A stretch of 64,000 nt of DNA from Strigamia acuminata. Taxonomy: Eukaryota > Arthropoda > Chilopoda > Geophilomorpha > Linotaeniidae. The stretch covers positions 29,001 to 93,000 of the forward strand of contig CASHSZ010000028.1 in NCBI GenBank assembly GCA_949358305.1, read 5' to 3'. Both the position numbers and the translations under genes were made by a program. The notes below the pieces were generated by a model. That model made no database searches and was not told the DNA's origin. It saw only the letters and a list, made by a program, of their open reading frames with translations. Below are positions 1 to 64,000 of this stretch, piece after piece. How positions within the stretch are numbered: position 1 is the first letter of the stretch; each line of letters starts with the position of its first letter.

Positions 1-147
1 GTTTTAGCAACACCCAAGCAATAAATTTTGAAAAAAAAATTTTGAGCTCATTTCACATCGCAGTTGACTTAGCACAAACACCACAAGACCAATGTCTCTG
101 AATGTTCAGAAATAGTGTTTAAACCTTAGTAGAAGCCTTCAATATAA
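1..147. repeat. Representative B monomer, 147 bp
   Basis: The GTTTTAGCAACACCC box recurs at 1 and 148, giving a 147-bp period. The B monomer shares the 75-bp half with A almost base for base. Its other half is different and AT-rich, with AAATTTT, a run of usually nine A, then AAATTTTGAGC, followed by CATTTCACATCGCAGTTG or the TATTTTACATCACAG form. The A-run varies between eight and nine, and one subtype reads TTTTTAAAAAAAAA (6627, 12369). A derived subtype, CATTAAATGTTG, also lacks two bases in GTTGACTTAGC (near 22910, 24481, 29612 and 32759). The 147-bp length equals the DNA wrapped in a nucleosome core; whether that matters is not shown here. Confidence 0.93.
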
Positions 148-300
148 GTTTTAGCAACACCCAAGCAATAAATTTTGAAAAAAAATTTTGAGCTTATTTC
201 ACATCACAGTTGACTTAGCACAAACACCACAAGACCAATGTCTCTGAATGTTCAGAAATAGTGTTTAAACCTTAGTAGAAGGCTCCAATGTAAGTTTTAG

Positions 301-440
301 AAACATCCAACCAATGATTTGGGAGAATAGACTTTTGATCTCATCACAGTTGACTTAGCACAAACACCACAAGACCAATGTCTCTGAATGTTCAGAAATA
401 GTGTTTAAACCTTAGTAGAAGGCTCCAATGTAAGTTTTAG
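301..440. repeat. Representative A monomer, 140 bp
   Basis: Spacing between successive AAACATCCAA boxes is exactly 140 bp (301, 441, 581, 721 and so on). Each monomer holds a variable half of about 65 bp, with GATTTGGGAGAATAGAC and CTTTTGATCTCATCA, and a nearly invariant 75-bp half (347-421 for this copy). That half carries TGACTTAGCACAAACACC, the inverted repeat CTGAA-TG-TTCAG and the 8-bp palindrome GTTTAAAC. A 139-bp subtype has lost one T of CTTTTGATC (for example near 2294). Single-base variants distinguish subtypes and mark their place in the higher-order repeats. Confidence 0.95.
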
Positions 441-2290
441 AAACATCCAACCAATGATTTGGGAGAATAGACTTTTGATCTCATCACAGTTGACTTAGCA
501 CAAACACCACAAGACCAATGTCTCTGAATGTTCAGAAATAGTGTTTAAACCTTAGTAGAAGGCTCCAATGTAAGTTTTAGAAACATCCAACCGATGATTT
601 GGGAGAATAGACTTTTGATCTCATCACAGTTGACTTAGCACAAACACCACAAGACCAATGTCTCTGAATGTTCAGAAATAGTGTTTAAACCTTAGTAGAA
701 GGTTCCAATGTAAGTTTTAGAAACATCCAACCGATGATTTGGGAGAATAGACTTTTGATCTCATCACAGTTGACTTAGCACAAACACTACAAGACCAATG
801 TCTCTGAATGTTCAGAAATAGTGTTTAAACCTTAGTAGAAGGCTCCAATGTAAGTTTTAGAAACATCCAACCGATGATTTGGGAGAATAGACTTTTGATC
901 TCATCACAGTTGACTTAGCACAAACACCACAAGACCAATGTCTCTGAATGTTCAGAAATAGTGTTTAAACTTTAGTAGAAGGCTCCAATGTAAGTTTTAG
1001 AAACATTCAACCGATGATTTGGGAGAATAGACTTTTGATCTCATCACAGTTGACTTAGCACAAACACCACAAGACCAATGTCTCTGAATGTTCAGAAATA
1101 GTGTTTAAACCTTAGTAGAAGGCTCCAATGTAAGTTTTAGAAACATCCAAGCAATGATTTGGGAGAATAGACTTTTGATCTCATCACAGTTGACTTAGCA
1201 CAAACACCACAAGACCAATGTCTCTGAATGTTCAGAAATAGTGTTTAAACCTTAGTAGAAGGCTCCAATGTAAGTTTTAGAAACATCCAACCAATGATTT
1301 GGGAGAATAGACTTTTGATCTCATCACAGTTGACTTAGCACAAACACCACAAGACCAATGTCTCTGAATGTTCAGAAATAGTGTTTAAACCTTAGTAGAA
1401 GGCTCCAATGTAAGTTTTAGAAACATCCAACCAATGATTTGGGAGAATAGACTTTTGATCTCATCACAGTTGACTTAGCACAAACACCACAAGACCAATG
1501 TCTCTGAATGTTCAGAAATAGTGTTTAAACCTTAGTAGAAGGCTCCAATGTAAGTTTTAGAAACATCCAACCGATGATTTGGGAGAATAGACTTTTGATC
1601 TCATCACAGTTGACTTAGCACAAACACCACAAGACCAATGTCTCTGAATGTTCAGAAATAGTGTTTAAACCTTAGTAGAAGGTTCCAATGTAAGTTTTAG
1701 AAACATCCAACCGATGATTTGGGAGAATAGACTTTTGATCTCATCACAGTTGACTTAGCACAAACACTACAAGACCAATGTCTCTGAATGTTCAGAAATA
1801 GTGTTTAAACCTTAGTAGAAGGCTCCAATGTAAGTTTTAGAAACATCCAACCGATGATTTGGGAGAATAGACTTTTGATCTCATCACAGTTGACTTAGCA
1901 CAAACACCACAAGACCAATGTCTCTGAATGTTCAGAAATAGTGTTTAAACTTTAGTAGAAGGCTCCAATGTAAGTTTTAGAAACATTCAACCGATGATTT
2001 GGGAGAATAGACTTTTGATCTCATCACAGTTGACTTAGCACAAACACCACAAGACCAATGTCTCTGAATGTTCAGAAATAGTGTTTAAACCTTAGTAGAA
2101 GGCTCCAATGTAAGTTTTAGAAACATCCAAGCAATGATTTGGGAGAATAGACTTTTGATCTCATCACAGTTGACTTAGCACAAACACCACAAGACCAATG
2201 TCTCTGAATGTTCAGAAATAGTGTTTAAACCTTAGTAGAAGGCTCCAATGTAAGTTTTAGAAACATCCAACCAATGATTTGGGAGAATAG
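301..2290. repeat. 980-bp seven-monomer higher-order repeat, about two copies
   Basis: Diagnostic variants repeat at a shift of exactly 980 bp (7 x 140): GGTTCCAATG at 701 and 1681, CACTACAAG at 786 and 1766, AAACTTTAG near 967 and 1947, AAACATTCAACC at 1001 and 1981, AAACATCCAAGCAATG at 1141 and 2121. The block is therefore a tandem of a 7-mer made only of A monomers. The same ordered 7-mer reappears, sometimes trimmed, near 7040, 12920, 15010, 18370 and 20070, so it is a frequently reused module in the left array. Confidence 0.88.
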
Positions 2291-3865
2291 ACTTTGATCT
2301 CATCACAGTTGACTTAGCACAAACACCACAAGACCAATGTCTCTGAATGTTCAGAAATAGTGTTTAAACCTTAGTAGAAGCCTTCAATGTAAGTTTTAGC
2401 AACATTCAACCGATGATTTGGGAGAATAGACTTTTGACCTCATCACAGTTGACTTAGCACAAACACCACAAGACCAATGTCTCTGAATGTTCAGAAATAG
2501 TGTTTAAACCTTAGTAGAAGGCTCCAATGTAAGTTTTAGAAACATCCAACCAATGATTTGGGAGAATAGACTTTTGATCTCATCACAGTTGACTTAGCAC
2601 AAACACCACAAGACCAATGTCTCTGAATGTTCAGAAATAGTGTTTAAACCTTAGTAGAAGGCTCCAATGTAAGTTTTAGAAACATCCAACCGATGATTTG
2701 GGAGAATAGACTTTTGATCTCATCACAGTTGACTTAGCACAAACACCACAAGTCCAATGTCTCTGAATGTTCAGAAATAGTGTTTAAACCTTAGTAGAAG
2801 CCTTCAATATAAGTTTTAGCAACACCCAAGCAATAAATTTTGAAAAAAAAATTTTGAGCTCATTTCACATCGCAGTTGACTTAGCACAAACACCACAAGA
2901 CCAATGTCTCTGAATGTTCAGAAATAGTGTTTAAACCTTAGTAGAAGCCTTCAATATAAGTTTTAGCAACACCCAAGCAATAAATTTTGAAAAAAAAATT
3001 TTGAGCTTATTTTACATCACAGTTGACTTAGCACAAACACCACAAGACCAATGTCTCTGAATGTTCAGAAATAGTGTTTAAACCTTAGTAGAAGGCTCCA
3101 ATGTAAGTTTTAGAAACATCCAACCAATGATTTGGGAGAATAGACTTTTGATCTCATCACAGTTGACTTAGCACAAACACCACAAGACCAATGTCTCTGA
3201 ATGTTCAGAAATAGTGTTTAAACCTTAGTAGAAGGCTCCAATGTAAGTTTTAGAAACATCCAACCGATGATTTGGGAGAATAGACTTTTGATCTCATCAC
3301 AGTTGACTTAGCACAAACACCACAAGACCAATGTCTCTGAATGTTCAGAAATAGTGTTTAAACTTTAGTAGAAGGCTCCAATGTAAGTTTTAGAAACATT
3401 CAACCGATGATTTGGGAGAATAGACTTTTGACCTCATCACAGTTGACTTAGCACAAACACCACAAGACCAATGTCTCTGAATGTTCAGAAATAGTGTTTA
3501 AACCTTAGTAGAAGGCTCCAATGTAAGTTTTAGAAACATCCAACCAATGATTTGGGAGAATAGACTTTTGATCTCATCACAGTTGACTTAGCACAAACAC
3601 CACAAGACCAATGTCTCTGAATGTTCAGAAATAGTGTTTAAACCTTAGTAGAAGGCTCTAATGTAAGTTTTAGAAACATCCAACCGATGATTTGGGAGAA
3701 TAGACTTTTGATCTCATCACAGTTGACTTAGCACAAACACCACAAGACCAATGTCTCTGAATGTTCAGAAATAGTGTTTAAACCTTAGTAGAAGCCTTCA
3801 ATATAAGTTTTAGCAACACCCAAGCAATAAATTTTGAAAAAAAAATTTTGAGCTTATTTTACATC

Positions 3866-6800
3866 ACAGTTGACTTAGCACAAACACCACAAGACCAATG
3901 TCTCTGAATGTTCAGAAATTTAGTAGAAGGCTCCAATGTAAGTTTTAGAAACATCCAACCAATGATTTGGGAGAATAGACTTTTGATCTCATCACAGTTG
4001 ACTTAGCACAAACACCACAAGACCAATGTCTCTGAATGTTCAGAAATAGTGTTTAAACCTTAGTAGAAGGCTCCAATGTAAGTTTTAGAAACATCCAACC
4101 GATGATTTGGGAGAATAGACTTTTGATCTCATCACAGTTGACTTAGCACAAACACCACAAGACCAATGTCTCTGAATGTTCAGAAATAGTGTTTAAACCT
4201 TAGTAGAAGGCTCCAATGTAAGTTTTAGAAACATCCAATCAATGATTTGGGAGAATAGACTTTTGATCTCATCACAGTTGACTTAGCACAAACACCACAA
4301 GACCAATGTCTCTGAATGTTCAGAAATAGTGTTTAAACCTTAGTAGAAGGCTCCAATGTAAGTTTTAGAAACATCCAACCGATGATTTGGGAAAATAGAC
4401 TTTTGATCTCATCACAGTTGACTTAGCACAAACACCAAAAGACCAATGTCTCTGAATGTTCAGAAATAGTGTTTAAACCTTAGTAGAAGGCTCCAATGTA
4501 AGTTTTAGAAACATTTAACCGATGATTTGGGAGAATAGACTTTTGATCTCATCACAGTTGACTTAGCACAAACACCACAAGACCAATGTCTCTGAATGTT
4601 CAGAAATAGTATTTAAACCTTAGTAGAAGTCTTCAATGTAAGTTTTAGCAACATCCAAGCAATGATTTGGGAGAATAGACTTTTGATCTCATCACAGTTG
4701 ACTTAGCACAAACACCACAAGACCAATGTCTCTGAACGTTCAGAAATAGTATTTAAACCTTAGTAGAAGGCTCCAATGTAAGTTTTAGAAACATCCAACC
4801 AATGATTTGGGAGAATAGACTTTTGATCTCATCACAGTTGACTTAGCACAAACACCACAAGACCAATGTCTCTGAATGTTCAGAAATAGTGTTTAAACCT
4901 TAGTAGAAGGCTCCAATGTAAGTTTTAGAAACATCCAACCGATGATTTGGGAGAATAGACTTTTGATCTCATCACAGTTGACTTAGCACAAACACCACAA
5001 GTCCAATGTCTCTGAATGTTCAGAAATAGTGTTTAAACCTTAGTAGAAGCCTTCAATATAAGTTTTAGCAACACCCAAGCAATAAATTTTGAAAAAAAAA
5101 TTTTGAGCTCATTTCACATCGCAGTTGACTTAGCACAAACACCACAAGACCAATGTCTCTGAATGTTCAGAAATAGTGTTTAAACCTTAGTAGAAGCCTT
5201 CAATATAAGTTTTAGCAACACCCAAGCAATAAATTTTGAAAAAAAAATTTTGAGCTTATTTTACATCACAGTTGACTTAGCACAAACACCACAAGACCAA
5301 TGTCTCTGAATGTTCAGAAATTTAGTAGAAGGCTCCAATGTAAGTTTTAGAAACATCCAACCAATGATTTGGGAGAATAGACTTTTGATCTCATCACAGT
5401 TGACTTAGCACAAACACCACAAGACCAATGTCTCTGAATGTTCAGAAATAGTGTTTAAACCTTAGTAGAAGGCTCCAATGTAAGTTTTAGAAACATCCAA
5501 CCGATGATTTGGGAGAATAGACTTTTGATCTCATCACAGTTGACTTAGCACAAACACCACAAGACCAATGTCTCTGAATGTTCAGAAATAGTGTTTAAAC
5601 CTTAGTAGAAGGCTCCAATGTAAGTTTTAGAAACATCCAATCAATGATTTGGGAGAATAGACTTTTGATCTCATCACAGTTGACTTAGCACAAACACCAC
5701 AAGACCAATGTCTCTGAATGTTCAGAAATAGTGTTTAAACCTTAGTAGAAGGCTCCAATGTAAGTTTTAGAAACATCCAACCGATGATTTGGGAAAATAG
5801 ACTTTTGATCTCATCACAGTTGACTTAGCACAAACACCAAAAGACCAATGTCTCTGAATGTTCAGAAATAGTGTTTAAACCTTAGTAGAAGGCTCCAATG
5901 TAAGTTTTAGAAACATCCAACCGATGATTTGGGAGAATAGACTTTTGATCTCATCACAGTTGACTTAGCACAAACACCACAAGACCAATGTCTCTGAATG
6001 TTCAGAAATAGTATTTAAACCTTAGTAGAAGTCTTCAATGTAAGTTTTAGCAACATCCAAGCAATGATTTGGGAGAATAGACTTTTGATCTCATCACAGT
6101 TGACTTAGCACAAACACCACAAGACCAATGTCTCTGAACGTTCAGAAATAGTATTTAAACCTTAGTAGAAGCCTTCAATGTAAGTTTTAGCAACATCCAA
6201 GCAATGATTTGAGAGAATAGACTTTTGATCTCATCACAGTTGACTTAGCACAAACACCACAAGTCCAATGTCTCTGAATGTTCAGAAATAATGTTTAAAC
6301 CTTAGTAGAAGGCTCCAATGTAAGTTTTAGAAACATCCAACCGATGATTTGGGAGAATAGACTTTTGATCTCATCACAGTTGACTTAGCACAAACACCAC
6401 AAGACCAATGTCTCTGAATGTTCAGAAATAGTGTTTAAACCTTAGTAGAAGGCTCCAATGTAAGTTTTAGAAACATCCAACCGATGATTTGGGAGAATAG
6501 ACTTTTAATCTCATCACAGTTGACTTAGCACAAACACCACAAGTCCAATGTCTCTGAATGTTCAGAAATAGTGTTTAAACCTTAGTAGAAGCCTTCAATA
6601 TAAGTTTTAGCAACACCCAAGCAATAAATTTTTAAAAAAAAATTTTGAGCTCATTTCACATCGCAGTTGACTTAGCACAAACACCACAAGACCAATGTCT
6701 CTGAATGTTCAGAAATAGTGTTTAAACCTTAGTAGAAGCCTTCAATATAAGTTTTAGCAACACCCAAGCAATAAATTTTGAAAAAAAATTTTGAGCTTAT

Positions 6801-9800
6801 TTCACATCACAGTTGACTTAGCACAAACACCACAAGACCAATGTCTCTGAATGTTCAGAAATAGTGTTTAAACCTTAGTAGAAGGCTCCAATGTAAGTTT
6901 TAGAAACATCCAACCAATGATTTGGGAGAATAGACTTTTGATCTCATCACAGTTGACTTAGCACAAACACCACAAGACCAATGTCTCTGAATGTTCAGAA
7001 ATAGTGTTTAAACCTTAGTAGAAGGCTCCAATGTAAGTTTTAGAAACATCCAACCAATGATTTGGGAGAATAGACTTTTGATCTCATCACAGTTGACTTA
7101 GCACAAACACCACAAGACCAATGTCTCTGAATGTTCAGAAATAGTGTTTAAACCTTAGTAGAAGGCTCCAATGTAAGTTTTAGAAACATCCAACCGATGA
7201 TTTGGGAGAATAGACTTTTGATCTCATCACAGTTGACTTAGCACAAACACCACAAGACCAATGTCTCTGAATGTTCAGAAATAGTGTTTAAACCTTAGTA
7301 GAAGGTTCCAATGTAAGTTTTAGAAACATCCAACCGATGATTTGGGAGAATAGACTTTTGATCTCATCACAGTTGACTTAGCACAAACACTACAAGACCA
7401 ATGTCTCTGAATGTTCAGAAATAGTGTTTAAACCTTAGTAGAAGGCTCCAATGTAAGTTTTAGAAACATCCAACCGATGATTTGGGAGAATAGACTTTTG
7501 ATCTCATCACAGTTGACTTAGCACAAACACCACAAGACCAATGTCTCTGAATGTTCAGAAATAGTGTTTAAACTTTAGTAGAAGGCTCCAATGTAAGTTT
7601 TAGAAACATTCAACCGATGATTTGGGAGAATAGACTTTTGATCTCATCACAGTTGACTTAGCACAAACACCACAAGACCAATGTCTCTGAATGTTCAGAA
7701 ATAGTGTTTAAACCTTAGTAGAAGGCTCCAATGTAAGTTTTAGAAACATCCAAGCAATGATTTGGGAGAATAGACTTTTGATCTCATCACAGTTGACTTA
7801 GCACAAACACCACAAGACCAATGTCTCTGAATGTTCAGAAATAGTGTTTAAACCTTAGTAGAAGGCTCCAATGTAAGTTTTAGAAACATCCAACCGATGA
7901 TTTGGGAAAATAGACTTTTGATCTCATCACAGTTGACTTAGCACAAACACCAAAAGACCAATGTCTCTGAATGTTCAGAAATAGTGTTTAAACCTTAGTA
8001 GAAGGCTCCAATGTAAGTTTTAGAAACATCCAACCGATGATTTGGGAGAATAGACTTTTGATCTCATCACAGTTGACTTAGCACAAACACCACAAGACCA
8101 ATGTCTCTGAATGTTCAGAAATAGTATTTAAACCTTAGTAGAAGTCTTCAATGTAAGTTTTAGCAACATCCAAGCAATGATTTGGGAGAATAGACTTTTG
8201 ATCTCATCACAGTTGACTTAGCACAAACACCACAAGACCAATGTCTCTGAACGTTCAGAAATAGTATTTAAACCTTAGTAGAAGCCTTCAATGTAAGTTT
8301 TAGCAACATCCAAGCAATGATTTGAGAGAATAGACTTTTGATCTCATCACAGTTGACTTAGCACAAACACCACAAGTCCAATGTCTCTGAATGTTCAGAA
8401 ATAATGTTTAAACCTTAGTAGAAGGCTCCAATGTAAGTTTTAGAAACATCCAACCGATGATTTGGGAGAATAGACTTTTGATCTCATCACAGTTGACTTA
8501 GCACAAACACCACAAGACCAATGTCTCTGAATGTTCAGAAATAGTGTTTAAACCTTAGTAGAAGGCTCCAATGTAAGTTTTAGAAACATCCAACCGATGA
8601 TTTGGGAGAATAGACTTTTGATCTCATCACAGTTGACTTAGCACAAACACCACAAGACCAATGTCTCTGAATGTTCAGAAATAGTGTTTAAACCTTAGTA
8701 GAAGGTTCCAATGTAAGTTTTAGAAACATCCAACCGATGATTTGGGAGAATAGACTTTTGATCTCATCACAGTTGACTTAGCACAAACACTACAAGACCA
8801 ATGTCTCTGAATGTTCAGAAATAGTGTTTAAACCTTAGTAGAAGGCTCCAATGTAAGTTTTAGAAACATCCAACCGATGATTTGGGAGAATAGATTTTTG
8901 ATCTCATCACAGTTGACTTAGCACAAACACCACAAGACCAATGTCTCTGAATGTTCAGAAATAGTGTTTAAACTTTAGTAGAAGGCTCCAATGTAAGTTT
9001 TAGAAACATTCAACCGATGATTTGGGAGAATAGACTTTTGATCTCATCACAGTTGACTTAGCACAAACACCACAAGACCAATGTCTCTGAATGTTCAGAA
9101 ATAGTGTTTAAACCTTAGTAGAAGGCTCCAATGTAAGTTTTAGAAACATCCAAGCAATGATTTGGGAGAATAGACTTTTGATCTCATCACAGTTGACTTA
9201 GCACAAACACCACAAGACCAATGTCTCTGAATGTTCAGAAATAGTGTTTAAACCTTAGTAGAAGGCTCCAATGTAAGTTTTAGAAACATCCAACCAATGA
9301 TTTGGGAGAATAGACTTTGATCTCATCACAGTTGACTTAGCACAAACACCACAAGACCAATGTCTCTGAATGTTCAGAAATAGTGTTTAAACCTTAGTAG
9401 AAGCCTTCAATGTAAGTTTTAGCAACATCCAAGCAATGATTTGGGAGAATAGACTTTTGATCTCATCACAGTTGACTTAGCACAAACACCACAAGACCAA
9501 TGGGTCTGAATGTTCAGAAATAGTGTTTAAACCTTAGTAGAAGGCTCCAATGTAAGTTTTAGAAACATCCAACCAATGATTTGGGAGAATAGACTTTTGA
9601 TCTCATCACAGTTGACTTAGCACAAACACCACAAGACCAATGTCTCTGAATGTTCAGAAATTTAGTAGAAGGCTCCAATGTAAGTTTTAGAAACATCCAA
9701 CCAATGATTTGGGAGAATAGACTTTTGATCTCATCACAGTTGACTTAGCACAAACACCACAAGACCAATGTCTCTGAATGTTCAGAAATAGTGTTTAAAC

Positions 9801-12800
9801 CTTAGTAGAAGGCTCCAATGTAAGTTTTAGAAACATCCAACCGATGATTTGGGAGAATAGACTTTTGATCTCATCACAGTTGACTTAGCACAAACACCAC
9901 AAGACCAATGTCTCTGAATGTTCAGAAATAGTGTTTAAACCTTAGTAGAAGGCTCCAATGTAAGTTTTAGAAACATCCAATCAATGATTTGGGAGAATAG
10001 ACTTTTGATCTCATCACAGTTGACTTAGCACAAACACCACAAGACCAATGTCTCTGAATGTTCAGAAATAGTGTTTAAACCTTAGTAGAAGGCTCCAATG
10101 TAAGTTTTAGAAACATCCAACCGATGATTTGGGAAAATAGACTTTTGATCTCATCACAGTTGACTTAGCACAAACACCAAAAGACCAATGTCTCTGAATG
10201 TTCAGAAATAGTGTTTAAACCTTAGTAGAAGGCTCCAATGTAAGTTTTAGAAACATCCAACCGATGATTTGGGAGAATAGACTTTTGATCTCATCACAGT
10301 TGACTTAGCACAAACACCACAAGACCAATGTCTCTGAATGTTCAGAAATAGTATTTAAACCTTAGTAGAAGTCTTCAATGTAAGTTTTAGCAACATCCAA
10401 GCAATGATTTGGGAGAATAGACTTTTGATCTCATCACAGTTGACTTAGCACAAACACCACAAGACCAATGTCTCTGAACGTTCAGAAATAGTATTTAAAC
10501 CTTAGTAGAAGGCTCCAATGTAAGTTTTAGAAACATCCAACCAATGATTTGGGAGAATAGACTTTTGATCTCATCACAGTTGACTTAGCACAAACACCAC
10601 AAGACCAATGTCTCTGAATGTTCAGAAATAGTGTTTAAACCTTAGTAGAAGGCTCCAATGTAAGTTTTAGAAACATCCAACCGATGATTTGGGAGAATAG
10701 ACTTTTGATCTCATCACAGTTGACTTAGCACAAACACCACAAGTCCAATGTCTCTGAATGTTCAGAAATAGTGTTTAAACCTTAGTAGAAGCCTTCAATA
10801 TAAGTTTTAGCAACACCCAAGCAATAAATTTTGAAAAAAAAATTTTGAGCTCATTTCACATCGCAGTTGACTTAGCACAAACACCACAAGACCAATGTCT
10901 CTGAATGTTCAGAAATAGTGTTTAAACCTTAGTAGAAGCCTTCAATATAAGTTTTAGCAACACCCAAGCAATAAATTTTGAAAAAAAAATTTTGAGCTTA
11001 TTTTACATCACAGTTGACTTAGCACAAACACCACAAGACCAATGTCTCTGAATGTTCAGAAATTTAGTAGAAGGCTCCAATGTAAGTTTTAGAAACATCC
11101 AACCAATGATTTGGGAGAATAGACTTTTGATCTCATCACAGTTGACTTAGCACAAACACCACAAGACCAATGTCTCTGAATGTTCAGAAATAGTGTTTAA
11201 ACCTTAGTAGAAGGCTCCAATGTAAGTTTTAGAAACATCCAACCGATGATTTGGGAGAATAGACTTTTGATCTCATCACAGTTGACTTAGCACAAACACC
11301 ACAAGACCAATGTCTCTGAATGTTCAGAAATAGTGTTTAAACCTTAGTAGAAGGCTCCAATGTAAGTTTTAGAAACATCCAATCAATGATTTGGGAGAAT
11401 AGACTTTTGATCTCATCACAGTTGACTTAGCACAAACACCACAAGACCAATGTCTCTGAATGTTCAGAAATAGTGTTTAAACCTTAGTAGAAGGCTCCAA
11501 TGTAAGTTTTAGAAACATCCAACCGATGATTTGGGAAAATAGACTTTTGATCTCATCACAGTTGACTTAGCACAAACACCAAAAGACCAATGTCTCTGAA
11601 TGTTCAGAAATAGTGTTTAAACCTTAGTAGAAGGCTCCAATGTAAGTTTTAGAAACATCCAACCGATGATTTGGGAGAATAGACTTTTGATCTCATCACA
11701 GTTGACTTAGCACAAACACCACAAGACCAATGTCTCTGAATGTTCAGAAATAGTATTTAAACCTTAGTAGAAGTCTTCAATGTAAGTTTTAGCAACATCC
11801 AAGCAATGATTTGGGAGAATAGACTTTTGATCTCATCACAGTTGACTTAGCACAAACACCACAAGACCAATGTCTCTGAACGTTCAGAAATAGTATTTAA
11901 ACCTTAGTAGAAGCCTTCAATGTAAGTTTTAGCAACATCCAAGCAATGATTTGAGAGAATAGACTTTTGATCTCATCACAGTTGACTTAGCACAAACACC
12001 ACAAGTCCAATGTCTCTGAATGTTCAGAAATAATGTTTAAACCTTAGTAGAAGGCTCCAATGTAAGTTTTAGAAACATCCAACCGATGATTTGGGAGAAT
12101 AGACTTTTGATCTCATCACAGTTGACTTAGCACAAACACCACAAGACCAATGTCTCTGAATGTTCAGAAATAGTGTTTAAACCTTAGTAGAAGGCTCCAA
12201 TGTAAGTTTTAGAAACATCCAACCGATGATTTGGGAGAATAGACTTTTAATCTCATCACAGTTGACTTAGCACAAACACCACAAGTCCAATGTCTCTGAA
12301 TGTTCAGAAATAGTGTTTAAACCTTAGTAGAAGCCTTCAATATAAGTTTTAGCAACACCCAAGCAATAAATTTTTAAAAAAAAATTTTGAGCTCATTTCA
12401 CATCGCAGTTGACTTAGCACAAACACCACAAGACCAATGTCTCTGAATGTTCAGAAATAGTGTTTAAACCTTAGTAGAAGCCTTCAATATAAGTTTTAGC
12501 AACACCCAAGCAATAAATTTTGAAAAAAAATTTTGAGCTTATTTCACATCACAGTTGACTTAGCACAAACACCACAAGACCAATGTCTCTGAATGTTCAG
12601 AAATAGTGTTTAAACCTTAGTAGAAGGCTCCAATGTAAGTTTTAGAAACATCCAACCAATGATTTGGGAGAATAGACTTTTGATCTCATCACAGTTGACT
12701 TAGCACAAACACCACAAGACCAATGTCTCTGAATGTTCAGAAATAGTGTTTAAACCTTAGTAGAAGGCTCCAATGTAAGTTTTAGAAACATCCAACCAAT

Positions 12801-13762
12801 GATTTGGGAGAATAGACTTTTGATCTCATCACAGTTGACTTAGCACAAACACCACAAGACCAATGTCTCTGAATGTTCAGAAATAGTGTTTAAACCTTAG
12901 TAGAAGGCTCCAATGTAAGTTTTAGAAACATCCAACCAATGATTTGGGAGAATAGACTTTTGATCTCATCACAGTTGACTTAGCACAAACACCACAAGAC
13001 CAATGTCTCTGAATGTTCAGAAATAGTGTTTAAACCTTAGTAGAAGGCTCCAATGTAAGTTTTAGAAACATCCAACCGATGATTTGGGAGAATAGACTTT
13101 TGATCTCATCACAGTTGACTTAGCACAAACACCACAAGACCAATGTCTCTGAATGTTCAGAAATAGTGTTTAAACCTTAGTAGAAGGTTCCAATGTAAGT
13201 TTTAGAAACATCCAACCGATGATTTGGGAGAATAGACTTTTGATCTCATCACAGTTGACTTAGCACAAACACTACAAGACCAATGTCTCTGAATGTTCAG
13301 AAATAGTGTTTAAACCTTAGTAGAAGGCTCCAATGTAAGTTTTAGAAACATCCAACCGATGATTTGGGAGAATAGACTTTTGATCTCATCACAGTTGACT
13401 TAGCACAAACACCACAAGACCAATGTCTCTGAATGTTCAGAAATAGTGTTTAAACTTTAGTAGAAGGCTCCAATGTAAGTTTTAGAAACATTCAACCGAT
13501 GATTTGGGAGAATAGACTTTTGATCTCATCACAGTTGACTTAGCACAAACACCACAAGACCAATGTCTCTGAATGTTCAGAAATAGTGTTTAAACCTTAG
13601 TAGAAGGCTCCAATGTAAGTTTTAGAAACATCCAAGCAATGATTTGGGAGAATAGACTTTTGATCTCATCACAGTTGACTTAGCACAAACACCACAAGAC
13701 CAATGTCTCTGAATGTTCAGAAATAGTGTTTAAACCTTAGTAGAAGGCTCCAATGTAAGTTT
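3866..13762. repeat. 5742-bp higher-order repeat, about 1.7 copies
   Basis: The stretch from about 3866 recurs at about 9608 with a shift of 5742 bp. Marker pairs are TTCAGAAATTTAG at 3911/9653 and 5313/11055, and the TTTTTAAAAAAAAA form of monomer B at 6627/12369. After about 7040 one additional A monomer in the second copy changes the shift to 5882 (GGTTCC at 7304/13186). The match ends near 7880/13762. The length is explained exactly by 41 monomers: 37 A plus 4 B, minus two 12-bp deletions, one missing A-run base and one missing T. Edges are approximate. Confidence 0.8.
3908..3932. repeat. Shortened A monomer with a 12-bp internal deletion
   Basis: The usual TTCAGAAATAGTGTTTAAACC followed by TTAGTAG is reduced to TTCAGAAATTTAGTAG, losing 12 bp that include the GTTTAAAC palindrome. 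The same lesion is found at about 5313, 9653 and 11055, always in equivalent positions of the duplicated blocks. It is thus a single old deletion copied by block duplication. It is useful as a fixed landmark for aligning higher-order repeats. Confidence 0.85.
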
Positions 13763-16700
13763 TAGAAACATCCAACCAATGATTTGGGAGAATAGACTTT
13801 GATCTCATCACAGTTGACTTAGCACAAACACCACAAGACCAATGTCTCTGAATGTTCAGAAATAGTGTTTAAACCTTAGTAGAAGCCTTCAATGTAAGTT
13901 TTAGCAACATCCAAGCAATGATTTGGGAGAATAGACTTTTGATCTCATCACAGTTGACTTAGCACAAACACCACAAGACCAATGGGTCTGAATGTTCAGA
14001 AATAGTGTTTAAACCTTAGTAGAAGGCTCCAATGTAAGTTTTAGAAACATCCAACCAATGATTTGGGAGAATAGACTTTTGATCTCATCACAGTTGACTT
14101 AGCACAAACACCACAAGACCAATGTCTCTGAATGTTCAGAAATAGTGTTTAAACCTTAGTAGAAGCCTTCAATGTAAGTTTTAGCAACATCCAAGCAATG
14201 ATTTGGGAGAATAGACTTTTGATCTCATCACAGTTGACTTAGCACAAACACCACAAGACCAATGGGTCTGAATGTTCAGAAATAGTGTTTAAACCTTAGT
14301 AGAAGGCTCCAATGTAAGTTTTAGAAACATCCAACCAATGATTTGGGAGAATAGACTTTTGATCTCATCACAGTTGACTTAGCACAAACACCACAAGACC
14401 AATGTCTCTGAATGTTCAGAAATAGTGTTTAAACCTTAGTAGAAGGCTCCAATGTAAGTTTTAGAAACATCCAACCGATGATTTGGGAGAATAGACTTTT
14501 GATCTCATCACAGTTGACTTAGCACAAACACCACAAGACCAATGTCTCTGAATGTTCAGAAATAGTGTTTAAACCTTAGTAGAAGGCTCCAATGTAAGTT
14601 TTAGAAACATCCAACCAATGATTTGGGAGAATAGACTTTGATCTCATCACAGTTGACTTAGCACAAACACCACAAGACCAATGTCTCTGAATGTTCAGAA
14701 ATAGTGTTTAAACCTTAGTAGAAGCCTTCAATGTAAGTTTTAGCAACATCCAAGCAATGATTTGGGAGAATAGACTTTTGATCTCATCACAGTTGACTTA
14801 GCACAAACACCACAAGACCAATGGGTCTGAATGTTCAGAAATAGTGTTTAAACCTTAGTAGAAGGCTCCAATGTAAGTTTTAGAAACATCCAACCAATGA
14901 TTTGGGAGAATAGACTTTTGATCTCATCACAGTTGACTTAGCACAAACACCACAAGACCAATGTCTCTGAATGTTCAGAAATAGTGTTTAAACCTTAGTA
15001 GAAGGCTCCAATGTAAGTTTTAGAAACATCCAACCGATGATTTGGGAGAATAGACTTTTGATCTCATCACAGTTGACTTAGCACAAACACCACAAGACCA
15101 ATGTCTCTGAATGTTCAGAAATAGTGTTTAAACCTTAGTAGAAGGTTCCAATGTAAGTTTTAGAAACATCCAACCGATGATTTGGGAGAATAGACTTTTG
15201 ATCTCATCACAGTTGACTTAGCACAAACACTACAAGACCAATGTCTCTGAATGTTCAGAAATAGTGTTTAAACCTTAGTAGAAGGCTCCAATGTAAGTTT
15301 TAGAAACATCCAACCGATGATTTGGGAGAATAGACTTTTGATCTCATCACAGTTGACTTAGCACAAACACCACAAGACCAATGTCTCTGAATGTTCAGAA
15401 ATAGTGTTTAAACTTTAGTAGAAGGCTCCAATGTAAGTTTTAGAAACATTCAACCGATGATTTGGGAGAATAGACTTTTGATCTCATCACAGTTGACTTA
15501 GCACAAACACCACAAGACCAATGTCTCTGAATGTTCAGAAATAGTGTTTAAACCTTAGTAGAAGGCTCCAATGTAAGTTTTAGAAACATCCAAGCAATGA
15601 TTTGGGAGAATAGACTTTTGATCTCATCACAGTTGACTTAGCACAAACACCACAAGACCAATGTCTCTGAATGTTCAGAAATAGTGTTTAAACCTTAGTA
15701 GAAGGCTCCAATGTAAGTTTTAGAAACATCCAACCAATGATTTGGGAGAATAGACTTTGATCTCATCACAGTTGACTTAGCACAAACACCACAAGACCAA
15801 TGTCTCTGAATGTTCAGAAATAGTGTTTAAACCTTAGTAGAAGCCTTCAATGTAAGTTTTAGCAACATCCAAGCAATGATTTGGGAGAATAGACTTTTGA
15901 TCTCATCACAGTTGACTTAGCACAAACACCACAAGACCAATGGGTCTGAATGTTCAGAAATAGTGTTTAAACCTTAGTAGAAGGCTCCAATGTAAGTTTT
16001 AGAAACATCCAACCAATGATTTGGGAGAATAGACTTTTGATCTCATCACAGTTGACTTAGCACAAACACCACAAGACCAATGTCTCTGAATGTTCAGAAA
16101 TAGTGTTTAAACCTCAGTAGAAGGCTCCAATGTAAGTTTTAGAAACATCCAACCGATGATTTGGGAGAATAGACTTTTGATCTCATCACAGTTGACTTAG
16201 CACAAACACCACAAGACCAATGTCTCTGAATGTTCAGAAATAGTGTTTAAACCTTAGTAGAAGGTTCCAATGTAAGTTTTAGAAACATCCAACCGATGAT
16301 TTGGGAGAATAGACTTTTGATCTCATCACAGTTGACTTAGCACAAACACTACAAGACCAATGTCTCTGAATGTTCAGAAATAGTGTTTAAACCTTAGTAG
16401 AAGGCTCCAATGTAAGTTTTAGAAACATCCAAGCAATGATTTGGGAGAATAGACTTTTGATCTCATCACAGTTGACTTAGCACAAACACCACAAGACCAA
16501 TAGGTCTGAATGTTCAGAAATAGTGTTTAAACCTTAGTAGAAGGCTCCAATGTAAGTTTTAGAAACATCCAAGCAATGATTTGGGAGAATAGACTTTTGA
16601 TCTCATCACAGTTGACTTAGCACAAACACCACAAGACCAATGTCTCTGAATGTTCAGAAATAGTGTTTAAACCTTAGTAGAAGGCTCCAATGTAAGTTTT

Positions 16701-19700
16701 AGAAACATCCAAGCAATGATTTGGGAGAATAGACTTTTGATCTCATCACAGTTGACTTAGCACAAACACCACAAGACCAATGGGTCTGAATGTTCAGAAA
16801 TAGTGTTTAAACCTTAGTAGAAGGCTCCAATGTAAGTTTTAGAAACATCCAACCAATGATTTGGGAGAATAGACTTTTGATCTCATCACAGTTGACTTAG
16901 CACAAACACCACAAGACCAATGTCTCTGAATGTTCAGAAATAGTGTTTAAACCTTAGTAGAAGGCTCCAATGTAAGTTTTAGAAACATCCAAGCAATGAT
17001 TTGGGAGAATAGACTTTTGATCTCATCACAGTTGACTTAGCACAAACACCACAAGACCAATGGGTCTGAATGTTCAGAAATAGTGTTTAAACCTTAGTAG
17101 AAGGCTCCAATGTAAGTTTTAGAAACATCCAACCAATGATTTGGGAGAATAGACTTTTGATCTCATCACAGTTGACTTAGCACAAACACCACAAGACCAA
17201 TGTCTCTGAATGTTCAGAAATAGTGTTTAAACCTTAGTAGAAGGCTCCAATGTAAGTTTTAGAAACATCCAACCGATGATTTGGGAGAATAGACTTTTGA
17301 TCTCATCACAGTTGACTTAGCACAAACACCACAAGACCAATGTCTCTGAATGTTCAGAAATAGTGTTTAAACCTTAGTAGAAGGCTCCAATGTAAGTTTT
17401 AGAAACATCCAACCGATGATTTGGGAGAATAGACTTTTGATCTCATCACAGTTGACTTAGCACAAACACCACAAGACCAATGTCTCTGAATGTTCAGAAA
17501 TAGTGTTTAAACCTTAGTAGAAGCCTTCAATATAAGTTTTAGCAACACCCAAGCAATAAATTTTGAAAAGAAATTTTTGAGCTCATTTCACATCGCAGTT
17601 GACTTAGCACAAACACCACAAGACCAATGTCTCTGAATGTTCAGAAATAGTGTTTAAACCTTAGTAGAAGCCTTCAATATAAGTTTTAGCAACACCCAAG
17701 CAATAAATTTTGAAAAAAAATTTTGAGCTGATTTCACATCACAGTTGACTTAGCACAAACACCACAAGACCAATGTCTCTGAATGTTCAGAAATAGTGTT
17801 TAAACCTTAGTAGAAGGCTCCAATGTAAGTTTTAGAAACATCCAACCAATGATTTGGGAGAATAGACTTTTGATCTCATCACAGTTGACTTAGCACAAAC
17901 ACCACAAGACCAATGTCTCTGAATGTTCAGAATTAGTGTTTAAACCTTAGTAGAAGGCTCCAATGTAAGTTTTAGAAACATCCAACCAATGATTTGGGAG
18001 AATAGACTTTGATCTCATCACAGTTGACTTAGCACAAACACCACAAGACCAATGTCTCTGAATGTTCAGAAATAGTGTTTAAACCTTAGTAGAAGCCTTC
18101 AATGTAAGTTTTAGCAACATCCAAGCAATGATTTGGGAGAATAGACTTTTGATCTCATCACAGTTGACTTAGCACAAACACCACAAGACCAATGGGTCTG
18201 AATGTTCAGAAATAGTGTTTAAACCTTAGTAGAAGGCTCCAATGTAAGTTTTAGAAACATCCAACCAATGATTTGGGAGAATAGACTTTTGATCTCATCA
18301 CAGTTGACTTAGCACAAACACCACAAGACCAATGTCTCTGAATGTTCAGAAATAGTGTTTAAACCTTAGTAGAAGGCTCCAATGTAAGTTTTAGAAACAT
18401 CCAACCGATGATTTGGGAGAATAGACTTTTGATCTCATCACAGTTGACTTAGCACAAACACCACAAGACCAATGTCTCTGAATGTTCAGAAATAGTGTTT
18501 AAACCTTAGTAGAAGGTTCCAATGTAAGTTTTAGAAACATCCAACCGATGATTTGGGAGAATAGACTTTTGATCTCATCACAGTTGACTTAGCACAAACA
18601 CTACAAGACCAATGTCTCTGAATGTTCAGAAATAGTGTTTAAACCTTAGTAGAAGGCTCCAATGTAAGTTTTAGAAACATCCAACCGATGATTTGGGAGA
18701 ATAGACTTTTGATCTCATCACAGTTGACTTAGCACAAACACCACAAGACCAATGTCTCTGAATGTTCAGAAATAGTGTTTAAACTTTAGTAGAAGGCTCC
18801 AATGTAAGTTTTAGAAACATTCAACCGATGATTTGGGAGAATAGACTTTTGATCTCATCACAGTTGACTTAGCACAAACACCACAAGACCAATGTCTCTG
18901 AATGTTCAGAAATAGTGTTTAAACCTTAGTAGAAGCCTTCAATATAAGTTTTAGCAACACCCAAGCAATAAATTTTGAAAAGAAATTTTTGAGCTCATTT
19001 CACATCGCAGTTGACTTAGCACAAACACCACAAGACCAATGTCTCTGAATGTTCAGAAATAGTGTTTAAACCTTAGTAGAAGCCTTCAATATAAGTTTTA
19101 GCAACACCCAAGCAATAAATTTTGAAAAAAAATTTTGAGCTGATTTCACATCACAGTTGACTTAGCACAAACACCACAAGACCAATGTCTCTGAATGTTC
19201 AGAAATAGTGTTTAAACCTTAGTAGAAGGCTCCAATGTAAGTTTTAGAAACATCCAACCGATGATTTGGGAGAATAGACTTTTGATCTCATCACAGTTGA
19301 CTTAGCACAAACACCACAAGACCAATGTCTCTGAATGTTCAGAAATAGTGTTTAAACTTTAGTAGAAGGCTCCAATGTAAGTTTTAGAAACATTCAACCG
19401 ATGATTTGGGAGAATAGACTTTTGATCTCATCACAGTTGACTTAGCACAAACACCACAAGACCAATGTCTCTGAATGTTCAGAAATAGTGTTTAAACCTT
19501 AGTAGAAGCCTTCAATATAAGTTTTAGCAACACCCAAGCAATAAATTTTGAAAAGAAATTTTTGAGCTCATTTCACATCGCAGTTGACTTAGCACAAACA
19601 CCACAAGACCAATGTCTCTGAATGTTCAGAAATAGTGTTTAAACCTTAGTAGAAGGCTCCAATGTAAGTTTTAGAAACATCCAACCAATGATTTGGGAGA

Positions 19701-22700
19701 ATAGACTTTGATCTCATCACAGTTGACTTAGCACAAACACCACAAGACCAATGTCTCTGAATGTTCAGAAATAGTGTTTAAACCTTAGTAGAAGCCTTCA
19801 ATGTAAGTTTTAGCAACATCCAAGCAATGATTTGGGAGAATAGACTTTTGATCTCATCACAGTTGACTTAGCACAAACACCACAAGACCAATGGGTCTGA
19901 ATGTTCAGAAATAGTGTTTAAACCTTAGTAGAAGGCTCCAATGTAAGTTTTAGAAACATCCAACCAATGATTTGGGAGAATAGACTTTTGATCTCATCAC
20001 AGTTGACTTAGCACAAACACCACAAGACCAATGTCTCTGAATGTTCAGAAATAGTGTTTAAACCTTAGTAGAAGGCTCCAATGTAAGTTTTAGAAACATC
20101 CAACCGATGATTTGGGAGAATAGACTTTTGATCTCATCACAGTTGACTTAGCACAAACACCACAAGACCAATGTCTCTGAATGTTCAGAAATAGTGTTTA
20201 AACCTTAGTAGAAGGTTCCAATGTAAGTTTTAGAAACATCCAACCGATGATTTGGGAGAATAGACTTTTGATCTCATCACAGTTGACTTAGCACAAACAC
20301 TACAAGACCAATGTCTCTGAATGTTCAGAAATAGTGTTTAAACCTTAGTAGAAGGCTCCAATGTAAGTTTTAGAAACATCCAACCGATGATTTGGGAGAA
20401 TAGACTTTTGATCTCATCACAGTTGACTTAGCACAAACACCACAAGACCAATGTCTCTGAATGTTCAGAAATAGTGTTTAAACTTTAGTAGAAGGCTCCA
20501 ATGTAAGTTTTAGAAACATTCAACCGATGATTTGGGAGAATAGACTTTTGATCTCATCACAGTTGACTTAGCACAAACACCACAAGACCAATGTCTCTGA
20601 ATGTTCAGAAATAGTGTTTAAACCTTAGTAGAAGGCTCCAATGTAAGTTTTAGAAACATCCAAGCAATGATTTGGGAGAATAGACTTTTGATCTCATCAC
20701 AGTTGACTTAGCACAAACACCACAAGACCAATGTCTCTGAATGTTCAGAAATAGTGTTTAAACCTTAGTAGAAGGCTCCAATGTAAGTTTTAGAAACATC
20801 CAACCAATGATTTGGGAGAATAGACTTTGATCTCATCACAGTTGACTTAGCACAAACACCACAAGACCAATGTCTCTGAATGTTCAGAAATAGTGTTTAA
20901 ACCTTAGTAGAAGCCTTCAATGTAAGTTTTAGCAACATCCAAGCAATGATTTGGGAGAATAGACTTTTGATCTCATCACAGTTGACTTAGCACAAACACC
21001 ACAAGACCAATGTCTCTGAATGTTCAGAAATAGTGTTTAAACCTTAGTAGAAGGTTCCAATGTAAGTTTTAGAAACATCCAACCGATGATTTGGGAGAAT
21101 AGACTTTTGATCTCATCACAGTTGACTTAGCACAAACACTACAAGACCAATGTCTCTGAATGTTCAGAAATAGTGTTTAAACCTTAGTAGAAGCCTTCAA
21201 TATAAGTTTTAGCAACACCCAAGCAATAAATTTTGAAAAAAAATTTTGAGCTGATTTCACATCACAGTTGACTTAGCACAAACACCACAAGACCAATGTC
21301 TCTGAATGTTCAGAAATAGTGTTTAAACCTTAGTAGAAGGCTCCAATGTAAGTTTTAGAAACATCCAACCAATGATTTGGGAGAATAGACTTTTGATCTC
21401 ATCACAGTTGACTTAGCACAAACACCACAAGACCAATGTCTCTGAATGTTCAGAATTAGTGTTTAAACCTTAGTAGAAGGCTCCAATGTAAGTTTTAGAA
21501 ACATCCAACCAATGATTTGGGAGAATAGACTTTGATCTCATCACAGTTGACTTAGCACAAACACCACAAGACCAATGTCTCTGAATGTTCAGAAATAGTG
21601 TTTAAACCTTAGTAGAAGCCTTCAATGTAAGTTTTAGCAACATCCAAGCAATGATTTGGGAGAATAGACTTTTGATCTCATCACAGTTGACTTAGCACAA
21701 ACACCACAAGACCAATGGGTCTGAATGTTCAGAAATAGTGTTTAAACCTTAGTAGAAGGCTCCAATGTAAGTTTTAGAAACATCCAACCAATGATTTGGG
21801 AGAATAGACTTTTGATCTCATCACAGTTGACTTAGCACAAACACCACAAGACCAATGTCTCTGAATGTTCAGAAATAGTGTTTAAACCTTAGTAGAAGGC
21901 TCCAATGTAAGTTTTAGAAACATCCAACCGATGATTTGGGAGAATAGACTTTTGATCTCATCACAGTTGACTTAGCACAAACACCACAAGACCAATGTCT
22001 CTGAATGTTCAGAAATAGTGTTTAAACTTTAGTAGAAGGCTCCAATGTAAGTTTTAGAAACATTCAACCGATGATTTGGGAGAATAGACTTTTGATCTCA
22101 TCACAGTTGACTTAGCACAAACACCACAAGACCAATGTCTCTGAATGTTCAGAAATAGTGTTTAAACCTTAGTAGAAGGCTCCAATGTAAGTTTTAGAAA
22201 CATCCAAGCAATGATTTGGGAGAATAGACTTTTGATCTCATCACAGTTGACTTAGCACAAACACCACAAGACCAATGTCTCTGAATGTTCAGAAATAGTG
22301 TTTAAACCTTAGTAGAAGGCTCCAATGTAAGTTTTAGAAACATCCAACCAATGATTTGGGAGAATAGACTTTGATCTCATCACAGTTGACTTAGCACAAA
22401 CACCACAAGACCAATGTCTCTGAATGTTCAGAAATAGTGTTTAAACCTTAGTAGAAGCCTTCAATGTAAGTTTTAGCAACATCCAAGCAATGATTTGGGA
22501 GAATAGACTTTTGATCTCATCACAGTTGACTTAGCACAAACACCACAAGACCAATGGGTCTGAATGTTCAGAAATAGTGTTTAAACCTTAGTAGAAGGCT
22601 CCAATGTAAGTTTTAGAAACATCCAACCAATGATTTGGGAGAATAGACTTTTGATCTCATCACAGTTGACTTAGCACAAACACCACAAGACCAATGTCCC

Positions 22701-25021
22701 TAAATGTTCAGAAATAGTGTTTAAACCTTAGTAGAAGGCTCCAATGTAAGTTTTAGAAACATCCAACTGATGATTTGGGAGAATAGACTTTTGATCTCAT
22801 CACAGTTGACTTAGCACAAACACCATAAGACCAATGTCTCTGAATGTTCAGAAATAGTGTTTAAACCTTAGTAGAAGGCTCCAATGTAAGTTTTAGAAAC
22901 ATCCAAGCATTAAATGTTGAAAAAAAAATTTTGACCTCATTTCACATCACAGTTGACAGCACAAACACCACAAGACTAATGTCTCTGAATGTTCAGAAAT
23001 AGTGTTTAAACCTTAGTAGAAGCCTTCAATATAAGTTTTAGCAACACCCAAGCAATAAATTTTGAAAAAAAAATTTTGAGCTCATTTCACATCGCAGTTG
23101 ACTTAGCACAAACACCACAAGTCCAATGTCTCTGAATGTTCAGAAATAGTGTTTAAACCTTAGTAGAAGGCTCCAATGTAAGTTTTAGAAACATCCAACC
23201 GATGATTTGGGAGAATAGACTTTTGATCTCATCACAGTTGACTTAGCACAAACACCACAAGTCCAATGTCTCTGAATGTTCAGAAATAGTGTTTAAACCT
23301 TAGTAGAAGCCTTCAATATAAGTTTTAGCAACACCCAAGCAATAAATTTTGAAAAAAAAATTTTGAGCTTATTTCACATCGCAGTTGACTTAGCACAAAC
23401 ACCACAAGACCAATGTCTCTGAATGTTCAGAAATAGTGTTTAAACCTTAGTAGAAGGCTCCAATGTAAGTTTTAGAAACATCCAACCGATGATTTGGGAG
23501 AATAGACTTTTGATCTCATCACAGTTGACTTAGCACAAACACCACAAGACCAATGTCTCTGAATGTTCAGAAATAGTGTTTAAACCTTAGTAGAAGGCTC
23601 CAATGTAAGTTTTAGAAACATCCAACCAATGATTTGGGAGAATAGACTTTTGATCTCATCACAGTTGACTTAGCACAAACACCACAAGACCAATGTCTCT
23701 GAATGTTCAGAAATAGTGTTTAAACCTTAGTAGAAGGCTCCAATGTAAGTTTTAGAAACATCCAACCGATGATTTGGGAGAATAGACTTTTGATCTCATC
23801 ACAGTTGACTTAGCACAAACACCACAAGTCCAATGTCTCTGAATGTTCAGAAATAGTGTTTAAACCTTAGTAGAAGCCTTCAATATAAGTTTTAGCAACA
23901 CCCAAGCAATAAATTTTGAAAAAAAAATTTTGAGCTCATTTCACATCGCAGTTGACTTAGCACAAACACCACAAGACCAATGTCTCTGAATGTTCAGAAA
24001 TAGTGTTTAAACCTTAGTAGAAGCCTTCAATATAAGTTTTAGCAACACCCAAGCAATAAATTTTGAAAAAAAAATTTTGAGCTTATTTTATATCACAGTT
24101 GACTTAGCACAAACACCACAAGACCAATGTCTCTGAATGTTCAGAAATAGTGTTTAAACCTTAGTAGAAGGCTCCAATGTAAGTTTTAGAAACATCCAAC
24201 CAATGATTTGGGAGAATAGACTTTTGATCTCATCACAGTTGACTTAGCACAAACACCACAAGACCAATGTCTCTGAATGTTCAGAAATAGTGTTTAAACC
24301 TTAGTAGAAGGCTCCAATGTAAGTTTTAGAAACATCCAACTGATGATTTGGGAGAATAGACTTTTGATCTCATCACAGTTGACTTAGCACAAACACCATA
24401 AGACCAATGTCTCTGAATGTTCAGAAATAGTGTTTAAACCTTAGTAGAAGGCTCCAATGTAAGTTTTAGAAACATCCAAGCATTAAATGTTGAAAAAAAA
24501 TTTTGACCTCATTTCACATCACAGTTGACAGCACAAACACCACAAGACCAATGTCTCTGAATGTTCAGAAATAGTGTTTAAACCTTAGTAGAAGCCTTCA
24601 ATATAAGTTTTAGCAACACCCAAGCAATAAATTTTGAAAAAAAAATTTTGAGCTCATTTCACATCGCAGTTGACTTAGCACAAACACCACAAGTCCAATG
24701 TCTCTGAATGTTCAGAAATAGTGTTTAAACCTTAGTAGAAGGCTCCAATGTAAGTTTTAGAAACATCCAACCGATGATTTGGGAGAATAGACTTTTGATC
24801 TCATCACAGTTGACTTAGCACAAACACCACAAGACTAATGTCTCTGAATGTTTAGAAATAGTGTTTAAACCTTAGTAGAAGCCTTCAATGTAAGTTTTAG
24901 CAACACCCAAGCAATAAATTTTGAAAAAAAAATTTTGAGCTTATTTCACATCGCAGTTGACTTAGCACAAACACCACAAGACCAATGTCTCTGAATGTTC
25001 AGAAATAGTGTTTAAACCTTA

Positions 25022-25026
25022 GTAGA
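25022..25026. repeat. Target-site duplication GTAGA, left copy
   Basis: Satellite sequence CTTAGTAGA breaks off here, and the right flank of the insertion resumes with GTAGAAGG at 26601. The 5-bp repeat GTAGA on both sides is the duplication expected from integrase-mediated insertion of a BEL/Pao element. Confidence 0.85.
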
Positions 25027-25873
25027 TGTAGCAAACAACCTTGGATCTCACAGGAAAAAACTGGCGAATTGGTCACCAAACTCTGGAAACCGCCCGAGAC
25101 TGTATAGTGGTTGAAGAGACAAGTTGAAATCCTCTCTCTGAGCATAAGCCTAACTTGAAGAAGGGTTAGGCCTGACTGCATGAAACTAGGCCTGACTGCA
25201 TTTAGATGAAGTGATTGGCAAAACCTCTTTAGCTACTGGGTAGAAATTCCGTGCTCCCAGGGAGGAGGAGAGCAGGCAAAGCTCTCTACTCACAAGTCAT
25301 CATGATTGTTGAAGTAAAAGAAACCCAGGAATAAATTATCCAAAGAAGGAGGAAAAATATCAACTGGTTTTAATACTTAACAACTGATAACAACTGAGTT
25401 GCTTCTTTAGCAACCTACTCTTAACAACTGGTCACCTGATTACAATAAATGTCAGTGACCAAACAATACAGATTTGAATAATAACAATAGTGCCGACAAG
25501 GTTTCCGTATATCTACAACAGATGTCAAACTTAACATAAATAAAGGCAAAACTTAACCTAACACCTTGAAAACAGTATGACCTGTGCAAACAGCACTTCA
25601 CTTAAACTTAACAGATAATTCAAAGGCTAAAACTAACATTAACTGCACTCAAAACACAATGCTGAGCCCAAACCCAATCACCACCAAAAGAGGGCGCAAC
25701 GTGTCACAGTTTTAACCCCTTAACAACCATGCAATAACAAAAGTAAAAGCTTAGATTAACATCAACTAATATTGGTAAATATACAAACAATAACTAGTAA
25801 ATATTCCCTATGTCCAGGTTCCATTAAAACCCCAAAAGAAACAATGACAGGGCACCAGTGCAGCACCAAATCT

Positions 25874-25884
25874 AAGATGGCGAC
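25874..25884 (+). promoter_or_regulatory. YY1/Pho-like motif in the solo LTR
   Basis: AAGATGGCGAC followed by CAT closely resembles the YY1/Pleiohomeotic site (AANATGGCGGC). A second similar motif lies at 26255-26268. The match is by eye and function is not demonstrated. Confidence 0.3.
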
Positions 25885-26254
25885 CATGCAACTGCTAAAA
25901 TGACGTGAATGGAGCCAGACAAGGTCGCGAGCGACTCACAGGCCTTCTCAACGATGGATCTGCGTCCTAGAACGGTCAGTACAACTTTCCCAGTGCTTGG
26001 ACATTGAAACCCGACCGATTCAACTCATTTGCAGGACCCATACGACCACGAGAGGCGTCGCAAGGCGTGCGCTCACGCCCGACGCTCGCAAACGCTCACA
26101 AACGATGTCCAACGTCCAACCAGCGACCCAAGACACCTGTGGACTACCTTAAACACCAATACAAGTTAGTATAAATTAAATTACCAGTGAAACAAGCACT
26201 AAAACTGCAATTGTGCTTATTTCAAGTTCTCCCGTTTCCCAGCTCACTTATGCT

Positions 26255-26268
26255 ATGGCGGCCATCTT
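26255..26268 (-). promoter_or_regulatory. Double-sided YY1/Pho-like motif in the solo LTR
   Basis: ATGGCGGCCATCTT reads ATGGCGGC on the plus strand and AAGATGGCCGC on the minus strand, so two overlapping YY1-like cores face each other. It lies in the presumed upstream part of the minus-strand LTR, where promoter elements would be expected. Function is inferred only. Confidence 0.3.
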
Positions 26269-26600
26269 GCCGATGCACGCCTATCTCTCTCACAAGTGAA
26301 CTGGAAACAGGAGAAAACTTATAAATACTAGAAATAACACAAACAAGTGAAAAAGACACATAAAACAATGCCAAAAGACTAAAAACACAACTTCCAAACA
26401 TTCCAGGTGTGGCAAGCGAAGTGACAACCCCCTTGAACTTCCAGGATCGTGACAACAAGGCAGCAAACCAACTGGACATGTCAGATAAGAGTTGCAAATC
26501 TATTCAAACTTGACAACAAAATTAAAAAGCCTTTTCTCTCTTTCAGAAAATAAACAACGTGAAATCTCCAGATCTTTTTGTTGCGTTCTTGCTCGCAACA

Positions 26601-26605
26601 GTAGA
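26601..26605. repeat. Target-site duplication GTAGA, right copy
   Basis: GTAGA directly follows the terminal CA of the solo LTR and matches 25022-25026. Removing the insertion plus one copy restores CTTAGTAGAAGGCTCC, as present uninterrupted in the paralogous satellite at 33299-33314. Confidence 0.85.
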
Positions 26606-29600
26606 AGGCTCCAATGTAAGTTTTAGAAACATCCAACCGATGATTTGGGAGAATAGACTTTTAATCTCATCACAGTTGACTTAGCACAAACACCACAAGA
26701 CCAATGTCTCTGAATGTTCAGAAATAGTGTTTAAACCTTAGTAGAAGGCTCCAATGTAAGTTTTAGAAACATCCAACCAATGATTTGGGAGAATAGACTT
26801 TTGATCTCATCACAGTTGACTTAGCACAAACACCACAAGACCAATGTCTCTGAATGTTCAGAAATAGTGTTTAAACCTTAGTAGAAGGCTCCAATGTAAG
26901 TTGTAGAAACATCCAACCGATGATTTGGGAGAATAGACTTTTGATCTCATCACAGTTGACTTAGCACAAACACCACAAGACCAATGTCTCTGAATGTTTA
27001 GAAATAGTGTTTAAATCTTAGTAGAAGCCTTCAATGTAAGTTTTAGCAACACCCAAGCAATAAATTTTGAAAAAAAAATTTTGAGCTTATTTCACATCGC
27101 AGTTGACTTAGCACAAACACCACAAGACCAATGTCTCTGAATGTTCAGAAATAGTGTTTAAACCTTAGTAGAAGGCTCCAATGTAAGTTTTAGAAACATC
27201 CAACCGATGATTTGGGAGAATAGACTTTTGATCTCATCACAGTTGACTTAGCACAAACACCACAAGACCAATGTCTCTGAATGTTCAGAAATAGTGTTTA
27301 AACCTTAGTAGAAGGCTCCAATGTAAGTTTTAGAAACATCCAACCAATGATTTGGGAGAATAGACTTTTGATCTCATCACAGTTGACTTAGCACAAACAC
27401 CACAAGACCAATGTCTCTGAATGTTCAGAAATAGTGTTTAAACCTTAGTAGAAGGCTCCAATGTAAGTTTTAGAAACATCCAACCAATGATTTGGGAGAA
27501 TAGACTTTTGATCTCATCACAGTTGACTTAGCACAAACACCACAAGACCAATGTCTCTGAATGTTCAGAAATAGTGTTTAAACCTTAGTAGAAGGCTCCA
27601 ATGTAAGTTTTAGAAACATCCAACCAATGATTTGGGAGAATAGACTTTTGATCTCATCACAGTTGACTTAGCACAAACACCACAAGACCAATGTCTCTGA
27701 ATGTTCAGAAATAGTGTTTAAACCTTAGTAGAAGGCTCCAATGTAAGTTTTAGAAACATCCAACCGATGATTTGGGAGAATAGACTTTTGATCTCATCAC
27801 AGTTGACTTAGCACAAACACCACAAGACCAATGTCTCTGAATGTTCAGAAATAGTGTTTAAACCTTAGTAGAAGGCTCCAATGTAAGTTTTAGAAACATC
27901 CAACCAATGATTTGGGAGAATAGACTTTTGATCTCATCACAGTTGACTTAGCACAAACACCACAAGACCAATGTCTCTGAATGTTCAGAAATAGTGTTTA
28001 AACCTTAGTAGAAGGCTCCAATGTAAGTTTTAGAAACATCCAACCGATGATTTGGGAGAATAGACTTTTGATCTCATCACAGTTGACTTAGCACAAACAC
28101 CACAAGTCCAATGTCTCTGAATGTTCAGAAATAGTGTTTAAACCTTAGTAGAAGCCTTCAATATAAGTTTTAGCAACACCCAAGCAATAAATTTTGAAAA
28201 AAAAATTTTGAGCTCATTTCACATCGCAGTTGACTTAGCACAAACACCACAAGACCAATGTCTCTGAATGTTCAGAAATAGTGTTTAAACCTTAGTAGAA
28301 GCCTTCAATATAAGTTTTAGCAACACCCAAGCAATAAATTTTGAAAAAAAAATTTTGAGCTTATTTTATATCACAGTTGACTTAGCACAAACACCACAAG
28401 ACCAATGTCTCTGAATGTTCAGAAATAGTGTTTAAACCTTAGTAGAAGGCTCCAATGTAAGTTTTAGAAACATCCAACCAATGATTTGGGAGAATAGACT
28501 TTTGATCTCATCACAGTTGACTTAGCACAAACACCACAAGACCAATGTCTCTGAATGTTCAGAAATAGTGTTTAAACCTTAGTAGAAGGCTCCAATGTAA
28601 GTTTTAGAAACATCCAACTGATGATTTGGGAGAATAGACTTTTGATCTCATCACAGTTGACTTAGCACAAACACCATAAGACCAATGTCTCTGAATGTTC
28701 AGAAATAGTGTTTAAACCTTAGTAGAAGGCTCCAATGTAAGTTTTAGAAACATCCAACCAATGATTTGGGAGAATAGACTTTTGATCTCATCACAGTTGA
28801 CTTAGCACAAACACCACAAGACCAATGTCTCTGAATGTTCAGAAATAGTGTTTAAACCTTAGTAGAAGGCTCCAATGTAAGTTTTAGAAACATCCAACCG
28901 ATGATTTGGGAGAATAGACTTTTGATCTCATCACAGTTGACTTAGCACAAACACCACAAGTCCAATGTCTCTGAATGTTCAGAAATAGTGTTTAAACCTT
29001 AGTAGAAGCCTTCAATATAAGTTTTAGCAACACCCAAGCAATAAATTTTGAAAAAAAAATTTTGAGCTCATTTCACATCGCAGTTGACTTAGCACAAACA
29101 CCACAAGACCAATGTCTCTGAATGTTCAGAAATAGTGTTTAAACCTTAGTAGAAGCCTTCAATATAAGTTTTAGCAACACCCAAGCAATAAATTTTGAAA
29201 AAAAAATTTTGAGCTTATTTTATATCACAGTTGACTTAGCACAAACACCACAAGACCAATGTCTCTGAATGTTCAGAAATAGTGTTTAAACCTTAGTAGA
29301 AGGCTCCAATGTAAGTTTTAGAAACATCCAACCAATGATTTGGGAGAATAGACTTTTGATCTCATCACAGTTGACTTAGCACAAACACCACAAGACCAAT
29401 GTCTCTGAATGTTCAGAAATAGTGTTTAAACCTTAGTAGAAGGCTCCAATGTAAGTTTTAGAAACATCCAACTGATGATTTGGGAGAATAGACTTTTGAT
29501 CTCATCACAGTTGACTTAGCACAAACACCATAAGACCAATGTCTCTGAATGTTCAGAAATAGTGTTTAAACCTTAGTAGAAGGCTCCAATGTAAGTTTTA

Positions 29601-32600
29601 GAAACATCCAAGCATTAAATGTTGAAAAAAAAATTTTGACCTCATTTCACATCACAGTTGACAGCACAAACACCACAAGACCAATGTCTCTGAATGTTCA
29701 GAAATAGTGTTTAAACCTTAGTAGAAGCCTTCAATATAAGTTTTAGCAACACCCAAGCAATAAATTTTGAAAAAAAAATTTTGAGCTCATTTCACATCGC
29801 AGTTGACTTAGCACAAACACCACAAGTCCAATGTCTCTGAATGTTCAGAAATAGTGTTTAAACCTTAGTAGAAGGCTCCAATGTAAGTTTTAGAAACATC
29901 CAACCGATGATTTGGGAGAATAGACTTTTGATCTCATCACAGTTGACTTAGCACAAACACCACAAGACTAATGTCTCTGAATGTTTAGAAATAGTGTTTA
30001 AACCTTAGTAGAAGCCTTCAATGTAAGTTTTAGCAACACCCAAGCAATAAATTTTGAAAAAAAAATTTTGAGCTTATTTCACATCGCAGTTGACTTAGCA
30101 CAAACACCACAAGACCAATGTCTCTGAATGTTCAGAAATAGTGTTTAAACCTTAGTAGAAGGCTCCAATGTAAGTTTTAGAAACATCCAACCAATGATTT
30201 GGGAGAATAGACTTTTGATCTCATCACAGTTGACTTAGCACAAACACCACAAGACCAATGTCTCTGAATGTTCAGAAATAGTGTTTAAACCTTAGTAGAA
30301 GGCTCCAATGTAAGTTGTAGAAACATCCAACCGATGATTTGGGAGAATAGACTTTTGATCTCATCACAGTTGACTTAGCACAAACACCACAAGACCAATG
30401 TCTCTGAATGTTTAGAAATAGTGTTTAAATCTTAGTAGAAGCCTTCAATGTAAGTTTTAGCAACACCCAAGCAATAAATTTTGAAAAAAAAATTTTCAGC
30501 TTATTTCACATCGCAGTTGACTTAGCACAAACACCACAAGACCAATGTCTCTGAATGTTCAGAAATAGTGTTTAAACCTTAGTAGAAGGCTCCAATGTAA
30601 GTTTTAGAAACATCCAACCAATGATTTGGGAGAATAGACTTTTGATCTCATCACAGTTGACTTAGCACAAACACCACAAGACCAATGTCTCTGAATGTTC
30701 AGAAATAGTGTTTAAACCTTAGTAGAAGGCTCCAATGTAAGTTTTAGAAACATCCAACCGATGATTTGGGAAAATAGACTTTTGATCTCATCACAGTTGA
30801 CTTAGCACAAACACCAAAAGACCAATGTCTCTGAATGTTCAGAAATAGTGTTTAAACCTTAGTAGAAGGCTCCAATGTAAGTTTTAGAAACATCCAATCG
30901 ATGATTTGGGAGAATAGACTTTTGATCTCATCACAGTTGACTTAGCACAAACACCACAAGACCAATGTCTCTGAATGTTCAGAAATAGTATTTAAACCTT
31001 AGTAGAAGTCTTCAATGTAAGTTTTAGCAACATCCAAGCAATGATTTGGGAGAATAGACTTTTGATCTCATCACAGTTGACTTAGCACAAACACCACAAG
31101 TCCAATGTCTCTGAATGTTCAGAAATAGTGTTTAAACCTTAGTAGAAGGCTCCAATGTAAGTTTTAGAAACATCCAACCGATGATTTGGGAGAATAGACT
31201 TTTGATCTCATCACAGTTGACTTAGCACAAACACCACAAGACCAATGTCTCTGAATGTTCAGAAATAGTGTTTAAACCTTAGTAGAAGGCTCCAATGTAA
31301 GTTTTAGAAACATCCAACCGATGATTTGGTTGAATAGACTTTTGATCTCATCACAGTTGACTTAGCACAAACACCACAAGTCCAATGTCTCTGAATTTTC
31401 AGAAATAGTGTTTAAACCTTAGTAGCAGCCTTCAATATAAGTTTTAGCAACACCCAAGCATTAAATTTTGAAAAAAAAATTTTGAGCTCATTTCACATCG
31501 CAGTTGACTTAGCACAAACACCACAAGACCAATGTCTCTGAATGTTCAGAAATAGTGTTTAAACCTTAGTAGAAGCCTTCAATATAAGTTTTAGCAACAC
31601 CCAAGCAATAAATTTTGAAAAAAAAATTTTGAGCTCATTTCACATCGCAGTTGACTTAGCACAAACACCACAAGACCAATGTCTCTGAATGTTCAGAAAT
31701 AGTGTTTAAACCTTAGTAGAAGCCTTCAATATAAGTTTTAGCAACACCCAAGCAATAAATTTTGAAAAAAAAATTTTGAGCTTATTTTACATCACAGTTG
31801 ACTTAGCACAAACACCACAAGACCAATGTCTCTGAATGTTCAGAAATAGTGTTTAAACCTTAGTAGAAGCCTTCAATATAAGTTTTAGCAACTCCCAAGC
31901 AATAAATTTTGAAAAAAAAATTTTGAGCTCATTTCACATCGCAGTTGACTTAGCACAAACACCACAAGTCCAATGTCTCTGAATGTTCAGAAATAGTGTT
32001 TAAACCTTAGTAGAAGGCTCCAATGTAAGTTTTAGAAACATCCAACCGATGATTTGGGAGAATAGACTTTTGATCTCATCACAGTTGACTTAGCACAAAC
32101 ACCACAAGTCCAATGTCTCTGAATGTTCAGAAATAGTGTTTAAACCTTAGTAGAAGCCTTCAATATAAGTTTTAGCAACACCCAAGCAATAAATTTTGAA
32201 AAAAAAATTTTGAGCTCATTTCACATCGCAGTTGACTTAGCACAAACACCACAAGACCAATGTCTCTGAATGTTCAGAAATAGTGTTTAAACCTTAGTAG
32301 AAGCCTTCAATATAAGTTTTAGCAACACCCAAGCAATAAATTTTGAAAAAAAAATTTTGAGCTTATTTTATATCACAGTTGACTTAGCACAAACACCACA
32401 AGACCAATGTCTCTGAATGTTCAGAAATAGTGTTTAAACCTTAGTAGAAGGCTCCAATGTAAGTTTTAGAAACATCCAACCAATGATTTGGGAGAATAGA
32501 CTTTTGATCTCATCACAGTTGACTTAGCACAAACACCACAAGACCAATGTCTCTGAATGTTCAGAAATAGTGTTTAAACCTTAGTAGAAGGCTCCAATGT

Positions 32601-33668
32601 AAGTTTTAGAAACATCCAACTGATGATTTGGGAGAATAGACTTTTGATCTCATCACAGTTGACTTAGCACAAACACCATAAGACCAATGTCTCTGAATGT
32701 TCAGAAATAGTGTTTAAACCTTAGTAGAAGGCTCCAATGTAAGTTTTAGAAACATCCAAGCATTAAATGTTGAAAAAAAAATTTTGACCTCATTTCACAT
32801 CACAGTTGACAGCACAAACACCACAAGACCAATGTCTCTGAATGTTCAGAAATAGTGTTTAAACCTTAGTAGAAGCCTTCAATATAAGTTTTAGCAACAC
32901 CCAAGCAATAAATTTTGAAAAAAAAATTTTGAGCTCATTTCACATCGCAGTTGACTTAGCACAAACACCACAAGTCCAATGTCTCTGAATGTTCAGAAAT
33001 AGTGTTTAAACCTTAGTAGAAGGCTCCAATGTAAGTTTTAGAAACATCCAACCGATGATTTGGGAGAATAGACTTTTGATCTCATCACAGTTGACTTAGC
33101 ACAAACACCACAAGACTAATGTCTCTGAATGTTTAGAAATAGTGTTTAAACCTTAGTAGAAGCCTTCAATGTAAGTTTTAGCAACACCCAAGCAATAAAT
33201 TTTGAAAAAAAAATTTTGAGCTTATTTCACATCGCAGTTGACTTAGCACAAACACCACAAGACCAATGTCTCTGAATGTTCAGAAATAGTGTTTAAACCT
33301 TAGTAGAAGGCTCCAATGTAAGTTTTAGAAACATCCAACCGATGATTTGGGAGAATAGACTTTTAATCTCATCACAGTTGACTTAGCACAAACACCACAA
33401 GACCAATGTCTCTGAATGTTCAGAAATAGTGTTTAAACCTTAGTAGAAGGCTCCAATGTAAGTTTTAGAAACATCCAACCAATGATTTGGGAGAATAGAC
33501 TTTTGATCTCATCACAGTTGACTTAGCACAAACACCACAAGACCAATGTCTCTGAATGTTCAGAAATAGTGTTTAAACCTTAGTAGAAGGCTCCAATGTA
33601 AGTTGTAGAAACATCCAACCGATGATTTGGGAGAATAGACTTTTGATCTCATCACAGTTGACTTAGCA

Positions 33669-33672
33669 CAAA
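33669..33672. repeat. Target-site duplication CAAA, left copy
   Basis: Satellite GCACAAA is broken after this tetramer, and the right flank resumes with CAAACACCAC at 40262. Because the LTR's last base is A, a 5-bp ACAAA duplication is also compatible. Confidence 0.85.
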
Positions 33673-35030
33673 TGTTGCTAGCAACATAAAGGAAAGCTGC
33701 TAAACGTCTTAAAAATTAGTCATCTGGAATTATTAAAAAGGGTTTTTAATATTTATCTTAGATTGGGAATTTAATTAGACACTTATTTGAATATAAGTCT
33801 TCTTTGAGTTAGTTTGAGTGAATTTCTCAGTACTGGTTGATCTGACCGGATAAATCTGGGAAGAAAAGAGTTTTTACATTAGTTATTTATCCACTTAGAA
33901 TTTATTTTCTATCTTGTTTACCTGTGTTATGCATGTTTTGATGTTTCCAAGTGTTTTCCTGTTTCCAGTCCACTATTGTCAATGTAGTGACAAGGTGTAA
34001 TGATGCTCTCAGACAGCAAAAGGGTACTAGAATGAGAAATGTATGTTATTATCAGTTTTAAGCTGTTTCAATCAATTTCTGTTTGTTTTCTGTATATTAC
34101 TAACCAATTAAGCGTTTTGTTAACTTAGATTGTGTGTAGCCTGTCTAGTGAGCTAATTTCAAGCCTTTCTATCTTCCTGCAAGTGATCTCTGTTTACATT
34201 GTCGGCCATTACTGTGGGAGTGGTCTACTTGTATCTGTAAAGAGAGGAGAAAATGTTTAATCCCAAAGAGTTTTTGTGGGTTCTGATTAATAATTAATCA
34301 CTTAATTATTATGCAATGTAAAAGTGTTAAGTTTAAGATTTATCTGTGTTGATTTATAACTTAACTTCTGCACTTACTGTAAAGTTGCCAGCTCATTGGT
34401 CTAAAATGTCTTTACTTATTCTTTTCTCTATTTTATGAGTTGTTCAGTGTGTTTTAGAGTGAATAATTTAGTTCTCAACGAGCATTGTGGTTAGAGACTG
34501 TTGTTAATGTATACTTTTGCATTTAATGTCAAATACTTGCTGTTAGGCTTATGTGTTTTCAACTATTAACTTCTACGGTAGTTTTGTTGTGCCAGCAGTA
34601 CTTATTTCTCTTTACAAGCACTTAGAGACCTCTGTAACTTTAAGTGCAAGTGTCCTTATACAATGTGGAGATAGTTACACTTGTTGTTTCTTATTATTGT
34701 TAAAGTGTGACTTCTTTGTAATATCCTCGTGATTCAATTGTAGTAGTCTTGTTAAGAATTTAGAGAATAAAATGGTTGCTTTTTATTTCTCTCCAAGTCT
34801 CATTTCTCTATACAACCAGAAAGCAATGTGCAGTGAGTAGAAAAATCCTCCTTCCTCCTCCTTGAACTCACCAGTGGCAGATCATCATGTGAAGCAGCAA
34901 GTTCAAGTCCAGTGTTTGCATTTCTTCAAGTCTTTGGCCAACTTCTGTGTATCAATTTGTGCCAAGCAGCAGTCAAGTATTGCCGCCCCTCCTTCTGGCC
35001 TGGTTGTCGCCTGCGACCTTGCCAGAAACA
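33673..35030 (+). repeat. 5' LTR of the BEL-TK element, 1358 bp
   Basis: It begins TGTTGCTAGCAACA, a perfect 14-bp palindrome, and ends CCAGAAACA, giving the canonical TG...CA ends. It corresponds base for base to 38904-40261 except G at 34092 versus A at 39323. U3 should hold the promoter, but no confident TATA-initiator pair is visible. AATAAA at 34766-34771 suggests that R ends a little downstream, leaving a U5 of roughly 240 bp with a CCTCCTTCCTCCTCC pyrimidine stretch (34847-34861). Short reading frames crossing its 3' end look fortuitous. Confidence 0.95.
34766..34771 (+). terminator. Polyadenylation signal in the 5' LTR
   Basis: This is the only well-placed AATAAA I noticed near the LTR 3' end, about 260 bp before it, followed by a T-rich stretch (TTGCTTTTTATTTC). 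In an LTR element this signal marks the R region. In the 5' copy it must be bypassed. Confidence 0.55.
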
Positions 35031-35033
35031 ATT

Positions 35034-35051
35034 TGGTACCGTGAACCCAGG
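35034..35051 (+). other. Putative primer binding site
   Basis: TGGTACCGTGAACCCAGG starts three bases after the 5' LTR, the normal place for tRNA priming, and TGG is complementary to a tRNA 3' CCA end. I do not assign the tRNA; comparison with the host tRNA set would decide. Confidence 0.6.
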
Positions 35052-35663
35052 ATTTCTTCCAGTTATCTCAGTGGACCTTCATGTGTGCTGCAAAATTCAT
35101 CAGTGGGTTTTGTTCTCAAGCTGTGCAAAGCTTTTATGTGTAAAGTGCCATTGAAGTTGTGCCACTACAGTGAAGTGTATGCTCTCGTCCGCCTTTCACA
35201 GGCAAAAAAGTGGGTTTTTCAAGTTGGATTCTCAAATTGTCAAGATGGTCAAGATGTTTTTCAACTTGGATCAAGCAAGGCTTCGAGAGTACGAGCGATC
35301 CTGCACGACAATCAATTCCAAACACAACGCAATATACATCCTACAAGAAGATTTGAAGAAATAATTATTAAGAATTATTATTTAAATAGAATAATATCCG
35401 AATTTGCTGCTGTAATCATTTCAAAGGAGTTTTTGATTAGAAACTGGTGTAGTTGGGGGGAGAAGAAGTTTAAGTCTTAACAGTTTGAATAAATTCTCGA
35501 TTCCAGTTTGTGGAATTTAGAGAATATCCAGTGAATTAGTGAATAATACCAAGCTTTAGTGTTGGTATCCCAATTTAAAACGAGTATCTAGTCAGAAACT
35601 CAATTGTGAAAATAAGAGAATTGTCAATTACCTTTAATTATTGAATTTTGGGGGTTAATTTGC

Positions 35664-35703
35664 CAATCCTGTTAACATCCCGTGTGTTTCAATCCTGTTA
35701 ACA
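35664..35703 (+). repeat. Pair of 14-bp direct repeats in the leader
   Basis: CAATCCTGTTAACA occurs at 35664-35677 and again at 35690-35703, each containing the palindrome GTTAAC. A looser third relative, CCATCCTGCTTTT, follows at about 35716. Short palindromes in a retroelement leader could act in RNA dimerisation or packaging; that is inference only. Confidence 0.5.
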
Positions 35704-35850
35704 GCTTGTGGATATCCATCCTGCTTTTGTGTGTTCAGTAAATCCTAGAGTGTAAAAGAATTAGACAATTTCTTGTTAACCAATTTAGTCAGTTAAGTTG
35801 AGTTTGAATCCTGAACTGATCTTTGAATTCTTCATTTCTCGGTGAGGATT

Positions 35851-38800
35851 ATGGCTACATTATCCGCTGCTGATCTCGAGGAAAAGGAGGTCATTTGGAA
35901 AGCAAAGGCTCAAGGAGCCGAGGATCTGCTGGGATCTTCAGTCAACATTCTAGACGGAGGAGAGCTGGAAGCCATGCAAATAACGGTTGACCAGCAATTG
36001 AGTGATCTCGCCGACGAATTGAAAGCTCTTAAAGACGAGTCAAAAAGAGAGGACTATTTAGCGGGGCTTCAACGAATTGAAGACATTAGAACCAGAGTAA
36101 ATTTATTGAAGCAAAGAGCAAAAGTGTCTGGAAAAATGGCAGGGCAATTTGGTTCCCATCCGGGACAGAATTCCAGTTTAAACCAGACGTCCGCTTCATC
36201 TAGGAGAAACACGAGATTGCCGAAAACCGACATTGCCAAATTTAGTGGCGATGCAACTGAATATAGAGGTTTTGCGAATTTATTCGAATCAGCAGTTGAT
36301 CAGAACACGGAGCTTTCGAACGTGGAAAAGCTTATATATCTGAGGTCATGCTGCACTGGGGCTGCAGAATCCGCAATCAAGTCGTACCCAATAACTGATG
36401 ACGCCTACCCATTAGCGAAAAACACATTGGAGAGTCTATTCGGTTCTGAAAACACGCAGAGAAATGCTATTTCAAAGATGATTAGGGAGTCGAAACCCGT
36501 TTTCGATCTCTACCCAATCGAGCCACTCAAAGCTCTATTCACGTCATTGGCATCTGCTGTCCGGACCATGGCGCAACTGTCTGTGTCAGTTGACACTACT
36601 GGAACGTACCTTATTCCAGAACTACTTAGAAAATTTCCACCGGAGATCTCCCAACGTTTTTACCGAAAGCATCAAGGAAAAGTTGATGATGTTAACGTTT
36701 TTCTGGACTTCGTAGCAACCGAGATACAACTGGCTGAATTGTCGGAAGAAAGCGTTCTCCTTAAGCGCGCTCATCTGAAGAAGTCAGAAAAATTTGAGAA
36801 AACTTCAAAGGAAACAAGAGAAAGACCAACTGGAACCATGTCCTCATTCGTGACTTCCGAGAATGGAAAATTGAGTATGAATTCCAAGTCAAATCCAAAC
36901 CGCAAACCCGCCTGCGCTTATTGTGATGGTGATCACGCACACGCAAATTGTGATGCGGATCTCGATGTACCAGCGAGGATCGAAATAGTGAAGAAGAAAC
37001 GACTTTGTTTCAACTGCTTGAGATATAACCACACAGCCAAAGAATGTACCGTGAAGTTTTGTTGTCGCTTGTGTGGTGGAAGACATCACACATCGATCTG
37101 CAACAAAAACAACAAAGAAAAAGCGATTACACCAAAAGAAGAAAACGTGTCTACTAATGTATCGCTTACCGAGTCGGTGGAGATTCAACTGATGGTCTTC
37201 ACTGCTCTTTTTGTGAAGAAAAATGGAGACATGTACCCCGTCCGCGGATTACTAGATCCAGGAAGCCATCGCTCCTACGTCACGAAGAGACTAGTAAATA
37301 AATTCCGGATGCAAAAGATCGAGACACTACACACGATGACACAGTGTCTGCTCAACAAAAAGCCAGTTCCGACGACACATGATGTCTTTAGATTCGAACT
37401 ACAATCAAGACACGGAACAAAAAAGACATCAATCCTTGCATTAGAAACCGACACACTCCCGAAAGTCAAAGGGATAATTGGAGCAGAAGCCATAAAGCAA
37501 GTCCAATCACTCGGACTTGAGATGGCTGAGATACATCCGTCAGAATCGGAAGACATTGACGTCTTATTAGGAAGCAACGCATGGTGGAAGATTTGTCAAG
37601 GTGGAAGCCGAAAAATCAACGACGAGTTGGGATTAATGGAGACAATTTTTGGGTGGATTCTAAACGGTCGACTGAAACCAAACAACCCGCTTGAAGAAAA
37701 CATGGCAGCGTGCAACATTTCTTGCATGGCGGTCGAGTCCAAAGAAGAAGTGATCTCAAATCAACCTGAAAATGACGAAAACAAAATAGTCCAATTAATT
37801 CCGAAATCACTGCCCAACATGAATGGCGAACCCGGTGTGAATAAACAGACAGACGTCACACCTTCTTGTTTTGCCGCGAGCCTCTCCAGTGGTCTGGAGA
37901 AAGAGGAACTGGACACCACCCTCCAAAAAACGAAAAAGTCGTTCAAGGATGGAGGATTGGTCAACAGAACTCCAAGCTCGGACATGAAGCCGGAATTACG
38001 AGGGCGAAATCAGTTAGAGTCAGGGAGAAAGAACGTCGAATTACTTACAAACCAAGTGCCCAGTTTACCCAAATTGTGTGCAATCGTGAGATGGAGTGGA
38101 AACGTGATTCTGAATTTCTGGAAAAAGAAAATTGATTTGTCAACCAATCAAAAGGGAATTCATCTCATCATTGGTCCAATGTATGCGGGGAAAACGACCA
38201 AGTTATTGAAGCTTTTAGAAAAGGAAGAGAAGACGTCGTCCCTGCTAATTAAACACTCCAATGACGATCGTTACAGTAAAACCGAAGTCGTGACCCACGA
38301 CGGTCATCGACGAGAAGCAATCGCGACCAGTAGCCTAACCAATGCTGTGGAAAAAACGAAATTAGTGAAGACAATCGGAATTGACGAAGGACAGTTTTTT
38401 CCCGACATTTTTACTTTTTCAAATGAAATGGCTGAGCAAAAGAAAAAGGTAATAGTCGCCGCATTAGACGTCGACTTCAAGAGGAAGCCATTTGATCAGA
38501 TATCCGAGTTAGTTCCACTAGCCGAGTCTGTTGTGAAACTACAAGCAAAATGTTATTTTTGCGGAGATAAAGCTGAATTTTCAAGACGAATTTCGCACGA
38601 AACCCGAGTCAAGATGATAGGAGGGATCGACAAATACAAACCAACCTGTCGAGTATGTTTCTCAAAGCCCATGAAGTCCCTAGAGACGAAAAGGAAAATC
38701 ATCAACGGAATTATTCGACTTAGTTGTATGATTGTCAACCGAAGAATACCTCCGTGGATACCAAATTTGATCCGTCAAAGAATCATGCCACCCAGAGTGG

Positions 38801-38868
38801 AATACGAAAAGGTGAAAGAGGTCTCCCAAATATTATCATCAAAGACCAGAAGTAATCGAACTAAATGA
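35851..38868 (+). CDS. Gag-protease-thymidine kinase fusion polyprotein (BEL/Pao)
   Basis: Start: ATG at 35851 has A at -3 and G at +4; an upstream GTG at 35842 is in frame but unlikely. 1005 residues. About 40-95 is charged and helical, probably coiled coil. About 123-275 is a DUF1759-like BEL Gag core beginning LPKTDIAKFSGD. Three CCHC knuckles follow: C355-C358-H362-C367, C386-C389-H394-C399 and C405-C408-H412-C417. About 445-606 is the BEL aspartic protease region with D469-P-G-S, DVLLGSNAWW (570-579) and FGWILNG (600-606). Residues 607-768 form a linker without a clear domain. About 769-939 is a TK1-type kinase that would phosphorylate thymidine to dTMP: P-loop GPMYAGKTT (775-783), HD 816-817, IDEGQFFPD (844-852, E846 the expected catalytic base), VPLAESVVKL (888-897), zinc cysteines C901, C904, C933, C936, and Y929 in the lasso. 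The basic tail 940-1005 is unrecognised. No RT, RNase H or integrase. Odd points: DPG instead of DSG/DTG, and VD instead of GT in the LDGTF motif (873-876). Confidence 0.92.
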   Translation: MATLSAADLEEKEVIWKAKAQGAEDLLGSSVNILDGGELEAMQITVDQQLSDLADELKALKDESKREDYLAGLQRIEDIRTRVNLLKQRAKVSGKMAGQFGSHPGQNSSLNQTSASSRRNTRLPKTDIAKFSGDATEYRGFANLFESAVDQNTELSNVEKLIYLRSCCTGAAESAIKSYPITDDAYPLAKNTLESLFGSENTQRNAISKMIRESKPVFDLYPIEPLKALFTSLASAVRTMAQLSVSVDTTGTYLIPELLRKFPPEISQRFYRKHQGKVDDVNVFLDFVATEIQLAELSEESVLLKRAHLKKSEKFEKTSKETRERPTGTMSSFVTSENGKLSMNSKSNPNRKPACAYCDGDHAHANCDADLDVPARIEIVKKKRLCFNCLRYNHTAKECTVKFCCRLCGGRHHTSICNKNNKEKAITPKEENVSTNVSLTESVEIQLMVFTALFVKKNGDMYPVRGLLDPGSHRSYVTKRLVNKFRMQKIETLHTMTQCLLNKKPVPTTHDVFRFELQSRHGTKKTSILALETDTLPKVKGIIGAEAIKQVQSLGLEMAEIHPSESEDIDVLLGSNAWWKICQGGSRKINDELGLMETIFGWILNGRLKPNNPLEENMAACNISCMAVESKEEVISNQPENDENKIVQLIPKSLPNMNGEPGVNKQTDVTPSCFAASLSSGLEKEELDTTLQKTKKSFKDGGLVNRTPSSDMKPELRGRNQLESGRKNVELLTNQVPSLPKLCAIVRWSGNVILNFWKKKIDLSTNQKGIHLIIGPMYAGKTTKLLKLLEKEEKTSSLLIKHSNDDRYSKTEVVTHDGHRREAIATSSLTNAVEKTKLVKTIGIDEGQFFPDIFTFSNEMAEQKKKVIVAALDVDFKRKPFDQISELVPLAESVVKLQAKCYFCGDKAEFSRRISHETRVKMIGGIDKYKPTCRVCFSKPMKSLETKRKIINGIIRLSCMIVNRRIPPWIPNLIRQRIMPPRVEYEKVKEVSQILSSKTRSNRTK

Positions 38869-38903
38869 TGGGTTGTTCGCACTTTCTTTTCGCCGGCAAT
38901 CTA
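38869..38903 (+). other. Short gap before the 3' LTR, without an obvious polypurine tract
   Basis: These 35 bp between the stop codon and the 3' LTR are not purine-rich; they contain ACTTTCTTTTCGCCGGCAATCTA. A plus-strand primer, normally a purine run abutting the LTR, is thus not evident. In another frame the segment reads LFAGNLCC then stop across the LTR edge, which may be a trace of the end of a lost BEL pol gene; that is a weak inference. Confidence 0.45.
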
Positions 38904-40261
38904 TGTTGCTAGCAACATAAAGGAAAGCTGCTAAACGTCTTAAAAATTAGTCATCTGGAATTATTAAAAAGGGTTTTTAATATTTATCTTAGATTGGGAA
39001 TTTAATTAGACACTTATTTGAATATAAGTCTTCTTTGAGTTAGTTTGAGTGAATTTCTCAGTACTGGTTGATCTGACCGGATAAATCTGGGAAGAAAAGA
39101 GTTTTTACATTAGTTATTTATCCACTTAGAATTTATTTTCTATCTTGTTTACCTGTGTTATGCATGTTTTGATGTTTCCAAGTGTTTTCCTGTTTCCAGT
39201 CCACTATTGTCAATGTAGTGACAAGGTGTAATGATGCTCTCAGACAGCAAAAGGGTACTAGAATGAGAAATGTATGTTATTATCAGTTTTAAGCTGTTTC
39301 AATCAATTTCTGTTTGTTTTCTATATATTACTAACCAATTAAGCGTTTTGTTAACTTAGATTGTGTGTAGCCTGTCTAGTGAGCTAATTTCAAGCCTTTC
39401 TATCTTCCTGCAAGTGATCTCTGTTTACATTGTCGGCCATTACTGTGGGAGTGGTCTACTTGTATCTGTAAAGAGAGGAGAAAATGTTTAATCCCAAAGA
39501 GTTTTTGTGGGTTCTGATTAATAATTAATCACTTAATTATTATGCAATGTAAAAGTGTTAAGTTTAAGATTTATCTGTGTTGATTTATAACTTAACTTCT
39601 GCACTTACTGTAAAGTTGCCAGCTCATTGGTCTAAAATGTCTTTACTTATTCTTTTCTCTATTTTATGAGTTGTTCAGTGTGTTTTAGAGTGAATAATTT
39701 AGTTCTCAACGAGCATTGTGGTTAGAGACTGTTGTTAATGTATACTTTTGCATTTAATGTCAAATACTTGCTGTTAGGCTTATGTGTTTTCAACTATTAA
39801 CTTCTACGGTAGTTTTGTTGTGCCAGCAGTACTTATTTCTCTTTACAAGCACTTAGAGACCTCTGTAACTTTAAGTGCAAGTGTCCTTATACAATGTGGA
39901 GATAGTTACACTTGTTGTTTCTTATTATTGTTAAAGTGTGACTTCTTTGTAATATCCTCGTGATTCAATTGTAGTAGTCTTGTTAAGAATTTAGAGAATA
40001 AAATGGTTGCTTTTTATTTCTCTCCAAGTCTCATTTCTCTATACAACCAGAAAGCAATGTGCAGTGAGTAGAAAAATCCTCCTTCCTCCTCCTTGAACTC
40101 ACCAGTGGCAGATCATCATGTGAAGCAGCAAGTTCAAGTCCAGTGTTTGCATTTCTTCAAGTCTTTGGCCAACTTCTGTGTATCAATTTGTGCCAAGCAG
40201 CAGTCAAGTATTGCCGCCCCTCCTTCTGGCCTGGTTGTCGCCTGCGACCTTGCCAGAAACA
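38904..40261 (+). repeat. 3' LTR of the BEL-TK element, 1358 bp
   Basis: It starts with the same TGTTGCTAGCAACA palindrome and ends CCAGAAACA, then satellite resumes with CAAACACCAC. Reading it against 33673-35030 I find one substitution (A at 39323 against G at 34092) and no length change. A 67-codon frame running from this LTR into the satellite at 40262 is a junction artefact. Confidence 0.95.
39997..40002 (+). terminator. Polyadenylation signal in the 3' LTR
   Basis: AATAAA at the position equivalent to 34766. It is the probable signal for 3' end formation of the element's transcript, with cleavage expected some 10-30 bp further on. Confidence 0.6.
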
Positions 40262-40265
40262 CAAA
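40262..40265. repeat. Target-site duplication CAAA, right copy
   Basis: It matches 33669-33672. Removing the element plus one CAAA restores GCACAAACACCACAAG, the normal satellite sequence. Confidence 0.85.
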
Positions 40266-42670
40266 CACCACAAGACCAATGTCTCTGAATGTTTAGAAAT
40301 AGTGTTTAAATCTTAGTAGAAGCCTTCAATGTAAGTTTTAGCAACACCCAAGCAATAAATTTTGAAAAAAAAATTTTGAGCTTATTTCACATCGCAGTTG
40401 ACTTAGCACAAACACCACAAGACCAATGTCTCTGAATGTTCAGAAATAGTGTTTAAACCTTAGTAGAAGGCTCCAATGTAAGTTTTAGAAACATCCAACC
40501 AATGATTTGGGAGAATAGACTTTTGATCTCATCACAGTTGACTTAGCACAAACACCACAAGACCAATGTCTCTGAATGTTCAGAAATAGTGTTTAAACCT
40601 TAGTAGAAGGCTCCAATGTAAGTTTTAGAAACATCCAACCGATGATTTGGGAAAATAGACTTTTGATCTCATCACAGTTGACTTAGCACAAACACCAAAA
40701 GACCAATGTCTCTGAATGTTCAGAAATAGTGTTTAAACCTTAGTAGAAGGCTCCAATGTAAGTTTTAGAAACATCCAATCGATGATTTGGGAGAATAGAC
40801 TTTTGATCTCATCACAGTTGACTTAGCACAAACACCACAAGACCAATGTCTCTGAATGTTCAGAAATAGTATTTAAACCTTAGTAGAAGTCTTCAATGTA
40901 AGTTTTAGCAACATCCAAGCAATGATTTGGGAGAATAGACTTTTGATCTCATCACAGTTGACTTAGCACAAACACCACAAGTCCAATGTCTCTGAATGTT
41001 CAGAAATAGTGTTTAAACCTTAGTAGAAGGCTCCAATGTAAGTTTTAGAAACATCCAACCGATGATTTGGGAGAATAGACTTTTGATCTCATCACAGTTG
41101 ACTTAGCACAAACACCACAAGACCAATGTCTCTGAATGTTCAGAAATAGTGTTTAAACCTTAGTAGAAGGCTCCAATGTAAGTTTTAGAAACATCCAACC
41201 GATGATTTGGTTGAATAGACTTTTGATCTCATCACAGTTGACTTAGCACAAACACCACAAGTCCAATGTCTCTGAATTTTCAGAAATAGTGTTTAAACCT
41301 TAGTAGCAGCCTTCAATATAAGTTTTAGCAACACCCAAGCATTAAATTTTGAAAAAAAAATTTTGAGCTCATTTCACATCGCAGTTGACTTAGCACAAAC
41401 ACCACAAGACCAATGTCTCTGAATGTTCAGAAATAGTGTTTAAACCTTAGTAGAAGCCTTCAATATAAGTTTTAGCAACACCCAAGCAATAAATTTTGAA
41501 AAAAAAATTTTGAGCTCATTTCACATCGCAGTTGACTTAGCACAAACACCACAAGACCAATGTCTCTGAATGTTCAGAAATAGTGTTTAAACCTTAGTAG
41601 AAGCCTTCAATATAAGTTTTAGCAACACCCAAGCAATAAATTTTGAAAAAAAAATTTTGAGCTTATTTTACATCACAGTTGACTTAGCACAAACACCACA
41701 AGACCAATGTCTCTGAATGTTCAGAAATAGTGTTTAAACCTTAGTAGAAGCCTTCAATATAAGTTTTAGCAACTCCCAAGCAATAAATTTTGAAAAAAAA
41801 ATTTTGAGCTCATTTCACATCGCAGTTGACTTAGCACAAACACCACAAGTCCAATGTCTCTGAATGTTCAGAAATAGTGTTTAAACCTTAGTAGAAGGCT
41901 CCAATGTAAGTTTTAGAAACATCCAACCGATGATTTGGGAGAATAGACTTTTGATCTCATCACAGTTGACTTAGCACAAACACCACAAGACTAATGTCTC
42001 TGAATGTTTAGAAATAGTGTTTAAACCTTAGTAGAAGCCTTCAATGTAAGTTTTAGCAACACCCAAGCAATAAATTTTGAAAAAAAAATTTTGAGCTTAT
42101 TTCACATCGCAGTTGACTTAGCACAAACACCACAAGACCAATGTCTCTGAATGTTCAGAAATAGTGTTTAAACCTTAGTAGAAGGCTCCAATGTAAGTTT
42201 TAGAAACATCCAACCGATGATTTGGGAGAATAGACTTTTGATCTCATCACAGTTGACTTAGCACAAACACCACAAGACCAATGTCTCTGAATGTTCAGAA
42301 ATAGTGTTTAAACCTTAGTAGAAGGCTCCAATGTAAGTTTTAGAAACATCCAACCAATGATTTGGGAGAATAGACTTTTGATCTCATCACAGTTGACTTA
42401 GCACAAACACCACAAGACCAATGTCTCTGAATGTTCAGAAATAGTGTTTAAACCTTAGTAGAAGGCTCCAATGTAAGTTGTAGAAACATCCAACCGATGA
42501 TTTGGGAGAATAGACTTTTGATCTCATCACAGTTGACTTAGCACAAACACCACAAGACCAATGTCTCTGAATGTTCAGAAATAGTGTTTAAACCTTAGTA
42601 GAAGGCTCCAATGTAAGTTTTAGAAACATCCAACCAATGATTTGGGAGAATAGACTTTTGATCTCATCAC

Positions 42671-43490
42671 AGTTGACTTTGTTTAAACCTTAGTAGAAGG
42701 CTCCAATGTAAGTTTTAGAAACATCCAACCGATGATTTGGGAGAATAGACTTTTGATCTCATCACAGTTGACTTAGCACAAACACCACAAGACCAATGTC
42801 TCTGAATGTTCAGAAATAGTGTTTAAACCTTAGTAGAAGGCTCCAATGTAAGTTTTAGAAACATCCAACCAATGATTTGGGAGAATAGACTTTTGATCTC
42901 ATCACAGTTGACTTAGCACAAACACCACAAGACCAATGTCTCTGAATGTTCAGAAATAGTGTTTAAACCTTAGTAGAAGGCTCCAATGTAAGTTTTAGAA
43001 ACATCCAACCGATGATTTGGGAGAATAGACTTTTGATCTCATCACAGTTGACTTAGCACAAACACCACAAGACCAATGTCTCTGAATGTTTAGAAATAGT
43101 GTTTAAACCTTAGTAGAAGCCTTCAATGTAAGTTTTAGCAACACCCAAGCAATAAATTTTGAAAAAAAAATTTTCAGCTTATTTCACATCGCAGTTGACT
43201 TAGCACAAACACCACAAGACCAATGTCTCTGAATGTTCAGAAATAGTGTTTAAACCTTAGTAGAAGGCTCCAATGTAAGTTTTAGAAACATCCAACCGAT
43301 GATTTGGGAGAATAGACTTTTGATCTCATCACAGTTGACTTAGCACAAACACCACAAGACCAATGTCTCTGAATGTTCAGAAATAGTGTTTAAACCTTAG
43401 TAGAAGGCTCCAATGTAAGTTTTAGAAACATCCAACCAATGATTTGGGAGAATAGACTTTTGATCTCATCACAGTTGACTTTGTTTAAAC
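42671..43490. repeat. Duplicated deletion junction in the satellite, 802-bp period
   Basis: AGTTGACTT joins directly to TGTTTAAACC at 42671 and again at 43473, skipping the 45 bp that normally intervene. The 802-bp spacing equals five A plus one B monomer minus the 45-bp loss, so a single deletion event was copied once with its neighbourhood as a six-monomer unit. Confidence 0.85.
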
Positions 43491-46029
43491 CTTAGTAGAA
43501 GGCTCCAATGTAAGTTTTAGAAACATCCAACCGATGATTTGGGAGAATAGACTTTTGATCTCATCACAGTTGACTTAGCACAAACACCACAAGACCAATG
43601 TCTCTGAATGTTCAGAAATAGTGTTTAAACCTTAGTAGAAGGCTCCAATGTAAGTTTTAGAAACATCCAACCAATGATTTGGGAGAATAGACTTTTGATC
43701 TCATCACAGTTGACTTAGCACAAACACCACAAGACCAATGTCTCTGAATGTTCAGAAATAGTGTTTAAACCTTAGTAGAAGGCTCCAATGTAAGTTTTAG
43801 AAACATCCAACCGATGATTTGGGAGAATAGACTTTTGATCTCATCACAGTTGACTTAGCACAAACACCACAAGTCCAATGTCTCTGAATGTTCAGAAATA
43901 GTGTTTAAACCTTAGTAGAAGGCTCCAATGTAAGTTGTAGAAACATCCAACCGATGATTTGGGAGAATAGACTTTTGATCTCATCACAGTTGACTTAGCA
44001 CAAACACCACAAGACCAATGTCTCTGAATGTTTAGAAATAGTGTTTAAACCTTAGTAGAAGCCTTCAATGTAAGTTTTAGCAACACCCAAGCAATAAATT
44101 TTGAAAAAAAAATTTTCAGCTTATTTCACATCGCAGTTGACTTAGCACAAACACCACAAGACCAATGTCTCTGAATGTTCAGAAATAGTGTTTAAACCTT
44201 AGTAGAAGGCTCCAATGTAAGTTTTAGAAACATCCAACCGATGATTTGGGAGAATAGACTTTTGATCTCATCACAGTTGACTTAGCACAAACACCACAAG
44301 ACCAATGTCTCTGAATGTTCAGAAATAGTGTTTAAACCTTAGTAGAAGGCTCCAATGTAAGTTTTAGAAACATCCAACCAATGATTTGGGAGAATAGACT
44401 TTTGATCTCATCACAGTTGACTTAGCACAAACACCACAAGACCAATGTCTCTGAATGTTCAGAAATAGTGTTTAAACCTTAGTAGAAGGCTCCAATGTAA
44501 GTTTTAGAAACATCCAACCGATGATTTGGGAGAATAGACTTTTGATCTCATCACAGTTGACTTAGCACAAACACCACAAGTCCAATGTCTCTGAATGTTC
44601 AGAAATAGTGTTTAAACCTTAGTAGAAGCCTTCAATATAAGTTTTAGCAACACCCAAGCAATAAATTTTGAAAAAAAAATTTTGAGCTCATTTCACATCG
44701 CAGTTGACTTAGCACAAACACCACAAGACCAATGTCTCTGAATGTTCAGAAATAGTGTTTAAACCTTAGTAGAAGCCTTCAATATAAGTTTTAGCAACAC
44801 CCAAGCAATAAATTTTGAAAAAAAAATTTTGAGCTTATTTTACATCACAGTTGACTTAGCACAAACACCACAAGACCAATGTCTCTGAATGTTCAGAAAT
44901 AGTGTTTAAACCTTAGTAGAAGGCTCCAATGTAAGTTTTAGAAACATCCAACCGATGATTTGGGAGAATAGACTTTTGATCTCATCACAGTTGACTTAGC
45001 ACAAACACCACAAGACCAATGTCTCTGAATGTTCAGAAATAGTGTTTAAACCCTAGTAGAAAGCTCCAATGTAAGTTTTAGAAACATCCAACCAATGATT
45101 TGGGAGAATAGACTTTTGATCTCATCACAGTTGACTTAGCACAAACACCACAAGACCAATGTCTCTGAATGTTCAGAAATAGTGTTTAAACCTTAGTAGA
45201 AGGCTCCAATGTAAGTTTTAGAAACATCCAACCGATGATTTGGGAAAATAGACTTTTGATCTCATCACAGTTGACTTAGCACAAACACCAAAAGACCAAT
45301 GTCTCTGAATGTTCAGAAATAGTGTTTAAACCTTAGTAGAAGGCTCCAATGTAAGTTTTAGAAACATCCAACCGATGATTTGGGAGAATAGACTTTTGAT
45401 CTCATCACAGTTGACTTAGCACAAACACCACAAGACCAATGTCTCTGAATGTTCAGAAATAGTGTTTAAACCTTAGTAGAAGGCTCCAATGTAAGTTTTA
45501 GAAACATCCAACCGATGATTTGAGAGAATAGACTTTTGATCTCATCACAGTTGACTTAGCACAAACACCATAAGTCCAATGTCTCTGAATGTTCAGAAAT
45601 AGTGTTTAAACCTTAGTAGAAGGCTCCAATGTAAGTTTTAGAAACATCCAACCGATGATTTGGGAGAATAGACTTTTGATCTCATCACAGTTGACTTAGC
45701 ACAAACACCACAAGACCAATGTCTCTGAATGTTCAGAAATAGTGTTTAAACCTTAGTAGAAGGCTCCAATGTAAGTTTTAGAAACATCCAACCGATGATT
45801 TGGTTGAATAGACTTTTGATCTCATCACAGTTGACTTAGCACAAACACCACAAGTCCAATGTCTCTGAATTTTCAGAAATAGTGTTTAAACCTTAGTAGA
45901 AGCCTTCAATATAAGTTTTAGCAACACCCAAGCAATAAATTTTGAAAAAAAAATTTTGAGCTCATTTTACATCGCAGTTGACTTAGCACAAACACCACAA
46001 GACCAATGTCTCTGAATGTTCAGAAATAG

Positions 46030-49000
46030 TGTTTAAACCTTAGTAGAAGCCTTCAATATAAGTTTTAGCAACACCCAAGCAATAAATTTTGAAAAAAAAA
46101 TTTTGAGCTTATTTTACATCACAGTTGACTTAGCACAAACACCACAAGACCAATGTCTCTGAATGTTCAGAAATAGTGTTTAAACCTTAGTAGAAGCCTT
46201 CAATATAAGTTTTAGCAACACCCAAGCAATAAATTTTGAAAAAAAAATTTTGAGCTCATTTCACATCGCAGTTGACTTAGCACAAACACCACAAGTCCAA
46301 TGTCTCTGAATGTTCAGAAATAGTGTTTAAACCTTAGTAGAAGGCTCCAATGTAAGTTTTAGAAACATCCAACCGATGATTTGGGAGAATAGACTTTTGA
46401 TCTCATCACAGTTGACTTAGCACAAACACCACAAGACTAATGTCTCTGAATGTTTAGAAATAGTGTTTAAACCTTAGTAGAAGCCTTCAATGTAAGTTTT
46501 AGCAACACCCAAGCAATAAATTTTGAAAAAAAAATTTTGAGCTTATTTCACATCGCAGTTGACTTAGCACAAACACCACAAGACCAATGTCTCTGAATGT
46601 TCAGAAATAGTGTTTAAACCTTAGTAGAAGGCTCCAATGTAAGTTTTAGAAACATCCAACCGATGATTTGGGAGAATAGACTTTTGATCTCATCACAGTT
46701 GACTTAGCACAAACACCACAAGACCAATGTCTCTGAATGTTCAGAAATAGTGTTTAAACCTTAGTAGAAGGCTCCAATGTAAGTTTTAGAAACATCCAAC
46801 CAATGATTTGGGAGAATAGACTTTTGATCTCATCACAGTTGACTTAGCACAAACACCACAAGACCAATGTCTCTGAATGTTCAGAAATAGTGTTTAAACC
46901 TTAGTAGAAGGCTCCAATGTAAGTTGTAGAAACATCCAACCGATGATTTGGGAGAATAGACTTTTGATCTCATCACAGTTGACTTAGCACAAACACCACA
47001 AGACCAATGTCTCTGAATGTTCAGAAATAGTATTTAAACCTTAGTAGAAGTCTTCAATGTAAGTTTTAGCAACATCCAAGCAATGATTTGGGAGAATAGA
47101 CTTTTGATCTCATCACAGTTGACTTAGCACAAACACCATAAGTCCAATGTCTCTGAATGTTCAGAAATAGTGTTTAAACCTTAGTAGAAGGCTCCAATGT
47201 AAGTTTTAGAAACATCCAACCGATGATTTGGGAGAATAGACTTTTGATCTCATCACAGTTGACTTAGCACAAACACCACAAGACCAATGTCTCTGAATGT
47301 TCAGAAATAGTGTTTAAACCTTAGTAGAAGGCTCCAATGTAAGTTTTAGAAACATCCAACCGATGATTTGGTTGAATAGACTTTTGATCTCATCACAGTT
47401 GACTTAGCACAAACACCACAAGTCCAATGTCTCTGAATTTTCAGAAATAGTGTTTAAACCTTAGTAGCAGCCTTCAATATAAGTTTTAGCAACACCCAAG
47501 CATTAAATTTTGAAAAAAAAATTTTGAGCTCATTTCACATCGCAGTTGACTTAGCACAAACACCACAAGACCAATGTCTCTGAATGTTCAGAAATAGTGT
47601 TTAAACCTTAGTAGAAGCCTTCAATATAAGTTTTAGCAACACCCAAGCAATAAATTTTGAAAAAAAAATTTTGAGCTCATTTCACATCGCAGTTGACTTA
47701 GCACAAACACCACAAGACCAATGTCTCTGAATGTTCAGAAATAGTGTTTAAACCTTAGTAGAAGCCTTCAATATAAGTTTTAGCAACACCCAAGCAATAA
47801 ATTTTGAAAAAAAAATTTTGAGCTTATTTTACATCACAGTTGACTTAGCACAAACACCACAAGACCAATGTCTCTGAATGTTCAGAAATAGTGTTTAAAC
47901 CTTAGTAGAAGCCTTCAATATAAGTTTTAGCAACACCCAAGCAATAAATTTTGAAAAAAAAATTTTGAGCTCATTTCACATCGCAGTTGACTTAGCACAA
48001 ACACCACAAGTCCAATGTCTCTGAATGTTCAGAAATAGTGTTTAAACCTTAGTAGAAGGCTCCAATGTAAGTTTTAGAAACATCCAACCGATGATTTGGG
48101 AGAATAGACTTTTGATCTCATCACAGTTGACTTAGCACAAACACCACAAGACTAATGTCTCTGAATGTTTAGAAATAGTGTTTAAACCTTAGTAGAAGCC
48201 TTCAATGTAAGTTTTAGCAACACCCAAGCAATAAATTTTGAAAAAAAAATTTTGAGCTTATTTCACATCGCAGTTGACTTAGCACAAACACCACAAGACC
48301 AATGTCTCTGAATGTTCAGAAATAGTGTTTAAACCTTAGTAGAAGGCTCCAATGTAAGTTTTAGAAACATCCAACCGATGATTTGGGAGAATAGACTTTT
48401 GATCTCATCACAGTTGACTTAGCACAAACACCACAAGACCAATGTCTCTGAATGTTCAGAAATAGTGTTTAAACCTTAGTAGAAGGCTCCAATGTAAGTT
48501 TTAGAAACATCCAACCAATGATTTGGGAGAATAGACTTTTGATCTCATCACAGTTGACTTAGCACAAACACCACAAGACCAATGTCTCTGAATGTTCAGA
48601 AATAGTGTTTAAACCTTAGTAGAAGGCTCCAATGTAAGTTGTAGAAACATCCAACCGATGATTTGGGAGAATAGACTTTTGATCTCATCACAGTTGACTT
48701 AGCACAAACACCACAAGACCAATGTCTCTGAATGTTTAGAAATAGTGTTTAAACCTTAGTAGAAGCCTTCAATGTAAGTTTTAGCAACACCCAAGCAATA
48801 AATTTTGAAAAAAAAATTTTGAGCTCATTTCACATCGCAGTTGACTTAGCACAAACACCACAAGTCCAATGTCTCTGAATGTTCAGAAATAGTGTTTAAA
48901 CCTTAGTAGAAGGCTCCAATGTAAGTTTTAGAAACATCCAACCGATGATTTGGGAGAATAGACTTTTGATCTCATCACAGTTGACTTAGCACAAACACCA

Positions 49001-52000
49001 CAAGACTAATGTCTCTGAATGTTTAGAAATAGTGTTTAAACCTTAGTAGAAGCCTTCAATGTAAGTTTTAGCAACACCCAAGCAATAAATTTTGAAAAAA
49101 AAATTTTGAGCTTATTTCACATCGCAGTTGACTTAGCACAAACACCACAAGACCAATGTCTCTGAATGTTCAGAAATAGTGTTTAAACCTTAGTAGAAGG
49201 CTCCAATGTAAGTTTTAGAAACATCCAACCGATGATTTGGGAGAATAGACTTTTGATCTCATCACAGTTGACTTAGCACAAACACCACAAGACCAATGTC
49301 TCTGAATGTTCAGAAATAGTGTTTAAACCTTAGTAGAAGGCTCCAATGTAAGTTTTAGAAACATCCAACCAATGATTTGGGAGAATAGACTTTTGATCTC
49401 ATCACAGTTGACTTAGCACAAACACCACAAGACCAATGTCTCTGAATGTTCAGAAATAGTGTTTAAACCTTAGTAGAAGGCTCCAATGTAAGTTGTAGAA
49501 ACATCCAACCGATGATTTGGGAGAATAGACTTTTGATCTCATCACAGTTGACTTAGCACAAACACCACAAGACCAATGTCTCTGAATGTTTAGAAATAGT
49601 GTTTAAACCTTAGTAGAAGCCTTCAATGTAAGTTTTAGCAACACCCAAGCAATAAATTTTGAAAAAAAAATTTTGAGCTTATTTCACATCGCAGTTGACT
49701 TAGCACAAACACCACAAGACCAATGTCTCTGAATGTTCAGAAATAGTGTTTAAACCTTAGTAGAAGGCTCCAATATAAGTTTTAGAAACATCCAACCGAT
49801 GATTTGGGAGAATAGACTTTTGATCTCATCACAGTTGACTTAGCACAAACACCACAAGACCAATGTCTCTGAATGTTCAGAAATAGTGTTTAAACCTTAG
49901 TAGAAGGCTCCAATGTAAGTTTTAGAAACATCCAACCAATGATTTGGGAGAATAGACTTTTGATCTCATCACAGTTGACTTAGCACAAACACCACAAGAC
50001 CAATGTCTCTGAATGTTCAGAAATAGTGTTTAAACCTTAGTAGAAGGCTCCAATGTAAGTTTTAGAAACATCCAACCGATGATTTGGGAGAATAGACTTT
50101 TGATCTCATCACAGTTGACTTAGCACAAACACCACAAGACCAATGTCTCTGAATGTTCAGAAATAGTGTTTAAACCTTAGTAGAAGGCTCCAATGTAAGT
50201 TTTAGAAACATCCAACCAATGATTTGGGAGAATAGACTTTTGATCTCATCACAGTTGACTTAGCACAAACACCACAAGACCAATGTCTCTGAATGTTCAG
50301 AAATAGTGTTTAAACCTTAGTAGAAGGCTCCAATGTAAGTTTTAGAAACATCCAACCGATGATTTGGGAGAATAGACTTTTGATCTCATCACAGTTGACT
50401 TAGCACAAACACCACAAGTCCAATGTCTCTGAATGTTCAGAAATAGTGTTTAAACCTTAGTAGAAGCCTTCAATATAAGTTTTAGCAACACCCAAGCAAT
50501 AAATTTTGAAAAAAAAATTTTGAGCTCATTTCACATCGCAGTTGACTTAGCACAAACACCACAAGACCAATGTCTCTGAATGTTCAGAAATAGTGTTTAA
50601 ACCTTAGTAGAAGCCTTCAATATAAGTTTTAGCAACACCCAAGCAATAAATTTTGAAAAAAAAATTTTGAGCTTATTTTACATTACAGTTGACTTAGCAC
50701 AAACACCACAAGACCAATGTCTCTGAATGTTCAGAAATAGTGTTTAAACCTTAGTAGAAGGCTCCAATGTAAGTTTTAGAAACATCCAACCGATGATTTG
50801 GGAGAATAGACTTTTGATCTCATCACAGTTGACTTAGCACAAACACCACAAGACCAATGTCTCTGAATGTTCAGAAATAGTGTTTAAACCCTAGTAGAAA
50901 GCTCCAATGTAAGTTTTAGAAACATCCAACCAATGATTTGGGAGAATAGACTTTTGATCTCATCACAGTTGACTTAGCACAAACACCACAAGACCAATGT
51001 CTCTGAATGTTCAGAAATAGTGTTTAAACCTTAGTAGAAGGCTCCAATGTAAGTTTTAGAAACATCCAACCAATGATTTGGGAGAATAGACTTTTGATCT
51101 CATCACAGTTGACTTAGCACAAACACCACAAGACCAATGTCTCTGAATGTTCAGAAATAGTGTTTAAACCTTAGTAGAAGGCTCCAATGTAAGTTTTAGA
51201 AACATCCAACCGATGATTTGGGAAAATAGACTTTTGATCTCATCACAGTTGACTTAGCACAAACACCAAAAGACCAATGTCTCTGAATGTTCAGAAATAG
51301 TGTTTAAACCTTAGTAGAAGGCTCCAATGTAAGTTTTAGAAACATCCAACCGATGATTTGGGAGAATAGACTTTTGATCTCATCACAGTTGACTTAGCAC
51401 AAACACCACAAGACCAATGTCTCTGAATGTTCAGAAATAGTATTTAAACCTTAGTAGAAGTCTTCAATGTAAGTTTTAGCAACATCCAAGCAATGATTTG
51501 GGAGAATAGACTTTTGATCTCATCACAGTTGACTTAGCACAAACACCACAAGTCCAATGTCTCTGAATGTTCAGAAATAGTGTTTAAACCTTAGTAGAAG
51601 GCTCCAATGTAAGTTTTAGAAACATCCAACCGATGATTTGGGAGAATAGACTTTTGATCTCATCACAGTTGACTTAGCACAAACACCACAAGACCAATGT
51701 CTCTGAATGTTCAGAAATAGTGTTTAAACCTTAGTAGAAGGCTCCAATGTAAGTTTTAGAAACATCCAACCGATGATTTGGTTGAATAGACTTTTGATCT
51801 CATCACAGTTGACTTAGCACAAACACCACAAGTCCAATGTCTCTGAATTTTCAGAAATAGTGTTTAAACCTTAGTAGAAGCCTTCAATATAAGTTTTAGC
51901 AACACCCAAGCAATAAATTTTGAAAAAAAAATTTTGAGCTTATTTTACATCACAGTTGACTTAGCACAAACACCACAAGACCAATGTCTCTGAATGTTCA

Positions 52001-55000
52001 GAAATAGTGTTTAAACCTTAGTAGAAGCCTTCAATATAAGTTTTAGCAACACCCAAGCAATAAATTTTGAAAAAAAAATTTTGAGCTCATTTCACATCGC
52101 AGTTGACTTAGCACAAACACCACAAGTCCAATGTCTCTGAATGTTCAGAAATAGTGTTTAAACCTTAGTAGAAGGCTCCAATGTAAGTTTTAGAAACATC
52201 CAACCGATGATTTGGGAGAATAGACTTTTGATCTCATCACAGTTGACTTAGCACAAACACCACAAGACTAATGTCTCTGAATGTTTAGAAATAGTGTTTA
52301 AACCTTAGTAGAAGCCTTCAATGTAAGTTTTAGCAACACCCAAGCAATAAATTTTGAAAAAAAAATTTTGAGCTTATTTCACATCGCAGTTGACTTAGCA
52401 CAAACACCACAAGACCAATGTCTCTGAATGTTCAGAAATAGTGTTTAAACCTTAGTAGAAGGCTCCAATGTAAGTTTTAGAAACATCCAACCGATGATTT
52501 GGAAGAATAGACTTTTGATCTCATCACAGTTGACTTAGCACAAACACCACAAGACCAATGTCTCTGAATGTTCAGAAATAGTGTTTAAACCTTAGTAGAA
52601 GGCTCCAATGTAAGTTTTAGAAACATCCAACCAATGATTTGGGAGAATAGACTTTTGATCTCATCACAGTTGACTTAGCACAAACACCACAAGACCAATG
52701 TCTCTGAATGTTCAGAAATAGTGTTTAAACCTTAGTAGAAGGCTCCAATGTAAGTTGTAGAAACATCCAACCGATGATTTGGGAGAATAGACTTTTGATC
52801 TCATCACAGTTGACTTAGCACAAACACCACAAGACCAATGTCTCTGAATGTTCAGAAATAGTATTTAAACCTTAGTAGAAGTCTTCAATGTAAGTTTTAG
52901 CAACATCCAAGCAATGATTTGGGAGAATAGACTTTTGATCTCATCACAGTTGACTTAGCACAAACACCATAAGTCCAATGTCTCTGAATGTTCAGAAATA
53001 GTGTTTAAACCTTAGTAGAAGGCTCCAATGTAAGTTTTAGAAACATCCAACCGATGATTTGGGAGAATAGACTTTTGATCTCATCACAGTTGACTTAGCA
53101 CAAACACCACAAGACCAATGTCTCTGAATGTTCAGAAATAGTGTTTAAACCTTAGTAGAAGGCTCCAATGTAAGTTTTAGAAACATCCAACCGATGATTT
53201 GGTTGAATAGACTTTTGATCTCATCACAGTTGACTTAGCACAAACACCACAAGTCCAATGTCTCTGAATTTTCAGAAATAGTGTTTAAACCTTAGTAGCA
53301 GCCTTCAATATAAGTTTTAGCAACACCCAAGCATTAAATTTTGAAAAAAAAATTTTGAGCTCATTTCACATCGCAGTTGACTTAGCACAAACACCACAAG
53401 ACCAATGTCTCTGAATGTTCAGAAATAGTGTTTAAACCTTAGTAGAAGCCTTCAATATAAGTTTTAGCAACACCCAAGCAATAAATTTTGAAAAAAAAAT
53501 TTTGAGCTCATTTCACATCGCAGTTGACTTAGCACAAACACCACAAGACCAATGTCTCTGAATGTTCAGAAATAGTGTTTAAACCTTAGTAGAAGCCTTC
53601 AATATAAGTTTTAGCAACACCCAAGCAATAAATTTTGAAAAAAAAATTTTGAGCTTATTTTACATCACAGTTGACTTAGCACAAACACCACAAGACCAAT
53701 GTCTCTGAATGTTCAGAAATAGTGTTTAAACCTTAGTAGAAGCCTTCAATATAAGTTTTAGCAACACCCAAGCAATAAATTTTGAAAAAAAAATTTTGAG
53801 CTCATTTCACATCGCAGTTGACTTAGCACAAACACCACAAGTCCAATGTCTCTGAATGTTCAGAAATAGTGTTTAAACCTTAGTAGAAGGCTCCAATGTA
53901 AGTTTTAGAAACATCCAACCGATGATTTGGGAGAATAGACTTTTGATCTCATCACAGTTGACTTAGCACAAACACCACAAGACTAATGTCTCTGAATGTT
54001 TAGAAATAGTGTTTAAACCTTAGTAGAAGCCTTCAATGTAAGTTTTAGCAACACCCAAGCAATAAATTTTGAAAAAAAAATTTTGAGCTTATTTCACATC
54101 GCAGTTGACTTAGCACAAACACCACAAGACCAATGTCTCTGAATGTTCAGAAATAGTGTTTAAACCTTAGTAGAAGGCTCCAATGTAAGTTTTAGAAACA
54201 TCCAACCGATGATTTGGGAGAATAGACTTTTGATCTCATCACAGTTGACTTAGCACAAACACCACAAGACCAATGTCTCTGAATGTTCAGAAATAGTGTT
54301 TAAACCTTAGTAGAAGGCTCCAATGTAAGTTTTAGAAACATCCAACCAATGATTTGGGAGAATAGACTTTTGATCTCATCACAGTTGACTTAGCACAAAC
54401 ACCACAAGACCAATGTCTCTGAATGTTCAGAAATAGTGTTTAAACCTTAGTAGAAGGCTCCAATGTAAGTTGTAGAAACATCCAACCGATGATTTGGGAG
54501 AATAGACTTTTGATCTCATCACAGTTGACTTAGCACAAACACCACAAGACCAATGTCTCTGAATGTTTAGAAATAGTGTTTAAACCTTAGTAGAAGCCTT
54601 CAATGTAAGTTTTAGCAACACCCAAGCAATAAATTTTGAAAAAAAAATTTTGAGCTCATTTCACATCGCAGTTGACTTAGCACAAACACCACAAGTCCAA
54701 TGTCTCTGAATGTTCAGAAATAGTGTTTAAACCTTAGTAGAAGGCTCCAATGTAAGTTTTAGAAACATCCAACCGATGATTTGGGAGAATAGACTTTTGA
54801 TCTCATCACAGTTGACTTAGCACAAACACCACAAGACTAATGTCTCTGAATGTTTAGAAATAGTGTTTAAACCTTAGTAGAAGCCTTCAATGTAAGTTTT
54901 AGCAACACCCAAGCAATAAATTTTGAAAAAAAAATTTTGAGCTTATTTCACATCGCAGTTGACTTAGCACAAACACCACAAGACCAATGTCTCTGAATGT

Positions 55001-58000
55001 TCAGAAATAGTGTTTAAACCTTAGTAGAAGGCTCCAATGTAAGTTTTAGAAACATCCAACCGATGATTTGGGAGAATAGACTTTTGATCTCATCACAGTT
55101 GACTTAGCACAAACACCACAAGACCAATGTCTCTGAATGTTCAGAAATAGTGTTTAAACCTTAGTAGAAGGCTCCAATGTAAGTTTTAGAAACATCCAAC
55201 CAATGATTTGGGAGAATAGACTTTTGATCTCATCACAGTTGACTTAGCACAAACACCACAAGACCAATGTCTCTGAATGTTCAGAAATAGTGTTTAAACC
55301 TTAGTAGAAGGCTCCAATGTAAGTTGTAGAAACATCCAACCGATGATTTGGGAGAATAGACTTTTGATCTCATCACAGTTGACTTAGCACAAACACCACA
55401 AGACCAATGTCTCTGAATGTTTAGAAATAGTGTTTAAACCTTAGTAGAAGCCTTCAATGTAAGTTTTAGCAACACCCAAGCAATAAATTTTGAAAAAAAA
55501 ATTTTGAGCTTATTTCACATCGCAGTTGACTTAGCACAAACACCACAAGACCAATGTCTCTGAATGTTCAGAAATAGTGTTTAAACCTTAGTAGAAGGCT
55601 CCAATATAAGTTTTAGAAACATCCAACCGATGATTTGGGAGAATAGACTTTTGATCTCATCACAGTTGACTTAGCACAAACACCACAAGACCAATGTCTC
55701 TGAATGTTCAGAAATAGTGTTTAAACCTTAGTAGAAGGCTCCAATGTAAGTTTTAGAAACATCCAACCAATGATTTGGGAGAATAGACTTTTGATCTCAT
55801 CACAGTTGACTTAGCACAAACACCACAAGACCAATGTCTCTGAATGTTCAGAAATAGTGTTTAAACCTTAGTAGAAGGCTCCAATGTAAGTTTTAGAAAC
55901 ATCCAACCGATGATTTGGGAGAATAGACTTTTGATCTCATCACAGTTGACTTAGCACAAACACCACAAGACCAATGTCTCTGAATGTTCAGAAATAGTGT
56001 TTAAACCTTAGTAGAAGGCTCCAATGTAAGTTTTAGAAACATCCAACCAATGATTTGGGAGAATAGACTTTTGATCTCATCACAGTTGACTTAGCACAAA
56101 CACCACAAGACCAATGTCTCTGAATGTTCAGAAATAGTGTTTAAACCTTAGTAGAAGGCTCCAATGTAAGTTTTAGAAACATCCAACCGATGATTTGGGA
56201 GAATAGACTTTTGATCTCATCACAGTTGACTTAGCACAAACACCACAAGTCCAATGTCTCTGAATGTTCAGAAATAGTGTTTAAACCTTAGTAGAAGCCT
56301 TCAATATAAGTTTTAGCAACACCCAAGCAATAAATTTTGAAAAAAAAATTTTGAGCTCATTTCACATCGCAGTTGACTTAGCACAAACACCACAAGACCA
56401 ATGTCTCTGAATGTTCAGAAATAGTGTTTAAACCTTAGTAGAAGCCTTCAATATAAGTTTTAGCAACACCCAAGCAATAAATTTTGAAAAAAAAATTTTG
56501 AGCTTATTTTACATTACAGTTGACTTAGCACAAACACCACAAGACCAATGTCTCTGAATGTTCAGAAATAGTGTTTAAACCTTAGTAGAAGGCTCCAATG
56601 TAAGTTTTAGAAACATCCAACCGATGATTTGGGAGAATAGACTTTTGATCTCATCACAGTTGACTTAGCACAAACACCACAAGACCAATGTCTCTGAATG
56701 TTCAGAAATAGTGTTTAAACCCTAGTAGAAAGCTCCAATGTAAGTTTTAGAAACATCCAACCAATGATTTGGGAGAATAGACTTTTGATCTCATCACAGT
56801 TGACTTAGCACAAACACCACAAGACCAATGTCTCTGAATGTTCAGAAATAGTGTTTAAACCTTAGTAGAAGGCTCCAATGTAAGTTTTAGAAACATCCAA
56901 CCAATGATTTGGGAGAATAGACTTTTGATCTCATCACAGTTGACTTAGCACAAACACCACAAGACCAATGTCTCTGAATGTTCAGAAATAGTGTTTAAAC
57001 CTTAGTAGAAGGCTCCAATGTAAGTTTTAGAAACATCCAACCGATGATTTGGGAAAATAGACTTTTGATCTCATCACAGTTGACTTAGCACAAACACCAA
57101 AAGACCAATGTCTCTGAATGTTCAGAAATAGTGTTTAAACCTTAGTAGAAGGCTCCAATGTAAGTTTTAGAAACATCCAACCGATGATTTGGGAGAATAG
57201 ACTTTTGATCTCATCACAGTTGACTTAGCACAAACACCACAAGACCAATGTCTCTGAATGTTCAGAAATAGTATTTAAACCTTAGTAGAAGTCTTCAATG
57301 TAAGTTTTAGCAACATCCAAGCAATGATTTGGGAGAATAGACTTTTGATCTCATCACAGTTGACTTAGCACAAACACCACAAGTCCAATGTCTCTGAATG
57401 TTCAGAAATAGTGTTTAAACCTTAGTAGAAGGCTCCAATGTAAGTTTTAGAAACATCCAACCGATGATTTGGGAGAATAGACTTTTGATCTCATCACAGT
57501 TGACTTAGCACAAACACCACAAGACCAATGTCTCTGAATGTTCAGAAATAGTGTTTAAACCTTAGTAGAAGGCTCCAATGTAAGTTTTAGAAACATCCAA
57601 CCGATGATTTGGTTGAATAGACTTTTGATCTCATCACAGTTGACTTAGCACAAACACCACAAGTCCAATGTCTCTGAATTTTCAGAAATAGTGTTTAAAC
57701 CTTAGTAGAAGCCTTCAATATAAGTTTTAGCAACACCCAAGCAATAAATTTTGAAAAAAAAATTTTGAGCTTATTTTACATCACAGTTGACTTAGCACAA
57801 ACACCACAAGACCAATGTCTCTGAATGTTCAGAAATAGTGTTTAAACCTTAGTAGAAGCCTTCAATATAAGTTTTAGCAACACCCAAGCAATAAATTTTG
57901 AAAAAAAAATTTTGAGCTCATTTCACATCGCAGTTGACTTAGCACAAACACCACAAGTCCAATGTCTCTGAATGTTCAGAAATAGTGTTTAAACCTTAGT

Positions 58001-58680
58001 AGAAGGCTCCAATGTAAGTTTTAGAAACATCCAACCGATGATTTGGGAGAATAGACTTTTGATCTCATCACAGTTGACTTAGCACAAACACCACAAGACT
58101 AATGTCTCTGAATGTTTAGAAATAGTGTTTAAACCTTAGTAGAAGCCTTCAATGTAAGTTTTAGCAACACCCAAGCAATAAATTTTGAAAAAAAAATTTT
58201 GAGCTTATTTCACATCGCAGTTGACTTAGCACAAACACCACAAGACCAATGTCTCTGAATGTTCAGAAATAGTGTTTAAACCTTAGTAGAAGGCTCCAAT
58301 GTAAGTTTTAGAAACATCCAACCGATGATTTGGAAGAATAGACTTTTGATCTCATCACAGTTGACTTAGCACAAACACCACAAGACCAATGTCTCTGAAT
58401 GTTCAGAAATAGTGTTTAAACCTTAGTAGAAGGCTCCAATGTAAGTTTTAGAAACATCCAACCAATGATTTGGGAGAATAGACTTTTGATCTCATCACAG
58501 TTGACTTAGCACAAACACCACAAGACCAATGTCTCTGAATGTTCAGAAATAGTGTTTAAACCTTAGTAGAAGGCTCCAATGTAAGTTGTAGAAACATCCA
58601 ACCGATGATTTGGGAGAATAGACTTTTGATCTCATCACAGTTGACTTAGCACAAACACCACAAGACCAATGTCTCTGAAT
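46030..58680. repeat. 5831-bp higher-order repeat, about 2.2 copies
   Basis: Rare variants recur at exactly 5831 bp: GTTGTAG at 46923/52754/58585, CATTAAATTT at 47501/53332, CATTACAG at 50681/56512, CCCTAGTAG at 50889/56720 and TTTTGAGCTTATTTTAC at 46101/51932. Counting B monomers between 46923 and 52754 gives 13; 28 A (3920 bp) plus 13 B (1911 bp) equals 5831, so the unit is a 41-mer without net indels. The third copy departs near 58680, where several monomers are missing. The copies look nearly identical, but edges are approximate. Confidence 0.88.
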
Positions 58681-61600
58681 GTTCAGAAATAGTGTTTAAA
58701 CCTTAGTAGAAGGCTCCAATGTAAGTTTTAGAAACATCCAACCAATGATTTGGGAGAATAGACTTTTGATCTCATCACAGTTGACTTAGCACAAACACCA
58801 CAAGACCAATGTCTCTGAATGTTCAGAAATAGTGTTTAAACCTTAGTAGAAGGCTCCAATGTAAGTTTTAGAAACATCCAACCGATGATTTGGGAGAATA
58901 GACTTTTGATCTCATCACAGTTGACTTAGCACAAACACCACAAGTCCAATGTCTCTGAATGTTCAGAAATAGTGTTTAAACCTTAGTAGAAGCCTTCAAT
59001 ATAAGTTTTAGCAACACCCAAGCAATAAATTTTGAAAAAAAAATTTTGAGCTCATTTCACATCGCAGTTGACTTAGCACAAACACCACAAGACCAATGTC
59101 TCTGAATGTTCAGAAATAGTGTTTAAACCTTAGTAGAAGCCTTCAATATAAGTTTTAGCAACACCCAAGCAATAAATTTTGAAAAAAAAATTTTGAGCTT
59201 ATTTTACATCACAGTTGACTTAGCACAAACACCACAAGACCAATGTCTCTGAATGTTCAGAAATAGTGTTTAAACCTTAGTAGAAGGCTCCAATGTAAGT
59301 TTTAGAAACATCCAACCGATGATTTGGGAGAATAGACTTTTGATCTCATCACAGTTGACTTAGCACAAACACCACAAGACCAATGTCTCTGAATGTTCAG
59401 AAATAGTGTTTAAACCCTAGTAGAAAGCTCCAATGTAAGTTTTAGAAACATCCAACCAATGATTTGGGAGAATAGACTTTTGATCTCATCACAGTTGACT
59501 TAGCACAAACACCACAAGACCAATGTCTCTGAATGTTCAGAAATAGTGTTTAAACCTTAGTAGAAGCCTTCAATATAAGTTTTAGCAACACCCAAGCAAT
59601 AAATTTTGAAAAAAAAATTTTGAGCTCATTTCACATCGCAGTTGACTTAGCACAAACACCACAAGTCCAATGTCTCTGAATGTTCAGAAATAGTGTTTAA
59701 ACCTTAGTAGAAGGCTCCAATGTAAGTTTTAGAAACATCCAACCGATGATTTGGGAGAATAGACTTTTGATCTCATCACAGTTGACTTAGCACAAACACC
59801 ACAAGACTAATGTCTCTGAATGTTTAGAAATAGTGTTTAAACCTTAGTAGAAGCCTTCAATGTAAGTTTTAGCAACACCCAAGCAATAAATTTTGAAAAA
59901 AAAATTTTGAGCTTATTTCACATCGCAGTTGACTTAGCACAAACACCACAAGACCAATGTCTCTGAATGTTCAGAAATAGTGTTTAAACCTTAGTAGAAG
60001 GCTCCAATGTAAGTTTTAGAAACATCCAACCGATGATTTGGAAGAATAGACTTTTGATCTCATCACAGTTGACTTAGCACAAACACCACAAGACCAATGT
60101 CTCTGAATGTTCAGAAATAGTGTTTAAACCTTAGTAGAAGGCTCCAATGTAAGTTTTAGAAACATCCAACCAATGATTTGGGAGAATAGACTTTTGATCT
60201 CATCACAGTTGACTTAGCACAAACACCACAAGACCAATGTCTCTGAATGTTCAGAAATAGTGTTTAAACCTTAGTAGAAGGCTCCAATGTAAGTTGTAGA
60301 AACATCCAACCGATGATTTGGGAGAATAGACTTTTGATCTCATCACAGTTGACTTAGCACAAACACCACAAGACCAATGTCTCTGAATGTTCAGAAATAG
60401 TGTTTAAACCTTAGTAGAAGGCTCCAATGTAAGTTTTAGAAACATCCAACCAATGATTTGGGAGAATAGACTTTTGATCTCATCACAGTTGACTTAGCAC
60501 AAACACCACAAGACCAATGTCTCTGAATGTTCAGAAATAGTGTTTAAACCTTAGTAGAAGGCTCCAATGTAAGTTTTAGAAACATCCAACCGATGATTTG
60601 GGAGAATAGACTTTTGATCTCATCACAGTTGACTTAGCACAAACACCACAAGTCCAATGTCTCTGAATGTTCAGAAATAGTGTTTAAACCTTAGTAGAAG
60701 CCTTCAATATAAGTTTTAGCAACACCCAAGCAATAAATTTTGAAAAAAAAATTTTGAGCTCATTTCACATCGCAGTTGACTTAGCACAAACACCACAAGA
60801 CCAATGTCTCTGAATGTTCAGAAATAGTGTTTAAACCTTAGTAGAAGCCTTCAATATAAGTTTTAGCAACACCCAAGCAATAAATTTTGAAAAAAAAATT
60901 TTGAGCTTATTTTACATCACAGTTGACTTAGCACAAACACCACAAGACCAATGTCTCTGAATGTTCAGAAATAGTGTTTAAACCTTAGTAGAAGGCTCCA
61001 ATGTAAGTTTTAGAAACATCCAACCGATGATTTGGGAAAATAGACTTTTGATCTCATCACAGTTGACTTAGCACAAACACCAAAAGACCAATGTCTCTGA
61101 ATGTTCAGAAATAGTGTTTAAACCTTAGTAGAAGGCTCCAATGTAAGTTTTAGAAACATCCAACCGATGATTTGGGAGAATAGACTTTTGATCTCATCAC
61201 AGTTGACTTAGCACAAACACCACAAGACCAATGTCTCTGAATGTTCAGAAATAGTATTTAAACCTTAGTAGAAGTCTTCAATGTAAGTTTTAGCAACATC
61301 CAAGCAATGATTTGGGAGAATAGACTTTTGATCTCATCACAGTTGACTTAGCACAAACACCACAAGTCCAATGTCTCTGAATGTTCAGAAATAGTGTTTA
61401 AACCTTAGTAGAAGGCTCCAATGTAAGTTTTAGAAACATCCAACCGATGATTTGGGAGAATAGACTTTTGATCTCATCACAGTTGACTTAGCACAAACAC
61501 CACAAGTCCAATGTCTCTGAATTTTCAGAAATAGTGTTTAAACCTTAGTAGCAGCCTTCAATATAAGTTTTAGCAACACCCAAGCATTAAATTTTGAAAA

Positions 61601-62810
61601 AAAAATTTTGAGCTCATTTCACATCGCAGTTGACTTAGCACAAACACCACAAGACCAATGTCTCTGAATGTTCAGAAATAGTGTTTAAACCTTAGTAGAA
61701 GCCTTCAATATAAGTTTTAGCAACACCCAAGCAATAAATTTTGAAAAAAAAATTTTGAGCTCATTTCACATCGCAGTTGACTTAGCACAAACACCACAAG
61801 ACCAATGTCTCTGAATGTTCAGAAATAGTGTTTAAACCTTAGTAGAAGGCTCCAATGTAAGTTTTAGAAACATCCAACCGATGATTTGGGAAAATAGACT
61901 TTTGATCTCATCACAGTTGACTTAGCACAAACACCAAAAGACCAATGTCTCTGAATGTTCAGAAATAGTGTTTAAACCTTAGTAGAAGGCTCCAATGTAA
62001 GTTGTAGAAACATCCAACCGATGATTTGGGAGAATAGACTTTTGATCTCATCACAGTTGACTTAGCACAAACACCACAAGACCAATGTCTCTGAATGTTC
62101 AGAAATAGTGTTTAAACCTTAGTAGAAGGCTCCAATGTAAGTTTTAGAAACATCCAACCAATGATTTGGGAGAATAGACTTTTGATCTCATCACAGTTGA
62201 CTTAGCACAAACACCACAAGACCAATGTCTCTGAATGTTCAGAAATAGTGTTTAAACCTTAGTAGAAGGCTCCAATGTAAGTTTTAGAAACATCCAACCG
62301 ATGATTTGGGAGAATAGACTTTTGATCTCATCACAGTTGACTTAGCACAAACACCACAAGTCCAATGTCTCTGAATGTTCAGAAATAGTGTTTAAACCTT
62401 AGTAGAAGCCTTCAATATAAGTTTTAGCAACACCCAAGCAATAAATTTTGAAAAAAAAATTTTGAGCTCATTTCACATCGCAGTTGACTTAGCACAAACA
62501 CCACAAGACCAATGTCTCTGAATGTTCAGAAATAGTGTTTAAACCTTAGTAGAAGCCTTCAATATAAGTTTTAGCAACACCCAAGCAATAAATTTTGAAA
62601 AAAAAATTTTGAGCTTATTTTACATCACAGTTGACTTAGCACAAACACCACAAGACCAATGTCTCTGAATGTTCAGAAATAGTGTTTAAACCTTAGTAGA
62701 AGGCTCCAATGTAAGTTTTAGAAACATCCAACCGATGATTTGGGAGAATAGACTTTTGATCTCATCACAGTTGACTTAGCACAAACACCACAAGACCAAT
62801 GTCTCTGAAT

Positions 62811-62890
62811 GTTCAGAAATAGTGTTTAAACCCTAGTAGAAAGCTCCAATGTTCAGAAATAGTGTTTAAACCCTAGTAGAAAGCTCCAAT
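62811..62890. repeat. 40-bp tandem duplication inside one monomer
   Basis: The 40-bp stretch from GTTCAGAAAT to AAGCTCCAAT is present twice in a row (62811-62850 and 62851-62890). The junction falls at the shared word CAAT/GAAT-GT, consistent with slippage or unequal exchange at microhomology between CTCCAATGT and CTGAATGTT. Confidence 0.9.
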
Positions 62891-64000
62891 GTAAGTTTTA
62901 GAAACATCCAACCAATGATTTGGGAGAATAGACTTTTGATCTCATCACAGTTGACTTAGCACAAACACCACAAGACCAATGTCTCTGAATGTTCAGAAAT
63001 AGTGTTTAAACCTTAGTAGAAGGCTCCAATGTAAGTTTTAGAAACATCCAACCGATGATTTGGGAGAATAGACTTTTGATCTCATCACAGTTGACTTAGC
63101 ACAAACACCACAAGACCAATGTCTCTGAATGTTCAGAAATAGTATTTAAACCTTAGTAGAAGTCTTCAATGTAAGTTTTAGCAACATCCAAGCAATGATT
63201 TGGGAGAATAGACTTTTGATCTCATCACAGTTGACTTAGCACAAACACCACAAGTCCAATGTCTCTGAATGTTCAGAAATAGTGTTTAAACCTTAGTAGA
63301 AGGCTCCAATGTAAGTTTTAGAAACATCCAACCGATGATTTGGGAGAATAGACTTTTAATCTCATCACAGTTGACTTAGCACAAACACCACAAGTCCAAT
63401 GTCTCTGAATTTTCAGAAATAGTGTTTAAACCTTAGTAGCAGCCTTCAATATAAGTTTTAGCAACACCCAAGCATTAAATTTTGAAAAAAAAATTTTGAG
63501 CTCATTTCACATCGCAGTTGACTTAGCACAAACACCACAAGACCAATGTCTCTGAATGTTCAGAAATAGTGTTTAAACCTTAGTAGAAGCCTTCAATATA
63601 AGTTTTAGCAACACCCAAGCAATAAATTTTGAAAAAAAAATTTTGAGCTCATTTCACATCGCAGTTGACTTAGCACAAACACCACAAGACCAATGTCTCT
63701 GAATGTTCAGAAATAGTGTTTAAACCTTAGTAGAAGCCTTCAATATAAGTTTTAGCAACACCCAAGCAATAAATTTTGAAAAAAAAATTTTGAGCTTATT
63801 TTACATCACAGTTGACTTAGCACAAACACCACAAGACCAATGTCTCTGAATGTTCAGAAATAGTGTTTAAACCTTAGTAGAAGGCTCCAATGTAAGTTTT
63901 AGAAACATCCAACCGATGATTTGGGAGAATAGACTTTTGATCTCATCACAGTTGACTTAGCACAAACACCACAAGACCAATGTCTCTGAATGTTCAGAAA

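Follow-up and report, generated by a model that had tools for sequence, protein, structure and literature searches.

A thymidine kinase of the TK1 type lies in frame behind Gag in a complete LTR element that spans positions 33673–40261 of the window, by which we mean the whole 64,000-nt stretch of DNA analysed here. The predicted Gag–(protease-like)–thymidine kinase fusion occupies the position of Gag–Pol (Table 1). With moderate confidence, we favour the interpretation that the element is a BEL-type LTR retrotransposon, young and non-autonomous, which is mobilised in trans and delivers a presumably active thymidine kinase together with its Gag. A single open reading frame (ORF) fills most of the internal region; the earlier note had called it unbroken, and it indeed runs for 1005 codons to its stop. 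A stretch of 1008 stop-free codons would arise by chance with a probability of about 5e-31 given the base composition of the element, or 4e-28 given that of the ORF itself, and the remaining five frames of the internal region stay free of stops for at most 149, 77, 106, 82 and 119 codons. The kinase is in frame with Gag, requiring neither frameshift nor readthrough. Codon usage compared between gag–pro and the kinase (r 0.68) was uninformative, as it had no control. A separate 177-aa ORF (34947–35480) that spans the boundary between LTR and leader has no Pfam match and is probably due to chance.

Table 1 Features of the thymidine kinase element and its borders, as positions in the window
Feature	Position	Strand	Basis
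Target-site duplication, left copy CAAA	33669..33672		Flank comparison
5' LTR, 1358 bp, TG...CA ends	33673..35030	+	LTR–LTR comparison
Leader, 5' LTR to ORF	35031..35850	+	Sequence
Candidate primer binding site TGGTACCGTGAACCCAGGA	35034..35052	+	Position and initial TGG only
Single ORF, 1005 aa: Gag, protease-like, linker, thymidine kinase, tail	35851..38868	+	ORF listing, translation
DUF1759 (BEL Gag), residues 131–272	36241..36666	+	Pfam, 2e-17
Cys/His zinc knuckles of Gag, residues ~354–419	36910..37107	+	Alignment to P0002, P0003
BEL protease-like region, residues ~441–606, triad DPG not D[S/T]G	37171..37668	+	Alignment to BEL proteins
Linker, residues 607–767, without recognised domain	37669..38151	+	Profile and BEL protein comparison
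Thymidine kinase (TK1 type), residues 770–937	38158..38661	+	PF00265 2.6e-54, PDB match, fold, conservation
C-terminal tail, residues 939–1005, predicted helix then low confidence, without Pfam match	38665..38865	+	Pfam, model
Stretch ahead of 3' LTR, 35 nt, without polypurine tract	38869..38903	+	Sequence
3' LTR, 1358 bp	38904..40261	+	LTR–LTR comparison
Target-site duplication, right copy CAAA	40262..40265		Flank comparison

The two LTRs begin TGTTGC, finish GAAACA and differ at one position in 1358 bp (34092 G, 39323 A); their first 14 bases (33673–33686 in the 5' copy), TGTTGCTAGCAACA, form a perfect palindrome. The candidate primer binding site starts with TGG 3 nt past the 5' LTR, and no matching tRNA was assigned to it; tRNA and Rfam scans gave no matches. 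The 35 nt that separate the stop codon from the 3' LTR contain no polypurine tract; the closest run of at least 7 purines ends 82 nt upstream. Where the tract would be expected, 38869–38903 holds the pyrimidine run CTTTCTTTTC.

The window is almost wholly tandem satellite in 140-bp units, with a 420-bp period as well. The array covers 56–33672 and 40260–64000, where 420-bp and 280-bp periods accompany the 140-bp unit, and local variants of 95, 180 and 235 bp occur. By k-mer content, two stretches depart from the satellite (25014–26599 and 33660–40259), the second being the thymidine kinase element. Its target-site duplication can alternatively be read as 5-bp ACAAA if the LTR end is set one base earlier, which shortens the LTR by that base. 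When the element is taken out together with one duplicate, the joined flanks yield a satellite 50-mer of which the flanks (56 kb examined) contain 195 exact copies, or 379 at up to 3 mismatches. Because the LTRs are near-identical, a target-site duplication is present and the empty site recurs 195 times exactly in the flanks, the element is a recent, real retrotransposition into a pre-existing satellite array. The earlier note had treated the kinase as part of the element and not an assembly join; the boundaries, the LTR pair, the duplication and the satellite empty site rule out a join at this locus, and the LTRs, the duplication and the satellite context extend what that note had observed. 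An assembly or chimera artefact might be suspected in satellite DNA, which is hard to assemble, yet the one uninterrupted frame, matching LTRs, target-site duplication and exact empty site make it barely credible. The same features bear on domestication, in which a fused Gag–thymidine kinase would serve the host and its LTR context would be incidental. An intact frame with conserved enzyme residues would suit such a gene, but near-identical LTRs, the duplication and the position in satellite are those of a recent mobile insertion rather than an old resident gene, and we consider domestication very unlikely.

The satellite holds a second insertion, of 1574 bp (25027–26600), which on the minus strand begins TGTTGCGAGCAA and ends CA. 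GTAGA is duplicated on both its sides, and its joined 50-mer is an exact satellite empty site with 210 copies. It looks like a solo LTR. Membership in the same family as the thymidine kinase element is unproven: identity to the LTR of that element is 0.448, against 0.412–0.465 for 15 mononucleotide shuffles, and the resemblance is weak, comprising short matches only (best E 3e-4) and similar first bases.

The TK1 profile matches residues 770–937 (PF00265, 2.6e-54), and the motifs lie exactly where the earlier note had placed them: the P-loop GPMYAGKTT at 775–783, IDEGQFFPD at 844–852, the cysteine pairs C901/C904 and C933/C936, and Y929. The residues that we take to be important in TK1, namely the P-loop lysine, the Asp of DDRY, the catalytic Glu846, the four zinc cysteines and the lasso Tyr929, are all kept. 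Among 18 phmmer matches to PDB sequences, human TK1 was the best (4.8e-43); NCBI models of bacterial and archaeal thymidine kinases matched at 1.4e-43, but, at 149 bits, fell short of the 183 bits set as their curated threshold. The structural model of the domain (pLDDT 83) superimposes on the best human TK1 chains with a TM score of 0.95 by target length and an rmsd of 1.3–1.4; by query length the score is 0.61, because of the tails. A protein search returned 1804 matches, the best 120 of which, at 41–52% identity, come from animals, protists, poxviruses and metagenomes.

We aligned the domain with 49 other thymidine kinases (48 of the best 120 plus P0004, hand-picked for spread), to which its identity reaches at most 53%. 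The element retains 32 of the 34 columns conserved in at least 98% of these 49, 24 of the 32 conserved at 90–98%, and 35 of the 102 conserved at less than 90%. Its invariant-column score is 0.941, with a lower value in one other row only of the 49 (P0067, 0.895), and its agreement at variable columns is the lowest among the 12 rows listed. The altered invariants are E784K, which adjoins the P-loop, and G864K, with T875D as a further oddity. Divergence appears to spare the active site, and the kinase is intact-looking by its residues. In the tree, its end branch is the longest (2.99, against a median of 0.41) and it has no supported neighbour, the bootstrap not having settled; a donor could not be placed by phylogeny on so long a branch without a supported neighbour. 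The apparent selection signal need not stem from the period since the kinase joined the element.

These comparisons weigh on a further explanation, that an LTR element recombined a single time with a host thymidine kinase mRNA, as in a gag-fusion transducing retrovirus that lacks pol. The kinase would then be a passenger without a role, and its conservation would date from host selection before capture. The single copy seen and the lack of a fusion relative in collections poor in eukaryotic DNA agree with this, as does documented host-gene capture, for instance by crocodilian endogenous retroviruses (ERVs); in the excerpts of PMC4299795, however, the ORFs captured by those ERVs are under purifying selection, which leans the opposite way. 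A passive transduced gene would also predict a near-identical host thymidine kinase, whereas the domain shares no more than 53% identity with any of the 49 compared, has the longest branch and keeps most invariant residues. For the capture to be fresh, the TK1 of the host would have to be just as divergent; the distance from the kinases compared would suit either a divergent host or a capture that is older. We regard the passenger explanation as possible, albeit doubtful.

The region ahead of the kinase resembles BEL proteins. The earlier note had proposed a BEL/Pao element with Gag, zinc knuckles and a BEL protease, and had pointed to DUF1759 and DUF1758; the Gag assignment held through DUF1759 (Table 1), whereas DUF1758 was marginal (scanning a piece gave 0.045, which misses the cut-off, and the whole protein gave no match at E values up to 1). 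Likewise, the knuckles align with P0002 and P0003, but the zf-CCHC profile stayed below its cut-off (0.14 with the full-length protein and 0.029 with a piece of it). Residues 119–638 share 27% identity with the BEL protein P0002 over 560 columns, in an alignment that runs through the protease to its GWILNG/GWVISG end, and residues 91–630 share 27% with P0003 (Xenia) over 561 columns, knuckles and protease-like part included. The protease is assigned because of this alignment to BEL proteins, and its assignment appears weaker than that of Gag. The motif L-L-D-x-G is kept in all seven aligned proteins, with x being Pro here and Ser in two of the relatives; because the active-site triad is DPG, it is not clear that the protease works. 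An AlphaFold model of the region from 7 sequences is of mid confidence (pLDDT 67) and had no PDB match at E ≤0.001; its best matches, from E 1.7e-3, were retropepsin-like Ddi1 domains (TM 0.3–0.4 by query, 0.5–0.6 by target). With neither RT nor integrase present, the proposed membership in BEL/Pao comes from the Gag and protease resemblance only.

The absence of RT, RNase H and integrase, already remarked in the earlier note, was confirmed by tblastn searches of the window with six BEL proteins (P0002, P0003, P0005, P0006, P0007 and P0008). All six matched the gag or gag–protease part (E 3e-21 to 2e-46), none revealed a pol domain, and four further matches were at chance level (E 2.7–9.6). 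Five of these queries, all but P0007, contain pol domains in the precomputed Pfam list. Nor was pol found in the other reading frames or in the rest of the window, with short stop-free runs and chance-level matches only. Homology to BEL proteins ends just past the protease, near residue 638, where RT would start. One might suppose that a formerly autonomous, kinase-bearing BEL element lost pol from this copy by internal deletion. In LTR elements, gag and pol are usually encoded by one or two ORFs (PMC3118150, in excerpt), the kinase sits where pol would begin, and bdelloid rotifer elements carry a dUTPase between protease and RT (PMC5408684, in excerpt). Against this, the ORF has its own stop 35 nt ahead of the 3' LTR, and no convincing match to a pol remnant was detected in the linker or tail (best E 0.57), so we consider such a deletion quite unlikely.

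How might an element of this kind replicate? In the model that we favour, of a non-autonomous element mobilised in trans, RT and integrase would be borrowed, because no pol was found, and would be supplied by an autonomous BEL relative, while the Gag of the element joins or forms virus-like particles. Thymidine kinase produces dTMP by salvage. The fused TK1 would travel with Gag, phosphorylate thymidine and raise local dTMP and dTTP, and the extra dTTP would favour reverse transcription in cells in which the supply is low; retroviral dUTPase has been argued to give reverse transcription a comparable benefit. Because the fusion is in frame, with no frameshift or readthrough, each Gag made would carry the kinase unless cleaved, and Gag would bring the enzyme along. 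Because the domain is uninterrupted, we infer retroviral-type transduction as the origin of the kinase, with a cellular (or viral) TK1 mRNA as its source. The points against this model are the one copy, with neither an autonomous partner nor a second fusion found in collections poor in eukaryotic DNA, the missing polypurine tract, the primer site without an assigned tRNA, the DPG triad, an invariant-column score lower than in all but one of the 49 other rows, the E784K, G864K and T875D changes, and a kinase score below the NCBI model cut-off.

The Gag–thymidine kinase element is known from one copy, and no autonomous partner was seen in collections poor in eukaryotic DNA. A word-based protein search, which scored only the 7993 candidates with the most shared words, gave 7 proteins, and no second Gag–thymidine kinase protein was found among those candidates, again in collections poor in eukaryotic DNA; P0004, from this search, is an oomycete thymidine kinase without a listed Gag domain. 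A long-protein search with residues 750–1005 gave no match, a weak negative because it missed the known kinase P0004 too. Viral and prokaryotic contigs, probed with one protein and six peptide patterns each, which reach close relatives only, yielded no Gag–thymidine kinase. Because these collections hold little eukaryotic DNA, the lack of relatives is weak evidence. In the open-licence PMC literature, no thymidine kinase-bearing LTR retrotransposon appeared among the matches listed for thymidine kinase, gene capture, non-autonomous elements and dUTPase, and the word 'kinase' is absent from the retrieved portion of PMC6431247. Precedents exist for the parts, in excerpts of the cited papers: Gag-only elements that jump, as does TR-GAG, which encodes Gag alone and transposes (PMC8704663), a dUTPase after the protease, and host genes that were captured. 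Among the matches listed, none combined these parts.

We speculate, as a tentative extension, that there is a persisting family of pol-less BEL elements in which a Gag-packaged thymidine kinase, kept by selection, has taken the place of the replication enzymes; such elements would borrow RT and integrase from relatives and contribute dTTP. If true, this would be a division of labour between retroelements that is based on nucleotide supply. The enzyme of nucleotide metabolism that the excerpts cited here report from retroelements is dUTPase; within that literature, thymidine kinase would be the first enzyme found in a retroelement that makes a dNTP precursor. A pol-less element with such a kinase would imply that selection for precursor supply can operate on the template and not on the polymerase, and it would make dNTP limitation in retrotransposon evolution directly testable.

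Among known systems, BEL/Pao LTR retrotransposons (PMC3118150, in excerpt) share with this element the DUF1759 Gag, the knuckles and a protease-like region in one frame, the 27% identity and the TG...CA LTRs; the element differs in its DPG triad and in having TK1 in place of RT, RNase H and integrase, none of which was detected. TR-GAG and other plant non-autonomous LTR elements, as described in the available part of PMC8704663, have LTRs, a single gag-containing ORF and no pol, and must likewise be mobilised in trans; TR-GAG, however, belongs to the copia family, whereas our element has a BEL-type Gag and an enzyme domain. The rotifer dUTPase elements and TelKA2n (PMC5408684, in excerpt) resemble it in having a nucleotide-metabolism enzyme right after the protease, and TelKA2n is also a derivative missing most of pol, with an env-like ORF. 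In the rotifer elements, by contrast, the dUTPase stands beside RT and does not replace pol, and both the enzyme and the retroelement lineages are others. Crocodilian ERVs with KIT-ligand or nectin3 (PMC4299795, in excerpt) offer a parallel in host-gene capture, but these are vertebrate ERVs and the captured genes are not those of nucleotide salvage. With the TK1-type kinases of animals, protists and poxviruses (PF00265), the domain shares its full extent, P-loop, catalytic Glu, lasso Tyr and zinc Cys at 41–53% identity, and it is set apart from them by its fusion behind Gag and by E784K, G864K and T875D.
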